The translations under genes and the position numbers were made by a program. The notes under the pieces are model-generated. The model saw nothing but the letters and a program-made list of their open reading frames with translations, was not told the origin of the DNA and ran no database searches. 64,000 nucleotides of DNA from an uncultured bacterium (GTDB taxonomy: Bacteria > Pseudomonadota > Alphaproteobacteria > Rhodospirillales > Rhodospirillaceae), in assembly GCA_903888485.1 (NCBI GenBank), contig CAISTS010000032.1, positions 62,001 to 126,000 on the forward strand. Direction: 5' to 3'. Within the stretch, counting starts at the first letter, position 1. Each line of letters begins with the position of its first letter. This document shows positions 1 through 64,000 of this stretch, in pieces.

Positions 1-400
1 TCTCCCCGTCCTTTGTTTCACGCGCTTTTTCGATCTTCTTGGCGAGCGCCTCGAGCTGGCGCTTGTCGAGCATCTTGGAATCGACCATGCCCACCAGAAC
101 TTCCTCAACCGAGCCGTTGCAGAACCAGTCGACGATGCGTTTGACCGCCTTGGCGGCGACGCGCCCGCGCGCTTCGGCGGCGCGGTAGATGTAGGCGCGG
201 TTCTCGACGGTGTGGGTGACAAAGCCCTTGTCCTCGAGCCGGCGCAGCACGGTACGGATGGTGGATTCTTTCAATGGGCGCGCGAGCTTCTCGCGCACAG
301 CCTCGGCGCTGATCGGGCCTTTGGCCCAGACGAGCTGCATCACCGCGCGCTCAAGATCACCCAAGCCTTTGGCGAGGTCTTTGGCTTCGTCTTTCGTCAT
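1..400 (-). CDS. BlaI/MecI/CopY-family transcriptional repressor (3' end outside window)
   Basis: The minus-strand frame starts at an ATG at 398-400 and is open to the window edge, so only the N-terminal 133 residues are seen. It has the BlaI/MecI winged-helix layout: an N-terminal helix with LERAVMQLVW, then the recognition segment containing STIRTVLRRLEDKGFV, the wing with YIYRA, and a helical dimerisation part (VDWFCNGSVEEVL). Family members are dimeric repressors, usually inactivated by proteolysis under control of a BlaR1/MecR1 M56 sensor protease. Such a gene may lie just beyond position 1, which cannot be checked here. A perfect 7-1-7 palindrome lies 18 bases upstream of the start and a near-copy lies before the receptor gene starting at 2601. 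This suggests autoregulation and control of the receptor (inference). Confidence 0.9.
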   Translation of the reverse strand, partial: MTKDEAKDLAKGLGDLERAVMQLVWAKGPISAEAVREKLARPLKESTIRTVLRRLEDKGFVTHTVENRAYIYRAAEARGRVAAKAVKRIVDWFCNGSVEEVLVGMVDSKMLDKRQLEALAKKIEKARETKDGE

Positions 401-417
401 GCGCAATCCCCTTAACT

Positions 418-432
418 GCTACGAATCGTAGC
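418..432. promoter_or_regulatory. Palindromic operator upstream of the BlaI-type repressor
   Basis: GCTACGAATCGTAGC is a perfect inverted repeat (7-base arms, central A) located 18 bases upstream of the repressor start. Its core, TAC-N5-GTA, resembles BlaI/MecI boxes. A near-identical copy is at 2629-2643. Assignment to this repressor is inference from position and form. Confidence 0.7.
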
Positions 433-455
433 ACACACGCCAATCTTCGGACAAA

Positions 456-557
456 TCAAAAGTCCGCCGCCAGCGTCGCGACGAAGCGGCGTGACGCGCG
501 GAGTTGGAAGTTTCCGGTATTGCTGGCATTCCGGGCGAACGTATTCATTACGTTCCG
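456..557 (-). pseudogene. Remnant of a TonB-receptor C-terminus
   Basis: The last 33 codons of this minus-strand frame read like the closing strands of the neighbouring receptors. They have an N-V-x-N-x-F motif, a G-N-F turn, a pair of arginines and a terminal AADF with the C-terminal Phe typical of outer-membrane barrels. Upstream of about 557 the frame loses all similarity and runs across the end of the next receptor gene in another frame. Nothing else of a receptor body is present. It looks like the tail of a former third tandem copy whose body was deleted. An alternative is a displaced duplicate of the tail. Confidence 0.65.
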
Positions 558-657
558 CCGACGACTCGGCGCGCGCTCCCCCCTGGAGCCGATGGCCACG
601 ACGGTGCTGATCACGGGTTTTTGGTGCGCGCCGCCAAGCATCGCCTTAGCGGTGCTT

Positions 658-2601
658 TTAGAAATCGGCGGCGAAGGTGAATGAGAGCCGGCGGGGCGCC
701 TTTGGGAAAAAGCCGCCCGAGGAGCCGATGTTCCATCCGAAGGCATTGGTGACGTTTTATACCTGGGCGCGCACCGATGCCGGCACCTCCGCGACCTTGA
801 ATCTATAGCGTGCGCCGATATTCAGCATCGTTGTGCCGTCGATCTTGAAGCTGTTGTCCGCAGTCGCCACTTGGTCGGAAGTGCTGTTGAGCTGGGAGTC
901 GATACTGAAACCACCCCAGGCGGGCGGCTGATACTGCACGCTGAACTGCAAGGTGCGCGGCACTTGCCCCAGGGGGACGGGCCCGATCAGCCCGCGCGCC
1001 ACGGTGTCGCCGGAGACGCGTGGCTGCAGCAGGATCAATCCGCCCACAATGGTCAGTCCCTGGGTGAAGGCCCGGCCCGTGAGCGAAACCTCGACGCCGC
1101 GGTGACGCACCTGGCCCAAAGGTCCGTAGACGTTCGCGGTGTTGACGTTGAAATAGGGCCGCTTAACCTCAAACACGCCGGCAACCAGGCGCAAGTTCGG
1201 CGTGATGGCGTAGCGCAGCCCGGCGTCGCGTTGACGCGTGATGCTCGCCGGCATGGCTTCGCCGCGGTTGTTGGCGACGAACGGTGCGGTGCCGGTCTCC
1301 TCCAAGCCACGCGCATAGCCCAGGTAGAGCGCAAAATCTGGACCCAGGAGGGCGTTGGCGCTGAGGTTGACGAGCCAAGGTTCGTCGCGCGTGGCGGCTA
1401 CGGGCAGGCCCGGCGCTGCCGTATCGCGGCGGTAAAACGACTTTTGCGCGCCGATGCCGATGCCGCCGACACCGGCCCATAGACCCGCGTAAGACACGCC
1501 GACCGTCTTTTGGCGGGTGTGGTCGTCGGTGACAGCGCCCGGCGTGAACACCGGCTCGGCGATAACCTCGCGCACGCCGACGCGTCCAATACCGAAGCTG
1601 CGCACGTCGGCGCCGCCGAACTGGCGCTGCACGTCGCGGGCGCGCACCACGAAGTCGACCGTATGCCGGCGCGCGCCGTCGCTGACGATTTTGCTCGCGC
1701 GGATCTCACCTGAGTAGGAGACGAAGCTCTGTTCGGGCTGCTTGAAGATCGAATGCTGCGCGGTGCCGTCCGGCTGGATATTGCGCAGGAAATCACCGTA
1801 GAAGAATTGCGCCGAGCCGGAACGGAAGCCTCCTGCGCGCAGCGTCCAGTCGCCTGGCAGAGTGACCCGTCCGAGCACGCCGGTGTTGCTGTCGCGGCAA
1901 GCGCCGCGCGACCAGTCCTGACCGAAGTAGGTATGGCGCTTGAATCGCGGCGGCGCATAAGGCCCGGCCGTGAACAGTCCCGGCTGCTGACCGTTGTTGC
2001 AGTCATCGAACATGCCGAAGAAGCCGATGACCTCGCTGGTATCGCTGGGACGAAGCCGTGCGATGGCGCTGCCGCTCCATTCGTTATTCTTGCTCTTGAA
2101 CCCGGCGTCGTTGTCGATCCGGACGGCACCGACGCCCAGCCCCAGGCTGAATTTGTCGGTAATCAGCGGGAACTGCGCGTCGATCTCGATATTGTGCGTC
2201 GCCCAGGGGCCATAGGTCAGCACGGTGCTGACCACCTGCTTATCGCCAGGGATGCGCAGGCTGTAGTCGGCAATGCCCGACGGCGCAGGCAGCGCATAGG
2301 CCTGCGCGCTGATCCCCACGCGCACGGTGACGCCGCGCGAAATGCGGGTGTGGGGCTGGGTCTGCTGGTCGAAGTAGAGGCCCTCGATGCGCACATTGCC
2401 CGCGCTGACGGGACTGAACCCGCGCGCGTTGTACTGCCCGTAAAGTCCGATGCTTTCGTTGCCGACGCGCGTGCCGAAGGCGTCGTCGGCCGCCGTGATG
2501 GCGTTCTCGCTGGCGCGCTGGGCGACGGCGACGCCCCCGCTGAGCGGGGCGGCGAGCGCAACGCCGGCGCAGATGACGGGCCAACCGCTCAACCGCTTCA
2601 T
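658..2601 (-). pseudogene. TonB-dependent receptor gene interrupted by an in-frame TAA near its 3' end
   Basis: From ATG 2601 the frame encodes a signal peptide (cleavage near AVAQ), a short plug-like segment with NESIGLY, ARGFSP and RIEGLYFD motifs, and a long beta-barrel, as in the paralogues at 2697-4655 and 7025-8947. The open frame stops at TAA 757-759 after 614 residues. The same frame then continues without error for 32 more codons, with N-V-T-N-A-F-G-W and a final FAADF, to a stop at 658-660. These align with the paralogues' ends. A single C-to-T change (CAA to TAA) explains the stop. Loss of the last strand and C-terminal Phe should impair BAM-dependent assembly, so I call it a recent pseudogene unless the stop is read through or is a sequence error. 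The operator at 2629-2643 precedes it. Confidence 0.8.
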
Positions 2602-2628
2602 CGCCGGCCCCCGTCCCCACCACGATCC

Positions 2629-2643
2629 GCTACAATTCGTAGC
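2629..2643. promoter_or_regulatory. Second copy of the BlaI-type operator, upstream of the broken receptor
   Basis: GCTACAATTCGTAGC matches the palindrome at 418-432 with one arm mismatch. It lies 28 bases upstream of the receptor start at 2601. No copy was seen before the paralogues starting at 4655 or 8947. Confidence 0.65.
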
Positions 2644-2696
2644 ATTTCATGTCCGGACACGTCAAGGGCGAGCGGCTAGCTTTGCACTATTAGAGG

Positions 2697-4655
2697 TTAG
2701 AAATCCGCGGCCAGGGTGAGGGTGAAGCGGCGGCCTGGCCGGACGACGAAATTGCCCGTCGGTGTCAGTATGAATTGAAAGGTGTCGGTGATGTTCTGCG
2801 CCTGGAGTCGTACCGACGCGGGTACGTCGCCCGCCTTGAAGTTGTAGCGCGCGCCGAGGTCCAGCGTCGTGCTGCCCTGGACCTTGAACAGATTGTCCTG
2901 GTGCGCGTGCTGTGGTCCGTAGTGCGTGATGCGGCTGTCGATGCCGAAGCCGCGCCAGGCTTTGGGCTGATATTGCATGCTGAGCAGCATGGTGCGCGGT
3001 CTCACGCCGGTCGCGGTGCGGCCGATGATGCCGCGTTCCACCGCATCGCCGGAGATGCGCGGCTGGATCAAGACCATGCCGCTGACCACGCGCAGGCCCT
3101 CGGTGAAGGCCTGACCGGCGAGCGAGACTTCGACGCCGCGATGGCTCACCGCGCCGAGCGGTCCGAAGACATTGGCGGCATTGACGTTGAAGTACGGCTT
3201 CTCGACCTCGAAGACACCCGCGACAAACGTGAGCTGGCGCGTGATGGCGTAGCGCACTCCCGCGTCGACCTGTTTGGTGCGGCTGACGGGCATGGCCTCG
3301 CCGCGGTTGGCGGTGCTGGGCGGCGCCGAGCCGGACTCTTCCAATCCGCGGGTATAGCTCGCGTAGACGGCGAGCGAGCGGCTCAAAAAGAAATTGCCCA
3401 TGGCGTTGTACAGGATGGGATCGGCGCTCGACTTCGTCACCGTCAAGGCCGGCGGCGGCTGGGTGATCGTGCGGCCGTAAAAGGTCTTCTGCACGCCGAA
3501 GCCGATGCTTCCGAGACCGGCCCACAAGAGATCGTAAGACAAGCCAACGGTTCCCTGGCGCGAATGATCGTCGCCCGTCGGACCGAGGTTGAACGTCGGC
3601 TCGGGAATCGGTTGGTACACCAGTATCGAGGTGAGGCCCAAGTCGATAACGTGCGAACCGCCGAAATCGCGTTTCACGTCGCGGCCGCGTAAGGCAAGGT
3701 CGACGGTGTGCCGGCGCTGGCCTTCCCTGAACACTTTCGACGTACGCACTTCACCCGATGTCGAAGCGGCGTCCAAGAGCGGTTGGCGCACCATGGAGTG
3801 TTGCGCGGTGCCGTCCGGCTGAATATTGCGGAAGGTGTCGTTGAAAATGCGGTGTTGCGCGCGCACCGAGCGGAACAGCCCGGCCCGCACCGACCAATCG
3901 TCGGGGAGCGCAATGCGGCCCAGCGCGCCGGCATTCACCTCGGTGCAGTCGTTACGCGCCCATTTCTGGCCGAGGGCCGTGCGTCGCGGCTGATGCGGCG
4001 GCTCCCACGCGCCCGACGTGAAGGCCTGCGGCTGTTGATATTCATGGCAGCCTTCGAGGCGGCTGTAGAACGCCGAAGCGTCGACGTTGTCGCCAGGACG
4101 AAAGCGCGCGACGAACGCGCCCGACCAATCCGTGCCCTGGACGTTGTATTCGTTGTCCGAGCGCACACGGCCGATGCCAAGCCCAATGCTGAGCGTATCG
4201 GTGACAATCGGGAACTGCCCGTCGACCTCGAGGCCGTAGGTGTAATAGGGCCCGAGCGTCGCCACGGCGCTGACGACCTGCTCATCACCGGGCAGACGCA
4301 GGCGGAAGTCGGCGATGCCGGTGGGCGCGGGGAATGCGTAAGACTGCGCGCTGATGCCGACACGCACCGTCGAGCCGCGCGCGATGCGGCTGTTGAGTCC
4401 AGTCTGCTGATCGAAATAGAGCCCTTCGATGCGGATGTTGCCCGCTTCGTTGGGGCGAAAGCCGCGCGCATTGTTGGTTTCGTAGAGACCCAGACTCTCG
4501 TTGCCGACGCTGGTGCCGAAGGCGTCATCGGCCGCCGCCACGGCGTTTTCGCCCGCGCGCTGCGCGAAGGCTTCGCCGCCCAAACAGGACAACGCGACAA
4601 ACACTCCCAGGGACCAGCCGCGCGACAGGGCCCGGCCGGGCACACGTATAAACAT
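2697..4655 (-). CDS. TonB-dependent receptor (short-plug type), intact paralogue
   Basis: This is a 652-residue outer-membrane protein. The start at 4655 is chosen because GGAGAG precedes it and it opens directly into a signal peptide ending near AFAQ. After the leader come an N-terminal segment (DAFGTSVGNESLGLY, ARGFRP, RIEGLYFDQQ) resembling the second half of a TonB plug, then a barrel with the siderophore-receptor-like stretch GLEESGSAPP...NRGEAMP and a C-terminal AADF. No clear TonB box was seen. It is closely related to the genes at 658-2601 and 7025-8947. It lies downstream of an aldo/keto reductase and an oxygenase on the same strand, with about 106 bases to the reductase stop, so it may have its own promoter. 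The ligand is unknown. Iron-chelate uptake is the family default, not something shown here. Confidence 0.85.
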   Translation of the reverse strand: MFIRVPGRALSRGWSLGVFVALSCLGGEAFAQRAGENAVAAADDAFGTSVGNESLGLYETNNARGFRPNEAGNIRIEGLYFDQQTGLNSRIARGSTVRVGISAQSYAFPAPTGIADFRLRLPGDEQVVSAVATLGPYYTYGLEVDGQFPIVTDTLSIGLGIGRVRSDNEYNVQGTDWSGAFVARFRPGDNVDASAFYSRLEGCHEYQQPQAFTSGAWEPPHQPRRTALGQKWARNDCTEVNAGALGRIALPDDWSVRAGLFRSVRAQHRIFNDTFRNIQPDGTAQHSMVRQPLLDAASTSGEVRTSKVFREGQRRHTVDLALRGRDVKRDFGGSHVIDLGLTSILVYQPIPEPTFNLGPTGDDHSRQGTVGLSYDLLWAGLGSIGFGVQKTFYGRTITQPPPALTVTKSSADPILYNAMGNFFLSRSLAVYASYTRGLEESGSAPPSTANRGEAMPVSRTKQVDAGVRYAITRQLTFVAGVFEVEKPYFNVNAANVFGPLGAVSHRGVEVSLAGQAFTEGLRVVSGMVLIQPRISGDAVERGIIGRTATGVRPRTMLLSMQYQPKAWRGFGIDSRITHYGPQHAHQDNLFKVQGSTTLDLGARYNFKAGDVPASVRLQAQNITDTFQFILTPTGNFVVRPGRRFTLTLAADF

Positions 4656-4761
4656 AAGCAGGACTCTCCCCTTGGCGACGTTCGATCGACGGGGGGTCCT
4701 TGCCACGATTCTGTGGGAGATGCCAGCAGTCCAGACGATTCCGGGCGGCGGCGGGACGCCG

Positions 4762-5607
4762 CTATAACATCGGCAGCCCGCCCCGGCGCGCGGGGCGCGG
4801 GAAGGCCGCATCGATGCGCGCGATGTCCGCTGCGGTCAGAGCAAGACCACCCGCGCCTGCATTGTCCTCCACATGAGCGGATTTGCTCGCCTTGGGGATG
4901 ACGAACACTCCGGCGTGGCGCAGAAGGTAGCGCAGCGCCACTTGGCGTGCGGTCGCCTTGTGCGCGGCGGCGATCTCCGCCAGCACGCGCCCGCCCGGGC
5001 TGCCCGCCGTTGGAAAGTCGCCCTGACCGAAGGGACTGTAGGCAACAACAGCAACGCCGCGCTCCTGGCACCACGGGATGACGGCGTGTTCGATGGCGCG
5101 CTCGCCCACGTGATACAGCACCTGATTACAGGCGATGCGCTGCGGGCCGGCGATGGCGAATGCTTCCTCCAGATCGTCGGTATCGAAATTGCTGACGCCC
5201 CAGGACAGGATTTTTCCAGCGTCCTGCAGCTCCTCGAGCGCGGCGATAGTGTCGGCCAGCGGATGACGGCCGCGCCAATGCAGGAGGTAACAATCGAGCC
5301 GATCGGTTTTCAGACGTTTAAGCGACTTTTCACAAGCGGCAATGGTGCCTTTGCGTGATGCGTTCTGCGGCAGCACCTTGGAGACCAGGAACGCTTCGTC
5401 GCGTCGGCCAGCCATAGCTTCCGCCGTTATCTCCTCGGCTTCGCCCGAGCCGTACATCTCGGCGGTGTCGATATGCGTAAGGCCCAAGTCGAGCCCGCGC
5501 CGCAGCGCATCAATGACCGCGTTGCGCGGGTCCTGCTCCATACACCAGGTGCCCTGCCCGACCGCGGCGACCTTGCGCCCGGTGTATCCGAAGTCGCGCT
5601 GTTCCAC
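4762..5607 (-). CDS. Aldo/keto reductase
   Basis: This 281-residue protein has the (beta/alpha)8 aldo/keto reductase fold and uses NADPH to reduce carbonyls. The catalytic tetrad is visible: Asp47 in HIDTAEMYG, Tyr52, Lys77 in LVSKVLP and His110 in YLLHW. GVSNF and a C-terminal IPKA (cofactor-binding region) are also present. It resembles the 2,5-diketo-gluconate reductase/YeaE-like branch, although the substrate cannot be read from sequence. It starts 9 bases after the stop of the oxygenase gene at 5617-6555 on the same strand, so the two are probably co-transcribed. Confidence 0.9.
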   Translation of the reverse strand: MEQRDFGYTGRKVAAVGQGTWCMEQDPRNAVIDALRRGLDLGLTHIDTAEMYGSGEAEEITAEAMAGRRDEAFLVSKVLPQNASRKGTIAACEKSLKRLKTDRLDCYLLHWRGRHPLADTIAALEELQDAGKILSWGVSNFDTDDLEEAFAIAGPQRIACNQVLYHVGERAIEHAVIPWCQERGVAVVAYSPFGQGDFPTAGSPGGRVLAEIAAAHKATARQVALRYLLRHAGVFVIPKASKSAHVEDNAGAGGLALTAADIARIDAAFPRPARRGGLPML

Positions 5608-5616
5608 GGATCGCTC

Positions 5617-6555
5617 CTACTTCAGTTTGATCTCGGCCAGCCGCTCTTGCAGATATTCATCTGCCGTGATCGGCACCGGGTAGCGGTCGGGCCGCTCCGG
5701 CGTGATGCAGGACTGCAGCGTCTTGATAAGGAAGTCCGAGGCGAAATGCTGGAAGAACGGCATCGAGTAGCGCGGAAAGCCGGCGCGCTGCGGCGCCGGA
5801 TTGACGACACGGTGCGTGGTCGACGGCAGCACGTGGTTGGTCAGGCGCTGCAGCATGTCGCCGATATTGATCACGACGCAGTCGGGCGGCGCCGCGACCT
5901 CGCGCCAATGCCCATCACGGCCCAGGAGTTGCAGACCCGCCTCTTCCGCGCCGAGCAACAGCGTGATGACATTGATGTCTTCATGCGCGCCGGCGCGGAT
6001 GCCTTCCGCGCCGGGTTTCAGAGGCGGATAGTGCAAAAGGCGCAGGATGCTGTTGCCTTCTTCCACCGGCGCATCGAAATACGTCGGCGCGAGTCCGAGA
6101 TAGCGCGCAATCGCCGCCAAGATCTTGAGGCCGAGCGCGTCCATCGCCTGGAAAAGCTGATAGGTGACGGCGTTGAAGTCGGCGACTTCGCGCACGCGTA
6201 AATTCGGCGGCATCGAAGCAGCGAGCGCATGTCCGGGGGATAGACTTCTCCCGACGTGCCAGAACTCCTTAAGGTCGGCACGCGCCGCGCCTTTGGCGGT
6301 CTCGACGCCGAAGGCAGTGTAGCCGCGCTGGCCTTTGCCGTTGGGAACGATGTATGCGCGTTTCGCATCCTCGGGCAGCGCGAAGAAGGCCTTGGTGCGG
6401 TCAAAAGCCGCATCGATCAGTTTCTGATCGATGCCGTGATCGGCGATGACGGCGAAGCCGGTATGCGCGAAAGACTCCCCGACGCCGCGCGCGAAAGCGG
6501 CGGGATCGCGGTCGGCACCCTTCAATGAGACGGGAACAACGGCACCTTGTGTCAT
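5617..6555 (-). CDS. 2-oxoglutarate/Fe(II)-dependent oxygenase, isopenicillin-N-synthase-like
   Basis: This 312-residue protein has an N-terminal non-haem dioxygenase domain (GFAVIADHG near residue 35) and a C-terminal double-stranded beta-helix. The iron ligands are visible as His191-x-Asp193 (AGAHEDINVITLL) and His248 (TTHRVVNP). The RxS co-substrate clamp is Arg262/Ser264 (PRYSMPFF). Family enzymes couple 2-oxoglutarate decarboxylation to hydroxylation or desaturation of small molecules. Nothing here identifies the substrate. It is followed at once by the aldo/keto reductase, and together with flanking receptors this could be a small uptake-and-modification unit (inference). A strong hairpin at 6683-6718 lies upstream. 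Confidence 0.9.
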   Translation of the reverse strand: MTQGAVVPVSLKGADRDPAAFARGVGESFAHTGFAVIADHGIDQKLIDAAFDRTKAFFALPEDAKRAYIVPNGKGQRGYTAFGVETAKGAARADLKEFWHVGRSLSPGHALAASMPPNLRVREVADFNAVTYQLFQAMDALGLKILAAIARYLGLAPTYFDAPVEEGNSILRLLHYPPLKPGAEGIRAGAHEDINVITLLLGAEEAGLQLLGRDGHWREVAAPPDCVVINIGDMLQRLTNHVLPSTTHRVVNPAPQRAGFPRYSMPFFQHFASDFLIKTLQSCITPERPDRYPVPITADEYLQERLAEIKLK

Positions 6556-6682
6556 GTCACGTTTCTAGCTGAAATCGCGGCATTACTTAAGGGCAACATA
6601 GGGCCGCGCTGGAACCAATCGCCGCCCGGTCCGTTTCATTTCTGTGACTGGACACTCCGCAAGGAAAAGAAGGTCACAAGAA

Positions 6683-6718
6683 AACCGCGGAATTCAATTT
6701 CGGTTGAATTCCGCGGTT
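6683..6718. terminator. Strong 15-bp stem-loop, probable terminator on the minus strand
   Basis: AACCGCGGAATTCAA (6683-6697) pairs perfectly with 6704-6718 across a 6-base loop. Read on the minus strand the stem is followed by a T-rich run (TTTTCTT). It would end transcription from the receptor at 7025-8947 before the oxygenase gene. Confidence 0.6.
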
Positions 6719-6752
6719 CGCTTTTGTAGGGGCCGGCCCCTATATTTATTCC

Positions 6753-7028
6753 ATGCGGTTGGCAGCTTTGCTTCTGATTCTCGTGTTCGGCGCGCCGGTG
6801 GCGGCGCAAAGCACCTGCACGTGCACCTGTTTCGACGGCCGCCCGCAAGGCCTGTGCACCGATCCGACCGAAGTGCCCATCTGCACGCCGGACATCTGCC
6901 CACGCAAACCTTCCGTTCTGACGCCTTTGCCGCCGCTCGATAAAAAGCAGCCGGTGAGCAAATCCGAGTTGGTCTGGAACGAAAAGACCAAGCAATGGGA
7001 CTACCGGCATGTTTGCCCCAAAAACTAG
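6753..7028 (+). CDS. Small cysteine-rich exported protein, function unknown
   Basis: This 91-residue product starts at ATG 6753, with a hydrophobic leader (LAALLLILVFG) ending near PVAAQ, so it is probably exported. The mature protein begins with a dense cysteine cluster (STCTCTCF, then single Cys at GLC, ICT and ICP) and has a C-terminal HVCPKN. It has seven cysteines after the leader, suggesting disulfides or metal binding. I do not recognise the family. It is the only plus-strand gene in this receptor cluster and overlaps the stop of the convergent receptor gene by 4 bases. No convincing Shine-Dalgarno was seen. Confidence 0.6.
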   Translation: MRLAALLLILVFGAPVAAQSTCTCTCFDGRPQGLCTDPTEVPICTPDICPRKPSVLTPLPPLDKKQPVSKSELVWNEKTKQWDYRHVCPKN

Positions 7029-8947
7029 AAGTCGGCGGCGAGCGAAACCTGCACGCGGCGGCGGTCGATGGGGAAATAGGTTCCGGTCGGCCCGAGGTTC
7101 CAGGCAAACACGTTGGTCACGTTGCGCATCTGGACACGCAATGTCGCCGCCGTAGCACCCAGGCGGAAAGCATAGCGCGCGCCGAAATGGCCCGCCGTGA
7201 AACCGGGCACGCGCGACGTATTGGCAAGGTTGCCATAACGTGCCGAGAGGTTCTCGATCTGGCCGTCGAGCGAGAATCCCGCCCATGCCTTCGGCCCGTA
7301 TTGCATATTCAGCCGTAGAACGCGGGGGAAAGGTCCCAGCGGTTCGCGCCCGAAGCGCCCGCTGGTCACCGCGGGGCCTGTCACCCGAGGCTGCAACAGA
7401 ACCGCGCCCGCGACAATCGTGAGCCCCTCGGCCACCTGACCGGTCAGCGACATCTCCGCGCCGCGGTGGCGCACCTGGCCCAATTGCGTAAAGACATTCG
7501 CCGGGTCGAGATTGAAGAACGGCTTTTCGATCTCGAACATTGCCGCGACAATGCGCAAGCGCGGTGTGAGGGCGTAGCGAAAGCCGGCGTCTACCTGCGA
7601 GGTGCGCGTGGCCGGTACGGATTCGCCGCGATTGACCGCGTTCTGCGGCGCTTCGCCGGATTCCTCCAGCCCGCGCGCATAGCTGCCAAAGACGGCGAGA
7701 TCTTCGGTGATATACAGCGCCGCGGTCGCGTTGAGCAGCCAAGGACTGTCCTTCGACGTCACCGTTGGCACGCCCGGCTGTATGCTGCGCCGGCGATAGG
7801 AGGTCTTTTGCACACCGAGGCCAATCTCGCCGACGCGCGGCCACAGCCCCTCATAGGCGACGCCGCCTGTCCCTTGACGCACCTTGCTGGCGCTGAGTGG
7901 TCCTAGCGTATAGGCCGGCTCCGGCTCGGGATCGGCGACGCCGATGAACCCGGGGCCCAATGGAAGAGTGACCGAGCCGCCGAAGGCGCGTTTCTTGTCG
8001 CGGCCGCGCGCGATGGCGTGCACGGTGTGCCGTCGCGGGCCTTCGACGAAGATCCGCGACAGCCGCACTTCTCCCGAATAGGAACCCAAACTGTTGCCGG
8101 GAAAGATGATCGCAAAACGATCCGTGCGGCCGTCGGGCTGGGTATTGCGGAAGAAGTTCTCGCCCTGCTCGATGCGGTAGTTGAGCGAGCGGAAGACACC
8201 GGCGCGCAAAGTCCAGGTGTCGGGCAAATTGAAGCGCGCGATGAAGCCGTATGCGCTCTGCTCGGAAGAGAGCTGTGCCCAGTCCTGGCCGTAGTAGACG
8301 CTGCGGTCGATTTTCGGCGGCAGAAACGCCCCGGCGGTGAGCACGGTGTGGCTGGCCTCACGGTCGTCGCGGAAGTTGATAGCCCCGAAGGGAACAATCT
8401 CGATGTCGTCATTGGGCCGCCAGCGGACGATGCCGCCGATGTTCCAGACGAAGGAGGGTGTGGAGGCGGCGCTGCGCTCGAAGATCGCGGCCGCGCCGGC
8501 GCCCATGCTGAGCTTATCGGTCACCAACGGAAACTGCGCGTCGGTCTCCAGGCTGACCTCGTTGTAGTAGCCGTAGGTGGCGAGGGCGCTGACGACGGTA
8601 CTGTCACCCGGCATGCGCAGGCGGGAGTCGGCGATCCCCGTCGGCGCCGGGAACGGATAGGACTGCGCGCTGATTCCCACACGCACGGTGGTGCCGCTGA
8701 TGATGCGGTTAGTGGTGTCGCCCTGGCGGTCGAAATAGAGCCCCTCGATGCGCAGATTCCCCGCCTCGGTGGGCGAGAAACCGCGCACGTCGCCCGCGCT
8801 ATAGAGGCCGATGCTCTCATTGCCGACTGTTGTGCCGAAGGCGTCCTGGGCTTCGGTGACGGCATTCTCGCCGGCGCGCTGGGCCAGCGCGCCGTGCGGC
8901 AAGGTGGATAAAATCGTTAGTGCGGTAAATAGCCGAAGCCGACTCAC
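7025..8947 (-). CDS. TonB-dependent receptor (short-plug type), third paralogue
   Basis: This outer-membrane receptor is about 640 residues long and paralogous to those at 658-2601 and 2697-4655. It has NESIGLY, VRGFSP and RIEGLYFDRQ motifs near the N-terminus, then a barrel with GLEESGEAP...NRGESVP and a final LAADF. The best start is GTG 8947. A G-run (GGGGGGG) sits just upstream and translation enters directly into a signal peptide (LRLFTALTILSTLPHGALAQ). An in-frame ATG at 8992 would add 15 residues of non-leader sequence. The GTG lies inside a 15-bp stem (see 8933-9035), so translation may be structurally controlled. The ligand is unknown. Confidence 0.83.
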   Translation of the reverse strand: MSRLRLFTALTILSTLPHGALAQRAGENAVTEAQDAFGTTVGNESIGLYSAGDVRGFSPTEAGNLRIEGLYFDRQGDTTNRIISGTTVRVGISAQSYPFPAPTGIADSRLRMPGDSTVVSALATYGYYNEVSLETDAQFPLVTDKLSMGAGAAAIFERSAASTPSFVWNIGGIVRWRPNDDIEIVPFGAINFRDDREASHTVLTAGAFLPPKIDRSVYYGQDWAQLSSEQSAYGFIARFNLPDTWTLRAGVFRSLNYRIEQGENFFRNTQPDGRTDRFAIIFPGNSLGSYSGEVRLSRIFVEGPRRHTVHAIARGRDKKRAFGGSVTLPLGPGFIGVADPEPEPAYTLGPLSASKVRQGTGGVAYEGLWPRVGEIGLGVQKTSYRRRSIQPGVPTVTSKDSPWLLNATAALYITEDLAVFGSYARGLEESGEAPQNAVNRGESVPATRTSQVDAGFRYALTPRLRIVAAMFEIEKPFFNLDPANVFTQLGQVRHRGAEMSLTGQVAEGLTIVAGAVLLQPRVTGPAVTSGRFGREPLGPFPRVLRLNMQYGPKAWAGFSLDGQIENLSARYGNLANTSRVPGFTAGHFGARYAFRLGATAATLRVQMRNVTNVFAWNLGPTGTYFPIDRRRVQVSLAADF

Positions 8948-9035
8948 CCAGTCCCCCCCAAGCGGAACCCCCCTCCGCATACCGACCATCATTGCGTGAG
9001 TCGGCTTCGGAACCAAGCCGCTTTCGGGCTTGGTT
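8933..9035 (-). promoter_or_regulatory. Two abutting inverted repeats over the third receptor's start
   Basis: CCGAAGCCGACTCAC (8933-8947) is perfectly complementary to 8996-9010 across a 48-base loop. Directly next to it, AACCAAGCC (9011-9019) pairs with 9027-9035 across 7 bases. In the mRNA order the small hairpin forms first, then the large one, whose 3' arm holds the GTG start and whose loop holds the G-rich Shine-Dalgarno. The segment between them can form a third, competing hairpin (GGCUU with AAGCC). This looks like a possible translational or attenuator switch, but is unproven. Confidence 0.5.
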
Positions 9036-9270
9036 TTGACCTCATCACATTTGTGAGGTAATGACCGTCCGGGTCAGCGGCGCGACGACGTCTCTGTGCC
9101 GCGCGAAGGTACTTGTCCGGACGAGCGCGCGGCGCTCCCTTGTTCGCGAAAAGCTCTGTAGAGCGTAAATCCCAGCCAGAGGCGCTCGCGATAGCCGATA
9201 CCGGCTTCGAGCGGCCCGCGACCTACGTCGGCGGCGCGGCGGACGTGAGCTTCCGGCACGAGCTGCGGCA

Positions 9271-10623
9271 CTAAGCCATGAACCCGACGTCGGGGGTCGC
9301 GAAACGGCCGATGTTGGGGAACACCTGCGTCATCGCCTCCGGCGCGACACCGAACCAACGCGCGAGTGTGGCGCCGTACTGATCAAGCGACGTCGTCGGG
9401 ATCAGCACGCCGCGCGCGTTAGCGTCGTCCGCGCCGCCCAAGGTCAGATCGGGGAATTTTCCGAAGAGGTCACCACCGCGCACCGCGCCGCCGAGCACGA
9501 GCTGGTGCCCGCCCCAACCGTGATCGGACCCGCTGCCGTTGGATTCCAGCGTCCGGCCGAAGTCGGTTTCGGTGAAGGTTGTGACCTTGTCGGCCAGACC
9601 CATTTCGGCGGTCGCATCATAGAGCGCGCGCATCGCGTCGCCCACCTGGCGCAAGAGGTCCCAGTGCGCCCAGCTTTGGTTCGAATGCGTATCGAAGCCG
9701 CCGAGCGATGCGAAGAACACCTGGCGCTGCATGCCGGTGCTGGCGCGCAAACGGATGATGTTCGCCACCTGCTGCAACTGCCGGCCCAGGTTGGTGCCGG
9801 GGAATGTCGTGGCGAGCGGTGTTGCGGTGCCGGTGCTGCGCAGCATGGTGTTGAGCGCGAGCGCATCGCGGCGCACGGTGTTGGCGGCCTGCACGAGCGT
9901 GAGCCCATTGTCGAAGGCCAGCACTTCCTGCAGCGCCTGGGCGCGCGCGGCGGCGGAGGACGCCGGCCAGGAATTCATACCGGCGGCGGTCAGATCGAAG
10001 CCCGGATACAAACTCGCCGACTGGATGGTCGTGCCCGTGGTGATCAGCGCATTGCCCGACATGGAGAAGGCCGCCGGGAACCGCGCCTGACCGTTGAGAC
10101 CGTTGACCGCGTCGGCGATGCGCCCGGCCCACCCGGTACCGCCGGCGCCGGAGCCGTAAGGATCGCCGGCCTGCTTGGCCTGCACCTGGTCGGAATGGGA
10201 GAACAGATTGGTGGGCAGAGGTACTGAGCGCGCCACGTATTGCGCACGGGTCGTCGGCGCGGCGAGCACCCCGACATTGGCGACCACGGCGAGACGGCCA
10301 TCGGCCCACAGCGGTGCGATGGCATTGAGGCCGCTATTGAACGCGTAGGGGACGCCGGCGCGCGTGCTGATCGCGGTGACTTGCGTGTTGTTGTCGGGCA
10401 GCGCAAGGCCGCGCCGCGCGGCGCGGTACAGCGCGAGCGCGCCGGCTTCTTGCGGGATCACCATGTTGTGGCTGTCGTTGCCGCCGAACAGGAAGATGCA
10501 CACCAGCGCTTTGTAGTCGGGCGCGCTCTGGGCAAAGGCGCTTGTGCCGGCGAGACGCGCGAAGGCGGCAGTGCCGGCGGCGGAACCGGCGCAGCGCAGG
10601 AAGGAGCGACGAGAGGTGCTCAT
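9271..10623 (-). CDS. DUF1501 family protein, Tat-exported
   Basis: This 450-residue product begins with a twin-arginine signal (STSRRSFLR, then an alanine-rich hydrophobic stretch ending near SAFAQ). FLFGGNDSHNMVIP follows, characteristic of DUF1501 proteins, which belong to the alkaline-phosphatase/sulfatase-like group. GGFDTHSNQ and DFGRTLESNGSGSDHGWGGH in the second half are also typical. The start at 10623 is preferred: AAGGA lies 7-8 bases upstream, and the alternative TTG at 10638 overlaps the preceding stop. It is coupled to the DUF1800 gene at 10635-13010, the usual partner. The biochemical role of the pair is not established. Confidence 0.92.
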   Translation of the reverse strand: MSTSRRSFLRCAGSAAGTAAFARLAGTSAFAQSAPDYKALVCIFLFGGNDSHNMVIPQEAGALALYRAARRGLALPDNNTQVTAISTRAGVPYAFNSGLNAIAPLWADGRLAVVANVGVLAAPTTRAQYVARSVPLPTNLFSHSDQVQAKQAGDPYGSGAGGTGWAGRIADAVNGLNGQARFPAAFSMSGNALITTGTTIQSASLYPGFDLTAAGMNSWPASSAAARAQALQEVLAFDNGLTLVQAANTVRRDALALNTMLRSTGTATPLATTFPGTNLGRQLQQVANIIRLRASTGMQRQVFFASLGGFDTHSNQSWAHWDLLRQVGDAMRALYDATAEMGLADKVTTFTETDFGRTLESNGSGSDHGWGGHQLVLGGAVRGGDLFGKFPDLTLGGADDANARGVLIPTTSLDQYGATLARWFGVAPEAMTQVFPNIGRFATPDVGFMA

Positions 10624-10634
10624 GTTCATATCCT

Positions 10635-13010
10635 TCAATGCTGCACGGCGGCGAGGCCGGAGATGGCGGTCAGATACAGCGCCATCTGCATACGCTCCGA
10701 CGCGGTCTGCTGCACGGCCATGACATTGGCGATGCTTTGGCGCATGCCCTGGGGCATGCGGCCGTAGAGCAGCGCCTGATCGACGCGGTCGATCAATTCC
10801 ACCGGCGTAGCCGCAGTGGTGAACGGCGTGAGATCCACCGTGAAGTCCGAGCCCGGATTGACGATCGCCTGCCAGAGCAGGTTGCCGCGCAGCACGGCGT
10901 CGGTCGGCGAATAGATCTGGAACTCAGGTCCCGGCGTCGTCGTGCGCGGGATGCGGTAGAGCGGCGAGTAGTATCCGAACACCGACGGCGGCGCGAGCGG
11001 GTCCTGGGACATCTGGTTGAGCTGCCAGCTCAATTGATTTCCAGGGCGGATGTTGCCGCCAAGGGCGCGTGTGAACGCGGCCAAGTGCTGGATCGGATCG
11101 CGCAGGCGCTCGGGCGCGCCATCGCGGGCCTCGGTATCGGTCAGGATCGCATGCACGGTGGCTTTGAGATCGCCGCGTGTACCAAGGCCGTTGTTGTCGA
11201 ACACCGCGGCAACGCGCTGCACGTAGGCCGGCGACGGATTGCTGGTGACCAGCGCGCGGATCAGGCGTGTGGCGATAAACGGCCCCACGTTGGGATGGCG
11301 GAAGATGCAGTCGACGGCCGCATTCATGTCAGCGACGGTGCTCTGCCCCGCAGGCAGCGTGCAGCCGAGGAACGCCTTGGCGCGCGTATCGTGATTAACG
11401 TCGCGTGGGATCATGGGCCCGGAGAAATTCTCCCAGTTGTTGGTGCCCGTGCCCTGATAGGTCCAACCGGTGAAGGCCAGGGCCACCTGCTGCACGGCAG
11501 CCTGGTCATAGGTCGGTATGAGGTTTTGGTTCGCATCGCGCGCGTGCGTGCCGTCGGGATTGAGCTGCCAGAGGCCGATGCTGAACAGCTGCATCAGCTC
11601 GCGCGGATAGTTCTCGTTGGCGCCCCGTCCTGCCGTAGGGCGGTTGCTGTTGGCGATATCGAGGTACTTGCCCATCTGTGAGCTCACCGAGACCTCGCCG
11701 AGCAAGCTGCGGTAGTTGCCGAAGGCGTGGCTGGAGAGGATTTGCAGATAGGGCACAATCTCGGGCGGGTAGATGTTCTTGTTCATCGAAATGACGATGA
11801 TCTGCCCGAGCGCGTAAGCAACGCGTTGGCGCAACTGGTCCTCGGCGGTGGTCAGGCGGCTGACGTACTGCGCCCGGAGCGTTCCGGAATTGAGCGTGGC
11901 CACATCAGGGAACGGCGTCTCGGCCATGGCGAATTGTTCATCGAGCCAGGCATCGATGCCGATCTGCTGCACGCGCGCGATCGAAGCGGGCGTCGCGCCG
12001 AAGGTGGCCTGGTTGAGGAAACGCGCGGCGGCGAGATTGGCAGTGCCCTGGCTGCTGCCGGCCGCTGGCGGCCCGGCGATGGTCACCGTCGCTGTTGCCG
12101 ACGCCGTCGTCGATGCCTGACTGACGGCGCGGATCGTGACCATCAGCTGCGAGGCCGTGGACGCCGGGGCGGTATAGAGGCCGCTGCCCGAGATAGTGCC
12201 GACGTTGGCGTTGCCGCCTTCGATACCATTGACGCTGTAGACCACCGACGCATTGTTGCTGCCGCTCACCGTCGCGGTGAATTGCCGCGTGCCGAAGGGC
12301 GCGAGCGATGCCGCGTTCGGCGTCAACGAAACCGTGACCGCCGGCGGTGTTGGGGTCGGCGCGGGTGTTGGCTCGTTCGGATTTGTGGGCGTGGTGGGCG
12401 TGTCGCTGGTCACCGCGAAGGCCACCGAGCCGCTGGTGGTGGTGCCGAGCCCGGGATTGGTGACTTTGATTCCCAGCTTCTTTCCGGCTTGCGCGGCGGT
12501 GATCGTGCCGCTGATGCGCAGCCGCGTGACCGAGACGTAGGTCACCTGCACGGGTGCGTCGCCGACCGTGACGGTCGAACCGGCGCTGAAATTTGCGCCA
12601 TTGAGCGACAGCGTGAAGGCGCCGACCGGGCCCGACGTCGGCGCAACGCTCCAAAGTTGCACGGGAACCTGGGTGATGTTCAGCGTCACCGCATCGAACT
12701 TGTTGGGATAGGCGGTGCTGGTGGCACGCACGCTGACGGCGGGGTTGGCAGGCACAGTCGCGGGCGCGGCGTAGAGGCCTGTCGCCGAGATCGTGCCCAC
12801 CGTCGCATCGCCGCCGGCGATGCCGTTGACCGACCAGGTCACGGAATTGGGCGACAGCGGCACGTAGGCGGTCAGTTGCCGCGTGTCATTGATTGCGACA
12901 GATCCGGACTTGTAGACGGTGATATTGCTTTCGGCCTGGGCCGGGCCTGCGAAAAGCAGCATCGCGACCAGGGCCATGAAGGCCCCGCGGCATCGCGCTA
13001 TCGTCATCAT
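10635..13010 (-). CDS. DUF1800 family protein with Ig-like and IPT/TIG domains
   Basis: This 791-residue exported protein has a signal peptide ending near AQAE. An Ig-like module (about 34-110, with SVTWSVNGIAGG) is followed by an IPT/TIG-like module (about 118-195, with SGPVGAFTLSLNG), a Pro/Thr linker (PTNPNEPTPAPTPT) and a second Ig-like module sharing the SVNGIEGG...GLYTAPA pattern. The DUF1800 domain runs from about 330 to the end (AARFLNQATFGAT, NYPRELMQLFSIG, FTGWTYQG). DUF1800 and DUF1501 genes are commonly paired and secreted. The Ig/TIG modules suggest surface or polymer contact (inference). The stop lies about a dozen bases upstream of the DUF1501 start, so translation is probably coupled. 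Confidence 0.92.
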   Translation of the reverse strand: MMTIARCRGAFMALVAMLLFAGPAQAESNITVYKSGSVAINDTRQLTAYVPLSPNSVTWSVNGIAGGDATVGTISATGLYAAPATVPANPAVSVRATSTAYPNKFDAVTLNITQVPVQLWSVAPTSGPVGAFTLSLNGANFSAGSTVTVGDAPVQVTYVSVTRLRISGTITAAQAGKKLGIKVTNPGLGTTTSGSVAFAVTSDTPTTPTNPNEPTPAPTPTPPAVTVSLTPNAASLAPFGTRQFTATVSGSNNASVVYSVNGIEGGNANVGTISGSGLYTAPASTASQLMVTIRAVSQASTTASATATVTIAGPPAAGSSQGTANLAAARFLNQATFGATPASIARVQQIGIDAWLDEQFAMAETPFPDVATLNSGTLRAQYVSRLTTAEDQLRQRVAYALGQIIVISMNKNIYPPEIVPYLQILSSHAFGNYRSLLGEVSVSSQMGKYLDIANSNRPTAGRGANENYPRELMQLFSIGLWQLNPDGTHARDANQNLIPTYDQAAVQQVALAFTGWTYQGTGTNNWENFSGPMIPRDVNHDTRAKAFLGCTLPAGQSTVADMNAAVDCIFRHPNVGPFIATRLIRALVTSNPSPAYVQRVAAVFDNNGLGTRGDLKATVHAILTDTEARDGAPERLRDPIQHLAAFTRALGGNIRPGNQLSWQLNQMSQDPLAPPSVFGYYSPLYRIPRTTTPGPEFQIYSPTDAVLRGNLLWQAIVNPGSDFTVDLTPFTTAATPVELIDRVDQALLYGRMPQGMRQSIANVMAVQQTASERMQMALYLTAISGLAAVQH

Positions 13011-13262
13011 TCTGATGTCCCCTGCTCGATCTTCGTCCTAGATACGAAGCCGGGGCCGCGGCAGTTGCATGGATGTGCAAATTATTCTGGCGAAAAGCCT
13101 GATTCCCCTGCCGATTTTGGGGATTTTCCGGCTACTGCAGGCGCAGCAGAGTCTGAATCGAAACGCCGTCGTAGTCGCCGGCGGAATGTAACGTCGCCGC
13201 CGTTCCCATGGCCCGCATGACCGCCTTGCCGGCAAGGACGCGACGGTCAGGTGCCGGGGCGT

Positions 13263-13436
13263 TCAATGTACCGTCGCCCGCAAAGCGTCGGAGACGCGCG
13301 TCCAAAAGCGCAACTTAGGAAAGTCGACATCGCACAGCGCGTGAATCGCCAAAAGGCCGACCACGGCGAACGGATCGACGTCCTGCTTGGCGCTGAGTCT
13401 GACGATATGCGCGCCGACTTTGGCTGCCCTACTCAT
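13263..13436 (-). CDS. Small hypothetical protein (57 aa)
   Basis: The frame starting at ATG 13436 is preceded by a strong AAGGGGGG Shine-Dalgarno and encodes 57 residues (MSRAAKVGAHIVRLSAKQ...). There is no leader, no clear transmembrane segment and no recognised family. The middle (DPFAVVGLLAIHALCDV) is moderately hydrophobic. It stands alone between the divergent DUF1800 and DUF6065 regions. The ribosome site is the main support for calling it a gene. Confidence 0.5.
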   Translation of the reverse strand: MSRAAKVGAHIVRLSAKQDVDPFAVVGLLAIHALCDVDFPKLRFWTRVSDALRATVH

Positions 13437-13618
13437 TTCCATTCCCCCCTTACTCACCCACGGCTCCAGGGCTGCGGTTCAGAGGCGAATAAGCATACTC
13501 CGCATTCGTTTGCATTTGAAATGAGCCTTCGAGCCGCAACGGTTCTTGGTCGACGGTATCTAGCCACGGTCAGGTCAGGTGTTATCATTCTTTGCGCGGG
13601 AAGAGGGTCGGGGGGCCG

Positions 13619-14434
13619 ATGCTGAAGTGCTACGTCCAGGGACGCGTGATTCCCAAGCTGGTGCCGGCCCGCCCGCACCGCGACTGGATGGACCAGTTTC
13701 CGGAACGCCACCCATACCGCTGCCTGCCGCTGGCCGTCGCCAACACCTTCGGCTGGGAACTAATCTCGCCTTGCGATCTCAAAATCGAATGGAACGGCGG
13801 GCCGGAAATCCCCGATCTCAAGATCACGGCCGAAGACGGCTTTGCCAACGTCGGCGATTTCGCGGTGTCGAACTTCTCGCGCGGAATCGTCTCGTTTCAC
13901 ACAGGATATTTGTTCGTCACCGATCCCGGCTGGTTGCTGCTGGCGACCGGTCCCATGAACGAGCCCGTCGACGGCCTTGCGCCGCTCACCGGCCTGATCG
14001 AGAGCGACTGGTTGCCCTACCCGTTCACCATGAACTGGCAGGTCCAGCGCCCCGGCGTGTTCCGTATGAAGAAGGGCCAGTCGTTCTGCCATGTCCTACC
14101 GGTGCAGGTAGAGCCGCTGCTGCAAACCACACCGGAGATCCTGGATTTCTCCAGCAATCCCGAACTCGCCGCGCATGTCGCCGCCTACCGCGAGAAACGC
14201 GTGGCCCTTCGCAACACCATGCTGGAAGCCAACCAGCGCGGCGAAGATGCGCCGTCGTGGAGCAAGGAGTATTTCCACGGCAAGCTGGGCGACGGCACCA
14301 CGCCGATCAAGCACTATCAGAAAATCCGCATGGCCGAGCCTATCGACCGCCGGCCACCACCGCCGCCGGCAGACCCCAAGGCCTTCGGCTATAAGAGCGG
14401 CATCACCTTCGATCTAACGCCGCGCAAGAAGTGA
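13619..14434 (+). CDS. DUF6065 family protein
   Basis: This 271-residue cytoplasmic protein starts at ATG 13619 (G-rich GGGGGG just upstream). The block HRDWMDQFPERHPYRCLPL, followed by ANTFGWEL, then SNFSRGIVSFHTGYLF, TGPMNEP and FTMNWQ, matches the DUF6065 pattern as I know it. There is no leader or membrane segment. The function of the family is unknown, and its conserved Trp/His/Asn-rich blocks suggest a small-molecule or iron-oxygenase-like site only speculatively. The gene is a single unit, convergent with the small membrane protein at 14435-14593, whose stop directly abuts it. Confidence 0.75.
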   Translation: MLKCYVQGRVIPKLVPARPHRDWMDQFPERHPYRCLPLAVANTFGWELISPCDLKIEWNGGPEIPDLKITAEDGFANVGDFAVSNFSRGIVSFHTGYLFVTDPGWLLLATGPMNEPVDGLAPLTGLIESDWLPYPFTMNWQVQRPGVFRMKKGQSFCHVLPVQVEPLLQTTPEILDFSSNPELAAHVAAYREKRVALRNTMLEANQRGEDAPSWSKEYFHGKLGDGTTPIKHYQKIRMAEPIDRRPPPPPADPKAFGYKSGITFDLTPRKK

Positions 14435-14593
14435 CTATTGCGCCGCCGCCGGTGCGGACGGCGCCGGCTCGCGCGGCGCCGCGGTGAACAGCAGGGTCGC
14501 GAACACACCCAGCACGATCAAGAGCAGCGCGCCTGCGATGTAGTGCTTGAGCGTAACCGGGACCTTCTCGTCTTCGTCTTCAGTGGAGTGCAT
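14435..14593 (-). CDS. Small single-pass membrane protein (52 aa), unknown
   Basis: The frame from ATG 14593 encodes an acidic N-terminus (HSTEDEDEKVP), one hydrophobic helix (YIAGALLLIVLGVFATLLF) and a Pro/Ala-rich tail. It resembles small inner-membrane proteins of unknown role. The Shine-Dalgarno is weak (AGGA, about 11 bases upstream). The stop directly abuts that of the convergent DUF6065 gene. Confidence 0.6.
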   Translation of the reverse strand: MHSTEDEDEKVPVTLKHYIAGALLLIVLGVFATLLFTAAPREPAPSAPAAAQ

Positions 14594-14878
14594 GAGCAGT
14601 GTAGTCCTTGCCGTCGAACCGTTCATAGGCGCGCGCCACAGGCTGCAGGGCGGGTCGCCTTTGTTACCGCGCAAGTGTGAAGGCTTTTGGGCGCGGAACC
14701 AAGCCCAGCGGGGTCAGCTTTTCGGACCGGCGGGGGCATGTGGCAATCATCCAGAGTCTTCGCGTGGAGACGGCCTCCACCGCCGCTTTTGGCCCTTTCC
14801 AGGCTTCACCTTCAGGCTGCGTTATGGCTTTATTGTCGCTCCGACGGACCCAGATTGGCGACGGCGGAGGGGGATGAT

Positions 14879-15112
14879 ATGGCCATTGCGACCTATGCTG
14901 TTGTGCGTGCGGGCAAGTACTGGACCGTCAAGTACGACCAGAAGAACTACGGCAACTACAAAACCCAGCAGGAAGCCGTCGACAACGCCATCAAGACAGC
15001 TTTCAACGTCGGCGAAAAAGGCCACGAGGCACGCGTACTGGTGCAGGGGATAGACAACAAGCTGCGAGTCGAATGGGTCTACGGCAAGAGCCCCGATCCG
15101 CCGAGGGGCTGA
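14879..15112 (+). CDS. DUF2188-like small protein
   Basis: This 77-residue protein starts at ATG 14879 behind GGAGGGGG. The first 50 residues (YAVVRAGKYWTVKYDQK, then NYKTQQEAVDNAIKTAF) fit the DUF2188 pattern: a strand pair with a central Trp, then a helix rich in Ala/Glu. VGEKGHEARVLVQG completes the domain. These small alpha/beta proteins have no established function. It is a lone gene, convergent with the cyclase at 15134-15856. Confidence 0.65.
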   Translation: MAIATYAVVRAGKYWTVKYDQKNYGNYKTQQEAVDNAIKTAFNVGEKGHEARVLVQGIDNKLRVEWVYGKSPDPPRG

Positions 15113-15133
15113 GGCCCTTTAGAATATCGCCCC

Positions 15134-15856
15134 CTAGAAAATCGCCAGCGCGTTGACCGGCGAGCCCGTACCGCCCGGCACGGCTATCGGTCCCACCGTC
15201 AGCATGAACTCCCAGCGCTTCAACCGCGCCGCCGTCTCCGCCACGGCCTCCAGGTCCTGATTGTCGAGGATGTTGACACCGAGTGCGGTGATGGAAAGCA
15301 CGTGGACCGGAAACGGCATGCCTTCGACCAGCGACGGGATGTCGATCAGAATGCCGCGCGTCACCACTCCGCCTTTCAGGGCGTCGATGCCAAGCTGAGC
15401 GCAGGTTTCGGCGGCATGGACGTCTTCGGTCCTCAGACCATTGTAAACTTGGCCCTTGTAATTGTAGTGGCACAGCGAATCGATGTGGCTGTGGGCGAAG
15501 CCATGATAGGAAACGCTGTAGGTATCCGTGGCGTAGATACCCTTAATCATGGTGCGCCCAAAGGGCTGCGGATTGTCGGGCGCTTTTTCCGTGAGCGGCG
15601 GATGGGCCAGCGACACCACCGTGCCAAGTTTGGCGAGCGCGATGGCCTCGCGCCGCTTGGCATCGGTGACAAGATTGGCGGCGCCCAGTTGATCGCCGGG
15701 TCCGTACACCCAGCTCTTTACCTCGTTGAACATCTTGTCGAATTCCGCGAAGTTGCGCGGATATCGCGCCGTCGTGGAATCGCCTGCGGCCACAAGAGTG
15801 GGCACCGTGCAAACGACGATGAGCGCCAGCACGCGTGCCATGGCTGTGTGTTTCAT
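15134..15856 (-). CDS. Exported cyclase-family protein (kynurenine-formamidase-like) with an apparent internal deletion
   Basis: This 240-residue protein with a signal peptide belongs to the cyclase/kynurenine formamidase superfamily (PF04199), metal-dependent hydrolases. The metal-binding motif is visible as HGFAHSHIDSLCHY (about residues 118-131), and the C-terminal block EFMLTVGPIAVPGGTGSPVN is intact. Relatives are usually about 300-350 residues. Here, GILIDIPSL (near residue 176), which normally leads into a long central segment with a GDxxLIRTG-type strand and a second conserved block, runs straight into EGMPFPVHVL. About 80-100 residues seem to be missing in frame near base 15325. The product may be inactive, or a compact variant. 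Confidence 0.8.
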   Translation of the reverse strand: MKHTAMARVLALIVVCTVPTLVAAGDSTTARYPRNFAEFDKMFNEVKSWVYGPGDQLGAANLVTDAKRREAIALAKLGTVVSLAHPPLTEKAPDNPQPFGRTMIKGIYATDTYSVSYHGFAHSHIDSLCHYNYKGQVYNGLRTEDVHAAETCAQLGIDALKGGVVTRGILIDIPSLVEGMPFPVHVLSITALGVNILDNQDLEAVAETAARLKRWEFMLTVGPIAVPGGTGSPVNALAIF

Positions 15857-16068
15857 ATCGCCCTCCCCTGTTGCGCAAAGTCGGTAAGCCTCGCTTTCAG
15901 CCTATGCCCTCAATTCACACCGATGCCGTCGCGCACATGCGTGGTGCGCAGCAGTGCACTGCACACACACGCACTTTCATCGAAGTCTCGCGTGGTGAAG
16001 GGGTGACAAGTCACGACTGCGCGACTACCATTCTGGCTTGGCGGAAATTGGTTTTGCGGGAGGTCGCA

Positions 16069-16332
16069 ATGAACCAGCAGCGCATACGACGCACGCCGCA
16101 GATTTACCTTGGCGTCGGAACCAACGGTCGCCATTACGGCGCCTCTACAGCCTCGCCCTACTTCTACTTTGAGGGCGCTTCCGAACAGGACGTTGTGTTG
16201 AAGGTGCGCGCCGCGGTTCAGTTCTATGACCGCTGCAGAGACAAAGAGCCGAGCCCCATCAGCCAAGCCGCGATCGTGCCGCTCGGTTCACTGAACCCCT
16301 CGAAAATCGTCGACTGGGATACGCTGAGCTAA
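16069..16332 (+). CDS. Hypothetical protein (87 aa)
   Basis: ATG 16069 follows GGGAGGTCGCA, a good ribosome-binding site. The product is soluble with no leader and begins MNQQRIRRTPQIYLGVGTNG, followed by aromatic-rich SPYFYFEGASEQDVV and a short helix. I do not recognise the family. It is 51 bases upstream of the glycosyltransferase gene on the same strand, so the two may share a transcript. Confidence 0.6.
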   Translation: MNQQRIRRTPQIYLGVGTNGRHYGASTASPYFYFEGASEQDVVLKVRAAVQFYDRCRDKEPSPISQAAIVPLGSLNPSKIVDWDTLS

Positions 16333-16383
16333 GGCCTTTTCCCGCCGCGCTTAGGCTGGCGTAGGCCGGCATGCTGCCTTATC

Positions 16384-17661
16384 GTGGGTTGTGGGACTTC
16401 CATTACAAGGCTGCACGCGTTGAGCCCCGACGATTCCAAGGCGAGTTACGAGCTCGCTCTTTCCTATTTCCAGCGCGCTGAAAGCGTTTTTGACGGCCTC
16501 AGCCCCAGCGCCGATGTTAGGCCGGACTTGCTGAAGGCTCAGGAACACGCCAAACGCGCCCTCGCCGCCCAGCCCGATTTCAAGAACGCGCAGCGCGCCA
16601 TGATCGTCGCCCACCTCGGGCTCGGCGAGATCTACGAGGCCTGTATTGCTGGCCTCAAGTACAGCGAAATGCCGCCGAACGACCCTAACTTCCCCGAGAA
16701 TCTCAGGGACATCCGACTGCGCATGGGTCTCGATAAGACTTTGCGCACGCCGCCCGGAGAGGGCGGGCTTCCGTCCGAGCGTCCCACCCCCCTGCCGCCG
16801 GCGCGCCGGCGGGACGATTGGGAGGACGCCGCGATCGCGGAAATGACGCGGCTGATCCCTGCGCCCCTGACGGGAACGACGGCGGTATTCTTTCATGTCG
16901 ATGTCGGCGAAAATCATCCCTTCCTGGGCGGGCGCGCGGGTCCCAAGGTCGACTATTTGGGCACACTCGAGATGGCCTGCCGCTGCGCGCGGGTGACCCA
17001 GCCCGGCATCAAGATCATTTTGCTCAGCGATACGGCCACGCACCTGCAGGGCTTCACCGGACCGGATTACGTTGTGCGCCTGCCGCGCGACCCCAATCAC
17101 CTGATGTACGCCCGTCTGCGCGCCTGCCAGGCGCTGGCCATGAGCGGCCGCTTGGCCGGGCCCGCGCTCTTCCTTGACACAGACGTCTGTCTCAATCGCG
17201 ATTTCGCCCCGCTTCTGGGCGGCACCTTCGAGGTCGGCGTGACCTACCGGTCGGCCTTACGGTTTCCTCTTATGCCGATCAACGAAGGCCTGTTCATGTC
17301 CACGGGCGTGCGGCCGGCGGCGCTGGCGGAATTTCTTGGCAGGTGCCTCGATTTCTACGACTGGCTCGCGCAGCTCGCCTTCGTGCGCGAACGTTACGGG
17401 TTCGACGTGCGTTTCTGGCGCGGCGGGCAACTCTCCATGAACCTTTTCGCCGGCTGGCGCGTCCCGCCGATGGCGCCGGAGGACGCGACCCTGTACGGCG
17501 TGCGCTGTCGCTTCTTCCATTGTGAAACGCACAATTATTCCGTTCCCGCGGACTCCTCACTCGAGGGATTGGACAAATACTGGGCCCTGCACTTCAAGGG
17601 ATTGCTGCCGAAAGCGCTGATGAACCAATATTTCGAGCGAATCCAACAGCGCGCGCGTTGA
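16384..17661 (+). CDS. Glycosyltransferase-like protein with N-terminal TPR-like region
   Basis: This product of up to 425 residues has an N-terminal helical stretch (about 15-95: SYELALSYFQRAESVF, KAQEHAKRALAAQPDFKNAQ) resembling one or two TPR units. A catalytic-looking domain from about 165 has FLDTDVCLNRDF, a DxD-type nucleotide-sugar/metal motif as in GT8-like and related transferases, followed by INEGLFMSTG. The start is uncertain: GTG 16384 and TTG 16420 are both in frame and neither has a strong Shine-Dalgarno. No leader is seen, so it is cytoplasmic. Acceptor and sugar are unknown. The DUF952 gene follows 8 bases downstream. Confidence 0.7.
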   Translation: MGCGTSITRLHALSPDDSKASYELALSYFQRAESVFDGLSPSADVRPDLLKAQEHAKRALAAQPDFKNAQRAMIVAHLGLGEIYEACIAGLKYSEMPPNDPNFPENLRDIRLRMGLDKTLRTPPGEGGLPSERPTPLPPARRRDDWEDAAIAEMTRLIPAPLTGTTAVFFHVDVGENHPFLGGRAGPKVDYLGTLEMACRCARVTQPGIKIILLSDTATHLQGFTGPDYVVRLPRDPNHLMYARLRACQALAMSGRLAGPALFLDTDVCLNRDFAPLLGGTFEVGVTYRSALRFPLMPINEGLFMSTGVRPAALAEFLGRCLDFYDWLAQLAFVRERYGFDVRFWRGGQLSMNLFAGWRVPPMAPEDATLYGVRCRFFHCETHNYSVPADSSLEGLDKYWALHFKGLLPKALMNQYFERIQQRAR

Positions 17662-17669
17662 GGACGGCA

Positions 17670-18017
17670 ATGACGGCGATCTACAAAATATTGCGGCGCG
17701 AAGAGTGGCTTGCGGCCAAAACCAAGGGCGCGTTCGCCGGCTCGGCCGTGGACCTCGCCGACGGCTATATCCATTTCTCGACTGCCGGCCAGGCTGAAGA
17801 GACCGCGCGCAAGCACTTCGCGGGGCAGGACGATCTCGTTGTGCTCGAGATGGACGCCGCAGCGCTGGGACCAGCCCTCAAGTGGGCGCCCTCACGTGGC
17901 GGCGCGCTGTTTCCGCATCTCTATGCGACGCTGGATGTGCGCCACGTCAGGGCCGTGCACGACGCGCCGCTCGGCGCGAACGGTATCCCCCTCCTCGCGT
18001 TCCTCGCCGCCCGATAA
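17670..18017 (+). CDS. DUF952 domain protein
   Basis: This 115-residue cytoplasmic protein starts at ATG 17670, eight bases after the glycosyltransferase stop. It contains the DUF952 signatures: YKILRREEW at the start, DGYIHFSTAGQAEETA, a central VVLEMDA strand, FPHLYATLDV, and a C-terminal hydrophobic strand. The family resembles the RNA 2'-phosphotransferase/ADP-ribosyl-transferase fold, but its role is unproven. The transcript ends at the hairpin 18027-18054. Confidence 0.88.
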   Translation: MTAIYKILRREEWLAAKTKGAFAGSAVDLADGYIHFSTAGQAEETARKHFAGQDDLVVLEMDAAALGPALKWAPSRGGALFPHLYATLDVRHVRAVHDAPLGANGIPLLAFLAAR

Positions 18018-18026
18018 TTCATAAAA

Positions 18027-18054
18027 AAAAGAGGGGGATTTCTCCCCCTCTTTT
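18027..18054. terminator. Bidirectional rho-independent terminator
   Basis: A 12-bp perfect stem (AAAAGAGGGGGA, 18027-18038, with 18043-18054) has a 4-base loop and A/T tracts on both sides. It lies between the convergent DUF952 gene and the large TonB receptor gene and can end both transcripts. Confidence 0.9.
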
Positions 18055-18076
18055 CCTTCGCGGATAACTTCGCTCG

Positions 18077-21031
18077 TTACATCTTGAAGCGCAGGCCTGC
18101 GCGGAACATGCGGCCCAGGGTGTCATACATCACCGAGTTCACCGCCGTGTTGATGAACGGATTGACGCGCTGCGCAACCGGCACCGGGTCGGTATTCATG
18201 ATGTTGCGGACGTTGAGGAACGCATTCACCGAGGTTTCTTCGCCGATCAGGAACTTGTAGTCGAAGCCCAGGTCGAAGTAGCGAAAGCCCTTGATGTAGT
18301 TGGAGTTGATAGTTTCGTGCTGCGGGGTCGAAGTCGGGCAACCCGTGGTGCAGACGATATAGTTGTTGTTGTACGTACCCGAGCTCATCTGACGCATGGT
18401 GAGCGAGACGTTGATCGGATCGAGATTGTAGGCGAGCTGCGCCGTCAGACGCCAGTCGGGCGGGCCGCCGCCGCTGTTTTCACCGACGTTCTGCGTCAGC
18501 ACCGCGCCCGGGAAACCCGGATTGGCGTAGTCGCGCAGATACAGCGTGGCGTTGCCGTGCAGGGTGAAGTTACCAGCCCAGCTGCTCACCAGATCTTCGG
18601 CGTTCCAGCGGTACGAACCCTCGAGGTCGATACCCTTGGTGTTACGCGTCGCGATGTTGATGTTCGTCGTCTCGATCTGGATGATCTGGCCGATGGTGTT
18701 GTAGGTGGGATGGCCCGGGATCGGGGCCGCACGCGTTATGAACTGACAAAGATCAGGCCGCGTGCCGCCGAAGCAAAGGTCAACGGTGGCCTGCGCGCTG
18801 ATGCCACTGATCGCATCCTTCAGTTGGATGTCCCAATAGTCCGCCGACACGGTGAGACCCGGAATGATCGACGGCGCAACCACCAGGCCGATACCCGTGG
18901 TGTCCGCCTTTTCGGGCTTCAAGCCGGCAAAGCCTCGCGCAATGCCACGGTACTGCGGGGTCGAGCCGTTGAACGGATCCAGCGGCAGGCTGTTCTGGCT
19001 GCCGGTGCCGCCCTGATAGAGTTCGTTCAGGTTCGGCGCGCGGATGTCACGCGAGCGCGTGACACGCAGCTTGACGTCCGGAAACGGCGTGTAGGTCGTG
19101 CCCACCTTCCAGGTCGCCACGAAGCCCGACGTCGAGTAGTCGGTGGCGCGCACCGCCGCATTCAGGTCCCACGCGTCGGCCCAGCTTTCGCCCTTGGCCA
19201 GCGGCACAACGGTTTCGAAAGCGGCTTCCTTGACGGTGACCTTGCCATTCAGCGGCTTGTAGTTACCGCCGAACCAGTTGGTCGTCAGCGAGTTGGCGTC
19301 GGCGATGCTGGTCACCTTTTCCTCGCGATAGGCGACGTTGGCCGACACGGAGACCGGGCCGGCCCAGATATCGAAGGCGTCGCCGCCGAGGGTGGCTTCC
19401 CAAACGTTCTGGACCAGCTTCTGGTAGGTGTAGGACGTACCGTGATCGCCGGTCAGATAGGCGTAGGCAGCGTCGCTGTTCACACCTTCGCCCATCAGGT
19501 TCCAAGGCACGCAACCGGGCATGTCGTTGGCGGTCGTGGCGTCGGTGTTGACGCGGCAGACGATCTGGCCGTTGGCGTTTCGGACGGCGTCGGTGGCGGC
19601 AGCGAAGCGGTCACGCAAGGTGACGCCGATCACGTTGATCGAGCCGCGGCTGAAACCGTTCTGGAAATAGGCATCCCAATTCCAGTCCTTGTTGAAAGCG
19701 CCGAACTTGCCGTTCGCGCCCACGACGTGGCGATTCACCATGCGGGTGTTGTTGGTGAAGATGCTCGGCATATCGCGGTTGAAGCTGCCGATGGTCAGGG
19801 TCGTGAGGCCCAGCTGCAGCATGCGCGTGCGCACGGCTTCCGGGATGAAGGCGTTATCGACCTTGATCGCGTTAGCGCCGCTGGCAGCGTTGCCTGGCTG
19901 GAACTGCGTCCAGGCCTCGCCGTAGGTACGGCCGCTGCCCCAGGCAGCGGAACCGAAGAGTGTGATGTTATCGCTGATCTCGTACTGGACGCGCGTGAAG
20001 AGATTTTGGCGTGATTCTGACGGATCAAGGGAGAACATGCCGTCGTGGGCGTCGGTATACTTCCAGTCACCGCCGTGCATGGAAGGATCGAACACGACGT
20101 CGCCGTATTGCAGCTGGTTGACCGAACCGCCTGGGCCGAAATACGTGCCCTTCAGCGGGCCGCTGACCACGATGCCGCCCGGGCTGCCGTTCGAGTTACC
20201 GACACTGTCGGGGAAGAGCAGCAAGCGGGGCTGGCCGTTGGTCGCGGTGTAGGCGGGGTTGGTGATGTAGCCGATGCCGATGAAGGCCCAATCGCGCTGC
20301 GGGCCGTCGAGCACGCCGGCTTTATAGACCTGCTCGCCCGAGGCGATGACGTGGCCGCGGCCGCCGGCGAAGGGGAAGCCGCCGGTCAGTGCGAGGCGAT
20401 AGCTCTCGTCGTCGAGGTAGGATGTGACGCCGCCGGAAATTTCGCCCTTTATGCCGGTGTATTCCTTATCGAGGACGAAGTTGACGACGCCGGCGACGGC
20501 GTCCGAGCCGTAGACCGACGAAGCGCCGCCGGTGACGACTTCAACGCGGGAGATGAGCTGCTGCGGGAAAGCGTTGATGTCGACCGCGCCGGTGAGCAGC
20601 GAGCCGACCGAACGTTGGCCGTCGAGCAGCACCAGGGTGCGGGTGGCGCCGAGGTTGCGGAGGTTAAGGGTTGAAACACCGGCCGTGCCGCTGCTGACGC
20701 CGGTCTGCCCGGTGTTGGGCGCGGCGGAGCCCGCGAACACCGGCATGGTGTTCACGAACTCGGCGATGTTCGACGTGGCCGAGTTTTCGATGGCGGCCGT
20801 GTCGACGACCGACAGCGGCGTCGGGGCTTCGTAACCTTCGCGAATGATGCGCGAACCGGTGACGATCACTTCGCCGAGATCTTCCTCGGCCTGTTGTGCG
20901 GCGGCGGCCTGTTCAGCCGCGTAAGCCGCATAAGGAGCGCTCATCGCGGCCGTCGCCAGCGCCAGCGCACTCACGGTCGACAACGCACGCTGCTGAAAGC
21001 GGCGGAGATTGCGTGGGGTAACAATAAACAT
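18077..21031 (-). CDS. TonB-dependent receptor, large (984 aa), copy A
   Basis: ATG 21031 follows GGGAGAAAG and opens a long signal peptide (VSALALATAAMSAPYAAYA). After an Ala/Gln-rich stretch comes the plug (about 50-185), starting LGEVIVTGSRI with EGYEAPTPLSVVD, LNLRNLGATRTLVLLDGQR and VEVVTGGASSVYGSDAVAG, all standard plug motifs. The barrel has a Cys pair in CRVNTDATTANDMPGC and later Cys-containing loops (VCTTGCP). It ends LRFKM, not Phe. It is a close duplicate of the gene at 21192-24161 on the same strand, 160 bases away. The nearby PQQ dehydrogenase suggests sugar-type nutrition, but the ligand is unknown. Confidence 0.92.
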   Translation of the reverse strand: MFIVTPRNLRRFQQRALSTVSALALATAAMSAPYAAYAAEQAAAAQQAEEDLGEVIVTGSRIIREGYEAPTPLSVVDTAAIENSATSNIAEFVNTMPVFAGSAAPNTGQTGVSSGTAGVSTLNLRNLGATRTLVLLDGQRSVGSLLTGAVDINAFPQQLISRVEVVTGGASSVYGSDAVAGVVNFVLDKEYTGIKGEISGGVTSYLDDESYRLALTGGFPFAGGRGHVIASGEQVYKAGVLDGPQRDWAFIGIGYITNPAYTATNGQPRLLLFPDSVGNSNGSPGGIVVSGPLKGTYFGPGGSVNQLQYGDVVFDPSMHGGDWKYTDAHDGMFSLDPSESRQNLFTRVQYEISDNITLFGSAAWGSGRTYGEAWTQFQPGNAASGANAIKVDNAFIPEAVRTRMLQLGLTTLTIGSFNRDMPSIFTNNTRMVNRHVVGANGKFGAFNKDWNWDAYFQNGFSRGSINVIGVTLRDRFAAATDAVRNANGQIVCRVNTDATTANDMPGCVPWNLMGEGVNSDAAYAYLTGDHGTSYTYQKLVQNVWEATLGGDAFDIWAGPVSVSANVAYREEKVTSIADANSLTTNWFGGNYKPLNGKVTVKEAAFETVVPLAKGESWADAWDLNAAVRATDYSTSGFVATWKVGTTYTPFPDVKLRVTRSRDIRAPNLNELYQGGTGSQNSLPLDPFNGSTPQYRGIARGFAGLKPEKADTTGIGLVVAPSIIPGLTVSADYWDIQLKDAISGISAQATVDLCFGGTRPDLCQFITRAAPIPGHPTYNTIGQIIQIETTNINIATRNTKGIDLEGSYRWNAEDLVSSWAGNFTLHGNATLYLRDYANPGFPGAVLTQNVGENSGGGPPDWRLTAQLAYNLDPINVSLTMRQMSSGTYNNNYIVCTTGCPTSTPQHETINSNYIKGFRYFDLGFDYKFLIGEETSVNAFLNVRNIMNTDPVPVAQRVNPFINTAVNSVMYDTLGRMFRAGLRFKM

Positions 21032-21191
21032 CGTAACTTTCTCCCAAATTAATAATGGTCGTGACAATCGCATGCGGCGGCGCTGCGCCCGAGGCCCAGC
21101 ACCGCCGCTTAGTCCGTTCCTTCGAACCGCTCCACCTCCTCAGGCGGATCGGCAAGGAATTCTCTTCGTTTCTTTCCCCGTAGCTAAAGGC

Positions 21192-24161
21192 TTACATCTT
21201 GAAACGCAAGCCCGCGCGGAAGACGCGGCCCAGCGTGTCGTATGTCGACGAGTTCATCGGCGGCTGGATGTACGGGTTGGTACGCTGAGCTACTTGTACC
21301 GGATCCGTGTTCATGATGTTACGCACGTTGATGAACGCCGTCGCATCGACATCTTCGCCGATACCGAAGCGGTATTGGAGACCAAGGTCGAAATAGGTGT
21401 AGCCCTTGAGGTAATTGAAGTTGGCGGTTTCGTTCTGGGTCGTCGAAGCCGGGCAGCCTGCGGTGCAGGTGATCCAGTTGTTGTTATACGTGCCCGAGCT
21501 CATCTGGCGAACCGTGAGCGTCACGTTGATCGGATCGAGCGTGTAACCCAACGTGGTTGAAATGCGCCAATCGGGCGGGCCGCCGCCGCCGCCGCCGCCG
21601 CCGCTATTTTCACCGACGCGCTGCGAGAGCACGCCGCCCGGGAAGCCCGGGTTCGTGTAATCGCGCAGGTACATGGTGGCGCTGCTGTGGAGGTTGAAGT
21701 CCCCAGCCCAACCCTCCACCAGATCTTCGGCCAGCCAGCGATAGCTGCCTTCCAGGTCGATGCCTTTGGTGTTCTGAGTTGCAATGTTAATGTTCGTGAT
21801 CGTGATCAGGTCGATCGCCCCGATCGTCGCGTACGGGGCAACTCCCGTCGGGGGGAATCGAGTGATAAATTGGCAGAGATCCGGACGATCACCGGAATAA
21901 CACAAGTCCACTGTGGCCTGCGCACCGATAGTGCTGATGCCATCCTTCAATACGATGTCCCAGTAGTCGGCAGAGACCGTCAGATTTGGAAGGAACGACG
22001 GCGAGATCACCAGGCCGACGCCAAGTGTATCGGCTTTTTCCGGCTTCAGACCGGTAAAGCCCTGCTGGAGGAAGCGGTGCTGCGGCGATGTACCGGTAAA
22101 GGGATCGCGCGGCAACGCGGCAGAGGTGGGCACGCCGCCGGCGTATAGTTCGTTCAAGTTCGGCGCACGGATGTCGCGCGAGCGCGTCACGCGCAGCTTG
22201 ACCTCCGGGATAGGTGAATAGGTGGTGCCCACCTTCCAGGTGACCACCACGCCGGAGGTCTGGTAGTCAGTCACACGTACCGCGCCGTTGAAGTCCCAAT
22301 TATCCGCCCAACTTTCTCCCTTGGCCAGGGGGACAACCGTTTCGAACGAGGCTTCCTTCACGTTGTACTGCGCGATAAGGGGCTTGTAGTTGCCGCCGAA
22401 CCAGTTGCTCGCTTGAGCATTGGCATCGACAATGCCGCGTGATTTTTCCTGACGGTAAGCAAAGCTCGCCGAAACCGAAACTGGGCCGGCCCAGACGTCG
22501 AACGGATCGCCGCCGACGGTAGCTTCCGCCACGTTCTGAATCAATTTCTGGTAGCTGTAGGCATAGCCGTGGTTGCCCGTCAGGTAGGCGTAGGCCGCTT
22601 CGCTGTTGACGCCCTCGCCCATCAGGTTCCACGGCACGCACCCGGCCATATCGTTGGCAGGGTTGGCATCGGTGTTGACGCGGCAGACAATCTGTCCGTT
22701 CGGGTTGCGGACGGCATCGATGGCCGCGTTGAAGCGGTCACGCAAGATCACGCCATGAATGTTGAGCGAGCTGCGCGTATAGCCGTTCTGGAAGTATGCG
22801 TCCCAGTTCCAATCCTTGCCGCCGGCGGTAAATTTGCCGTTAGCGCCGATGACGTTGCGATTCAGAATACGCGGGTTGTTCGAGTAAACACTGGGCATGT
22901 CCGAGTTGTAGCTGCCAAGAGTCAGGCTGGTGACCCCCAGCGTCGTCATGCGGGCACGCAGGACATCCGGGATGAAGGCGTTATCGGCCTTGATTGCGTT
23001 GGCGCCGGCTGCGGCATTACCCGGATTGAAGATGGCCCACGCCTGCCCCTTAGTGCGTCCGCTGCCCCAAGAGGCTGATGCGAACACAGTGAAGTTGTCG
23101 GTGACTTCATACTGGACGCGCGCGAAGACATTCTGACGCGATTCCATTGGGTCGAGCGAGAACATCTTGTCGTGAACGTCGGTATACTGCCAGTCGCCGC
23201 CATGCATCAGCGGATCGAATACAACGTCACCGTAATTGAGCTGATTGACCGAGCCCCCAGGACCGAAGTACGTGCCTTTGAGCGGGCCGTTCACAACGAT
23301 GCCGCCCGGCGTACCGTTGGAATTGCCAACGCGGTCGGGGAAATACAGCCAGCGTGGCTGCCCGTTCGTGGCGGTGTAAGTAGGGTTGGTTACCCAACCC
23401 ACGCCGGTGAAGGCCCAATCGCGCTGCGGGCCGTCGAAGATACCCGCCTTATAGACCTGTTCGCCCGACATGATCACATGGCCACGACCACCCGAGAACG
23501 GGAAGCCGGCCGACAGGTTGATCTTGTAGTTTTCGTCGTCGAGGTACGAGGTCGCGCCACCGGAGATTTCGCCTTTGATTCCGGTGTACTCCTTGTCGAG
23601 AATGAAATTGACGACGCCGGTGATGGCGTCTGAGCCGTAGACGGCCGAGGCACCGCCGGTGACCACTTCGACGCGGGAAACGAGCTGCTGCGGCAGGGCG
23701 TTGATGTCGGCGACGCCGGTGAGGAGCGACCCGACGACGCGCTGGCCATCAAGCAGGACGAGCGTGCGCCCGCCGCCCATATTGCGCAGATTGAGAGTCG
23801 AGACGCCGGCAGTGCCGGGGCTGATGCCGCTCTGTCCGGTGTTCGGCGCCTGCGAGCCCGAGAATACCGGCATGGTGTTGACGAACTCGGCGATGTTCTG
23901 AGTAGCCGAAGCTTGGATGGCGGCAGCGTCGACGACCGAAAGCGGTGTCGGTGCTTCGTAACCTTCGCGGACGATGCGCGAACCGGTGACGACGACTTCG
24001 CCCAGATCCTCCTCTGCCTGCTGCTGCGCAGCAGTTTGCTCCGCGGCATAGGCGCTGTATGGCGCGCCGAGGGCAACGGTGACTAAGGCCAGCGCGCTTA
24101 CTGTGGACAGCGCGCGCTGATGCAAGTGGCGGACGTTACCTCGAACAGCAATCGAATTCAT
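21192..24161 (-). CDS. TonB-dependent receptor, large (989 aa), copy B
   Basis: This has the same domain order as copy A: signal peptide ending near YSAYA, plug with LGEVVVTGSRIVREGYEAP and VVTGGASAVYGSDAITG, then the barrel with the CRVNTD...GC pair and RFKM end. ATG 24161 is preceded by GGAGGGGAAG, a strong ribosome site. Most of the length is plainly homologous to copy A, so the pair arose by tandem duplication. Differences cluster in extracellular-type loops (for example YAGGVPTSAALP versus YQGGTGSQNSLP). An eight-residue glycine run near the C-terminal third replaces three glycines in copy A. It is divergent from the cytochrome c pseudogene and PQQ dehydrogenase. Confidence 0.92.
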   Translation of the reverse strand: MNSIAVRGNVRHLHQRALSTVSALALVTVALGAPYSAYAAEQTAAQQQAEEDLGEVVVTGSRIVREGYEAPTPLSVVDAAAIQASATQNIAEFVNTMPVFSGSQAPNTGQSGISPGTAGVSTLNLRNMGGGRTLVLLDGQRVVGSLLTGVADINALPQQLVSRVEVVTGGASAVYGSDAITGVVNFILDKEYTGIKGEISGGATSYLDDENYKINLSAGFPFSGGRGHVIMSGEQVYKAGIFDGPQRDWAFTGVGWVTNPTYTATNGQPRWLYFPDRVGNSNGTPGGIVVNGPLKGTYFGPGGSVNQLNYGDVVFDPLMHGGDWQYTDVHDKMFSLDPMESRQNVFARVQYEVTDNFTVFASASWGSGRTKGQAWAIFNPGNAAAGANAIKADNAFIPDVLRARMTTLGVTSLTLGSYNSDMPSVYSNNPRILNRNVIGANGKFTAGGKDWNWDAYFQNGYTRSSLNIHGVILRDRFNAAIDAVRNPNGQIVCRVNTDANPANDMAGCVPWNLMGEGVNSEAAYAYLTGNHGYAYSYQKLIQNVAEATVGGDPFDVWAGPVSVSASFAYRQEKSRGIVDANAQASNWFGGNYKPLIAQYNVKEASFETVVPLAKGESWADNWDFNGAVRVTDYQTSGVVVTWKVGTTYSPIPEVKLRVTRSRDIRAPNLNELYAGGVPTSAALPRDPFTGTSPQHRFLQQGFTGLKPEKADTLGVGLVISPSFLPNLTVSADYWDIVLKDGISTIGAQATVDLCYSGDRPDLCQFITRFPPTGVAPYATIGAIDLITITNINIATQNTKGIDLEGSYRWLAEDLVEGWAGDFNLHSSATMYLRDYTNPGFPGGVLSQRVGENSGGGGGGGGPPDWRISTTLGYTLDPINVTLTVRQMSSGTYNNNWITCTAGCPASTTQNETANFNYLKGYTYFDLGLQYRFGIGEDVDATAFINVRNIMNTDPVQVAQRTNPYIQPPMNSSTYDTLGRVFRAGLRFKM
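21579..21602. repeat. (GCC)8 trinucleotide run in receptor copy B
   Basis: Eight perfect GCC units read as eight consecutive glycines on the minus strand (ENS-Gly8-PPDW). Copy A has SGGGPPDW at the same place. The run keeps frame when it changes length, so slippage would alter loop length only. Confidence 0.9.
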
Positions 24162-24479
24162 CTTCCCCTCCTGAATGAACACCGAATGGTCGCGATACGG
24201 CTGTGCTGCGGCTAACGGCCCGATCGGCGCGTCTCCCCGCCCGCCGCACGAATGCGGCGTGAGTTACAATTTTTTGATATCTCCCCGTAGGCTCCCCTTC
24301 GCGGCACCCGAGCCGCGTAACCAATGAACGCTACGCGAGACGACTTGCGTTGACAACCAACAACCGTGCTAAACTTTTGTCCGGATTTGGCTGCCGGAAG
24401 TGGGTGGCTTGGGAGATAAGGGGTTGCTGTCCCGCCAGACGGAACCGCAGCCCTTCATAAGGTGCTTCGGGTAACGGTG
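24162..24479. other. Divergent intergenic region between receptor copy B and the cytochrome/PQQ unit
   Basis: About 318 bases with no convincing gene. On the plus side a TTGACA lies at 24350-24355 as a possible -35 for the cytochrome/dehydrogenase unit, with only a weak A/T-rich -10 (AACTTT) after it. Near 24240-24258 is a small hairpin (CCGCA...TGCGG). Receptor copy B has its ribosome site at 24162-24172. Confidence 0.5.
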
Positions 24480-24821
24480 ATGAGCGAGCTTTTCCTGAAA
24501 CGCTCTGGCGTATTTGTGCGCCTGTGCGTGGCTGCCGTCTGTTTGTCCGGACTACCGGGCTCCGGCGAGGCCGCGTAAGGTGCGGAGGGCAAGGCGGATG
24601 GTAAAAAGGCCTTCGAACGCGTTTACTCCGAATATCACGGGGATGCGGGCGAAGGGAGCGACGGTCCGCCGCTTATTCCGCCGCCGCATCCCGCCAAGGA
24701 AATCTTGAATATCGCTCGCACGGGCCGCGGCAATATGCCGCCCCTACCCCGCGCGACCATCACCGACGACGAGATCTTGGCCGTGGTTGCCTATTTAGAG
24801 GCACGCGGCAAGGAACAGTAA
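24480..24821 (+). pseudogene. Decayed c-type cytochrome gene upstream of the PQQ dehydrogenase
   Basis: The frame starts at ATG 24480 with a signal-peptide-like segment (VFVRLCVAAVCLSGLPGSGEAA), then hits TAA at 24576-24578. The same frame then continues unbroken for 80 codons. These read as a small class I cytochrome c: KKAFERVYSEYHGDAG, where CxxCH would be expected, then GPPLIPPP, a distal methionine in RGNMPPLP, and EILAVVAYLEARGK. Both haem cysteines are Tyr (TAC 24624-24626, TAT 24633-24635) while the following His remains. Each change, and CAA to TAA for the stop, is explained by one GC-to-AT transition. It stands 51 bases before the PQQ dehydrogenase, where an electron-accepting cytochrome is common. 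I read it as a pseudogene of that partner. Confidence 0.85.
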
Positions 24822-24872
24822 GCGCATTGCCCGGGACGAGAAAAACCCGGCAATCAACAAGGGAGGGCAGCT

Positions 24873-26894
24873 ATGCGAAGGAACATCGTTATCGCGGGAA
24901 TATTCTCGGCACTACTGGCATCGACCGCCGCGACGGTTCCGACTTTCACCACGTTCGCGCAGAGTGCGAACAAGAACCAGCCGAACCCGGCCGAGTGGCA
25001 GTACTACGCGGGCAATTCGGGCGGCACGAAATATTCGCCGCTCGACCAGATCAACGCTTCGAACGTCAAGAACCTGAAGATCGTCTGGCGCCAGAAGGCG
25101 GCTCCCGCCGAAGCGCTGAACGGCAATCCGGCGCCGAAGGCCGGCAACTGGCAGCTGACGCCGCTGATGGTCGATGGGCGCCTCTACGTCCGCACGGAAG
25201 CGGGCCCCGCCGCGGCGCTCGATCCGACCACGGGTAAGGTCCTCTGGGTCGATAAAAAGGCCGAAGGCGTCGGTCGCAGCCGCGGCCTCGCCTATTGGTC
25301 CGACGGCAAAGACCAACGCATCCTCGTACTCGATGGACAGGACCTTGTCGCGCTGAACGCCAAGACCGGTGAACGCTATCCCGGCTTCGGCGACAACGGC
25401 CGCGTCGATCTCAGGGTCTATGCCGATCCGCGTCCCAATGCCCCGGTCGGAAGTTACAACTGGGCGTCATTCCCGGTTGTGGTGGGCGACATCGCCATTC
25501 TCGCCGGCATGCCCAGCGTCGACAAAAAGAAGGTGCCGGAAGGCATCACGCCGGCGTTGGATGCGCCCGGCGACATCCGCGGCTACGACGTGCGCACCGG
25601 CAAGTTGGTATGGACGTTCCACGTCATCCCGCGCAAAGGCGAATACGGCTACGAGACCTGGCTCAACGGCTCGGCCGAGATGAACGGCGGCGTCGGGGCG
25701 TGGTCGTGGCTGACGGCCGACCAGGAGCTCGGTTACGTCTATATCCCGATGCAGGAGTCGACCAACGACTTCTACGGCGGCCATCGCCCGGGCAATAACC
25801 TCTATGCCAACTCGCTCGTGGCGCTCGATGCCAAGACCGGCAAGCGCGTCTGGCACTACCAGATCATCCACCACGACATCTGGGACTACGACAATCCGAC
25901 CGGCCCGATCCTGATGGACGTCAATGTGGACGGAAAAAAGGTCAAGGCCGTCGTGCAGCTGACCAAACAGGGCATCGCCTACACCTTCGACCGCACCAAC
26001 GGCAATCCCGTGTGGCCGATCGTCGAGAAGCCGGTCCCGGCCGGCACCGTTCCCGGCGAGTGGTACTCGCCGACGCAGCCGATGCCGACGAAACCTGCGC
26101 CCTACGAGCTGCAAGTTCTGACGGACGCCGACCTCATCGACTTCACGCCGGAGCTTAAGCAGGCGGCCGTGGAACTGATGAAGAACTACCTGATGGTGCC
26201 GGTGTTCACGCCCGCGAACCTTGATAAGGAAATCGCCATGGCGCCGGGAACCACCGGCGGCTCGGATTGGCATGGCGGCGCTTTCGATCCGGAAACCGGC
26301 ATGCTGTACATCTCGGCGACGCGCAATCCTGTGCGCACCATGATGATCAAGCCGAAGAATCCGAACTCGCCGTTCGCCTTCGATAGAAAAGGCGAGCCGA
26401 TGTACAGCACCAACCTCGAGCTGCCTTACCAGGACATCGATCCCAACAAGGGGATCGGTGACAGCTTCCTGTCGCGCCTGCCGATCACAAAACCACCATA
26501 CGGCAGCATCGTCGCCATCGACATGAACAAGGGTGACTTTGCTTGGCGTGTGCCGAACGGCGACGGCCCGCGCAACCATCCGGCGCTCAAGTATCTCAAC
26601 CTGCCGCCGCTGGGCACGCCGAACCGCGCTTCGCCGCTCTTGACGAAGACCATGCTGTTCCTCGGCGAAGGTCAGCGCGGCCCCTCCGGTCCGCCGCGCG
26701 TACCGGCGTGGGGTGGCGGCAAGAAGTTCCGCGCCTTCGACAAGAAGGACGGCAAGGTCTTGTTTGAGATCGACCTGCCGGGCGGCACGTCGGGTGCGCC
26801 CATGACCTACATGGCGAACGGCAAGCAGTACATTGTCGTCGCCGTGGGCTGGGAAGACATGGAAGCGGAGTTGGTGGCGCTCGCGCTGCCGTAG
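24873..26894 (+). CDS. Periplasmic PQQ-dependent dehydrogenase (quinoprotein glucose/alcohol dehydrogenase type)
   Basis: This 673-residue protein has a signal peptide ending near TTFAQS and the eight-bladed propeller of PQQ dehydrogenases. Blades show the W-docking pattern (LDPTTGKVLWV, LDAKTGKRVWHYQ, YDVRTGKLVWTFH). HHDIWDYDNPTGP, a conserved block near the PQQ site, and GSDWHGGAFDPETGMLYIS are also present. There are no membrane helices and no fused cytochrome domain, so it needs a separate electron acceptor. The gene just upstream that should supply one is broken (24480-24821). The substrate cannot be fixed from sequence. A hairpin terminator follows at 26910-26946. Confidence 0.93.
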   Translation: MRRNIVIAGIFSALLASTAATVPTFTTFAQSANKNQPNPAEWQYYAGNSGGTKYSPLDQINASNVKNLKIVWRQKAAPAEALNGNPAPKAGNWQLTPLMVDGRLYVRTEAGPAAALDPTTGKVLWVDKKAEGVGRSRGLAYWSDGKDQRILVLDGQDLVALNAKTGERYPGFGDNGRVDLRVYADPRPNAPVGSYNWASFPVVVGDIAILAGMPSVDKKKVPEGITPALDAPGDIRGYDVRTGKLVWTFHVIPRKGEYGYETWLNGSAEMNGGVGAWSWLTADQELGYVYIPMQESTNDFYGGHRPGNNLYANSLVALDAKTGKRVWHYQIIHHDIWDYDNPTGPILMDVNVDGKKVKAVVQLTKQGIAYTFDRTNGNPVWPIVEKPVPAGTVPGEWYSPTQPMPTKPAPYELQVLTDADLIDFTPELKQAAVELMKNYLMVPVFTPANLDKEIAMAPGTTGGSDWHGGAFDPETGMLYISATRNPVRTMMIKPKNPNSPFAFDRKGEPMYSTNLELPYQDIDPNKGIGDSFLSRLPITKPPYGSIVAIDMNKGDFAWRVPNGDGPRNHPALKYLNLPPLGTPNRASPLLTKTMLFLGEGQRGPSGPPRVPAWGGGKKFRAFDKKDGKVLFEIDLPGGTSGAPMTYMANGKQYIVVAVGWEDMEAELVALALP

Positions 26895-26909
26895 CAGCTC
26901 TTAAAAACA

Positions 26910-26946
26910 AAAAAGGCGGATGATCGCTGCGGTCATCCGCCTTTTT
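26910..26946 (+). terminator. Rho-independent terminator after the PQQ dehydrogenase
   Basis: AAAAAGGCGGATGA (26910-26923) pairs with 26933-26946 across a 9-base loop. The stem is GC-rich and is followed by T-rich sequence. It is 15 bases after the dehydrogenase stop. Confidence 0.92.
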
Positions 26947-27193
26947 CTTTGTCTGCTGCCTACCGGATTTCCTCCTTCTGTTCGCATCGCCATGACGCTT
27001 CGCCACTAACAGGCGAGGCCTGCACGCAACGCGCGCGCATGTGGCGGTGCGTCGACCGAGATCGACATGGGTTCAGCTTGCGGGCGCGGATGCCGAGGGC
27101 CGAGCCACAGGAAGGCAAGGATTACGACCACATGCCCTGCGAGCCTGATGGACCAGCCTGGCGGAAAACCGCGCGGCTGGTCCGGCAGGCGGT

Positions 27194-29038
27194 TCATGAC
27201 AACTGCGCGCTCAGATCGGCGCGCACGTTCGTGAGTACGCTGTCCCAGACTCCGGCAACCGTTTGGCGGTAGAGCGTAGCGTTGGGATACCAGGGACTGT
27301 CGCTGCGGCTGAGAAGCCAGCGCCAGCAAGGACTGACGCAGAGCAGCACCCAGGTCGGCTTGCCCAAGGCTCCCGCGAGGTGCGCAGTGCTGGTGCACAC
27401 CGTCACGACGATGTCCATGTGCGCGCACAGCGCGGCTGTCTCGGCGAAGTCGGTGAGCGCGCTGCCGAAATCGCGGATGTCCGGACGGGCCGCAAGAGCC
27501 GCCTGGTCGCGCTCCTGTACCTCCTTCTGCAGGCTCACGTAGTCAAAGCCCGGCGGCAAAGCCTTCACAAATTCCGCGAAGGCGATGCTGCGCTTGCGGT
27601 CGCCCTGCTGCTGGGGGTTGCCGCTCCAGGTGAGGCCAATGCGCGGCCGGGTCTTGGGACCCAGTTTTTCGCCCCAGGCGGACAGGCGCGCCGGGTCGGC
27701 CACGAGGTAGCGGCTGGCCGGGATCGTCGCCACCTCGGTTCCAAACGCGAACGGCAGGCTCAACAGCGAGCAGTGAAAGTCATAGGCCGGCGGCGGCTCC
27801 CCGCGAATTGTGACCTGGTGCACGCCATCAACAGTCGCGAGCAGGCGGGCGAGCGGCCTTTGCACTTCCAGCACCACGCGCGCGCCGCGCGCCGCGACCA
27901 TGGGTGCGTAGCGGCAGAATTGTATGGCATCGCCAAGGCCCTGCTCGTTGTGCAGAAGGATGGTTTTGCCTTCGAGGGATTCCCGTCCCAGCCATGCGGG
28001 CGCCGCGAAGATGCGTTCACGCTGACGCAGTTCGGGGTTTCTCCAGCGCCATTCATATGTCTCTAAACCGCGCGCGAAATCGCCCTGCTGCATATACGCG
28101 ATGGCAAGGTTCATTTGCGCGTGGCCGTAGTCGGGGTTCAGCTTTACGGCGCATTCATATGCTTGAATGGCTTCGGCAAAGGACCCCTTCTCCTGGAGCG
28201 CGACGCCCCGGTTGTTGTGAGCGTTGGCAAACCGCGGATCGAGAGTCAAAGCACGATCGAAGTCGGCGATGGCTTCGTCGCACCGCCCCAGGGCGTTGAG
28301 CGTCACACCCCGGTTGTTGAAAGCTTCCGGAAACGCGGGATTAAGCGTCACGGCAACATCGTGGCTCTGTAGGGCTTCGGCATAGCGCTTCAATTCCCAC
28401 AACGCGCCGCCCCGCCCGTTGTGAAGTTCCGCGACCTTGGGCGCGAGACCAATGGCCGCGTCCCAATCGGCGAGTGCGGCCGCGTAGCGCCCGAGCTTTT
28501 CGAGTAGACGAGCGCGGTTATGATAGGCCGAGACAAAATCCGGATCATGGGTAATGGCCTGATCGAAGCTTTCCAGGGCTGCCTTGTGGTGTCCAAGGTC
28601 CCGGAGCGCGCCGCCGCGATTGTTGTGGGCTTCCGCGTAGTCTGATTTGCAGGCGATCGCCCGCGCGTAACTTTCCGCCGCCTCTTCAAGCCGTGCCAAG
28701 CCGCGCAAGGCATTGCCGCGGTTGTTGTGCGCGTTCTTGAACGCGGGCTTGAGCGCGATGGCACGCTCGGCGCTGGCCAGGGCTTCGGCGAAGCGCTCGA
28801 GCTCGATCAGCGCAGCGCTGTAGTTGCTCTGCGCCGTGGCGTCGGCGTCATTGACCGCGACGGCGGCGGCGAGCAGCGCGGCCGCGCGTGCAAAGTCGCC
28901 GCTCTGATGCGCGATCAATCCGGACAGATACAGCGCGCCGAAATCGTCGGGCGCGCGCGCCAGTACGGTGCGGCACGCCGCCTCGGCCTCAGGCACCTGG
29001 CCGTTCTGGAACAACGCGAAGGCGTCTTGGGTCTGCAT
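27194..29038 (-). CDS. TPR protein with C-terminal glycosyltransferase-9-like domain
   Basis: This protein is about 614 residues from ATG 29038. Residues roughly 1-390 are about ten tetratricopeptide repeats, several with the HNNRGNALRGLARLEEAAESY pattern. The rest resembles the GT9/heptosyltransferase-like tail found in many TPR proteins: LHNEQGLGDAIQFCRYAP, RIGLTWSGNP, CTSTAHLAGALGKPTWVLL and WRWLLSRSDSPWYP. There is no signal peptide. Such proteins are often linked to flagellin or surface glycosylation, but no flagellar genes are in view. The upstream TTG-initiated extension has no support and was not used. Confidence 0.88.
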   Translation of the reverse strand: MQTQDAFALFQNGQVPEAEAACRTVLARAPDDFGALYLSGLIAHQSGDFARAAALLAAAVAVNDADATAQSNYSAALIELERFAEALASAERAIALKPAFKNAHNNRGNALRGLARLEEAAESYARAIACKSDYAEAHNNRGGALRDLGHHKAALESFDQAITHDPDFVSAYHNRARLLEKLGRYAAALADWDAAIGLAPKVAELHNGRGGALWELKRYAEALQSHDVAVTLNPAFPEAFNNRGVTLNALGRCDEAIADFDRALTLDPRFANAHNNRGVALQEKGSFAEAIQAYECAVKLNPDYGHAQMNLAIAYMQQGDFARGLETYEWRWRNPELRQRERIFAAPAWLGRESLEGKTILLHNEQGLGDAIQFCRYAPMVAARGARVVLEVQRPLARLLATVDGVHQVTIRGEPPPAYDFHCSLLSLPFAFGTEVATIPASRYLVADPARLSAWGEKLGPKTRPRIGLTWSGNPQQQGDRKRSIAFAEFVKALPPGFDYVSLQKEVQERDQAALAARPDIRDFGSALTDFAETAALCAHMDIVVTVCTSTAHLAGALGKPTWVLLCVSPCWRWLLSRSDSPWYPNATLYRQTVAGVWDSVLTNVRADLSAQLS

Positions 29039-29282
29039 GAGTCTAGGCGATAGCAAGGATTGGCAAAGCCGCCAATGCCATTTCCTGCAAGATAAGGCCG
29101 CCGTTGGAGATCGCCGCCCGCTAGTGGTACGACTTGGCCGGCGCAATTACAGCGGCAGCCCGGTTTGTGGCGTGCAACGGCAGGGATTTGCCGTAATTTC
29201 CCACCAGCCTTTTGCTTCTCGCACCCCGAGCGAGTGCTTCGTCCCTTGACCAAGCAGCGCCGGCGCGCTGTAAAGAATTGAC

Positions 29283-29969
29283 ATGTGCGGGCGCTATTCA
29301 AATCGGTTTACGTGGAAGGAACTGCACGAGCTCTATCGTGCGTTTCTTCACCCAGACGCGCCTGCATCGACTTGGACGCCCAAGTTCAACGTGGCCCCAA
29401 CGACGGAGGTGCCGGTCATTCGCTTCGTGAGTGGCGCGCGCCGAATCGACATGATGCGCTGGGGCTTGGTGCCATCGTGGTCGAGGGAAATCGGCAAGTT
29501 CGCGACGTTCAACGCCCGATCCGACGGCGTGAGGGACAAGCCGGCCTACCGAGGCGCGTGGAAGGCCCAACGTCGCTGCATCATTCCCGCGTCGTCTTTC
29601 TTCGAATGGCGCAAGGCCGACAAACAGCCCTTTGCGATCGCGCTCGGTAACGGCGGGCCCATGGAATTCGCCGGTCTATGGGACGCATGGAAAGGCACCG
29701 ACGGCCGCATCGTCCTTTCGTTCACCATCATCACCACGGACTACAACGAGGCCATGTCACCCATCCACGACCGAATGCCCGTCATTCTGGACGAAGAAGA
29801 TTGGTCCGGCTGGCTCGGAGAAGAACCCGCAACCGACGAGCAACTCCAGGAGATGTTGCGCCCCTGTGAGTCGAAGCGGATTACAACGTGGCAGGTGGAA
29901 AGCGCCGTCGGAAACGTCAAGAACCAGGGGGAGCATCTCCTGAATCCAAGAATAGACGGCAGCAATTGA
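29283..29969 (+). CDS. SOS response-associated peptidase (SRAP/HMCES-YedK family)
   Basis: This 228-residue protein belongs to the SRAP family, which forms a thiazolidine DNA-protein crosslink with abasic sites in single-stranded DNA. The catalytic Cys is residue 2 (MCGRYS), exposed after Met removal. FNVAPTTEVPV, MRWGLVPSW, FNARSDGV, ASSFFEW and the active-site His in SPIHDRMPV are all present. Length and motif order are normal for the family. It is a single gene, convergent with the one at 29986-30837. TTGACC lies upstream as a possible promoter element. Confidence 0.95.
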   Translation: MCGRYSNRFTWKELHELYRAFLHPDAPASTWTPKFNVAPTTEVPVIRFVSGARRIDMMRWGLVPSWSREIGKFATFNARSDGVRDKPAYRGAWKAQRRCIIPASSFFEWRKADKQPFAIALGNGGPMEFAGLWDAWKGTDGRIVLSFTIITTDYNEAMSPIHDRMPVILDEEDWSGWLGEEPATDEQLQEMLRPCESKRITTWQVESAVGNVKNQGEHLLNPRIDGSN

Positions 29970-29985
29970 GAGTGAACGCGGCCCG

Positions 29986-30837
29986 TCAGTCCGCGCTTTG
30001 GGAGCCCGCACGTGGACTGGCGAGGTAGTGCTCGCGTTGTATGTCGAGCTGACCGGCGATGCCGTAATCGTGCTCCAGCGGCAGCGTGTGCAGTTCCGCC
30101 AGTCCCTCGTGCAAGCGCGCCGCCATGAAGACGGCTTCCGCGCGTTCGGTGAAACCAGCGAGCGCCCCCCAGTGGGTTTCGTAAGGCGGCTCGGTCGCCC
30201 AGGGATAGAGCTCGTCGCACAGCACGGTGAGCCACTGCGCCAGCGCGACGAACTCCGCGCGCGGCAGAAGATAGGTTTGGAACAGCGTGAAGGGTTTGTT
30301 CACCAGCATCCGCAGCGTCCACTGCTTGCCGAAGAACCTGTTGTAGCTATCGAGCAGGAAGTTCCAGTTCACTTGGCGCTCGTAGGCCACGGGACTGAAC
30401 TGCCCGGCGGCGTTGATGATTGTACCGGCAACGAACCCGTAGTTCCGTGAGACGCCTTCGCCGCCTTCACGCGCCAAGGCCCTGACGATCTCCGCCGCGG
30501 CGCTTTTCCAGCGCATGTCGTATTGCGTCACGCCGATGTAGTCGAAGGACGCATAGAGTTCGTTTTTGAGCACATGGATGTAGCAGGACGTTTCCATGAA
30601 CCCGCGCGCCTGTATCGCGGGCTCATACCACCGAAGTTGGGATTCAAACGTCACCCCGGGCCCTGAGACAGTCACTGAGGATGCGGTGCCGTCGAGACGG
30701 GTAAGGCTCTTTTGAGGGTGCCGCTCCGACACCGCATAGAGCGAGAAATATTCGTCAAGCTCGGCGCGCGAAAATTGCTCAAAGATGAGCCGTTCGTCGA
30801 TGCTCCGGTGAAAGACCGTGAAAATGCGCAGTTTCAT
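29986..30837 (-). CDS. Hypothetical protein, possibly glycan-related
   Basis: This 283-residue soluble protein from ATG 30837 begins MKLRIFTVFHRSIDERLIF and has GVTQYDMRWK, YGFVAGTIINAAGQF and PYETHWGALAGFTERAEAVFMAARL. I do not recognise it with certainty. The general look, with a Rossmann-like start and a C-terminal block with H-x-G and ER, is reminiscent of DUF4422-like putative glycosyltransferases, but that is weak. There is no leader or membrane helix. No strong ribosome site was noted. Confidence 0.6.
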   Translation of the reverse strand: MKLRIFTVFHRSIDERLIFEQFSRAELDEYFSLYAVSERHPQKSLTRLDGTASSVTVSGPGVTFESQLRWYEPAIQARGFMETSCYIHVLKNELYASFDYIGVTQYDMRWKSAAAEIVRALAREGGEGVSRNYGFVAGTIINAAGQFSPVAYERQVNWNFLLDSYNRFFGKQWTLRMLVNKPFTLFQTYLLPRAEFVALAQWLTVLCDELYPWATEPPYETHWGALAGFTERAEAVFMAARLHEGLAELHTLPLEHDYGIAGQLDIQREHYLASPRAGSQSAD

Positions 30838-31004
30838 CAGAGATCGGTTCCGGGGACGAAAAGGCCCGCCGCTTTATAGCGGACCGGCGCGATCACAACA
30901 ACGACACCGCCTGATCGCAAGCCAAGCCAGGCGCCCACTTTGCTGGTATAAGTTCGCGAGCGGATCAGTCGGGGGCGGGCGGATAACTGCGGGGGAGGCT
31001 GGCG

Positions 31005-31928
31005 ATGAAATCGCTCTTTTTCGGCGGCGCGCTTCTCGCCGCGCTCGCGGGCACACCGGCGCGCGCCCAGTCCGCCAATCCCGCTCCACCGGCGGCGGCG
31101 CTTCAGCGCTCCACGCCGCTTCCCAGAGTCATTGTGGCGCCCGCCACCGAAGAGATCACCGTCACCGCGTCGCGCCTGCCACGCATCGTGCGCACCTTCA
31201 TCGACATGGCGACCATGCCCTCGCCCATCGGCCAAGTCTCGCGCTGGAAGGTCGCGATCTGTCCCAAGACCACAGGCATGCGCCCCGCATTCACCGATTT
31301 CGTCTCCAAGCGCATCCGTGAGATCGCAACCGAGATCGGCGCCCCAGTGAACGCCGATGAATCCTGCGGGCCCAACCTGCAGATCATTTTCACCGAACAC
31401 CCCCAGGTGATGCTCGACACCATCCGCACCAAGCTTCCTGAATTGCTCGGCTTTCACTACGCCCCACAGGCGAGGGAACTCGCGACCGTCGCGCATCCGA
31501 TTCAGGCTTGGTATGCGACCGGCACCCGCGACCGCAACGGCCAGCTCATGTTCGATGAGCCTTACGAGATCAAGTCGGCCACCGTCGAAGGCAGCCGCCT
31601 GCGCACCGGCCTTCGCAGCGAGTTCGTCGCCGTCACCGTCGTCGTCGATCTCGTGGCCATCGAGAACCAGGAGATCGGCGCGATCACCGACCACATCGCC
31701 ATGCTCGCTTTCAGCCAGGCGCGCGCCTTCGAACGCTGCCGCGAGGTGGCCAGCATCACCAACATGCTGCTGGAGTGCGAGCCCGAGGTGAAGGCCGTGG
31801 CGCTAACGCGCTATGACCGCGCGTATCTCAAAGCCCTCTACGCCGTCACCGACCGCGATTCAAAGCGGCACCTGCTGAATGCCGACATCGCCTTCATGAT
31901 GAGGAAGTTGCTGGCCGACGAGGAGTGA
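31005..31928 (+). CDS. Exported hypothetical protein (307 aa)
   Basis: ATG 31005 follows GGGGGAGG and opens a signal peptide ending near ARAQS. A Pro/Ala-rich stretch follows, then EEITVTASRLPR, which recalls the TonB-box region of receptors, but no plug or barrel follows, so that likeness is probably superficial. The rest is a soluble domain with two isolated Cys (AICPKT, ESCGPN), a YATGTRDRNG loop and a late pair (ERCREV, LLECEP). I do not recognise the family. The protein probably sits in the periplasm. Confidence 0.65.
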   Translation: MKSLFFGGALLAALAGTPARAQSANPAPPAAALQRSTPLPRVIVAPATEEITVTASRLPRIVRTFIDMATMPSPIGQVSRWKVAICPKTTGMRPAFTDFVSKRIREIATEIGAPVNADESCGPNLQIIFTEHPQVMLDTIRTKLPELLGFHYAPQARELATVAHPIQAWYATGTRDRNGQLMFDEPYEIKSATVEGSRLRTGLRSEFVAVTVVVDLVAIENQEIGAITDHIAMLAFSQARAFERCREVASITNMLLECEPEVKAVALTRYDRAYLKALYAVTDRDSKRHLLNADIAFMMRKLLADEE

Positions 31929-31942
31929 GAGCCAGATGGAAA

Positions 31943-31971
31943 TAATTCGTACCGTGAATTAATTCGTACCG
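31943..31971. repeat. Direct repeat TAATTCGTACCG, two copies
   Basis: Identical 12-mers lie at 31943-31954 and 31960-31971, five bases apart, in an A/T-rich patch. The second runs into GTACCGGGTAC. The patch is between the gene ending at 31928 and the 3' end of tRNA-Phe. It could be a regulator site or a remnant of an insertion. No gene depends on it visibly. Confidence 0.5.
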
Positions 31972-32054
31972 GGTACAATTAAGCTCGCGAAAAATCCTGC
32001 GCGTTTTGGCCCACCGGGCCATCGCCATTTCCGAAAATCAACATTCAGGAGGAA

Positions 32055-32130
32055 TGGTGCCCGGGGCCGGAATTGAACCAGCGACACACGGATTTTCAAT
32101 CCGTTGCTCTACCAACTGAGCTACCCGGGC
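32055..32130 (-). tRNA. tRNA-Phe (anticodon GAA)
   Basis: A 76-base cloverleaf on the minus strand has acceptor GCCCGGG/CCCGGGC, D-arm GCTCAGTTGGTAGAGC, an anticodon loop TTGAAAA with GAA, and T-arm with GGTTCAATTCC. The terminal CCA is encoded. It sits just downstream of yacG on the same strand's opposite side, as a single tRNA gene. Confidence 0.97.
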
Positions 32131-32231
32131 ACGCGCGGCGGCAAGCCGTGGAAGGCGCGCTTTATAGAAGAGAACCGGGGGCCTGTCCAGCACCGCTTCG
32201 TCCGGGACCTACCCTCGAAGCGCTTGAAGAG

Positions 32232-32444
32232 TCAGGACTTTTCCTGATTTTCCAGTGAACTCTCGCCCTCGTCCGGGGCCTCGTTGCTCGGAACGCGGTA
32301 GCCGCCGGTAAACCAGGTGCCAAGGTCGATGTCGGCGCAGCGCTGCGAGCAGAAGGGCCGGAACCGCGGCTGCACCGGCTGGCTGCAGCGCACGCACTTG
32401 GCCGCAGCGACCCGCACGCCTGAGGGTTTGTCGTCATCGCTCAT
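32232..32444 (-). CDS. yacG: DNA gyrase inhibitor YacG-type zinc protein
   Basis: This 70-residue protein has the four-cysteine zinc site CVRC...FCSQRC followed by ADIDLGTWF and GGYRVP, the hallmark of YacG. In E. coli, YacG binds GyrB and inhibits gyrase. The C-terminal tail is acidic (APDEGESS), as usual. It follows the RNase E/G gene on the same strand with a 31-base gap, a linkage common in alphaproteobacteria. Start ATG 32444. Confidence 0.95.
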   Translation of the reverse strand: MSDDDKPSGVRVAAAKCVRCSQPVQPRFRPFCSQRCADIDLGTWFTGGYRVPSNEAPDEGESSLENQEKS

Positions 32445-32475
32445 GCCACAACATTGGAGCGCAGCCTTGGCAGCG

Positions 32476-33567
32476 TCAAGCCGTCGTGAGCTGCGTGCGC
32501 GTGCGCGTAAATTCAGCGCGGGCAGCCAGGCGCACCTCGCCTTTGATTTCGTCCTTGGCCTCGGCCAGGGCCGCTTGCAGCGGCCCCTGCAGCGCCGCCA
32601 CGACCTCGGGCGCGGCCGTCGCAGCAACCCCGGCGCATTTTTCCGCGTGCGCGAAGGCGACCGCCTCCCGCAGGAGACGATAACCGACGCTCAAGGCGCT
32701 GAGGTGTCCGTCCAGATCGCACAGGGTTTCCGCCAGCGACAGGCCCGTACGCCTGCGGGTGAGCTCGATCATGCCGAGCGGCGTGATACCGGCGATGTTG
32801 GACTGCACCGAATCGGGGCTGAGCGCATCGGCCATGGCGCGCACGAACGCGCTGCGCCGGCGGCTGGGGATAAGATCGATGAGGATGTGCCCGGAAATGT
32901 TGCGTTTGCGCAGCTCGGCGGCGATGGCCGTCACGGCCTCGCCGTTGGCCTCGCCCGGATCGCCAGCGCCCGAGTTGATGTCGATGGCCACCACCGCGGC
33001 GGTGTGCTCGATGACGATGCTGCCGCCACTCGGCAAAGCAACGGTGGGCGCCAACGCCGCTTCGATGGCTTCGTCCACACCGGCGAAGAAGCCGCGCGCG
33101 CCGTCCACGACAGGAGCATCGGGCAGCAACGCCTTAAGACGCGCCACCTCGCGCCGCGGGCTCACGAGAATTTCCTGGATGCCGTCGCGGTAACAGTCCC
33201 ACCACACCGACACCGGCTCCGGTGCGGGCGTCAGCAGACGCGGTGCACCCTCGGCCTTTCCATCGGCGGCCTTCAGCTCCGCGCCCTTGCCGGGACGCGG
33301 CGGCACGATGACCGTGACAGCAAGGGCGCTGCCTTGCGGCGGCAAGCGGCCCTTGAAGGACATCACACCCGGCAGCGCGTCACCAATCTCGACGAAGGCT
33401 GCCGGCACGCCGGGTACGCCCGCTAGAATGCGGCCCACATAGACCGCGCCGGGCTGGATGGCGGCATCGCGCCGGTGCACGACCTCGATGAGGTCCTCGC
33501 CCGCGAGCAACGCATAGCGCGTCTCGCCAGGTGAGCGCATGACGAAAATGGCATCGGGGCGCGCCAC
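32476..33567 (-). CDS. Minimal ribonuclease E/G family protein
   Basis: This 363-residue protein starts at GTG 33567, which shares its G with the stop of the upstream glycosyltransferase (TAGTG). It has an S1-like segment (VYVGRILAGVPGVPAAFVEIG, about 43-62) and the catalytic core with VVAIDINSG (Asp196) and ILIDLIPSRRR (Asp231), the metal-binding aspartates in RNase E/G. It is shorter than E. coli RNase G (489 residues) and has no CPxCxG zinc-link motif after the core, so quaternary assembly may differ. Its likely role is processing rRNA or mRNA 5' ends. It is co-directional with GT2 upstream and yacG downstream. Confidence 0.85.
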   Translation of the reverse strand: MARPDAIFVMRSPGETRYALLAGEDLIEVVHRRDAAIQPGAVYVGRILAGVPGVPAAFVEIGDALPGVMSFKGRLPPQGSALAVTVIVPPRPGKGAELKAADGKAEGAPRLLTPAPEPVSVWWDCYRDGIQEILVSPRREVARLKALLPDAPVVDGARGFFAGVDEAIEAALAPTVALPSGGSIVIEHTAAVVAIDINSGAGDPGEANGEAVTAIAAELRKRNISGHILIDLIPSRRRSAFVRAMADALSPDSVQSNIAGITPLGMIELTRRRTGLSLAETLCDLDGHLSALSVGYRLLREAVAFAHAEKCAGVAATAAPEVVAALQGPLQAALAEAKDEIKGEVRLAARAEFTRTRTQLTTA

Positions 33568-34448
33568 TATTCTTGCTCGTGGGTGAAGTAGCGGCCTTCG
33601 GCATGATTGAAGAGGATCGTCTTCAGCGGCGGGCCCATGTTCTTGTCGACCAGATGGCCGTAGCCGATGGCCTTCAAGTGCTTGGCGACGACGCGCTCGC
33701 CGAGGCGCTGCGCGTCCGACGGGATGATCGGCGAATAGCGCTTCAGCACCTTCACGCACTCGTCGCGGTAGGTATCGCGCTGGGCCACGGCGGCGTTGGC
33801 GCCGTGATAGCGGTAGATGCCAAAGGGTACGGGCACCACATAAAGATCGGTCTTGTCGATGAAACGGGCCCACAGCTCGAAATCGGCGGCGAGTTTGAGC
33901 GAGAGGTCAAAGGTGCCCCCCACCTCGTCCCACAAATCGCGCCGCCAGAAGGTGCAGTCCTGCACGATCCATCCCGACGAAGGTAAACCCAGCGAGCGCA
34001 CATATTCGCCGTTGAAGAAGCCCCAGTTGTCGACGCCGGGCAGAAAGTCGGCCTTGATCACGACGCCGTCTTTGCGCGCCTGCATGGGATGCCGCGAGGT
34101 GATCCAGCGTACTTCCGGCAACTGATCGAAGATGTCGAGGACGGTCTGGATCGCCCACGGCGCAAGCTGATCGTCGGAATTGAGCCAGCCCATGTAGGGC
34201 GCGTCGGATTTGGCGAAACCGGCTTGAATGGCGTGATACATGCCGGCGTCCTTCTCGGACTGCCAGTGTTTGAGCCTGGGCGCGTAGGACTTGATGACAT
34301 CGACGGAGTTGTCGGTCGAACCTCCATCCATAAGGATGTAGTCGACGCGCTCGGCGCCGCGGCTCGACAGGATCGACTGCATGCACTCGCCGAGATAGGC
34401 GCCGTAGTTGAAGTTGGTGGTCACCATGCAGAGGCGGGACGGACTCAT
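33567..34448 (-). CDS. Family 2 glycosyltransferase
   Basis: This 293-residue GT-A enzyme has the start VTTNFNYGAYLGECMQSIL, ILMDGGSTDNSVDVI and the DxD-like GWLNSDDQLAP, then LKLAADFELWARFI near the C-terminal part of the catalytic domain. It is cytoplasmic and transfers a sugar from an activated donor, with an unknown acceptor. The ATG at 34448 overlaps the HAD gene stop by 4 bases (ATGA), and the stop overlaps the RNase start by one base, so the three genes are translationally linked. Confidence 0.9.
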   Translation of the reverse strand: MSPSRLCMVTTNFNYGAYLGECMQSILSSRGAERVDYILMDGGSTDNSVDVIKSYAPRLKHWQSEKDAGMYHAIQAGFAKSDAPYMGWLNSDDQLAPWAIQTVLDIFDQLPEVRWITSRHPMQARKDGVVIKADFLPGVDNWGFFNGEYVRSLGLPSSGWIVQDCTFWRRDLWDEVGGTFDLSLKLAADFELWARFIDKTDLYVVPVPFGIYRYHGANAAVAQRDTYRDECVKVLKRYSPIIPSDAQRLGERVVAKHLKAIGYGHLVDKNMGPPLKTILFNHAEGRYFTHEQE

Positions 34449-36943
34449 GTGCGCGCTCCGAACATGGGATCAAGGCGCAGGTACTTGTAGCGAAGGGTGA
34501 GTTCGAGGGCGTGCGGCCCCGGCGGGGCACCCTTGAGGTCCACCACTACTTCACACGGCGCGCCGGCTGAGATCATGTGCACGCCGGTGGCAATGTCCGT
34601 GCAGCCCGACCACGCCGGCGTGCCAACAGCGGCGGCTTTGCGTTCGTTCTCGCCGATGTAGGCCGCGCTGATGCTGTCGACTTGCGCGATGGCTTTTGCG
34701 TTGGGCCACGTGAAGCGCAGACGCTGATAGGCTTCGGGGCCGAAGGGCTTGACAATCACCTGGATCTGGCCGCGGCCGAAAGCATTGACCGCGAGCGGCA
34801 TGGCGCCTTGGCGCTTGGTGTCAAATCCGATGCCGAGGTCGGGCGCGATGATTAGGCCGCCGAGCAATGGACCCGCCGTGAGGTGATCCGGTCCGTAAGC
34901 CTGTTCTGCACCTGCGGCAAAACCCGCAGTGAAGAACGGCTGCACATTGGCCAACGCCGCCGCCGGCCAATAACTCTGATGCCGGCCGATCTCCTGCAGC
35001 GCCGGCCAGCCCTGATATTCCAGCGCAGCAGGATCGAAGGCAAGGTCCGTCAGACGGCGTTTGTCGGAGAGATCGAAATTGGCTTCGTGCTTCCACGCGC
35101 CGATGGTCGCGGCCTCTTCGCGTGTCGGATGCAGCAGCGCCGCGCCGATGATGCGCGCCAATTGCTCCTGTAGCGCCGGCGTATGGGCCGGGGTTTGCGC
35201 AAGATCGCCGAGCAGCGCGTTCACGGCGTGCGCACCGGCCAAGATACCATCTTGCATAACGTCCATCTGCAGAAGCTGGGCGGCGTCGCGCTGGTTGGCA
35301 AGGAACTGGGGCGCGCCGCTCGCATCGTAGGCGGCAAGGCTGCCTTCCTTGCACATGCAGGCATGTTCCAGGACATCGGGCGTGCGCGACAGCAGCGCGG
35401 CGGTGGCTCCTTGGAAGCCCTCGCCGCCGAGATAGGCGCGCAAATCTGCGCCACCACGAATGTGTGCCATGGCCTTGTCGTTGAGCGCGAGATAAAGGCC
35501 GGTGAGCGCCACGCCTTTCTTTTCGCGCGCGAGGATACGCCCGAGCACGCTCTGGATGGTCGCGGCGTAACCGAGGTCGAGGAATATCACGCGACCGCCG
35601 GCGAGATCGAACTGCTTGGCGAGGCCCTTGAGCAGACCCTCGCGCAGCTTGGCTGAGTTGGCGATTACCTTGGTGCGCAGCGCCGGGGTCGCAGCGATGG
35701 CGCGGGCCAGCGCGCCCAGCGCATCCACGTCGCCGCGGTCCATGGCCGGAAGCACGTTCTTCATCTCGGCGCACATGAGGCCAAGGCCCGCCAGGATCTC
35801 GTCGTTGGATTCGCCCGGCGTCAGCAGAATGGCTTCGGGCAGCAGGCCGAGGTCGTCCTCGTACAAGGCCGCGCGCACGACGGCGCGGCGCGAGAGCCAC
35901 AACTCCTCCACCGCAAATTCAACGCCGAGGTCTTGCGCCGCGGCCTCGATGACGCGCTTGAGGAAACGTCCCTCGCGCATCAGACCGAAAATCTTGACCG
36001 CGCCCAGCGCATGGCTTTCGGCCACCACCCAGCGCGCGAAGGCCGCGAACACCGGCGCTAGCGTTCCCGCGCCGTAGGCCCAATAAGGTCTGAGGTCCTT
36101 GGCGACAATGGGCGGAGCGCGGTGCGCAAGACGCGAGCGCAGGCCCGTCAGCCCGAAGTCGCCGTCAACATCCAACATCGTCGCGCGCGCCAGTCGCCCG
36201 AGCGCCGCTTCCGACCACTCGACATCGCGCACGCGCGGGCTGAAGCCGAACTTATCATAAGCCGCGGCGGCGATGCCGCGCGCGCGGCAGGGATTGATAT
36301 CGGCTTCCAGCGTATCGCCGACGTGAATCATGGCGGCCGGCGCAACCCCCTCGTCCTTGAGGATCACATCGAAGAGGTCGCGGTACTTTGGCTTGCCGAT
36401 CTCACAGGACACATAGAACTTGTCGATGCGCGCGGCATCGAGCCCCGCGCCTTCCAAGAGGACGCGTAGCTGCTCGTGCGTGAAGTAGGTGTCCGAGGCC
36501 AGCACCACCCGCGCCCCGGCTTTCTTGGCCTCGTCTATGAGCGCGGCGACATTCCGATCGAGGACCAGGTGGTCGCGTTCGCAGGCAAGCTCGGCTTTGA
36601 TCCGGCTAGCCGTGTCAAACTCCGGGGCGAACAGGTGATCCGGCAGGAGCGCATAGATGTCCGCAAGCTTGATCTCGCGGTAGCCCGTGATGGCTTGCAC
36701 CTTCTCGCGGGCCGCGCGTTCGGCGCCATAGCGCAGGTCGGCGAAGGCCTGGGGCGTGACATGGCCAGCGAGCTGACCGCCTGCCTCCAGCCTCCTGCCC
36801 AGCAGCAGGAACACATCGCAAGGGTCGGGCACGCGCCGCCAGACGAGCGTATCGAAGACATCAAGCGACAGCACGCGCGCGCTACCGGCGGCGACGATGT
36901 CGCGCACCGGCCGCAGCCGCTCGTCGGATATCTGCTCGTTCAC
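34445..36943 (-). CDS. Large HAD-superfamily protein of the surface-polysaccharide type (COG5610-like)
   Basis: This 832-residue protein has an N-terminal HAD phosphatase-like domain: motif I LSLDVFDTLVWRR (about 24-36), motif II LASDTYFTHEQL, the Lys region CEIGKPKYRDLF, and motif IV MIHVGDTLEADI. Residues from about 270 onward form a long region of unknown fold with RGGADLRAYLGGEGFQG and, at the end, an immunoglobulin-like stretch. This layout is found next to glycosyltransferases in polysaccharide loci. It overlaps the GT2 gene by 4 bases. The substrate is unknown, and the protein is likely cytoplasmic. Confidence 0.82.
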   Translation of the reverse strand: MNEQISDERLRPVRDIVAAGSARVLSLDVFDTLVWRRVPDPCDVFLLLGRRLEAGGQLAGHVTPQAFADLRYGAERAAREKVQAITGYREIKLADIYALLPDHLFAPEFDTASRIKAELACERDHLVLDRNVAALIDEAKKAGARVVLASDTYFTHEQLRVLLEGAGLDAARIDKFYVSCEIGKPKYRDLFDVILKDEGVAPAAMIHVGDTLEADINPCRARGIAAAAYDKFGFSPRVRDVEWSEAALGRLARATMLDVDGDFGLTGLRSRLAHRAPPIVAKDLRPYWAYGAGTLAPVFAAFARWVVAESHALGAVKIFGLMREGRFLKRVIEAAAQDLGVEFAVEELWLSRRAVVRAALYEDDLGLLPEAILLTPGESNDEILAGLGLMCAEMKNVLPAMDRGDVDALGALARAIAATPALRTKVIANSAKLREGLLKGLAKQFDLAGGRVIFLDLGYAATIQSVLGRILAREKKGVALTGLYLALNDKAMAHIRGGADLRAYLGGEGFQGATAALLSRTPDVLEHACMCKEGSLAAYDASGAPQFLANQRDAAQLLQMDVMQDGILAGAHAVNALLGDLAQTPAHTPALQEQLARIIGAALLHPTREEAATIGAWKHEANFDLSDKRRLTDLAFDPAALEYQGWPALQEIGRHQSYWPAAALANVQPFFTAGFAAGAEQAYGPDHLTAGPLLGGLIIAPDLGIGFDTKRQGAMPLAVNAFGRGQIQVIVKPFGPEAYQRLRFTWPNAKAIAQVDSISAAYIGENERKAAAVGTPAWSGCTDIATGVHMISAGAPCEVVVDLKGAPPGPHALELTLRYKYLRLDPMFGART

Positions 36944-37057
36944 GAAGGAGTCCCCAATACGCCCAAGGGAGTGTAGCTTACGTCAGCCCGATTGAGTCTG
37001 GATTTGCACGGCGAATCAAGGAAAAATCGGCCATTACTTCACAGGGGAGAGATAGCC

Positions 37058-37540
37058 ATGCAATTCAGAACAATCTTGATCGCCGCGCTGCTAATGGTGC
37101 CCGATGTCGTTTCTGCCCAGCAGGCCGCACCGGCGCCGGCCTATGGCGCGCCGATCTCGCTGGAAGATGCCCGCAAGGTCATCGCCGCCGCCGAGGCCGA
37201 AGCGCGCAAGAACAACTTCACCATGGTGATCACCGTGCTCGACAGCGGCGCCAACGTGGTGGCGATGGTGCGCATGGACGGCACCCAACTCGGCTCGATC
37301 GCCGTGGCCGAGGGTAAAGGACGTACCGCCGTGCAATTCAAGCGGGCGAGCAAGGTCATGCAGGACGCTCTCGCAGCCGGTGGCGACGGCCTGCGCTTCC
37401 TCGGCCTGCCGGTGACACCCGTGGAAGGTGGCGAGCTCTTGATGTCGGGAGGCCGCATCGTCGGCGCCGTTGGCGTCTCGGGCGGCAGCTCGGCTCAGGA
37501 CGGCCAGGTCGCACGCGCCGGCGTCGCCGCGATCAAATAG
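37058..37540 (+). CDS. HbpS/GlcG-family haem-binding-like exported protein
   Basis: This 160-residue protein starts at ATG 37058 after GGGGAGAG, with a leader ending near VSAQQ. The GlcG/HbpS domain fills the rest: SLEDARKVIAAAEAEARKNN, MVITVLDSGANVVAMVRMDG, SIAVAEGKGRTAVQF, FLGLPVTPVEGGELLMSGGRIVG and GVSGGSSAQDGQVARAGVAAI. HbpS binds haem in Streptomyces. Other members have unknown ligands. Export to the periplasm is predicted. Confidence 0.9.
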   Translation: MQFRTILIAALLMVPDVVSAQQAAPAPAYGAPISLEDARKVIAAAEAEARKNNFTMVITVLDSGANVVAMVRMDGTQLGSIAVAEGKGRTAVQFKRASKVMQDALAAGGDGLRFLGLPVTPVEGGELLMSGGRIVGAVGVSGGSSAQDGQVARAGVAAIK

Positions 37541-37552
37541 ACCCGCACGGTT

Positions 37553-37587
37553 TGTTCCCCGCGCTTTAAACGCGGGCGCGGGGAACA
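37553..37587 (+). terminator. Possible terminator hairpin after the HbpS-like gene
   Basis: TGTTCCCCGCG (37553-37563) is complementary to 37577-37587 with a 13-base loop, 12 bases after the stop codon. Only a short T run (CCTTTG) follows, so termination is plausible rather than certain. Confidence 0.5.
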
Positions 37588-37639
37588 GCCTTTGCACGCG
37601 CTCCGTTATGCCCACAAGCGGTGAACGGAGCGGTGTGTT

Positions 37640-38323
37640 TTGCGGCAGTTTGGCGAGGCTTGGTTTGCGGATGCGGCGGTCCACACGGCGGGCCTCTTCG
37701 TCGGACTAGTCGCCTGCCTCGCCCTGGTGTTCATCGCCATCAGCCGCGCGCGCAGCGCCACTGTTCCCTCCGTTAAATCGCGCGTCTTACTGGCCCTTGG
37801 CCTTTACGGCCTCGGGCTTATCTGCATGCTGACCTGCTCAGCGCTTTATAACCTTTACGTCGATCATCCGCTGCGCGGCCTTCTGCGCCGCTTCGATCAC
37901 GCCGCCATCTTCCTGATGATCGCCGGCACCATCACGCCCTTTACGCTGTTGTGCGCGCGCGGACCGCAAGGGCTCAGGCTGTTCGCCGCCATTTGGGCGC
38001 TGGCCGCCGCCGGCATCGCGCTCAAACTAACGATACCCACTGAAGTCGAGCTTCTGTCGATCCCCGCCTATTTGCTCCTCGGCTGGACCATCGCGCTCCT
38101 CTATAAGCCGCTGAAGGCCATGCCATGGCCGGGCCTTCCGCTGCTGGCCGCAGGCTGTGTGCTCTACACCGCAGGCATTGCGGTCTACCTCTGGGATGGC
38201 CTGGCCTACCAGCTGGCTATCTGGCACGGCACGGTGCTTCTGGGCGCGACCCTGCACTTCGCCTGCATCGTCGGTTACGCCACGGGCCCCACGATCCTCT
38301 GCCGCGCCTGTAACAAGGACTAA
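37640..38323 (+). CDS. Hemolysin III/PAQR-family membrane protein
   Basis: This inner-membrane protein of about 227 residues has roughly seven hydrophobic helices. The family's conserved polar positions are visible: CSALYNLY with a Ser near the second helix, RRFDHAAIFLMIAGTITPF (the Asp-His block) and AIWHGTVLLGATLHF near the end. Bacterial members (YqfA/hemolysin III) are related to the PAQR receptors and alkaline ceramidases and probably bind zinc. The role is uncertain. The start is a TTG at 37640 behind GGAG. A later start would cut into the first helix. Confidence 0.88.
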   Translation: MRQFGEAWFADAAVHTAGLFVGLVACLALVFIAISRARSATVPSVKSRVLLALGLYGLGLICMLTCSALYNLYVDHPLRGLLRRFDHAAIFLMIAGTITPFTLLCARGPQGLRLFAAIWALAAAGIALKLTIPTEVELLSIPAYLLLGWTIALLYKPLKAMPWPGLPLLAAGCVLYTAGIAVYLWDGLAYQLAIWHGTVLLGATLHFACIVGYATGPTILCRACNKD

Positions 38324-38386
38324 AGCCCCCGCGACAGTCTCGCGGCCCTGCCCTATCATCGCCGCCTCCTACCGCGGAGGCGCTTG

Positions 38387-39214
38387 ATGAAACACCGTCC
38401 CATTCCGTCCACGGGCGAGATGCTGCCCATCGTCGGCCTCGGCACCTATCGCGGCTTCGACGTCGGGACCGACCACGCCGTGCGCGCCCGCCTCGCCGAC
38501 GTCGTCAACCTCGCCCTGTCGCCCGGCAAGGCGATGATCGACAGCTCACCCATGTATGGCCGCGCCGAGCAGGTGACCGGCGACATCCTGGTGGACCGCG
38601 CGCTGGCCGGCCACGCCTTCCTCGCCACCAAGGTCTGGACTACGGGAAAAAGCCAGGGCATCGCTCAAATGGAGAAGTCGATGCGCCTCTTGCGCACCGA
38701 CAAGCTCGACCTGATGCAGGTGCATAATCTGGTGGATGTGAACACCCACCTTGCGACGTTGAAGGGCTGGAAGGCCGAGGGCCGTGTGCGCTTTGTGGGC
38801 GTAACCCACTATCACAGCGGCGCCTATGACGAGCTCGAAGCCGTCATACACCGCGAGAAGATCGATTTCGTGCAGCTCAACTATTCCCTCGACGACCGCG
38901 CCGCCGAGGCGCGCCTCTTGCCGCTGGCGCAGGAGCGCGGCATCGCCATCATCGTCAACATGCCCTTCGGCGGCGGCGGCCTGCTCGGGCGCGTATCAGA
39001 CTCCCCGCTGCCGCCCTTCGCTAAGGACATCGGCGCGACGACCTGGGCGCAGCTCCTCCTGAAGTTCGTGCTGGGCCATCCGGCGGTGACGGTCGCCATT
39101 CCGGGCACCGGCAACCCGCAGCACATGGGCGAGAACATGCAAGCCTCCGACGGCGACCTCGCCGCCGCCCGCGAGCAGGTTATTGCCTGGGCGAAGGGGA
39201 AGTCGCTCGGCTAA
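38387..39214 (+). CDS. Aldo/keto reductase (second)
   Basis: This 275-residue protein starts at ATG 38387 with GGAGG ten bases before. The catalytic tetrad reads Asp52, Tyr57 (SPMYGRAE), Lys82 (LATKVWT) and His113 (LMQVHNLVD). The C-terminus has AIPGTGNPQHM near the cofactor site. It differs in sequence from the aldo/keto reductase at 4762-5607. The substrate is unknown. It overlaps the convergent lipoprotein gene by 4 bases. Confidence 0.88.
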   Translation: MKHRPIPSTGEMLPIVGLGTYRGFDVGTDHAVRARLADVVNLALSPGKAMIDSSPMYGRAEQVTGDILVDRALAGHAFLATKVWTTGKSQGIAQMEKSMRLLRTDKLDLMQVHNLVDVNTHLATLKGWKAEGRVRFVGVTHYHSGAYDELEAVIHREKIDFVQLNYSLDDRAAEARLLPLAQERGIAIIVNMPFGGGGLLGRVSDSPLPPFAKDIGATTWAQLLLKFVLGHPAVTVAIPGTGNPQHMGENMQASDGDLAAAREQVIAWAKGKSLG

Positions 39215-39912
39215 CGAGCGCAGCGCGCAGGCCCGCTGCCCGGCAGGGCGCGAGCGCGGCGGCCGTCGAAGGTCACCACCGTCACGCTCTCCACGTTGGC
39301 AAAGACCAGGCCGATGCCGCTTTCGCCGACCGGCACGAGACCGGCCAGAGGGTCATGCATGGCAGCCTTCGCAAAGAGCGCGGCGCGGCCGCCGTCCGCG
39401 CCGATAATGCCGTTGACCACATCGAAGGACCTGATCAGGCCAACTTCGGGCAACCTGACCACCTCGACTTCCTCGATCTCGAAGACCGTCTCGTCCCGCC
39501 CGTCGCCATTGAGGTCCACGGCGAAGGCATAGTTGAGTTGGGCCTCCTCGCCGGCTTCCCGATCTTTGAAGGGCCCCTGGCCGGCGACAGCCTCCAAAAC
39601 CAGGCGGCGCAGCGCCTGGTCCTGGGCATCACGCAGGGCGATGGATTTTGCGCTGACGACGGGGGCAGCCGTGGCCGCCAGCGTCGGCCCGCCTGCGGCG
39701 CACGTTACACGGCCGCTGCCGGCCTGCCAGGCGATGGGCCCCGCAGTGACGGAATGGATTTGAACGGACGCAACCTGGGTTGGACAGGGCACCGCACGCC
39801 GGCCGTCGATGCAGGCGGCGATGTCGCCGTTGCCCACCACAAGCGCCGTGACGGGGCCAGCGGCGCATCCGGCGAGCGCGAATAGACCCACAGCTGCAAT
39901 GGAAAAGCGCAT
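39211..39912 (-). CDS. Putative lipoprotein with DLNGDGRDE-type segment
   Basis: This 233-residue protein starts at ATG 39912. Its leader ends in the lipobox LFALAGC, so it should be lipidated and anchored in a membrane. The middle contains FAVDLNGDGRDETVFEIEE, typical of calcium-binding FG-GAP/VCBS-like or dockerin-like loops, suggesting an extracytoplasmic beta-propeller-like or structural unit. Two Cys lie in the DIAACIDGRRAVPCP block. I do not recognise the family. Confidence 0.7.
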   Translation of the reverse strand: MRFSIAAVGLFALAGCAAGPVTALVVGNGDIAACIDGRRAVPCPTQVASVQIHSVTAGPIAWQAGSGRVTCAAGGPTLAATAAPVVSAKSIALRDAQDQALRRLVLEAVAGQGPFKDREAGEEAQLNYAFAVDLNGDGRDETVFEIEEVEVVRLPEVGLIRSFDVVNGIIGADGGRAALFAKAAMHDPLAGLVPVGESGIGLVFANVESVTVVTFDGRRARALPGSGPARCAR

Positions 39913-39931
39913 CGGTCCCCCGGATGCATTT

Positions 39932-39959
39932 GCGGGCGGTCAAGGAATTGACCGCCCGC
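39932..39959. terminator. Perfect 12-bp stem with GGAA loop
   Basis: GCGGGCGGTCAA (39932-39943) pairs with 39948-39959 around GGAA. It lies between the end of the deoxyhypusine-synthase-like gene and the lipoprotein start, both on the minus strand. There is no T tract right after the stem, so this may be a processing or mRNA-stabilising hairpin rather than a classical terminator. Confidence 0.5.
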
Positions 39960-39996
39960 GCCCGCGCGCGGAAGGCGCGCAAAACAAAAAGAGCCT

Positions 39997-41067
39997 TTAG
40001 TCGAAGAGCTTGGCGAACTTGCGCGCCTTGCGCTTTTTCCAATGGCCGCGATGGTAGGCATCCGAGCCGATCAGCGGGATCACGCTGGACGCCTCCGCGA
40101 AGACCATCTGCTCGTAGGTCGTGTCGACCTTGCCCCAGGAATTGGCTTCCTTGAGAGTCGAGGACGAGCACGCGCCGTCGCGCACGTCGGCCACCGTGAT
40201 CTGGATGGCGTACTTGTGCATCTCGGCATCGACGCCGAGGATTTCGGCGCAGACGACCGTGTCCTGCACGAAGTTCTTCGGAACGCCGCCGCCGATCATC
40301 AACAGACCGGTGGAGCCTGCCTTGATCTTGATGTCAGTGAGTTCGCGGAAATCGGCGATCGAATCGATGGTCATGTGCGCCTTCGGATTGCGCTTCTGGT
40401 GAAGCACAAGGCCGAAGCCCGCCGATGAATCGGTGAATGCCGGGCAGAAGATCGGCACATCCATGTCGAAGCAGGTCTCGACCAGCGATTCCTTCTTGCG
40501 GTTCTTACGGCCCTTCAACCAGCGACCCATCTCCTTGATGAAGGCGCGCGACGAATAGGCCCGCGGCTCCAGGCTGTCGGCGATTTCGCCGATCACCTTG
40601 TCGCAATGCTGCAGCTCTTCTTCGTCGATGTAGGTGTCGTAGATGCGGTCGATGTAGTTGGCGCGCAAATCACGATCATCGATGAACTGCGAGCCCTGGT
40701 AGTGCTTGAAGCCAAGGGCCTCGAAGAAGTCCATGTCGACGATGGACGCGCCGGTCGACACGATCGCGTCGATCATGCCGCATTTGACCATCTCGACGTA
40801 GACCTGCATGCAGCCGCCGGCCGATGTGGAGCCGGCGAGCGTCAGGATGTTCGAGCATTTGGTGTCGGCGAGCATCATGTTGAATATCTCGGCCGCGCGC
40901 GATGTGTCGCGCGAGGTGAACGACATCTTGCCCATGGCGTCGATGATCGGGCGGGCGTCGAACGAGGTGATGTCGATGTGCTCGACCGGTGTCGAGAGAA
41001 GCTGCGCTTTGGTGTTCTTGCGCGGGTTCTTGGAGGCGGTCTTGGTCTTGGTTTTGGGCGCGGCCAT
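39997..41067 (-). CDS. Deoxyhypusine-synthase-like aminobutyl/spermidine-type transferase
   Basis: This 356-residue protein is homologous to deoxyhypusine synthase. After a Lys/Thr-rich N-terminal tail (residues 1-25), the domain has LTLAGSTSAGG, TGASIVDMDFFEALG, MIGGGVPKNFVQDT (NAD-binding-like) and SSTLKEANSWGKVD. Lys313 in SWGK is the counterpart of the enzyme's covalent lysine, so catalysis of an aminobutyl transfer is feasible. Bacteria have no eIF5A, so the acceptor is unlikely to be hypusine. A polyamine acceptor (for example homospermidine formation) is a reasonable inference, supported by ornithine decarboxylase immediately upstream on the same strand, with a REP-like palindrome between them. 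Confidence 0.88.
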   Translation of the reverse strand: MAAPKTKTKTASKNPRKNTKAQLLSTPVEHIDITSFDARPIIDAMGKMSFTSRDTSRAAEIFNMMLADTKCSNILTLAGSTSAGGCMQVYVEMVKCGMIDAIVSTGASIVDMDFFEALGFKHYQGSQFIDDRDLRANYIDRIYDTYIDEEELQHCDKVIGEIADSLEPRAYSSRAFIKEMGRWLKGRKNRKKESLVETCFDMDVPIFCPAFTDSSAGFGLVLHQKRNPKAHMTIDSIADFRELTDIKIKAGSTGLLMIGGGVPKNFVQDTVVCAEILGVDAEMHKYAIQITVADVRDGACSSSTLKEANSWGKVDTTYEQMVFAEASSVIPLIGSDAYHRGHWKKRKARKFAKLFD

Positions 41068-41120
41068 GGCTGTTTGCGTCCGTCCTTCGTGTTGCGAGGG
41101 GGAGAGAAAAGGCAGAGGAA

Positions 41121-41146
41121 CCCATCCCGGTCAAGACCGGGATGGG
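41121..41146. repeat. REP-like palindrome
   Basis: CCCATCCCGGTC AA GACCGGGATGGG is a perfect 12-bp inverted repeat between the ODC gene and the deoxyhypusine-synthase-like gene. The form (CATCCCGGTC...GACCGGGATG) is that of REP-type palindromes spread in many alphaproteobacterial genomes. It may modulate transcript stability. Confidence 0.6.
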
Positions 41147-41165
41147 ACCGTCGTTTTGTGGCGGA

Positions 41166-42578
41166 TTACTTTAGGATGATCGCGGAGGCGTCGGTGTTAC
41201 CGTCCGCGGACAATTCCCCGGCCGGCGCTTCGGTGCGCGACTCCGGCGCCGACAAACTCAAGGTCGGCTGCTCGGACGCGGCCATCATCGGGCCTGGGGC
41301 TTCCCGCAAGAGGCGCGGACGGCGCACAGCCTGCGCGGCCAGCGGCATGGCCTCGGGCCAGACCGTCGCCGCGACCGACGAGTGGAACCCGTTGAACCGC
41401 GTCGCCATGGTCGAGCCATAGGCGCCCAGCATGCCGATCTCGATCCAGTCGCCTTCCTGGGTGTCCTCGGGCAGCATGAAGGGACCCTTCATCTTGTCCA
41501 AGTTGTCGCACGTCGGACCGTAGAACACGAACGAGACCAGCTTTTCGGACGCCAAGCGCGTGTTGGGTGTGCTCGAGTTCTTGCCCGAACGGCCCAAGGG
41601 GCGCACCAGACGCACCGGGAAGCGCCAGTTGAGGGTGCCGGCGTCGAACAAGCTGCCGTAGGTGCCGTCGTTGATGAACAGGCGCCGGCCCTTGCGCAGA
41701 GTTACGCGCACGAGCATGGCCGCACCCGCCGCGACCATGGCGCGGCCGGGTTCGCACCACAGCTCGGCGCCGGCCGCGACGCCGCCTTCAGCGACGAGGG
41801 GCCGGGCCGCCTCGACGATGGCGGCCATATACTGCTCCAACGGAGGAGGCGTCATGTTCGGGTAAGTCGCGGGGAAACCGCCGCCCACGTCGAGGACGTC
41901 GAGCTTCACCTTGGCTTTGCTGACCACTTCGCCGGCGCGCTGGATGGCAGCCTTGTAGGCGGCCGGGTCCATGCACTGCGAGCCGACGTGGAAGCAGATG
42001 CCGATCTTGTGGGCGACCTTACGCGCATGCCGCAAAAGATCGGCGGCCACCGAGGGGGCCGCGCCGAACTTACCGGAGAGGTCGTAGGCAGCCGCATTGC
42101 CCGAGACAGCCAGGCGCACGAACAGGTTGAGGTCCTTGGCCGAACGGGTCTCTTCCAGGATCTTCATCAGCTCGGAAACGGAATCGAGCGCGAAGGTGCG
42201 CACGCCCATCTTGTAGGCGGCGCGGATGGCTTCGCGGCTCTTCACCGGGTGCATGAAGTGCAGGCCGACGCCCTTCGGGAAGAGGCCCTTGATCAGGCGC
42301 GCTTCCTCGATCGAGGCGACGTCGAACTGACGGATGCCGGCAGCATACATGTGGCGCAGGAAGTCGGGGCCCGGGTTGCACTTGACGGCATACAGCACCT
42401 GGCCCGGAAAGCCGGTCAGGAAACGCTGCGCCTGAGAGCGGATCTGCTCAGGGAACACGCACTGCACGGGCGCTTCGGGCCTGAGACGCTTGGCAACGTC
42501 GTCAACCGAGCGGAAGAGGTCTTCCGTGATGTCGTTCTGAACAGGCTTTTCGAACTGTCGCGCTTTGAATTGGACCAT
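41166..42578 (-). CDS. Ornithine/diamine decarboxylase (fold III, PLP)
   Basis: This 470-residue enzyme decarboxylates ornithine (probably) to putrescine. The PLP Schiff-base lysine is Lys66 (LYAVKCNPG), with GGGFP (232-236) and EPGR (276-279) for PLP phosphate binding and the catalytic Cys357 in GPTCDNLDK. The first 425 residues fit fold III ODC. A variable tail of about 45-50 residues follows, rich in Ala/Pro/Ser. It is followed by the deoxyhypusine-synthase-like gene. An upstream leader at 42579-42880 with its own small reading frame suggests polyamine-responsive control (see that entry). AGAGAGAAG precedes ATG 42578. Confidence 0.9.
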   Translation of the reverse strand: MVQFKARQFEKPVQNDITEDLFRSVDDVAKRLRPEAPVQCVFPEQIRSQAQRFLTGFPGQVLYAVKCNPGPDFLRHMYAAGIRQFDVASIEEARLIKGLFPKGVGLHFMHPVKSREAIRAAYKMGVRTFALDSVSELMKILEETRSAKDLNLFVRLAVSGNAAAYDLSGKFGAAPSVAADLLRHARKVAHKIGICFHVGSQCMDPAAYKAAIQRAGEVVSKAKVKLDVLDVGGGFPATYPNMTPPPLEQYMAAIVEAARPLVAEGGVAAGAELWCEPGRAMVAAGAAMLVRVTLRKGRRLFINDGTYGSLFDAGTLNWRFPVRLVRPLGRSGKNSSTPNTRLASEKLVSFVFYGPTCDNLDKMKGPFMLPEDTQEGDWIEIGMLGAYGSTMATRFNGFHSSVAATVWPEAMPLAAQAVRRPRLLREAPGPMMAASEQPTLSLSAPESRTEAPAGELSADGNTDASAIILK

Positions 42579-42880
42579 CTTCTCTCTAGTTCCTCACACC
42601 AACCGCTTTCAGCGGCGTCATCATGTCAGCCCCACCGGTCCCCCCGGCAGGCAGGCTCATCAACGATGGGAACGGGATTTCAATCCCGAAGAACTTCCAG
42701 CCGCATGCCGACGATCACGTCGTGGGCATGCCAGGACGCGCATTTACGCAGCGCCGCCGTGATACGGGCGGGTGCTACACTTAGGCGCAATCGAGAGTTC
42801 AGCTTCGGAAGGGGCATGCACGGCCTCCTTTTATCAATCAGACAAAAAACAGAAAGTCCAACCAACGAAAGGACGCTTAC
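42579..42880 (-). promoter_or_regulatory. Candidate speF-type structured leader of the ODC mRNA
   Basis: About 300 bases precede the ODC start without a normal gene. The stretch contains the small frame at 42680-42817, a 7-bp hairpin CGGGATT-TC-AATCCCG (42673-42688) that straddles that frame's stop, and a small CCGC-TGAAA-GCGG hairpin near 42600-42616. The speF RNA motif described upstream of alphaproteobacterial ornithine decarboxylase genes is a reasonable match in position. I cannot confirm the covariance structure by eye. Boundaries are approximate. Confidence 0.45.
42680..42817 (-). CDS. Possible ODC leader peptide (45 aa)
   Basis: ATG 42817 is preceded by AAAGGAGG, a perfect Shine-Dalgarno. 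The frame encodes MPLPKLNSRLRLSVAPARIT... and ends VIVGMRLEVLRD, a basic peptide with no leader or domain. It ends 101 bases before the ODC start, with a hairpin over its stop codon. This layout is that of a regulatory leader peptide, with ribosome stalling or termination affecting the downstream gene. The alternative is an unrelated small protein. An upstream TTG extension to 42865 looks less likely. Confidence 0.55.
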   Translation of the reverse strand: MPLPKLNSRLRLSVAPARITAALRKCASWHAHDVIVGMRLEVLRD

Positions 42881-43149
42881 GTCGTTGCTTAACGGCGACT
42901 TGCTTTAGGCACGTGCGCGTAACGTCTGGGTTCGCATTTACTCCTATTGGGCGGGAAATCAAGAGAAAATCTCCCGGCGCCGGAATTTTCCTGGCGGCCG
43001 TGCTCGGCGTGCACGGCGCGCCGGCGCGGCGCGGCGTCGCGAAGCGGCTTCGGCGACGGCGATGAAGGCGATATCATGGCGCGCGCGCATGACGCGCGCG
43101 GCAGCGCCGAGGGGCGGTGTTGCCGGAGCTCTTTGGGGGAGCAGCCGCG

Positions 43150-43554
43150 ATGATTCAATCGTATCCGCTGACCACGGTCGTCGTGGTGCTTTCACTTTTC
43201 GTTTACATCTGGGTGGCGATGAAAGTGGGCTCGGCACGGGCAAAACATAACGTCCGTGCGCCTGCTGTTGATGGGCCCGAAGAGTTCCAGAGGATCTTCC
43301 GCGTGCACATGAACACGCTCGAGCAGGTCGTCATCTTCCTGCCGGCAGCGGCGCTGTTCGCCGCCGCGTGGGGCGATCTCCCCGCCGCCACCGTGGCGAT
43401 TTTTTGGCCGGTCGGACGCGTGCTATACGCGCTCGGTTACTACCGGGAAGCAGGCAAGCGCGGTCCCGGCTTCGGCATTTCATTCCTGTCATCGATGTTA
43501 CTGCTGCTGGGCGCACTGGCCGGTGCGGCGGCGGTTTTGACCGCGCGCATCTAG
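43150..43554 (+). CDS. MAPEG-family membrane protein
   Basis: This protein of about 134 residues has four transmembrane helices: one near residue 8, one in the middle, and two at the end, the last being SMLLLLGALAGAAAVL. FRVHMNTLEQVVIFLPAA and GRVLYALGYY are the signature blocks of MAPEG proteins, relatives of microsomal glutathione S-transferase and leukotriene C4 synthase. ATG 43150 follows GGGGGAGC. It lies divergently from the ODC leader. The substrate is unknown. Confidence 0.88.
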   Translation: MIQSYPLTTVVVVLSLFVYIWVAMKVGSARAKHNVRAPAVDGPEEFQRIFRVHMNTLEQVVIFLPAAALFAAAWGDLPAATVAIFWPVGRVLYALGYYREAGKRGPGFGISFLSSMLLLLGALAGAAAVLTARI

Positions 43555-43579
43555 CCGAGTCGCCCGGGCGCGGAATCGC

Positions 43580-44551
43580 TCAGCCGGCGGCGCGGTTGCC
43601 GTCGAGGAAGCGCGCGAGCGCCGCCCGGGTGCTCTTGTGATTGACGAGCAGGCTGTGCGGCGCCTTGACCACCAGGAGATCGTCGCCGACGCTGAGCTGC
43701 GTCTCGGCGACGGTGACGCAACCGTCGTTGTCGCCTGCCAGGAACGGATTGAAGCCCCGCGCCTTGCCCGTGCCGCCCGCGATAATGGCGTAACGCGCGT
43801 CGGGTCTCGGCAGACGACGCGCCCGCGCCGGCATCAGATCGGCCGCCACGGGCTTCAGCAGCCAGCGCCCGGGACCGCGCTTCAGCAGCACCTCGGCTAA
43901 TCTTGCGCCGCGGTTGGGCGGCGCCACCATGAACAGGCCGCGCACTTGGATGCGGCTGCGCCAGCCGTCCTGCCGCGCGCCCAGGCGCATGGCCTTGCGC
44001 ACCACCAGCGCACCGAGGCTGTAGGTGACGAAGGTGACCGATTCCACGTCGTGCAAGCGGGCGAGCACCTGACACAACGCCCGTGCGTGGTCGGTCAGGC
44101 CGTGGCGCGTGCTCGCATAGGTGAAGCCGAGCGAGGCGATCTTGCGGCGCGCGAGCCAGCGGCCCAGCCCCTCGAACATGGTGTGCGCGAGGAACAGGCC
44201 GTGCACCATCACCACCAGGTGCTTCGGGTTCTGGCGCAGGCGGTGGCGGGCGCGCATCTCCTCGAAGCGGACGAGACAATGATCGAGGCTGCCCCAGGCG
44301 CGCCGAACGTTGCGCGCATCGAGCAGCCGGGCATGGCCGGTGAGGACGTTCTGCTGGATGCGCCAGCCGGCGAAGACCAGTTGGTCGGACCAGAACTGCC
44401 GCCCGCCGAGCGTGGGCAGCGCAAGGCGACCAAGGCGGCTTGCCGACAGGCGCGCAAGAGCCCGGCGCAGGAAGCGCGATGCGGCGTTTCCGGTGCGCCT
44501 GCGGCGGCGGCGTTGAGGACGTGGGTTAGCGGTCTTGTGGGCGCGCGGCAC
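43580..44551 (-). CDS. Alpha/beta-hydrolase, lipase-like
   Basis: This hydrolase is about 323 residues. It has an arginine-rich N-terminal region (PRPQRRRRRRTGN), then VVMVHGLFL (oxyanion region), a nucleophile elbow VTYSLGALVV (Ser), DNDGCV (probable Asp) and KAPHSLLVNH (His). Relatives are PGAP1-like or lipase/acyltransferase proteins acting on lipids or proteins. The start is uncertain: GTG 44551 is used. TTG 44575 would overlap the chorismate mutase stop. There is no leader, but the basic N-terminus could bind membranes. Confidence 0.75.
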   Translation of the reverse strand: MPRAHKTANPRPQRRRRRRTGNAASRFLRRALARLSASRLGRLALPTLGGRQFWSDQLVFAGWRIQQNVLTGHARLLDARNVRRAWGSLDHCLVRFEEMRARHRLRQNPKHLVVMVHGLFLAHTMFEGLGRWLARRKIASLGFTYASTRHGLTDHARALCQVLARLHDVESVTFVTYSLGALVVRKAMRLGARQDGWRSRIQVRGLFMVAPPNRGARLAEVLLKRGPGRWLLKPVAADLMPARARRLPRPDARYAIIAGGTGKARGFNPFLAGDNDGCVTVAETQLSVGDDLLVVKAPHSLLVNHKSTRAALARFLDGNRAAG

Positions 44552-44553
44552 GG

Positions 44554-44952
44554 TTACTTGTGCAGCTCCTGCCAATGGCGCTGTTCGTCAGCGGTGAAGG
44601 CGTCGATGATAGCACGATAGACGCGTTCGAGCGTATCGGGGCTTGTGTCCAAAGACGCCGCCACGGCGCGCACGCGGGCGACAATCTCCTCCACACGGGC
44701 CGGTACGACGACGCCGGCCACCGAGGGTTTGAACTGGGCCGCCTGGGTGACGAAATACAACCGCTCGCAGAGTAGCGGCGCGATCTTGGCATCGAGGCGG
44801 TCGATATTGGCGCGGACGTCGGAAAGGTTTTTGACCGGCTTACGCCAACCAGACGCCTTAGCGCTTTTGGTCGCGCGCTTGCTCTTGGCTTTCGCTTTCG
44901 CCTTGGTCTTCTTCGCCGGCTTTTTGGATTTGCCCGCCACGGTCCCCGCCAC
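44554..44952 (-). CDS. Chorismate mutase (AroQ class) with lysine-rich N-terminal tail
   Basis: This 132-residue protein carries an AroQ-type chorismate mutase domain (about 40-130): KNLSDVRANIDRLDAKIAPLLCERL, VVPARVEEIVARVRA, DTLERVYRAIIDAF. It is all-helical. Chorismate mutase converts chorismate to prephenate for Phe/Tyr synthesis. The first 38 residues are an unusual Lys/Ala tail (KPAKKTKAKAKAKSKRATK), like a histone H1-type extension. GTG starts at 44952 or 44940 are possible. It follows gshA on the same strand, 16 bases away, and precedes the hydrolase. Confidence 0.85.
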   Translation of the reverse strand: MAGTVAGKSKKPAKKTKAKAKAKSKRATKSAKASGWRKPVKNLSDVRANIDRLDAKIAPLLCERLYFVTQAAQFKPSVAGVVVPARVEEIVARVRAVAASLDTSPDTLERVYRAIIDAFTADEQRHWQELHK

Positions 44953-44968
44953 TCAGTACTTGTACGCC

Positions 44969-46333
44969 CTAGTACCTGAATTCTTCGTAGGCCTTGCCCA
45001 CGTCGCCGCCCCAGGCGCCATGATACAGCGCCAGCATGCGCTCTGCTGCGGTTATCCCCGAAGCGGCAATCTCCTGCAAGGGGGCGAGGTAGACGCTCTC
45101 GTCGCGCCCTGACGCATCCTTGTGGCCGCGGCGTGCAAGACCGGCAGCGGACAACTCTAGAAGCTGCTTGGCGATGTCCTGGACGCTCCGGCCCCGGATT
45201 TTGGTGCGCAGGCCTTCCTTGGGCACGGCGTTGCGCAGCGCGTCGCGCTCCTCGGCCGTCCAGCCCTTGGCGATATCCCAGGCGGCGTCCAGCGCCGCGC
45301 TGTCATAGAGCAAGCCCGCCCAAAAAGCCGGCAGGGCGACCAGGCGCGGCAACGGCCCTGAGTCCGCGCCGCGCAGCTCGATGTAGTTCTTCACCCGCGC
45401 TTCGGGGAAAACGGTCGACATATGATCGATCCAATCCGCCACCGTCGGGATCTCGCCCGGGCGCGCCGGCAACCGGCCGCCGAGGTAGTCGCGGAACGAC
45501 TGACCCGATGCGTCGATGTAGCCGCCGCGGTAGACAAAGTACATCGGCACATCGAGGACGTAGTCGACATAACGCTCGAAGCTCATGCCGTCCTCGAAGG
45601 CGAAGGGCAGCATTCCGGTGCGGTCGGGATCGGTGTCCTGCCAGACCTTGCCGCGGACAGAGAGATAGCCGTTGGGCTTGCCTTCGGTGAAGGGCGAGTT
45701 GGCCCACAGCGCCGTGGCAATGGGCTGCAGCGCGAGGCTGACGCGCAGCTTCTTCACCATGTCGGCTTCCGAGGCGTAGTCGAGATTGACCTGCACCGTG
45801 CAGGTGCGGGTCATCATGTCGATGCCCATGCCGCCCCGCTTGGGCATGTACTCGCGCATGATCTTGTAGCGGCCCTTGGGCATCCAGTGGATGTCGTCGC
45901 GCTTCCAGTCGGGCGTGAAGCCAAGCGCGAGCATGCCGACGCCGATGTCGTCGCCGACCGCGGTCACCTGCCGCAGGTGCTCGGCGATCTCGGCGTGGGT
46001 CTCGTGCACCGTTGAAACGGTCGCGCCGGAAAGCTCGAACTGCCCGCCGGGCTCGAGTGATATCGTACCCTTGCCCTTCTGACTCAGAGAAATGACGTTG
46101 GGGCCTTCGTTGACCGGCTCCCAACCAAACCGTTGCAGCCCTGTGAGCATGGCCTCGATGCCGTTCGCGCCTTCGTAGGCCAGCGAACGATGATCGGTTT
46201 TATGGAACGGGAACTTCTCGTGCTCGGTTCCGATGCGCCAACGCTCTTTGGGCTTACAGCCGTTTTCCAGCGTCGCGATGAGCTGAGCTTTGGAGGTAAC
46301 AGGCTCGTCCTGTTCGGACCGGAACGACGTCAT
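44969..46333 (-). CDS. gshA: Glutamate-cysteine ligase
   Basis: This 454-residue enzyme is of the GCS2 (plant/alphaproteobacterial) type. It joins glutamate and cysteine in the first step of glutathione synthesis. Landmarks are WRIGTEHEKFPFH near the N-terminus, SLEPGGQFELSGA (substrate site), MTRTCTVQVNLDY, and FPEARVKNYIELRGADSGP. Length agrees with the family (about 450). ATG 46333 begins MTSFRSEQ. The leader to it has only a weak Shine-Dalgarno. It has its own unit with chorismate mutase downstream. Confidence 0.95.
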   Translation of the reverse strand: MTSFRSEQDEPVTSKAQLIATLENGCKPKERWRIGTEHEKFPFHKTDHRSLAYEGANGIEAMLTGLQRFGWEPVNEGPNVISLSQKGKGTISLEPGGQFELSGATVSTVHETHAEIAEHLRQVTAVGDDIGVGMLALGFTPDWKRDDIHWMPKGRYKIMREYMPKRGGMGIDMMTRTCTVQVNLDYASEADMVKKLRVSLALQPIATALWANSPFTEGKPNGYLSVRGKVWQDTDPDRTGMLPFAFEDGMSFERYVDYVLDVPMYFVYRGGYIDASGQSFRDYLGGRLPARPGEIPTVADWIDHMSTVFPEARVKNYIELRGADSGPLPRLVALPAFWAGLLYDSAALDAAWDIAKGWTAEERDALRNAVPKEGLRTKIRGRSVQDIAKQLLELSAAGLARRGHKDASGRDESVYLAPLQEIAASGITAAERMLALYHGAWGGDVGKAYEEFRY

Positions 46334-46477
46334 GACAGGTAGCAAGCCCCTTTAGATTGCGCACCCGCGAAGGCGCCGCCGCGTGGTAGCGGAAGATGGC
46401 GGTTACATAGGGGCTTCGCGCGCGATGCGCTAGCCATCCCCAATGACAATTATTCCGCGATCACTCCCCCGGCATCT

Positions 46478-47212
46478 TTACCGGTGTGGGGCGGACACCC
46501 AATCGCCTTGCAACGCTTGCCAGCAGGCCACCGCCGCGATGGCAGCGGTTTCGGCGCGCAGCAGGCGTGGTCCCAGACCCACGGGCTTAGCAAAGGGCAG
46601 TTGCCGAAGGGCGTCAAGCTCCGTTTGCTCGAAGCCGCCTTCGGGCCCCGTGAGGAACCCGACGGGGACCTTCGGGTCGGCCGCTTTGATCGCTTCGGCA
46701 ATGGGCGCGCCGCCGCCGGTTTCATCGAGAAAGTACAGCGTGCGGGTGTTTGGCCACGCCGCGATGAGCGCATCGAACTTCACAGCATCGTGAACGGCCG
46801 GGACCGTAAGCCGGTCGCACTGCTCGGCGGCTTCGACAGCATTGGCCCTGAGGCGGGCCGTATTCACGCGCGTGATGTCCGTGCGGCGCGTGAACACCGG
46901 CAGCAATGCGGCAACGCCGAGCTCAGAGACTTTCTCGGCGAGCACCTCGATGCGCTTGACCGGCGCGAAGGCCACCCAGACGTCGGGCTCGTTCTTTTGC
47001 ACCCGCGTTTGTCGCGCGAGGTCGAAGCGCACGCGCTTCTTGGCCGGCACCTGGATGCGCGCCTGCCACTCGCCGTCGCGGCCGTTGAACAGGAGCACCT
47101 CATCACCGGCCCCGCGCCGCATGACATTGAGCAGGTAGTGGGCGTGCTCGTCGCTGGCGTCGACCGGCGTTCCGGCGGCAAGCGGGGCATCGACATAAAG
47201 GCGGATACGCAT
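46478..47212 (-). CDS. rsmE: 16S rRNA (uracil-1498-N3)-methyltransferase
   Basis: This 244-residue SPOUT methyltransferase has an N-terminal PUA-like part (MRIRLYVDAPL, EHAHYLLNVMRRGAGDEVLLF) and the C-terminal knot with LDETGGG, FLTGPEGGFEQTELDAL and LGPRLLRAETAAIAAV, which bind S-adenosylmethionine. RsmE methylates U1498 of 16S rRNA. Start ATG 47212. It is divergent from ubiA, with only 89 bases between the starts. Confidence 0.95.
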   Translation of the reverse strand: MRIRLYVDAPLAAGTPVDASDEHAHYLLNVMRRGAGDEVLLFNGRDGEWQARIQVPAKKRVRFDLARQTRVQKNEPDVWVAFAPVKRIEVLAEKVSELGVAALLPVFTRRTDITRVNTARLRANAVEAAEQCDRLTVPAVHDAVKFDALIAAWPNTRTLYFLDETGGGAPIAEAIKAADPKVPVGFLTGPEGGFEQTELDALRQLPFAKPVGLGPRLLRAETAAIAAVACWQALQGDWVSAPHR

Positions 47213-47301
47213 AGCGGTTTTTTTGAGCGGTTGGCGTTGAGCGGGTGCGGCCTTGGCCCTACTGTACTCACCTTGCGACACCACGCCACCCGAAACACAA
47301 A

Positions 47302-48294
47302 ATGACCCAAAACGAGCTGCCTCCGCGCCGCCACCTTCCGCCCCGCCGCGAGCTCACCCGCAAGCACCTCGGCGGAACGGGCGCGCGCGGCAAAAGCGAT
47401 ATTCCGCACGGTTCTTGGATCGACATCTGGCTGCCGCCGTTCATGCGGCCCTATGCGCGCCTGGCGCGCCTCGACCGGCCCATCGGCGCGTGGCTGCTGC
47501 TGCTGCCGGGTTGGTGGGCGCTGTGCATGGCGAGCTTCGGACCGCCTGACGACAAAAACCTATTCGTGCTCTTCCTCATCGGCGCCATTGTCATGCGCGG
47601 GGCCGGCTGCACCTACAACGACATCATCGACCGCGACATCGATGCCAAAGTCGAGCGCACCCGCACGCGGCCCCTGCCCGCCGGGGAAATTTCGGTGGGC
47701 GCGGCCTGGATCTTCCTCGCCCTTCAGCTCACGGCGGGCCTTGCCGTGCTGCTGCAGTTCGACTGGCCCGCGATCATCGTCGGCGCTGCATCGCTGGTGC
47801 TCGTGTTCACGTATCCGTTCATGAAGCGCATCACCTATTGGCCGCAGGCGTGGCTGGGGCTGACATTCAATTGGGGTGTGCTGGTGGGCTGGGTCGCCGT
47901 GCGCGGCGAACTCGAGTTCTCCATGCTGCCGTTATATGCGGCTGGCGTCTTCTGGACCCTCGGCTACGACACCATCTACGCCCACCAGGACAAAGAGGAC
48001 GACACGCTCGTCGGCGTCAAATCCACGGCGCTAGCCCTTGGAAAGCTGACGCGCCCCTTCGTCGCTTTGATGTACGCGCTCGCCTTCGGGCTCATCGTCT
48101 ACGCCAGCGTTCGCGTGATCACACCCGGCCTGCCCTCACAAATACTTCTGGGCGTCGCGGGGCTGCACCTGATCTGGCAGGTGGCGACACTCGACATCAC
48201 CAGCCCGGCCAATTGCCTGCAGCGTTTCCAATCGAACCGCAACTTCGGTGTGCTGATCCTGGTCGCGCTGTTGTTTCAGCGGGTGCAGTACTAG
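47302..48294 (+). CDS. ubiA: 4-hydroxybenzoate polyprenyltransferase
   Basis: This 330-residue integral membrane enzyme attaches the polyprenyl chain to 4-hydroxybenzoate in ubiquinone synthesis. The two Asp-rich motifs are clear: NDIIDRDIDAKVERT (first) and YDTIYAHQDKEDD (second). Eight or nine hydrophobic helices follow the standard pattern. The N-terminal 40 residues are a basic Arg/Pro-rich extension (PPRRHLPPRRELTRKH). Start ATG 47302 is supported by frame and position. Confidence 0.95.
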   Translation: MTQNELPPRRHLPPRRELTRKHLGGTGARGKSDIPHGSWIDIWLPPFMRPYARLARLDRPIGAWLLLLPGWWALCMASFGPPDDKNLFVLFLIGAIVMRGAGCTYNDIIDRDIDAKVERTRTRPLPAGEISVGAAWIFLALQLTAGLAVLLQFDWPAIIVGAASLVLVFTYPFMKRITYWPQAWLGLTFNWGVLVGWVAVRGELEFSMLPLYAAGVFWTLGYDTIYAHQDKEDDTLVGVKSTALALGKLTRPFVALMYALAFGLIVYASVRVITPGLPSQILLGVAGLHLIWQVATLDITSPANCLQRFQSNRNFGVLILVALLFQRVQY

Positions 48295-48319
48295 GGCGCG
48301 CCGCTAGCACACCCACTGC

Positions 48320-48349
48320 TGTCGTCCTCAGACTTGTCCGAGGACGACA
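48320..48349. repeat. REP-like palindrome between convergent genes
   Basis: TGTCGTCCTC (48320-48329) is complementary to 48340-48349 across a 10-base loop (AGACTTGTCC). It separates the convergent ubiA and GAF-HD-GYP genes and could work as a bidirectional terminator or REP unit. No T tract follows. Confidence 0.55.
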
Positions 48350-48356
48350 CCGCGTA

Positions 48357-50129
48357 TTACTCGGCCGCCTGCTTCGGCGCCGGCGGCGCGGGCGGCGCCA
48401 GGTACTGGTTGATGTCGACCTTGTCGATCTGCTCGGGGCGCAGGAACTGCTCGGCGTATTCCATGTAAGCGCCGGAGCGCAGGAACAGCTCGAACAGATC
48501 CGGATCGACGTGTTTGTCCTTTTTCATGAACCAGAGAATCTTCAGGCTCTCGGACAGGGTCTTGGCCTTCTTGTACGGACGGTCGGCGGCGGTGAGCGCT
48601 TCGAAGATGTCGGCGATGCCCATCATCTTGGCCGGCCATGACATCTGATCGCCCTTCAGCTTATTCGGGTAGCCGGTGCCGTCGATCTTCTCGTGGTGGC
48701 CGCCGGCGTATTCGGGGACGCGTTTCAGATGCTTCGGGAATGGCATCTCCTTCAGCATGTCGATGGTCAGAACGATGTGATCATTGATCTTGCGGCGCTC
48801 GTCGTCATTGAGCGTACCGCGCTGGATGCACATGTTGAGCACTTCGCCGAGGTGATACTCGGCTTCGGCATGTTCAGGCAGATCGGCCAGCAGTTGTTCC
48901 CAGCCTTCCGGCGGCGGCGGCGCCTTGTCGAGCAGCTTGGCTTCGGTCCATGACAGGCCGAGTTTTCTGTCGAAATAGCGGTACCACTTCTGTTTGGCGA
49001 CCTCTTTGACCTTGTCCTGCTTCTCCTGGGACATGAACTCGCCGCCGATGTTGGCGTCGGCGATGAACGCCCATTGCTTCTGGAGCTCGGCGGTGCGGTC
49101 TTTGAATTTCTTGCGCTCGATGCGCGCGTTCTTACCCTTGGCGATCGACTTCAGCATCTTGATCTCGGCATCGCGCTGCAGCACCTCGAAGCGCATACGA
49201 ACCTCGTGTATGCGGTCGTAGATCGTCTGGAGCTTGGTGGCCTTGTCGACGACGAATTCGGGCGTCGTGACTTTGCCGATGTCGTGCAACCACGCCGCCA
49301 CGTGCAGTTCGTAACGCTGCTGCTCGTCGAGCTTGAAGTCAGCGAAGATGCCTTCGGTCGTGGCCTCGGCCTTCGCGGCGAGCATCTTGGTGAGCTCGGG
49401 TACGCGCTGGCAGTGACCGCCGGTGTAGGGCGATTTCGCGTCAATCGCGTGCGCCATGACCTTGATGAGGCTGTCCATCAGGGCCTTCTGCGCTTCGACC
49501 AGCTTTTGGTTATCGATGGCGACCGCGGCCTGTGAGGCCAGCGCTTCGATGGTGCGCTGGACTTCTTTGCTGAAGGCGATGACTTCGCCGGCGCCGTCCT
49601 TGGCGTTGATGAGCTGCAGCACGCCGATGACTTCATCCCCGTAGTTCAACAGCGGGATGCACAGGAACGACTTCGAGCGGTAGCCGGTGCTTTGATCGAA
49701 TTTCTTGGTGCCCGAGAAGTCGTAGCCTTCGGCTTCGTAAGCGTCGGGGATGTTAATCGTCTTCTTGGTGACCGACGCCGAAGCCGAGACGTTGTTGTGG
49801 TTCGGCTGGCCGGTTTCGGCGTTGTACATGCGCACGGGCGGAAACGGGATAGGCACGCCGGTGGTGCCGCCCATGGCGATCTTCAGCGTCGTGGTGCGCA
49901 TGATCGCGAATTTCAGGGTGTCTTCGTCGGTGCGCAGATAGAGCGTGCCGCCGTCGGCCTTGGTAATGCTCATGGCTTCCATGAGGATCAATTCCGTCAG
50001 CCGGTCGTGATTGCGCTCGGCCGAGAGCGCAAGACCGATCTCGATCAGGCGCTCAAGACCGCTCGCGCCATCGGGAACGGAATTGCGCACATCGACGACG
50101 CTGGAATTCTCTGAAGCCGCTTCAGCCAT
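48357..50129 (-). CDS. GAF-HD-GYP protein, probable cyclic-di-GMP phosphodiesterase
   Basis: This 590-residue cytoplasmic protein has a GAF domain (about 25-200, with TLYLRTDEDTLKFAI and SFLCIPLLNYGDEVIGVLQL). It also has an HD-GYP domain with HDIGK (282-286) and the GYP signature HHEKIDGTGYP (478-488), both required for c-di-GMP hydrolysis. A roughly 100-residue insert (about 300-410) is rich in charged helices (QRDAEIKMLKSIAKGKNAR, ERKKFKDRTAELQKQ) between the HD and the second His pair, longer than in typical members. A Pro/Ala tail ends the protein. Start ATG 50129. GTG 50138 is possible. Confidence 0.92.
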   Translation of the reverse strand: MAEAASENSSVVDVRNSVPDGASGLERLIEIGLALSAERNHDRLTELILMEAMSITKADGGTLYLRTDEDTLKFAIMRTTTLKIAMGGTTGVPIPFPPVRMYNAETGQPNHNNVSASASVTKKTINIPDAYEAEGYDFSGTKKFDQSTGYRSKSFLCIPLLNYGDEVIGVLQLINAKDGAGEVIAFSKEVQRTIEALASQAAVAIDNQKLVEAQKALMDSLIKVMAHAIDAKSPYTGGHCQRVPELTKMLAAKAEATTEGIFADFKLDEQQRYELHVAAWLHDIGKVTTPEFVVDKATKLQTIYDRIHEVRMRFEVLQRDAEIKMLKSIAKGKNARIERKKFKDRTAELQKQWAFIADANIGGEFMSQEKQDKVKEVAKQKWYRYFDRKLGLSWTEAKLLDKAPPPPEGWEQLLADLPEHAEAEYHLGEVLNMCIQRGTLNDDERRKINDHIVLTIDMLKEMPFPKHLKRVPEYAGGHHEKIDGTGYPNKLKGDQMSWPAKMMGIADIFEALTAADRPYKKAKTLSESLKILWFMKKDKHVDPDLFELFLRSGAYMEYAEQFLRPEQIDKVDINQYLAPPAPPAPKQAAE

Positions 50130-50488
50130 CTGACCCACTCGACATTAATGTGTGCGTCCGGCCCCCCGGCCCCCGCACCTGATCTCACCCGCGCCGCAAC
50201 CCGCCTGCCGCCTTCATTTATTGTAGGGGTGTTTGGCCCCGCTTTTTGTCAATTTTTGAAGGCGTTTTTTCTAAGCCTTCAGCACCTTAGAGCGAATTCA
50301 CAAACTAAGGGTAAAGGCAGGGCATCATAGTCGCACCGTCTTTCCACGACAAGCGCGGCCGACTTTTTCTCCAGTTAGTTGAAGGGCCAAACTATTCCCG
50401 GCCGGCAGGCCGCTTGACGGGTCCATGGCCAGCGCCTTAAGTGCCCGTCACCCTGTGAAAATTTCGCCTTCTCACGCAAAATACGGCC
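50130..50488. other. Intergenic region between the HD-GYP gene and ubiD
   Basis: About 360 bases without a gene. Near 50226-50240 is GGGG-TGTTTGG-CCCC followed by GCTTTTT, terminator-like on the plus strand. Next to it TGAAGGC (50257-50263) pairs with 50275-50281, and T-rich runs surround both. No plus-strand gene ends just before, so these could belong to a small RNA. Otherwise I see only promoter space for the two divergent genes. Confidence 0.45.
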
Positions 50489-51997
50489 ATGCCCTACCAG
50501 TCCTTGCGCGATTTCATGACCCGTCTGGAGCAGTCCGGACGGCTTTTGCGCGTAAAGACCCCGGTCTCCACCCACCTCGAAATGACCGAGATCCAGACCC
50601 GAGTCCTGGCCGAGGGCGGGCCCGCTATCCTGTTCGAGAACGTCATCAAGGCGGACGGGTCGAAGTCCGCCATCCCGGTGCTGGTGAACCTGTTCGGAAC
50701 TGTCGAGCGTGTGGCCTGGGGCATGGACCGCGAGCCCCATCAGCTGCGCGAGATCGGCGAGACGCTGGCGTTCCTCAAGCAGCCCGAGCCGCCGGGCGGC
50801 TGGAAAGAAGCGTGGGAGATGCTGCCGCTCGTCCGCACAGTCATGGCGATGAAGCCGAAGACGGTCTCTAGCGCGCCGTGTCAGGAGATCGTGCTGCGAG
50901 GCGAGGACATCGACCTCGCCAAACTTCCCGTGCAGACCTGTTGGCCGGGCGACGTGGGGCCGCTGATTACCTGGCCGCTTGTCGTCACGAAGGGTCCGGG
51001 CGGCGACAAGCGCGACGTTTATAACCTCGGCATTTACCGCATGCAGGTGACGGGGCGCGACACGACACTCATGCGCTGGCTCAAGCATCGCGGCGGCGCG
51101 GGGCATTACGACCGTTGGAAAGGCCAGAAGCGCGAGCCGTTGCCGGCCGCCGTCGTCCTCGGCGCCGATCCCGGCACGATCCTCGCCGCGGTCACGCCCG
51201 TTCCCGATACACTGTCCGAGTATCAATTCGCCGGCCTCTTGCGTGGCCGCAAGGTCGAACTCGTCGACTGCAAGACCGTGCCGCTGCAAGTGCCGGCCGA
51301 GGCCGAGATCGTCATCGAAGGCCACGTCATGCTCGACGAGCACGGCGACGAAGGTCCCTTCGGCGATCACACCGGCTTTTATAATGCCGTCGAGAAATTC
51401 CCGGCGTTCAAGGTTTCGGCCATCACCATGCGCCGCGATCCGATATATCTCTCGACCTATACCGGACGTCCGCCCGACGAGCCCAGTATCTTGGGCGAAG
51501 CGCTCAACGAAGTGTTCATTCCCCTGCTGATCCAGCAGTTCCCGGAGATCGTCGACTTCTGGCTGCCGCCCGAAGGATGCAGCTACCGCATCGCCGTGGT
51601 GAGCATGAAGAAAGCTTATCCCGGTCACGCCAAGCGCGTGATGATGGGCGTGTGGAGTTTCCTGCGCCAATTCGTCTACACCAAGTTCGTCATCGTCGTG
51701 GACGCCGACATCAATGCGCGCGACTGGAAAGATGTGATGTGGGCGATCTCAACGCGCATGGATCCGGTGCGCGATGTCACCATGGTCGAGAACACGCCCA
51801 TTGATTATCTCGACTTCGCCTCGCCTGCGCCTGGCCTGGGCGGCAAGATCGGCCTTGATGCCACGACAAAAATGCCGCCCGAGACCACACGCGAGTGGGG
51901 CACCGAAATCCGCATGGCCGACGACATTGTCAAGGTTGTGACCGAGAAGTGGGCCAGCTACGGCCTGCCCGGCAGCGGCAAGAAAATCTGGAAGTAA
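50489..51997 (+). CDS. ubiD: UbiD-family 3-octaprenyl-4-hydroxybenzoate decarboxylase
   Basis: This 502-residue protein (E. coli UbiD is 497) decarboxylates the polyprenylated hydroxybenzoate intermediate of ubiquinone synthesis, using prenylated FMN. Visible blocks are [30 protein letters not shown] (with the conserved Arg), [23 protein letters not shown] and [12 protein letters not shown], near the active-site Glu/Asp. It begins at ATG 50489, a good match to family start sites. It is a single gene. The prFMN-supplying ubiX is not in the window. Confidence 0.95.
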
Positions 51998-52396
51998 ATT
52001 TGGTATTGCGCGTGGCGGCTATCCGCTAACTTCCGCGCGAACACACTCGAGAGGATGGGCGCCGCTGCGTGCAGGTACCATGACCTCTTTCGTTTCATCT
52101 CTCTTCTCTCTCTGACGGCGTCCGAAGCGGCCGGCGCAGCAAAGTAGATCAAACGCATTCTGCACAGTTGTCGCGCATACCGCGATTCCTACCTCCGCTT
52201 GCGCGCTTCCGCGGCGCGTGCAACGCGTTGCGCGTGCATTACCCTTTCGTAACGCACGCGCGGGCAAACATCGACAGCAAGCCAACCGTTGTGTGTGCAA
52301 GCTGCCTATCTCGGCTGAGCCGCTTCAACTACTCGCGGTAAACGTGTGAGAACACGATGCAGGGCATAGGCGCCACACACACAACGTGAGGATCCT
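51998..52396. other. Intergenic region before the Slam cargo gene
   Basis: About 400 bases with no gene call. A CT-rich strip (TCTCTCTTCTCTCTCT) lies near 52090-52110 and a perfect 12-bp palindrome GCAACGCGTTGC lies at about 52220-52231, embedded in GCGTGCA-like repeats. The CACACACACAACG run (near 52375) precedes the ribosome site GTGAGGATCC. The palindrome is a candidate operator. I saw no Fur box. Confidence 0.45.
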
Positions 52397-53281
52397 ATGA
52401 ATAACTTTATGTCCACTCTTCTGCTCACTTCCGCACTGACGGTTTCCGTTGGCGTAGCTGCCCAAGAAGCTCAGCCGCTGACCTTCGATAACGCCCCGAA
52501 TGGATACGAACTCGACCTGTCGCAAAATAGCGGCGCCGGCGTCGTAACGTTCGGTCAACGCGGCGACAGCAAGGCCGGCTCGATGCCGAATGTCACGAAC
52601 TCGTCCATCACCAACACCCAGCAGGGCTATGATTTGGCTCTGCCGGACTACAATGGCACGACGACGTGGTCAGTCGGCAGTGACTCTGCCTTCACCGCGA
52701 CCTCGCCTAACGGTACGCATCTCAGCGGCAGCTTCTCCGGCGCCGCTGCTGCGAACCTGACCTACGCCAACTACGGCGCATGGGAGACGACCGGGTCCAG
52801 CGCTGCTGGGTTGTCGCTCGGCGTCTTTGCAAGCGGCGTGCCGGGCCCCAACGGCAACGATCGTCCGATCAGTGGCGGTGCGAGCTATAACGGCAAGGCC
52901 ACTGGCTACGCGACCTACGTCGATGCCGCGCAGCTCAAGCTCAACGGCGACGTGACGCTGAACGCCGACTTCGGCAACAACACGATCTCGGGCCGCGTCA
53001 CCAACATGACCGCCGCGTCGATCGATGCCACCAACCGTAGTCTCGGCGTAGCGATTGCCACCAACGACATCGCGCTGAGCAACGGTCTTATCACCGGCAC
53101 CTCCTTCGCCGGCGATGCGCGCATCGCGTGGACGGCAAGCCAGCAGATGAGCCTCGGCGGCGCTGTCGGCAGCTTCGGCGGCGGGTTCTACGGACCGAAT
53201 GCCGCGGAAGCCGCGGGCACGATCTCGATGACCAATGCCGGTACGGGCAACATCGTCGCTGCGTTCGGCGCGGCGAAGTAA
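52397..53281 (+). CDS. TbpB-like beta-barrel protein, probable Slam (type XI) cargo
   Basis: This 294-residue exported protein starts at ATG 52397 (GAGG 8 bases before). Its signal peptide ends near GVAAQEA and has no cysteine, so it is not a lipoprotein. An N-terminal segment of about 90 residues (NAPNGYELDLSQNSG, SITNTQQGYDLALPDYNG) is followed by the TbpB_B_D-type eight-stranded barrel (about 155-294): SGGASYNGKATGYATYV, ADFGNNTISGRVTNM, ITGTSFAGDARI, GGGFYGPNAAEAAGTISM and the closing VAAFGAAK. These are hallmarks of Slam-dependent surface proteins such as TbpB and the soluble hemophilins. The cargo of the Slam at 53473-54774 would be released or surface-held without a lipid. What it binds is unknown. 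Confidence 0.85.
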   Translation: MNNFMSTLLLTSALTVSVGVAAQEAQPLTFDNAPNGYELDLSQNSGAGVVTFGQRGDSKAGSMPNVTNSSITNTQQGYDLALPDYNGTTTWSVGSDSAFTATSPNGTHLSGSFSGAAAANLTYANYGAWETTGSSAAGLSLGVFASGVPGPNGNDRPISGGASYNGKATGYATYVDAAQLKLNGDVTLNADFGNNTISGRVTNMTAASIDATNRSLGVAIATNDIALSNGLITGTSFAGDARIAWTASQQMSLGGAVGSFGGGFYGPNAAEAAGTISMTNAGTGNIVAAFGAAK

Positions 53282-53310
53282 GCTCTTTTCGGTTTCTCCT
53301 CGACGCTGCG

Positions 53311-53338
53311 GCGGCCGCCTGGAGGGGCGGCCGCTTTT
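53311..53338 (+). terminator. Rho-independent terminator between cargo and Slam
   Basis: GCGGCCGCC (53311-53319) pairs with 53326-53334 across TGGAGG, followed by TTTT. It lies 30 bases after the cargo stop and about 134 bases before the Slam start. Partial termination would give more cargo than Slam mRNA. Confidence 0.85.
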
Positions 53339-53472
53339 CTTTGCGTGAAGCGCGCCTGCAGGTAGGGCGCGAAATCGCGAAAAAGTCGCCTTTTGCGGAG
53401 AACAAGTATGTGGGGACCGCCGTTGGTATGAAAGCCGCCCAGCTCTCGGAACGGTAGATCAACAGAGGTCGC

Positions 53473-54774
53473 ATGAAATTCCTTGTCGGTGTCGCGGCCG
53501 TCTTTTTGACGGCAGCCGCTTACGCGCAAACGCCTGCAACCCTGCCCGCGGCGCTCGAACAAGCACGCGTCGCCCTGGGACGGGGCGATAACGCCGCCGC
53601 CGAACAACTGTTGTCCGCGGTGGACCCGGCCACAGTCGACGTTAACGACCTGGACTTCCTGCGCGGCACGCTCGCCTTCCAGACCGAGCGCTATCGTGAC
53701 GCAGCCGAATACTTCGGCCGCATCCTCGCACGCGACCCCAGCCTCAACCGCGTGCGCCTGGAGCTTGCGCGTGCACGCTTCATGGCCGGCGACGACGGCG
53801 AAGCCGAGCGCCAGTTCCGCGCCGCCATTGCAGCCGGCGTGCCGCCGGCCGTCGCGCGCAACGTCGGCGGATTCCTCGGCGAGCTCCGCCGGCGCCGCCA
53901 CTACGATTTCGGTATCGGCGTGGGCATTGCCGCCGACAACAACATCAACGTCGCCACCACGGCGCAGACCGTCGATCTGTTTGGTTTGCCTTTCGACATC
54001 GACCAGAGCGCGCGCAAGACCTCCGGCTACGGTCTCGCCTTCAACGCCTCGGGCAATTACCAGTGGGATCTCGCCGGCAACGACGTCCGCCTCAAGGTCG
54101 GCGGCCAAGTTTACGATGCCGAGTACAAAGACGGCGACTTCGTCGATCGCCAGGTCGCGCTCTACGCCGGCCCGCGCTTCATGTTCAAGGACAATTCGGA
54201 ATTCTCGGTGATTGCGACCGGCGCGCATCGCTGGTACGGCGGCAAGAATCTGACCGATGCCTACGGCGCGCGCATCGAAGGCGAAAAGCCGCTGGGCCAT
54301 CGCTTCCTTTTCAACGGCTCGGCGAGCTGGCAGAACCAGACGTACCTGCGCCCGCAGTTCTCGTCCTACAGTGGGCCGGTATATCAGGTGAACACGGTGC
54401 TGACCTATGCCCAGCGCAGCGGCTTCCTGCGCGGCAACATCGGTGTCGTACGCGAGAATGCGCGCATCGAACCCTTGCGCGACTGGCAATACGTGTTTGG
54501 CGCCGGCATCTATCGCCATACCCTGCCGGCGCACTTCTCGGCCTATGTCAGCACGCAGCTGGCGCTTGCGCGCTATGACGCACCGCTGGCGGCTTTCGGC
54601 GTGAAGCGCGGCGACGAACAGATCGACGTGCGCCTCAGCATATCGAATGCCAAGCTCACCTTTGGCCGCTTCACGCCCATCTTCACCTATATCCACACCG
54701 AGCGGTTCTCGAACATTCCGATCTACGCTTATAGCCGCGACCGCTTCGAGCTCGGCTTCAATTGGACGTTCTAG
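53473..54774 (+). CDS. Slam-family surface lipoprotein assembly modifier (type XI secretion outer-membrane protein)
   Basis: This 433-residue protein starts at ATG 53473 (GAGG upstream) with a signal peptide ending near AAYAQ. Residues about 25-135 are TPR-like (QARVALGRGDNAAAEQLLS, DFLRGTLAFQTERYRDAAEYFGRIL). The rest is a DUF560 barrel of beta strands with YDFGIGVGIAADNNIN at its start. It closes with the Slam signature FTPIFTYIHTERFSNIPIYAYSRDRFELGFNWTF-like block (final residues end in NWTF). Slam proteins translocate TbpB-like proteins to the cell surface. The cargo gene is directly upstream with the same strand and its own terminator between. Confidence 0.9.
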   Translation: MKFLVGVAAVFLTAAAYAQTPATLPAALEQARVALGRGDNAAAEQLLSAVDPATVDVNDLDFLRGTLAFQTERYRDAAEYFGRILARDPSLNRVRLELARARFMAGDDGEAERQFRAAIAAGVPPAVARNVGGFLGELRRRRHYDFGIGVGIAADNNINVATTAQTVDLFGLPFDIDQSARKTSGYGLAFNASGNYQWDLAGNDVRLKVGGQVYDAEYKDGDFVDRQVALYAGPRFMFKDNSEFSVIATGAHRWYGGKNLTDAYGARIEGEKPLGHRFLFNGSASWQNQTYLRPQFSSYSGPVYQVNTVLTYAQRSGFLRGNIGVVRENARIEPLRDWQYVFGAGIYRHTLPAHFSAYVSTQLALARYDAPLAAFGVKRGDEQIDVRLSISNAKLTFGRFTPIFTYIHTERFSNIPIYAYSRDRFELGFNWTF

Positions 54775-55431
54775 TTAAAAACGGTAGGCGAGACCGACCT
54801 TCAACACCGGGTAATAACGGAAGTCGTCGATATCGTCCTTGATGTCGCGCCGCTCGCGCTCGAGATCGGCGGCGAAGCCGGGGATGGCGTTGGCCGGCCC
54901 GGTCGCATTGAGGAACACCTTGCTGCCGCCCTGAAACATGACGCCGGCGTCGAAGACGAAACTAAACCCGGGCTCGTCGCGGTTGCTGGTATAGCCGAGG
55001 CCGGCATAGGGCGCGAAGTCGTTGAAACGCGCGCCGCCGTCCAGGTTGCCGACTTGCGACGGCGCATACATGGTGCCGCCGATCTCGACGCTGCTGGTCG
55101 GCGTCGCGGTGAGGTCGATCTTGTTGCGGTTCAGGAAGCCGCCGCCGGTGAGACGAAAGCTGGTTTCGAACAGATAGAGATCGCCGAGCAGGCCGAAGCT
55201 CATCAGACGCAGATCACCGTCGTAGTCGACGTCCTCGCCGCTGACGCCGCGCGAGATGCTGAAGAAGTTGCCGTTCACGCGCACAGCCAGCATGTCCGAG
55301 ATATCCATACCCACTTCGAGGCCGCCACCCTGGGTGCCCACGGCAATACCGATGGACTGGGCGCCCGCGGTTATGGGCATAAAAGCGGCTCCCGCCACGA
55401 TCAGGGCGGCGAAAGCAAAACGAAAACCCAT
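54775..55431 (-). CDS. Outer-membrane beta-barrel protein, unknown
   Basis: This 218-residue protein starts at ATG 55431 behind GGAGGTTTCC. Its leader ends near ITAGAQS. The rest is alternating polar/hydrophobic strands with a final LKVGLAYRF, the terminal Phe marking a barrel. GGARFNDFAPYAGLGYTSN and FSFVFDAGVMFQGGSKV match OmpW/OmpA-like small barrels. A DIKDDIDDFRYYP block near the C-terminus is acidic. Its stop abuts the Slam gene's stop on the opposite strand, so the two are convergent. The function is unknown. Confidence 0.85.
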   Translation of the reverse strand: MGFRFAFAALIVAGAAFMPITAGAQSIGIAVGTQGGGLEVGMDISDMLAVRVNGNFFSISRGVSGEDVDYDGDLRLMSFGLLGDLYLFETSFRLTGGGFLNRNKIDLTATPTSSVEIGGTMYAPSQVGNLDGGARFNDFAPYAGLGYTSNRDEPGFSFVFDAGVMFQGGSKVFLNATGPANAIPGFAADLERERRDIKDDIDDFRYYPVLKVGLAYRF

Positions 55432-55600
55432 GGAAACCTCCGGACGACAGTGCGGGGTGCACGAGGAGGTAATGCGAAAAACCGCCCCGGGTTCCCGCAC
55501 TGCTTGAAACCCGCAGCCGGGCGTTGCGGCCAAGACACAGGGTTGCAGCCGGCCGAAAAACCGGCAGACTGCGAGCCCCTCCCTTTCCCCGGCCAATTTC

Positions 55601-56944
55601 ATGTCCCAGCCCGACCTCCTCAACCTTCTCTCCGACCTGATCGCCGACGCCAAGAAAGCCGGCGCCGATGCCGCCGACGCCATCGTCGTCGATGGCACCT
55701 CCATTTCGGTGACGACCCGGCTGGGCAAACTTGAGCAATTGGAGGGCTCGGAAGGCGGCGACATCGGCTTGCGCGTGCTCATGGGTAAGCGTCAAGCCAT
55801 TGTCTCCAGCGCCGACCGCTCACGCGAGGCGCTGAAGGAACTGGTCGAGCGCGCCGTGGCCATGGCGCGCACGGTCCCTGAGGACCCTTACTGCGGCATC
55901 GCCGCGCCCGGACAGCTCGCCACATCGCTGCCCGAGATCGACATCTGCGATCCCGCCGAGATCTCGGCGCAGACGCTGATCGACATGACCAAGACCTGCG
56001 AAGCCGCGGCGCTGGACGTGAAGGGTGTCACCAATTCCGAAGGCGCGTCGGCCTCGTGGGGGCGCACCAAGGTCGCCATCGCCGCCTCCAACGGTTTCGT
56101 GCGCTCTTATGCCTCGTCAGGCTCGTCCCTGAGTGCTTCGGTGATTGCAGGCGATTCCGACAAGGGCATGGAGACCGACTACGACTACACCTCGGCGGTG
56201 TACTTCAGCGACCTGAAGGCGCCCGCCGCTATCGGCCGCGGCGCAGGCGAGCGCGCCGTGCGCAAGGTGGGCGGGCGCAAGATCGCCAGCCGCAAGGTGC
56301 CGGTGATCTTCGATGCCCGCGCCGCCCGCGGGATCGTCGGCCACCTCCTCGGCGCCATCAATGGATCGTCGGTGGCGCGTGGCACCACCTTCCTGAAGGA
56401 CGCCATGGGCACGGAGGTCTTCGCGCCCGGCATCAGCATCCAGGAAGACCCGCACCGCAATCGTGGTCTGAGGTCCAAGCCGTGCGATGCCGAAGGCCTG
56501 CCCAACAGGGCGCGCGCGCTGATCGACAGGGGCGTGCTGACCACCTGGATCCTCGACCTGCGCGCCGCGCGCCAGTTGAACCTCGCGCCCACCGGCCACG
56601 CCACGCGCGGCACCGGCGGGCCGCCCAGCCCGGGCACGACCAACGTCTGGCTGGAAGCGGGCAAGCTTACGCCCGCTGCCCTCATGGCGGATATCAAGGA
56701 AGGCCTGTTCGTCACCGACCTCGTCGGCCAGGGCGTGAACACCGTCACCGGCGACTACAGCCGCGGCGCCGTGGGCTTCTGGATCGAGAACGGCGAGCTG
56801 ACGTACCCGGTCCATGAGGTGACCATCGCGTCCAACCTCAAGGACATGTTCAAGCGCCTCGTGCCCGCGAGCGATCTCGACATGCGCTACGGCGTCGATG
56901 CGCCAAGCGTGCGCATCGACGGCATGAGCCTCGCGGGAACCTGA
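55601..56944 (+). CDS. pmbA: PmbA/TldE metallopeptidase-associated protein
   Basis: This 447-residue protein matches PmbA (TldE). It has an N-terminal domain (SISVTTRLGKLEQLEGSEGGDIGLRVL), SGSSLSASVIAG, a central INGSSVARGTTFLKD and the C-terminal GQGVNTVTGDYSRGAVGFWIENGELTYPV. PmbA forms a complex with TldD that cleaves unstructured peptides (for example microcin and CcdA). TldE lacks the HExxxH that TldD has, as here. TldD is not in the window. Start ATG 55601. Confidence 0.95.
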   Translation: MSQPDLLNLLSDLIADAKKAGADAADAIVVDGTSISVTTRLGKLEQLEGSEGGDIGLRVLMGKRQAIVSSADRSREALKELVERAVAMARTVPEDPYCGIAAPGQLATSLPEIDICDPAEISAQTLIDMTKTCEAAALDVKGVTNSEGASASWGRTKVAIAASNGFVRSYASSGSSLSASVIAGDSDKGMETDYDYTSAVYFSDLKAPAAIGRGAGERAVRKVGGRKIASRKVPVIFDARAARGIVGHLLGAINGSSVARGTTFLKDAMGTEVFAPGISIQEDPHRNRGLRSKPCDAEGLPNRARALIDRGVLTTWILDLRAARQLNLAPTGHATRGTGGPPSPGTTNVWLEAGKLTPAALMADIKEGLFVTDLVGQGVNTVTGDYSRGAVGFWIENGELTYPVHEVTIASNLKDMFKRLVPASDLDMRYGVDAPSVRIDGMSLAGT

Positions 56945-56945
56945 A

Positions 56946-57209
56946 CTAAGCGGCGGTGTCTTTGCGCTCGTTGTAGCGCTTCAGGAACTGATGCGCGCGC
57001 TCGATGGCTTCCTGCAGGTGCGGCGGGCGCACCTGGTGCGCGATGCTGGCGCGCACATGCATCAGGAGATATCCGAAGTGATGGTACATGACGTCAGCCT
57101 CCTGGAGCGTCTGCGCGAGGCGCAGCAGGTAGGCATGCAGTTCTGGGTCCTTGTACTTCGTCTGGACTTCTTCGGCTTTTTTGTAGAGGTCTTCGATGAC
57201 GTCTTTCAT
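56946..57209 (-). CDS. Small helical hypothetical protein (87 aa)
   Basis: The frame from ATG 57209 encodes an all-helical, charged protein (MKDVIEDLYKKAEEVQ, AYLLRLAQTLQEADVMYHH, HLQEAIERAHQFLKRY). There is no leader or membrane helix. It could be a coiled-coil adaptor. The family is not recognised. The stop (TTA at 56946-56948) lies just beyond the convergent pmbA gene's stop. Support comes from the clean coding pattern and a plausible ATG. Confidence 0.6.
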   Translation of the reverse strand: MKDVIEDLYKKAEEVQTKYKDPELHAYLLRLAQTLQEADVMYHHFGYLLMHVRASIAHQVRPPHLQEAIERAHQFLKRYNERKDTAA

Positions 57210-57380
57210 TTCCTGCCTCGGCGGTGCAGTGGTTGTGGGCGTCCGGTGTCGACCCCCCTACACCGGCAAGTTGAGCATACAACGCGCTGCAGCCAAAAAG
57301 ACAGCCGCCGCATCGCTTGATTTAAAAGAAAAATTTCAGGAAAACCGTCTGCGTCGCGGGAACAATTCGTGCCCTCGCAA

Positions 57381-58328
57381 CTAAGCCGGATGGATTAGCC
57401 GCACGGGCTCCGGGTCGATGGAGATGCGCGCCGGTAGGGTGGCGATGATGTCGCCGTCGGCCTGAACCGGGCGGCCGGGCACACCTTCCACGACGACCTC
57501 GCGGGCCGTGATGATATCGACGTCTTTGAGCTTGCCCACGACACCCATCATCAGCGCCGTGCCGTAGCGCGCGATGTTCACCGGTCCCGACCCGCGCATC
57601 AGCACCACTTCAAATGTTTCATCGGCCAACGACGCCTTGGGCGCGGCGATGAACGGGCCGCCATAGAGCCGGCCGTTACACGCCACCGCCGAGGCGGTCT
57701 TGTGCACCACACCGTCGACGGTCGCCGTACAGCCGGCCGCGCCGCCGCGAAAAGCCTGGCGCGCCGCCTGCCAGACGTAGGCCAAGGGACCAAGCTTTTT
57801 CTTCAGCGCCAGCGACACGCCAGCCACCACGTCAGCGTCGAAGCCGGCACCGGCCATCATCACGAACCTGCGACCGTTGATGCGCCCTACGTGGATCGGC
57901 TTGATCGGACCCTGCATGAGGCTGCGCGCAACAACATCGGCCGCTTTTGACAACCCGATCTCATCGGCGAGCACGTTGGCGGTGCCGAGCGGAATGATGC
58001 CTAGCGCCTGACGTTTGCGGGGAAGGCCATTGACGACCTCATTGATGGTACCGTCGCCGCCGGCGGCAGCTATGACATCAAAAGCGTCGGCAGCCTCGCG
58101 CGCGATGGCCTCGGCGTGGCCGCGAGATTCGGTGTGTATCACACTGACGGGAGCGCCGAGGTCTTTGAGAGCGGCGATAACGGCATCGAACCGGGCGCGG
58201 CGGTTACCGCCGGCGACGGGATTAAAAACGGCAAGCAAACGACGCTGCGCAGCCGACCCCTCTGCGGCACGCTGTGCCGCATCCCCGCCATAACCATCCA
58301 TGCGCGGCATGCCTACGCTATGCGCCAT
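57381..58328 (-). CDS. Diacylglycerol/lipid kinase (YegS/BmrU family)
   Basis: This 315-residue soluble kinase has FNPVAGGNRRARFDAV at the start of the domain, AAGGDGTINEVVNGL (nucleotide-binding), LGIIPLGTANVLADEIG and MAGAGFDADVVAG (phosphate and metal). Family enzymes phosphorylate diacylglycerol or phosphatidylglycerol. The N-terminal 20 residues are variable and start choice is uncertain between ATG 58328, 58310 and 58301. It is divergent from the phosphoesterase gene. Confidence 0.92.
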   Translation of the reverse strand: MAHSVGMPRMDGYGGDAAQRAAEGSAAQRRLLAVFNPVAGGNRRARFDAVIAALKDLGAPVSVIHTESRGHAEAIAREAADAFDVIAAAGGDGTINEVVNGLPRKRQALGIIPLGTANVLADEIGLSKAADVVARSLMQGPIKPIHVGRINGRRFVMMAGAGFDADVVAGVSLALKKKLGPLAYVWQAARQAFRGGAAGCTATVDGVVHKTASAVACNGRLYGGPFIAAPKASLADETFEVVLMRGSGPVNIARYGTALMMGVVGKLKDVDIITAREVVVEGVPGRPVQADGDIIATLPARISIDPEPVRLIHPA

Positions 58329-58454
58329 CTGTTTGAAAGCGACAGTTCTGTTTCAACGCCGTGAAGAGTCCATGAAGACAGACCCCGACCGTCTAGTAAA
58401 GCGAATCCGCATCACATACATCGAAGCCGCGCGAGATTGGCATTTCAGGAGTTC

Positions 58455-59402
58455 ATGTTGCGCGCGATTGGAAGCACTCTCAAATTCCGCTGCATCTTCC
58501 TCTCCGACATTCACCTCGGCACGCGTGGCTGCAAAGCCGGCTTTCTCCTCGACTTCCTCAAGCATACCGAGTCGGAAAAGCTGTACCTCGTCGGCGACAT
58601 CATCGACGGCTGGCGGCTGAAAAAGAACTGGTACTGGACCCAGGAGCACAACGACGTTGTGCAAAAGGTGCTGCGCAAGGCGCGCAAGGGCACCGATGTG
58701 ATTTACGTGCCCGGGAACCACGACGAATTCGCGCGCGATTTCCTGGATCACGAGTTCGGCGAGATCAAGGTGATGCGCGACGCCATGCATAAAACCGTGG
58801 ATGGCCGCACATTTTTGGTAGCCCACGGCGACGAATGCGACGGCGTGATGATCTATGCCAAGTGGCTCGCCATCCTCGGTGACACGGCTTATGTGGCCGC
58901 GCTGACGCTGAACACCTGGTTCAACGCCATCCGTCGCCGCTTCGGCCTGCCGTACTGGTCGCTGTCGAAATACCTCAAGCACCGCGTCAAGAACGCCGTG
59001 CAGTTCATCACCAACTACGAGAGCGTCATGGCGCGAATGGCGCGCGAGCGGGGCGCCGACGGCATCATCTGCGGCCACATCCACCACGCCGAGATCCGCG
59101 ACATCGACGGCATCACCTACCTCAACGACGGCGACTGGGTCGAAAGCTGCACCGCGCTGGTCGAACACTTCGACGGGCATTGGGAGATCCTGCACTGGGC
59201 CGACCTGCGCGGCCTCGTGCCGTCCGAACCCGTGACCGAAGAGACCGACGCAAACGCCGAACTGCCGGTGGTCATTCCGACTTTCCCGCTGTCCTCCTTG
59301 AGCGGCATTCCGCTCGAGGCAAGCAACAAGGCAAAAGAATGCGAATACTCATCGTCTCCGACGCCTGGCATCCCCAAATCAACGGTGTGGTCCGAACCTT
59401 AA
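58455..59402 (+). CDS. LpxH-like UDP-2,3-diacylglucosamine diphosphatase/metallophosphoesterase
   Basis: This 315-residue protein starts at ATG 58455 (AGGAG upstream). It has the metallophosphoesterase metal ligands: IFLSDIHLGTRG (Asp18/His20), LVGDIIDGW (Asp48), YVPGNHDEF (Asn88/His89), VAHGDECDG (His124) and IICGHIHHAE. LpxH hydrolyses UDP-diacylglucosamine in lipid A synthesis, but the longer, two-gene form (with a GT4 enzyme next) is seen in alphaproteobacteria and may serve another lipid. The last 64 bases overlap the glycosyltransferase start. The C-terminal tail is unstructured. Confidence 0.88.
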   Translation: MLRAIGSTLKFRCIFLSDIHLGTRGCKAGFLLDFLKHTESEKLYLVGDIIDGWRLKKNWYWTQEHNDVVQKVLRKARKGTDVIYVPGNHDEFARDFLDHEFGEIKVMRDAMHKTVDGRTFLVAHGDECDGVMIYAKWLAILGDTAYVAALTLNTWFNAIRRRFGLPYWSLSKYLKHRVKNAVQFITNYESVMARMARERGADGIICGHIHHAEIRDIDGITYLNDGDWVESCTALVEHFDGHWEILHWADLRGLVPSEPVTEETDANAELPVVIPTFPLSSLSGIPLEASNKAKECEYSSSPTPGIPKSTVWSEP

Positions 59403-60394
59403 CGACGCTGCAGAAACACCTCATCGCCACCGGCTACGAGACCATCACCATTACGCCGGATCAGTTCCGCAGCGTACCCTGCCCGACCTATCCCGAAATC
59501 CGCCTCGCCCTGATGCCCTCACGGCGCATGGCGCGCACGATCGAAGGCTCGCGGCCCTGCGTCGTGCACATCGCCACCGAAGGCCCGCTCGGATTAGCGG
59601 CGCGGCGTTACTGCATGAAGCGCGGCATTCCGTTCACCACCGCCTTCCACACCAAATTCCCCGAGTACGTTAACGCACGCCTCGGCGTGCCGGCCAATTG
59701 GACGTACAAGATCATGCGCCGCTTCCATGCGCCGGCGCACGCGGTGATGGTGGCCACGCAAACGGTCGAGAACGAACTCGTGGCCCACGGGTTTGCCAAC
59801 ATCAAGCGCTGGAGCCGCGGCGTCGACACCGACCTCTTTCGCCCGCGCGATAAAAGTTTCCTCGATCTGCCGCGGCCCATCGCGCTGTACGTCGGGCGCG
59901 TCGCGGTCGAGAAGAATATCGAGGCCTTCCTCGCCGTCGAACATCCCGGCAGCAAAGTAGTGGTCGGCGATGGTCCGCAGCTCAAGGAGCTCTCGCGCAA
60001 ATATCCCGCCGTGCACTTCGTCGGCGTCAAAGAAGGTGAAGAACTCGCCAAACACTTCGCGGCGGCCGATGTGTTCGTCTTCCCGAGCCTTACAGATACT
60101 TTTGGGTTGGTGCTTCTCGAGGCGCTGGCCTGCGGCGTACCGGTCGCCGCTTATCCCGTAGCCGGACCACTTGACGTCATCGGCGAGGCGCCCGTTGGTT
60201 GCCTTAACGCCGACCTCGCCGTCGCGGTGAAGAAGGCGCTGGACGCCTCACCCGAGGCCTGCCGCGCCCATGCCGAGCGTTACTCCTGGGAAGCCAGCGC
60301 GCAGCAGTTCCTGGAGAACATCGCGCCCTTTCCGCCGGAGCGCTTTTTTCCCGGCGGCTCATCGCAGTCTGGAATGGAACCCGCTGCCGCCTAG
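59339..60394 (+). CDS. Family 4 glycosyltransferase (GT-B)
   Basis: This 351-residue GT-B enzyme has MRILIVSDAWHPQINGVVRT (acceptor domain) and ALYVGRVAVEKNIEAFL, then DVFVFPSLTDTFGLVLLEALACGVPVAAYPV (donor-binding E-x7-E). It is the GT1/GT4-type mannosyl/glucosyl transferase pattern. The ATG at 59339 overlaps the phosphoesterase gene's 3' end by 64 bases. The two are translated together and are a common pair in alphaproteobacteria, probably for a glycolipid. Confidence 0.93.
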   Translation: MRILIVSDAWHPQINGVVRTLTTLQKHLIATGYETITITPDQFRSVPCPTYPEIRLALMPSRRMARTIEGSRPCVVHIATEGPLGLAARRYCMKRGIPFTTAFHTKFPEYVNARLGVPANWTYKIMRRFHAPAHAVMVATQTVENELVAHGFANIKRWSRGVDTDLFRPRDKSFLDLPRPIALYVGRVAVEKNIEAFLAVEHPGSKVVVGDGPQLKELSRKYPAVHFVGVKEGEELAKHFAAADVFVFPSLTDTFGLVLLEALACGVPVAAYPVAGPLDVIGEAPVGCLNADLAVAVKKALDASPEACRAHAERYSWEASAQQFLENIAPFPPERFFPGGSSQSGMEPAAA

Positions 60395-60732
60395 TAGCGC
60401 GGCTGTTCGACGTCGTCCGCCGGCGGTGGGGCGTTCTGCATCATCGACTGGCGTTCCTGTTCGGCGGCGATCTCGCGGATGCGCCGCTCGGCTTCGGCCG
60501 CCACGGCGTCGGCCGGCGAGGTTTCGGTCCAGCCGTTGTTGAAGGGCTCGTTGGGCAGCGGCCCCATCGTTTTACGCGGCAGGGAGTCTGACGGCAGCTT
60601 CGGATAGGCGGTCTTGTCCGGGCCCGGCGGCTGCGAGAGGTCGTGAGTTGTGCCCTCGCGCAAGGTCATGGCCCCGGCGACGAGTATCGCCGCACCGACC
60701 AGATACCAGACGAGACTTCCGCGCGGTTCCAT
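60391..60732 (-). CDS. Single-pass membrane protein (113 aa), unknown
   Basis: The frame from ATG 60732 has one N-terminal hydrophobic helix (LVWYLVGAAILVAGAMTL) and a proline-rich, then helical (ADAVAAEAERRIREIAAEQERQ) extracytoplasmic tail. Its stop overlaps the convergent GT4 stop by 4 bases. I do not recognise the family. It is likely a real gene from its coding pattern. Confidence 0.6.
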   Translation of the reverse strand: MEPRGSLVWYLVGAAILVAGAMTLREGTTHDLSQPPGPDKTAYPKLPSDSLPRKTMGPLPNEPFNNGWTETSPADAVAAEAERRIREIAAEQERQSMMQNAPPPADDVEQPRY

Positions 60733-60841
60733 GGGGCCTTTCCTGCCTCCCCGCGCCCGTTCTCAGGCGCGGCGAAGTCGCCTATTGTCGTCCCATGACC
60801 CAAACGGCGCAAGTTGCCTCACGTTTCGCTCGGCACAGTTC

Positions 60842-61564
60842 GTGGCCAAACTGATAAAAACCTTAGGGCGCAAGCCCCTGGTGCAGCGCCTGCTCGCGCG
60901 CCTTGCCGCCGGGCTCATGGGCGCCGTGCGCACGACCACGCGCTGGCACAGCCACGGCGAGGCCGCCGTCGCCGAAGCCTGGGCCGGGCGCGCGCCCGTG
61001 ATCGTCGCCTTCTGGCACAACCGGCTCGCCATGATGCCGGCCTGTTGGCGGAGTACTGCGCCCTTCCATATGCTGATCTCCTCGCACCCCGACGGCCGGC
61101 TGGTCGCCAATACCATCGCGCTGTTCGGGTTCCACTCCATCGCCGGGTCTTCCACGCGCGGCGGCGGCGAAGCCCTGCGCCAGCTCGTGCGCGCCCTCAA
61201 GGAGGGCGGCAGTGTCGGCATCACGCCCGACGGACCGCGTGGCCCGCGCATGACCGTGGGCGAAGGCATCCTCGCGCTCGCGCGCCTCACCGGCGCGCCG
61301 ATCCTGCCGCTCGCCGTCTCGGTCAGCCGGCGCATGGTCCTTGGCACCTGGGACCGGCTGATCGTGCCCTTGCCTTTTGGCCGGGGCGCCATGATATGGG
61401 GAAACCCCATCACCGTGCCGCGCGATGCGAGCGAGGACGACCTCGCGGCCCTACGCGGAGCCCTCGAAGAGGAACTGACGCGCGTGAGCGCAGAAGCCGA
61501 CGCACATACCGGTCACCCGGCCATGACGAAAGAGTCTGCGGAGCACCGCGATGCGCGCGCCTGA
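60842..61564 (+). CDS. DUF374 lysophospholipid-type acyltransferase
   Basis: This 240-residue protein starts at GTG 60842. It shows PVIVAFWHNRLAMMPACW (catalytic-His region), LISSHPDGRLVANTI and GGSVGITPDGPRGPRMTV, the conserved DUF374 blocks. Family members are LPLAT-type acyltransferases linked to lipid A and outer-membrane lipids. It ends 14 bases into the lpxK gene, an arrangement common in alphaproteobacteria. The N-terminus (AKLIKTLGRKPLVQRLLA) is amphipathic and may bind the membrane. Confidence 0.9.
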   Translation: MAKLIKTLGRKPLVQRLLARLAAGLMGAVRTTTRWHSHGEAAVAEAWAGRAPVIVAFWHNRLAMMPACWRSTAPFHMLISSHPDGRLVANTIALFGFHSIAGSSTRGGGEALRQLVRALKEGGSVGITPDGPRGPRMTVGEGILALARLTGAPILPLAVSVSRRMVLGTWDRLIVPLPFGRGAMIWGNPITVPRDASEDDLAALRGALEEELTRVSAEADAHTGHPAMTKESAEHRDARA

Positions 61565-62522
61565 TTTCTGGCGCAGCGATAACGGCCTTGCGCGCCTGCT
61601 CGAGCCTTTTGGTCTCATCTACGGGACCGTGACCGCCCGGCGTATGGCGCGCGCCAAGCCCGCCACCGCCACCGTGCCGGTGATCTGCGTCGGCAACCTG
61701 ACCGTCGGCGGCACGGGCAAGACGCCGGTCGCCGCCGCCATCGCCGCGCACCTTGCCGCGCGCGGACGCCATCCGGCGATCCTCATGCGCGGGTACGGCG
61801 GCAACCTCAAAGGCCCGGTGAAAGTCAGCGCCCACAACCACGGCGTCGATGACGTCGGCGACGAAGCGCTGCTGCATGCCCGCGCGGTGCCGACGTGGGT
61901 GGCCCGCCGCCGCGCCGCCGCCGCGCCGCTCGCCGTGGCCGACGGCGCGGACGTCTTGATCATGGACGATGGTCACCAGCATCCCGGCCTCGCCAAGGAC
62001 TTATCGTTGGTCGTGGTCGATGGTGTTCAAGGCTTCGGCAACGGCCGCATCATCCCCGCAGGCCCTTTACGAGAGTCCGTCACGGGCGGGCTCGCGCGCG
62101 CGGATGCTGTCGTCCTCATGGGCGACGACCCGAACAGTCTGGCGCCGCAGCTCGGAGGGCGCTTGCCGGTGTTGCGCGCGCACTTGGCGCTGGGCCCGGA
62201 GTGGCAGGCGCTGCGCGGACAGAAGGTCGTTGCCTTCGCCGGCATCGGCGGCCCCGAGCGGTTCTATCATGCCCTGCAAGCCGTGGGCGCACGCGTCGTT
62301 GCATTCCATCCCTTCGGCGATCACTACGGCTACGCCGCCGCCGACATCCAACCAATGTTAGACGAAGCCTACAACGTCGGCGCCATTCCCGTGACGACGG
62401 GCAAGGATGCCGTGCGCCTCGATCCCGATCAGCGCCAGCAGGTGAATGTGCTCAACATCACCGCCACCTGGGACGACGTACATCAGCTCGACGCGCTGCT
62501 GAACAAAGTGATCGGCGACTAA
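61551..62522 (+). CDS. lpxK: Tetraacyldisaccharide 4'-kinase
   Basis: This 323-residue kinase adds the 4'-phosphate to the lipid A disaccharide. The Walker A loop is GNLTVGGTGKTPVA (about residues 48-61). ILMRGYGG, IMDDGHQHPGL, VVVDGVQGFGNGRIIPAGPLRE and FAGIGGPERFYHAL are also diagnostic. There is an N-terminal amphipathic helix. It overlaps the DUF374 gene by 14 bases and its stop overlaps the convergent M23 gene by 4 bases. Confidence 0.96.
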   Translation: MRAPDFWRSDNGLARLLEPFGLIYGTVTARRMARAKPATATVPVICVGNLTVGGTGKTPVAAAIAAHLAARGRHPAILMRGYGGNLKGPVKVSAHNHGVDDVGDEALLHARAVPTWVARRRAAAAPLAVADGADVLIMDDGHQHPGLAKDLSLVVVDGVQGFGNGRIIPAGPLRESVTGGLARADAVVLMGDDPNSLAPQLGGRLPVLRAHLALGPEWQALRGQKVVAFAGIGGPERFYHALQAVGARVVAFHPFGDHYGYAAADIQPMLDEAYNVGAIPVTTGKDAVRLDPDQRQQVNVLNITATWDDVHQLDALLNKVIGD

Positions 62523-63328
62523 TTCTTCGCCGGCAAGGTGGCGAGTACCGTCTCTGGGTCGAGACGCGTGTCGAACCAGGTGACGCCGAAGTGCAGATGC
62601 GGCCCGCTCGCGCGACCTGTCATGCCGATTTCACCGATGATGTCGCCTTGCTTGACGTGCTGGCCGTCCGTCACATGCAGCTTGCTCATGTGGATGTAGA
62701 CCGTCTGTAGGCCGTAGCCGTGACCCAGAACAACGGTATTGCCGGTCATGACCATCATCTCGTGGCGCAACGCGACAACGCCATCGGCGGCCGCGCGCAC
62801 CGGCGTGCCCGTGGGCGCGGCGATATCAAGACCGGCATGGAACGAGCCCGGCGTGCCGTTGAGGATGCGCTGGCTGCCGAAGACGCCGGATATCCTCCCC
62901 TCCGCCGGGCGGATGAGACCGGTCTCGAAATACGGCACCAACTCGAGCTTGGCGCGGGCCGCCTGCATCAGCTTGTTTTCGGCGAGGATCTGTTTCAGCG
63001 TCTCCGGGTCGGGCGTCACGGTTTTCTGCGGCACGCCGTCGACGCGTTCGATATTCCAAGTGCGCGGCGCGATGGCGAAGCGTTTAACCTCGCGCGCGCC
63101 GTCCGGCGCGGTGATGGTCAGCACGCCTTCCGCCGGCGCATCGCGGTCGATGCCCAGCAGAAAGCGGCCGTTATCCATGACCGGCACGCCGCGTTCGCCG
63201 AAGGTGATCTTTGCGCCCGCAGGCGCGTGACCGATGAGCAGACCGCCTTGCTCGCTGCGCCCTTCAAGCGTCGTCTCAGCCGACGCCGGCGACGAAATAA
63301 GAAGCAGAGCGAGGATCAACCGCTTCAC
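62519..63328 (-). CDS. M23 family metallopeptidase, exported
   Basis: This 269-residue protein has a leader ending near PASAE, an N-terminal beta domain (ITAPDGAREVKRF) and a C-terminal M23 domain. The zinc ligands are HAGLDIAA (His/Asp) and HLHFGV (His-x-His). Such proteins cleave peptidoglycan cross-links during growth or division, often together with a coiled-coil activator. It is coupled to xseA by an ATGA overlap (63325-63328). Confidence 0.93.
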   Translation of the reverse strand: MKRLILALLLISSPASAETTLEGRSEQGGLLIGHAPAGAKITFGERGVPVMDNGRFLLGIDRDAPAEGVLTITAPDGAREVKRFAIAPRTWNIERVDGVPQKTVTPDPETLKQILAENKLMQAARAKLELVPYFETGLIRPAEGRISGVFGSQRILNGTPGSFHAGLDIAAPTGTPVRAAADGVVALRHEMMVMTGNTVVLGHGYGLQTVYIHMSKLHVTDGQHVKQGDIIGEIGMTGRASGPHLHFGVTWFDTRLDPETVLATLPAKN

Positions 63329-64000
63329 AGCAACGATCCTTGTTTGCCGTCGTCTTTCTTAGGCGCGGCACGCACAGGCTTCACCGCCGCACCTTCCACG
63401 CGCGCGCCCACCGTTCCATCGGCGAACGCGACGTTGAGCGCAGCGCCCGCGGGGGCGCCCGCGACGGAGACCACCGGCGCGCCGCCGGCATCGGTCACCA
63501 TGGCGTAACCGCGCTCCAGCACACGTCGCGGCGAAACCGATTCCAGCCGCGCGAAAACGTGTTCGAGGCTGGTCGCCGCATCCTGCGTACTGCGCTGGGC
63601 CGCCCGCAACGCGCGCTCGGCAAGATTGGCGACCTCGTTGCACTGGCGCTGCATGTCCGCGAGGAACCGTTGCGGGTTAAGGCGTGTACTGGCAATCGTG
63701 AGCTTCTCGGTAATGGTCTGCAGGAACCGCCGGGGCGCTTCAGCAAGGCGCTCGCTCAAGGCATCGAGATCTTGGGTCTTCTGCGCGACGATCATGTCGA
63801 GGCGCGGGATGCCGCGCACGAGACCCTCGAGATGCATGCGCCGCTCCTCCAGCGTGCGCATCGCGGCCTGCATCAGGCGGTCCTGCGCTTTGTGCACCTG
63901 GGCCAGCAGTTCGAGCCGCACCGGCACGGCCATCTCGGCGGCAGCGGTTGGCGTGGGTGCGCGCCGGTCGGCGGCGAAGTCGATCAACGTCGTGTCGGTC
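63325..64000 (-). CDS. xseA: Exodeoxyribonuclease VII large subunit, 3' part (5' end outside window)
   Basis: Only the C-terminal 225 codons are present, and the frame is open to the right edge. The seen part carries the helical, arginine-rich C-terminal half of XseA (QRFLADMQRQCNEVANL, RRVLERGYAMVTDAGGAPV). Exo VII degrades single-stranded DNA from both ends. The small subunit gene is not in view. The stop overlaps the M23 start (ATGA). Confidence 0.88.
   Translation of the reverse strand, partial: TDTTLIDFAADRRAPTPTAAAEMAVPVRLELLAQVHKAQDRLMQAAMRTLEERRMHLEGLVRGIPRLDMIVAQKTQDLDALSERLAEAPRRFLQTITEKLTIASTRLNPQRFLADMQRQCNEVANLAERALRAAQRSTQDAATSLEHVFARLESVSPRRVLERGYAMVTDAGGAPVVSVAGAPAGAALNVAFADGTVGARVEGAAVKPVRAAPKKDDGKQGSLL

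What the first reader, a model, noticed from the sequence alone, without database searches (positions are those of the whole stretch)
52397..54774. Type XI (Slam) secretion pair with a non-lipidated TbpB-barrel cargo in an alphaproteobacterium
A TbpB_B_D-type barrel protein with an ordinary signal peptide (no lipobox) is followed by a terminator and a TPR+DUF560 Slam. Known Slams move lipoproteins such as TbpB, and a few move soluble proteins such as hemophilins. Here the cargo's N-terminal part is unlike TbpB and no receptor gene is adjacent. This could be a soluble binding protein for haem or another ligand.
Basis: partly seen in the sequence, partly recalled or inferred. Interest (0 to 1): 0.7.

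Follow-up and report, generated by a model that had tools for sequence, protein, structure and literature searches.

The report
Slam secretion pair, unlipidated cargo protein
An uncultured alphaproteobacterium carries a two-gene protein-export system in which the exported protein, fat-anchored to the cell surface in its relatives, appears to have lost its anchor and is probably released; the system itself is of a known kind.

Summary
Window 52397-53281 (+) encodes a 294-aa protein with a TbpB_B_D barrel (E 7e-12). Window 53473-54774 (+) encodes a 433-aa Slam (SlipAM/DUF560, E 1e-23) with TPR helices and a predicted 14-strand barrel. A hairpin terminator lies between them. The predicted cargo fold matches one TbpB lobe, and also fHbp, NHBA and HphA, in the PDB. 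In 289 genomes of the class the two domains co-occur in 19 (2.5 expected).

So this is a type XI (T11SS) pair. Unlipidated cargos are already a large described class (Grossman 2021, 2025), so the system is not new. What the tools add is evolutionary: every relative with a readable N-terminus (8 in its family, 27 further loci) has a lipobox; this cargo does not. Its start codon is homologous to that of its nearest relative, Val20 sits where that relative has the lipid cysteine, and a Pro/Thr-rich stretch is gone. The two Slams are 72% identical. This is probably a local anchored-to-released switch under one Slam type, but it rests on one genome.

Haem binding is unsupported: one non-conserved His, no adjacent receptor. 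The adjacent outer-membrane protein is a pmbA neighbour.

The parts
52362..52396 (+). conserved leader (GGGCATAGGCGCC ... GTGAGGA ... CCT) directly before the cargo start
   Evidence: the same elements lie before the start codon of the nearest relative (G010), so the start codons look homologous (by eye)
52397..52462 (+). cargo signal peptide, residues 1-22, no Cys; probable SPase I site V20-A21-A22|Q23
   Evidence: lipobox pattern absent here, present in 8 of 8 family relatives tested; V20 aligns with the lipobox Cys of G010. Cleavage site inferred by rule; no SignalP was run; no K/R in the first ten residues
52463..52864 (+). cargo handle / effector region, residues 23-156; residues 23-118 are the least conserved part
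   Evidence: 16-36% identity to 7 relatives over residues 23-118 against 37-49% over the barrel; low-confidence beta region in the model
52865..53281 (+). cargo C-terminal TbpB_B_D barrel, residues 157-294, with stop codon
   Evidence: Pfam E 7e-12; Foldseek to TbpB C-lobe 5kkx_B TMt 0.58, NHBA 6cuj TMt 0.70
53310..53335 (+). intrinsic-terminator-like hairpin between cargo and Slam
   Evidence: 11-bp stem, 9 G-C pairs, T-rich tail; fold energy about -27 kcal/mol for the surrounding 56-63 nt
53473..54774 (+). Slam / T11SS outer-membrane protein: probable signal peptide, TPR helices (about residues 26-141), 14-strand barrel (residues 144-432)
   Evidence: PF04575 E 1e-23; AlphaFold2 strand count 14, pTM 0.60; barrel matches OmpG, TMt 0.70
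54775..55431 (-). small outer-membrane protein (weak CarO match), a pmbA neighbour and not part of the pair
   Evidence: CarO NCBIfam E 3e-8, 33 of 300 bits (scanned on the longer ORF 54775-55782); sits beside pmbA in 8 other genomes of the genus, only one of them (G014) with a Slam there

Best explanation
This is a type XI secretion pair. The cargo is made with a Sec signal peptide, cleaved by signal peptidase I (inferred), and carried across the outer membrane by the Slam encoded downstream, which recognises the C-terminal TbpB-type barrel (inferred from the family). Because it has no lipobox it should be released, not anchored. It descends from a surface lipoprotein: in this lineage the lipid cysteine and the Pro/Thr-rich tether were lost while the same Slam type was kept. 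The handle carries the function, most likely binding of a ligand or surface partner that varies between species; the ligand is unknown. The terminator between the genes probably lets cargo be made in excess over Slam (inferred).
For: Domains. Folds: cargo to TbpB, fHbp, NHBA, HpuA and HphA; Slam 14 strands plus helices. Co-occurrence: in 289 genomes of the class 23 have the barrel, 32 the Slam, 19 both (2.5 expected, p 1e-17), 13 of the 19 within 5 kb; in 99 closer genomes 9, 9 and 7. Derived loss of lipidation: lipobox in 8 of 8 full-length family relatives, in 6 of 6 more loci judged by eye, in 20 of 20 readable class loci (two of these are cut at the 5' edge but show the lipobox; L143 is the same protein as L074) and in Novosphingobium pLA3. 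Homologous start and V20/Cys alignment. Slam and cargo trees both group the window with G010 and G014, whose cargos have lipoboxes, 100/100 and 98/97. Handle less conserved than barrel; cargo dN 0.46-0.73 against 0.21 for Slam. Precedent for soluble cargo: PMC8406197, PMC12282271.
Against: No export experiment exists for this pair. The signal peptide has no Lys or Arg in its n-region, so it may be weak. Only one genome shows the unlipidated form. Class loci whose start lay off the fetched stretch could not be read (8 of 29, plus one unresolved), so other unlipidated cargos may exist there. Two relatives (G015, G016) have cargos with no Slam found and G014 has cargo and Slam on different contigs, so pairing is not absolute. 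In the class, 4 of 23 barrel genomes have no Slam match and 13 of 32 Slam genomes no barrel match. The handle model is low-confidence (pLDDT blocks 35-65).
Confidence: 0.8

Rival explanations
1. The cargo is a decaying former lipoprotein: with the lipobox, the n-region charges and the tether gone it is exported poorly and stays in the periplasm or is on its way to loss.
For: No K/R in the n-region and no lipobox; fast protein change; a Slam remnant with a stop exists in G011 and orphan cargos in G015 and G016, so the system is often broken up in the genus.
Against: The frame is intact, the barrel motifs (GFYGPNAAEAAG, FGA) are kept, GC3 is 0.79, the leader is conserved, the Slam is intact and under constraint (dN 0.21, dS 0.85), and a usable VAA|Q site stands where the lipobox was.
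Confidence: 0.15
2. A haemophilin-type haem carrier (HphA/Hpl/HrpC kind).
For: Same size and one-lobe architecture; HphA structures among the matches (8gm3, 7re4). Haemophilin itself uses a single His (PMC8560813 passages), so one His does not exclude it.
Against: HphA uses two His (H43, H106; PMC8560813). Here there is one His in the whole protein, not conserved in the seven aligned relatives; the handle His that G010, G014 and G024 share in a TxHxGxE-like stretch is absent here (by eye). No receptor or haem gene was seen beside it; the genome has 26 TonB-receptor plug matches, none adjacent.
Confidence: 0.1
3. The outer-membrane protein is not a Slam but an exopolysaccharide-type TPR-barrel (BcsC/PelB/PgaA kind), and the neighbouring cargo is a coincidence.
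For: Foldseek ranks BcsC first and second and PelBC third for the model; BcsC appears as a weak NCBIfam hit, E 0.055.
Against: SlipAM E 1e-23, 14 strands (that the polysaccharide barrels have 16 is recalled), and strong genome-wide co-occurrence with TbpB_B_D.
Confidence: 0.02

Closest known systems
T11SS cargo of the haemophilin-like / fHbp-like soluble kind (HrpC, Hpl, HphA; Grossman 2021, 2025)
   Same: Sec-type start without lipid anchor, one handle plus one C-terminal TbpB_B_D barrel, adjacent DUF560 Slam
   Different: its closest relatives are of lipoprotein type; no adjacent TonB receptor; no two-His haem site; alphaproteobacterium without known host
TbpB / LbpB / fHbp / NHBA surface lipoproteins with Slam
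   Same: C-terminal barrel fold (5kkx, 7ket, 6cuj) and Slam pairing
   Different: no lipobox, a single lobe (TbpB has two), no transferrin or factor H context
'Transferrin-binding protein-like solute binding protein' plus Slam of Novosphingobium pentaromativorans US6-1 plasmid pLA3
   Same: adjacent cargo-Slam order; Slam 35% identical over 86%
   Different: that cargo has a lipobox; the window cargo itself finds no match in the plasmid collection
Sphingomonas surface proteins (Grossman 2025, section 15)
   Same: alphaproteobacterial TbpB_B_D cargos; Pro/Thr-rich stretches also in relatives G010 and G014 of the window cargo
   Different: multiple lobes there; one lobe and no Pro/Thr stretch here

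Membership tests
T11SS outer-membrane protein (Slam, DUF560/SlipAM) | SlipAM barrel domain over the curated cut-off | tested here: met
   84.7 bits, cut-off 22
T11SS outer-membrane protein (Slam, DUF560/SlipAM) | N-terminal TPR helices followed by a 14-strand barrel | tested here: met
   helices 26-141, 14 strands 144-432 in the model; TPR_19 passes its cut-off, the TPR_Slam model does not (31.8 of 35.2 bits)
T11SS outer-membrane protein (Slam, DUF560/SlipAM) | export of a cargo depends on it | not testable with these tools
   needs expression
T11SS cargo | C-terminal TbpB_B_D / lipoprotein_C type barrel | tested here: met
   Pfam and Foldseek
T11SS cargo | Sec signal peptide, SPI or SPII | tested here: inconclusive
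   hydrophobic core and VAA|Q site by eye, but no basic n-region residue; SignalP not available
Slam-dependent surface lipoprotein (NF041636) | model cut-off and lipobox | tested here: not met
   45.8 of 80 bits; no Cys
Haemophilin haem carrier | axial His ligand(s) for haem in the handle | tested here: inconclusive
   the two-His HphA site is excluded (one His, H108, not conserved); a one-His site as in haemophilin is only made unlikely (ligands from PMC8560813 passages)
Haemophilin haem carrier | neighbouring TonB-dependent receptor | tested here: not met
   no Plug match adjacent; nearest receptor genes in the window end at 24182, 28 kb away

The most novel reading that the evidence does not exclude
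The locus shows a natural switch from an anchored to a released T11SS cargo inside one genus, with the Slam type unchanged: the lipid cysteine and the Pro/Thr-rich tether disappear together, the Slam keeps exporting by the barrel alone, and a surface receptor becomes a diffusible protein. This would mean that the published split into lipid-cargo and soluble-cargo Slam subfamilies is not a limit of the machine.
Probability: 0.5. Interest if true: 0.5.

Novelty: new member of a known kind. Interest (0 to 1): 0.35.

Why it matters
Grossman 2021 predicted two functional Slam subfamilies that match cargo type (lipidated or soluble; section 6). A pair of Slams 72% identical, one with a lipobox cargo (G010) and one with an unlipidated cargo (this window), at the same chromosomal site (ubiD - cargo - Slam - pmbA), is a natural matched pair for testing whether Slams read the lipid, the barrel or both, and what the Pro/Thr-rich stretch is for. 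It also adds a T11SS cargo lineage of unknown ligand from uncultured alphaproteobacteria.

Tried and rejected
Receptor partner in the outer-membrane protein at 54775-55431: rejected. It sits beside pmbA in 8 other genomes of the genus (G002, G004, G005 in part, G007 in part, G013, G014, G016, G018), of which only G014 has a Slam there.

Linked glycosylation: GT41 (OGT-like) genes lie close to the cargo in G016 and G018. But GT41 match stretches number 7 to 31 per genome in this genus (30 in the window's own; the first look was capped), so chance is not excluded.

Frameshift or wrong start hiding a lipobox: rejected.

Receptors near relatives' cargos: TonB-receptor-like genes lie about 5 kb from the cargos of G014 and G016; ones that look alike by eye also lie in the window, 43 kb from its cargo; not pursued.

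Plasmid collection: no match to the cargo. The dN/dS figures are NG86 values and only rank the genes. The Rfam scan of the window gave only a tRNA. No sigma-70-like promoter was found at 51900-55800 (0, against 1.0 in shuffles).

Literature: five searches. Seen: search listings; of PMC12282271 the outline with abstract, passages and section 15; of PMC8406197 passages and section 6; of PMC8560813 passages. No other paper was opened. In those five listings I saw no paper on this locus or on a lipid-to-soluble switch within one genus; that is not proof that none exists.

Full report
What is there. The window holds a gene pair between ubiD (50489-51997 +) and a convergent small outer-membrane protein gene followed by pmbA (55601-56944 +). 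The first gene, 52397-53281 (+), encodes 294 residues: a hydrophobic N-terminus without cysteine, a variable region, and a C-terminal TbpB_B_D barrel (E 7e-12; FHBP_C E 7.2e-8). The second, 53473-54774 (+), encodes 433 residues: TPR helices and a SlipAM (DUF560, Slam) barrel (E 1e-23). A G+C-rich hairpin with a T-rich tail lies between them at 53310-53335. The own genome holds one SlipAM and one TbpB_B_D match, these two.

Fold tests. AlphaFold2 on the mature cargo with seven relatives gave pTM 0.68 and mean pLDDT 66: most of the barrel confident, handle not. Foldseek against the PDB gave 83 matches at E 1e-3 or better, led by TbpB (3hol, 1.2e-8); the TbpB C-lobe 5kkx_B aligned over 219 columns at 3.6 A (TM 0.51/0.58); fHbp, NHBA (TM of target 0.70), HpuA and HphA followed. 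By sequence alone the PDB gave nothing significant (best TbpB, E 0.16). So the cargo is probably one handle-plus-barrel lobe. The Slam model (pTM 0.60) has helices at 26-141 and 14 strands from 144 to 432; its barrel fits OmpG (TM of target 0.70), while the TPR-plus-barrel polysaccharide exporters BcsC and PelB rank first overall.

Pairing. In 289 genomes drawn from the class, 23 have TbpB_B_D, 32 have SlipAM and 19 have both; 2.5 are expected (hypergeometric p 1e-17), and in 13 of the 19 the two lie within 5 kb. Four barrel genomes have no Slam match (G125, G164, G275, G344) and 13 Slam genomes no barrel match. In 99 closer genomes the counts are 9, 9 and 7. Exceptions there: G015 and G016 have cargo without a detected Slam; G011 has a Slam piece with a stop and no cargo; G065 has a partial Slam match and no cargo.

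The site. In 14 further genus members I fetched the pmbA region. In 9 (G002, G003, G007, G008, G011, G013, G015, G016, G018) ubiD is followed by pmbA, with or without the small outer-membrane protein and with gaps of up to about 1.3 kb, and no cargo or Slam is found between; in 5 (G001, G004, G005, G006, G012) ubiD was not on the stretch. G010 has cargo and Slam at the same place as the window; G014 has the Slam there, at a contig end, and its cargo on another contig; G018 has cargo and Slam elsewhere. The pair thus looks like an accessory cassette, and the small outer-membrane protein is a pmbA neighbour (8 other genomes).

Lipidation. Each of the 8 full-length cargo relatives from the family (G010, G014, G015, G016, G018, G024, two of G043) has a lipobox. 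Three family matches were left out because their N-termini are cut or broken (a third G043 copy, a second G018 copy), as was the G097 fragment. Six further loci from genome contigs (L071, L073-L077) all have one (by eye). Of 29 class loci examined, 20 were readable and all 20 have a lipobox, judged on the printed sequence with the help of a pattern that missed or misplaced some; 18 of them have a complete frame, and two (L120, L123) are cut at the 5' edge but show the lipobox. Nine were not readable: eight because the frame runs off the fetched stretch (L124, L133, L136-L140, L145), one because the frame was not resolved (L126). L143 and L074 are the same protein. Novosphingobium pLA3 has one too. 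The window cargo has none. The leader GGGCATAGGCGCC...GTGAGGA before the start is shared with G010, so the start codons look homologous, and Val20 aligns with the lipid cysteine of G010. G010 and G014 have a long Pro/Thr-rich stretch after the cysteine that the window lacks. Slam and cargo trees both place the window with G010 and G014 (support 100/100 and 98/97). The simplest reading is loss of the anchor in the window's lineage. It rests on one assembly.

Rates. Identity to seven relatives is 16-36% over residues 23-118 and 37-49% over the barrel. Against G010 the Slam has dN 0.21 and dS 0.85; the cargo has dN 0.73 at residues 23-118 and 0.46 at 119-294 (NG86, rough). The cargo-Slam gap with the stop codon is 194 nt here, 16 in G010, 66 in G018, 99 in G024, 36 in G043, 4 in Novosphingobium; strong hairpins occur here, in G018 and in G024.

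Mechanism. Shown: the genes, domains, predicted folds, missing lipobox, co-occurrence. Inferred from the family: Sec export, SPase I cleavage, barrel recognition and translocation by the Slam, release. Known support: Grossman 2021 (PMC8406197; [quoted passage not shown] Grossman 2025 (PMC12282271; abstract, section 15 and passages seen) counts 912 soluble and 96 lipidated haemophilin-like 1 proteins and 285 soluble and 54 lipidated fHbp-like ones. Unknown: the ligand. Haem is not bound as in HphA (two His; PMC8560813, passages): the cargo has one His (H108), not conserved in the alignment; a one-His site is unlikely but not excluded. No Plug match lies beside it, although the genome has 26.

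Organism. Relatives found by name are MAGs labelled Rhodospirillaceae bacterium, uncultured bacterium or, oddly, Candidatus Marinimicrobia. That such records come from freshwater is recalled from the label style and comes from no call.

Counts of readable N-termini were recounted, the haem His row was set to inconclusive, the receptor distances and the terminator control were corrected or added, and 'freshwater' was taken out of the claims.

Verdict. A real T11SS pair of a known kind, with a probably derived unlipidated cargo; moderate interest as a natural matched pair for testing what a Slam recognises.

Noticed in passing
own genome and genus: GT41 (OGT-like, Glyco_transf_41) genes are strikingly expanded: 30 match stretches in the window's genome, 7-31 in its genus (first look capped), while 2 of 14 control genomes have any.
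   Followed up: partly
L040:6323-8500 and L041:3892-6420: A TPR-GT41 gene lies about 200 bp upstream of the cargo in G016 and about 1.6 kb from the cargo in G018, with an MFS gene between; with so many GT41 copies this may be chance.
   Followed up: partly
L039 (G015 C7:36531-37916): An orphan cargo of about 615 aa with two handle-barrel lobes in tandem, TbpB-like in layout, in a genome with no detected Slam.
   Followed up: no
L044 and L045 (G043): Three cargo copies in one genome, two in tandem upstream of its single Slam match.
   Followed up: no
L048:8929-9534 (G011): Slam remnant with a stop, with a transposase-like gene about 3 kb away (transposase recognised by eye, not tested).
   Followed up: no
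L046:8381-9229 (G097): A 282-aa lipobox-type protein without any Pfam match lies directly upstream of the G097 Slam; possibly a cargo too divergent to be recognised.
   Followed up: no
window 757-24182: At least four TonB-dependent-receptor genes (757-2601, 7025-9016, 18077-21073, 21192-24182, all -) at the far end of the window; the first two have no Plug match.
   Followed up: partly
L138, L139, L140: Long class-level proteins end in a TbpB_B_D-like barrel after an unrelated N-terminal part; L140 seems to begin with a FecR-type domain (by eye, untested).
   Followed up: no
L064-L066: Public MAG records titled Candidatus Marinimicrobia that belong to the window's own genus and sit among loci of alphaproteobacteria; the titles look wrong.
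   Followed up: no
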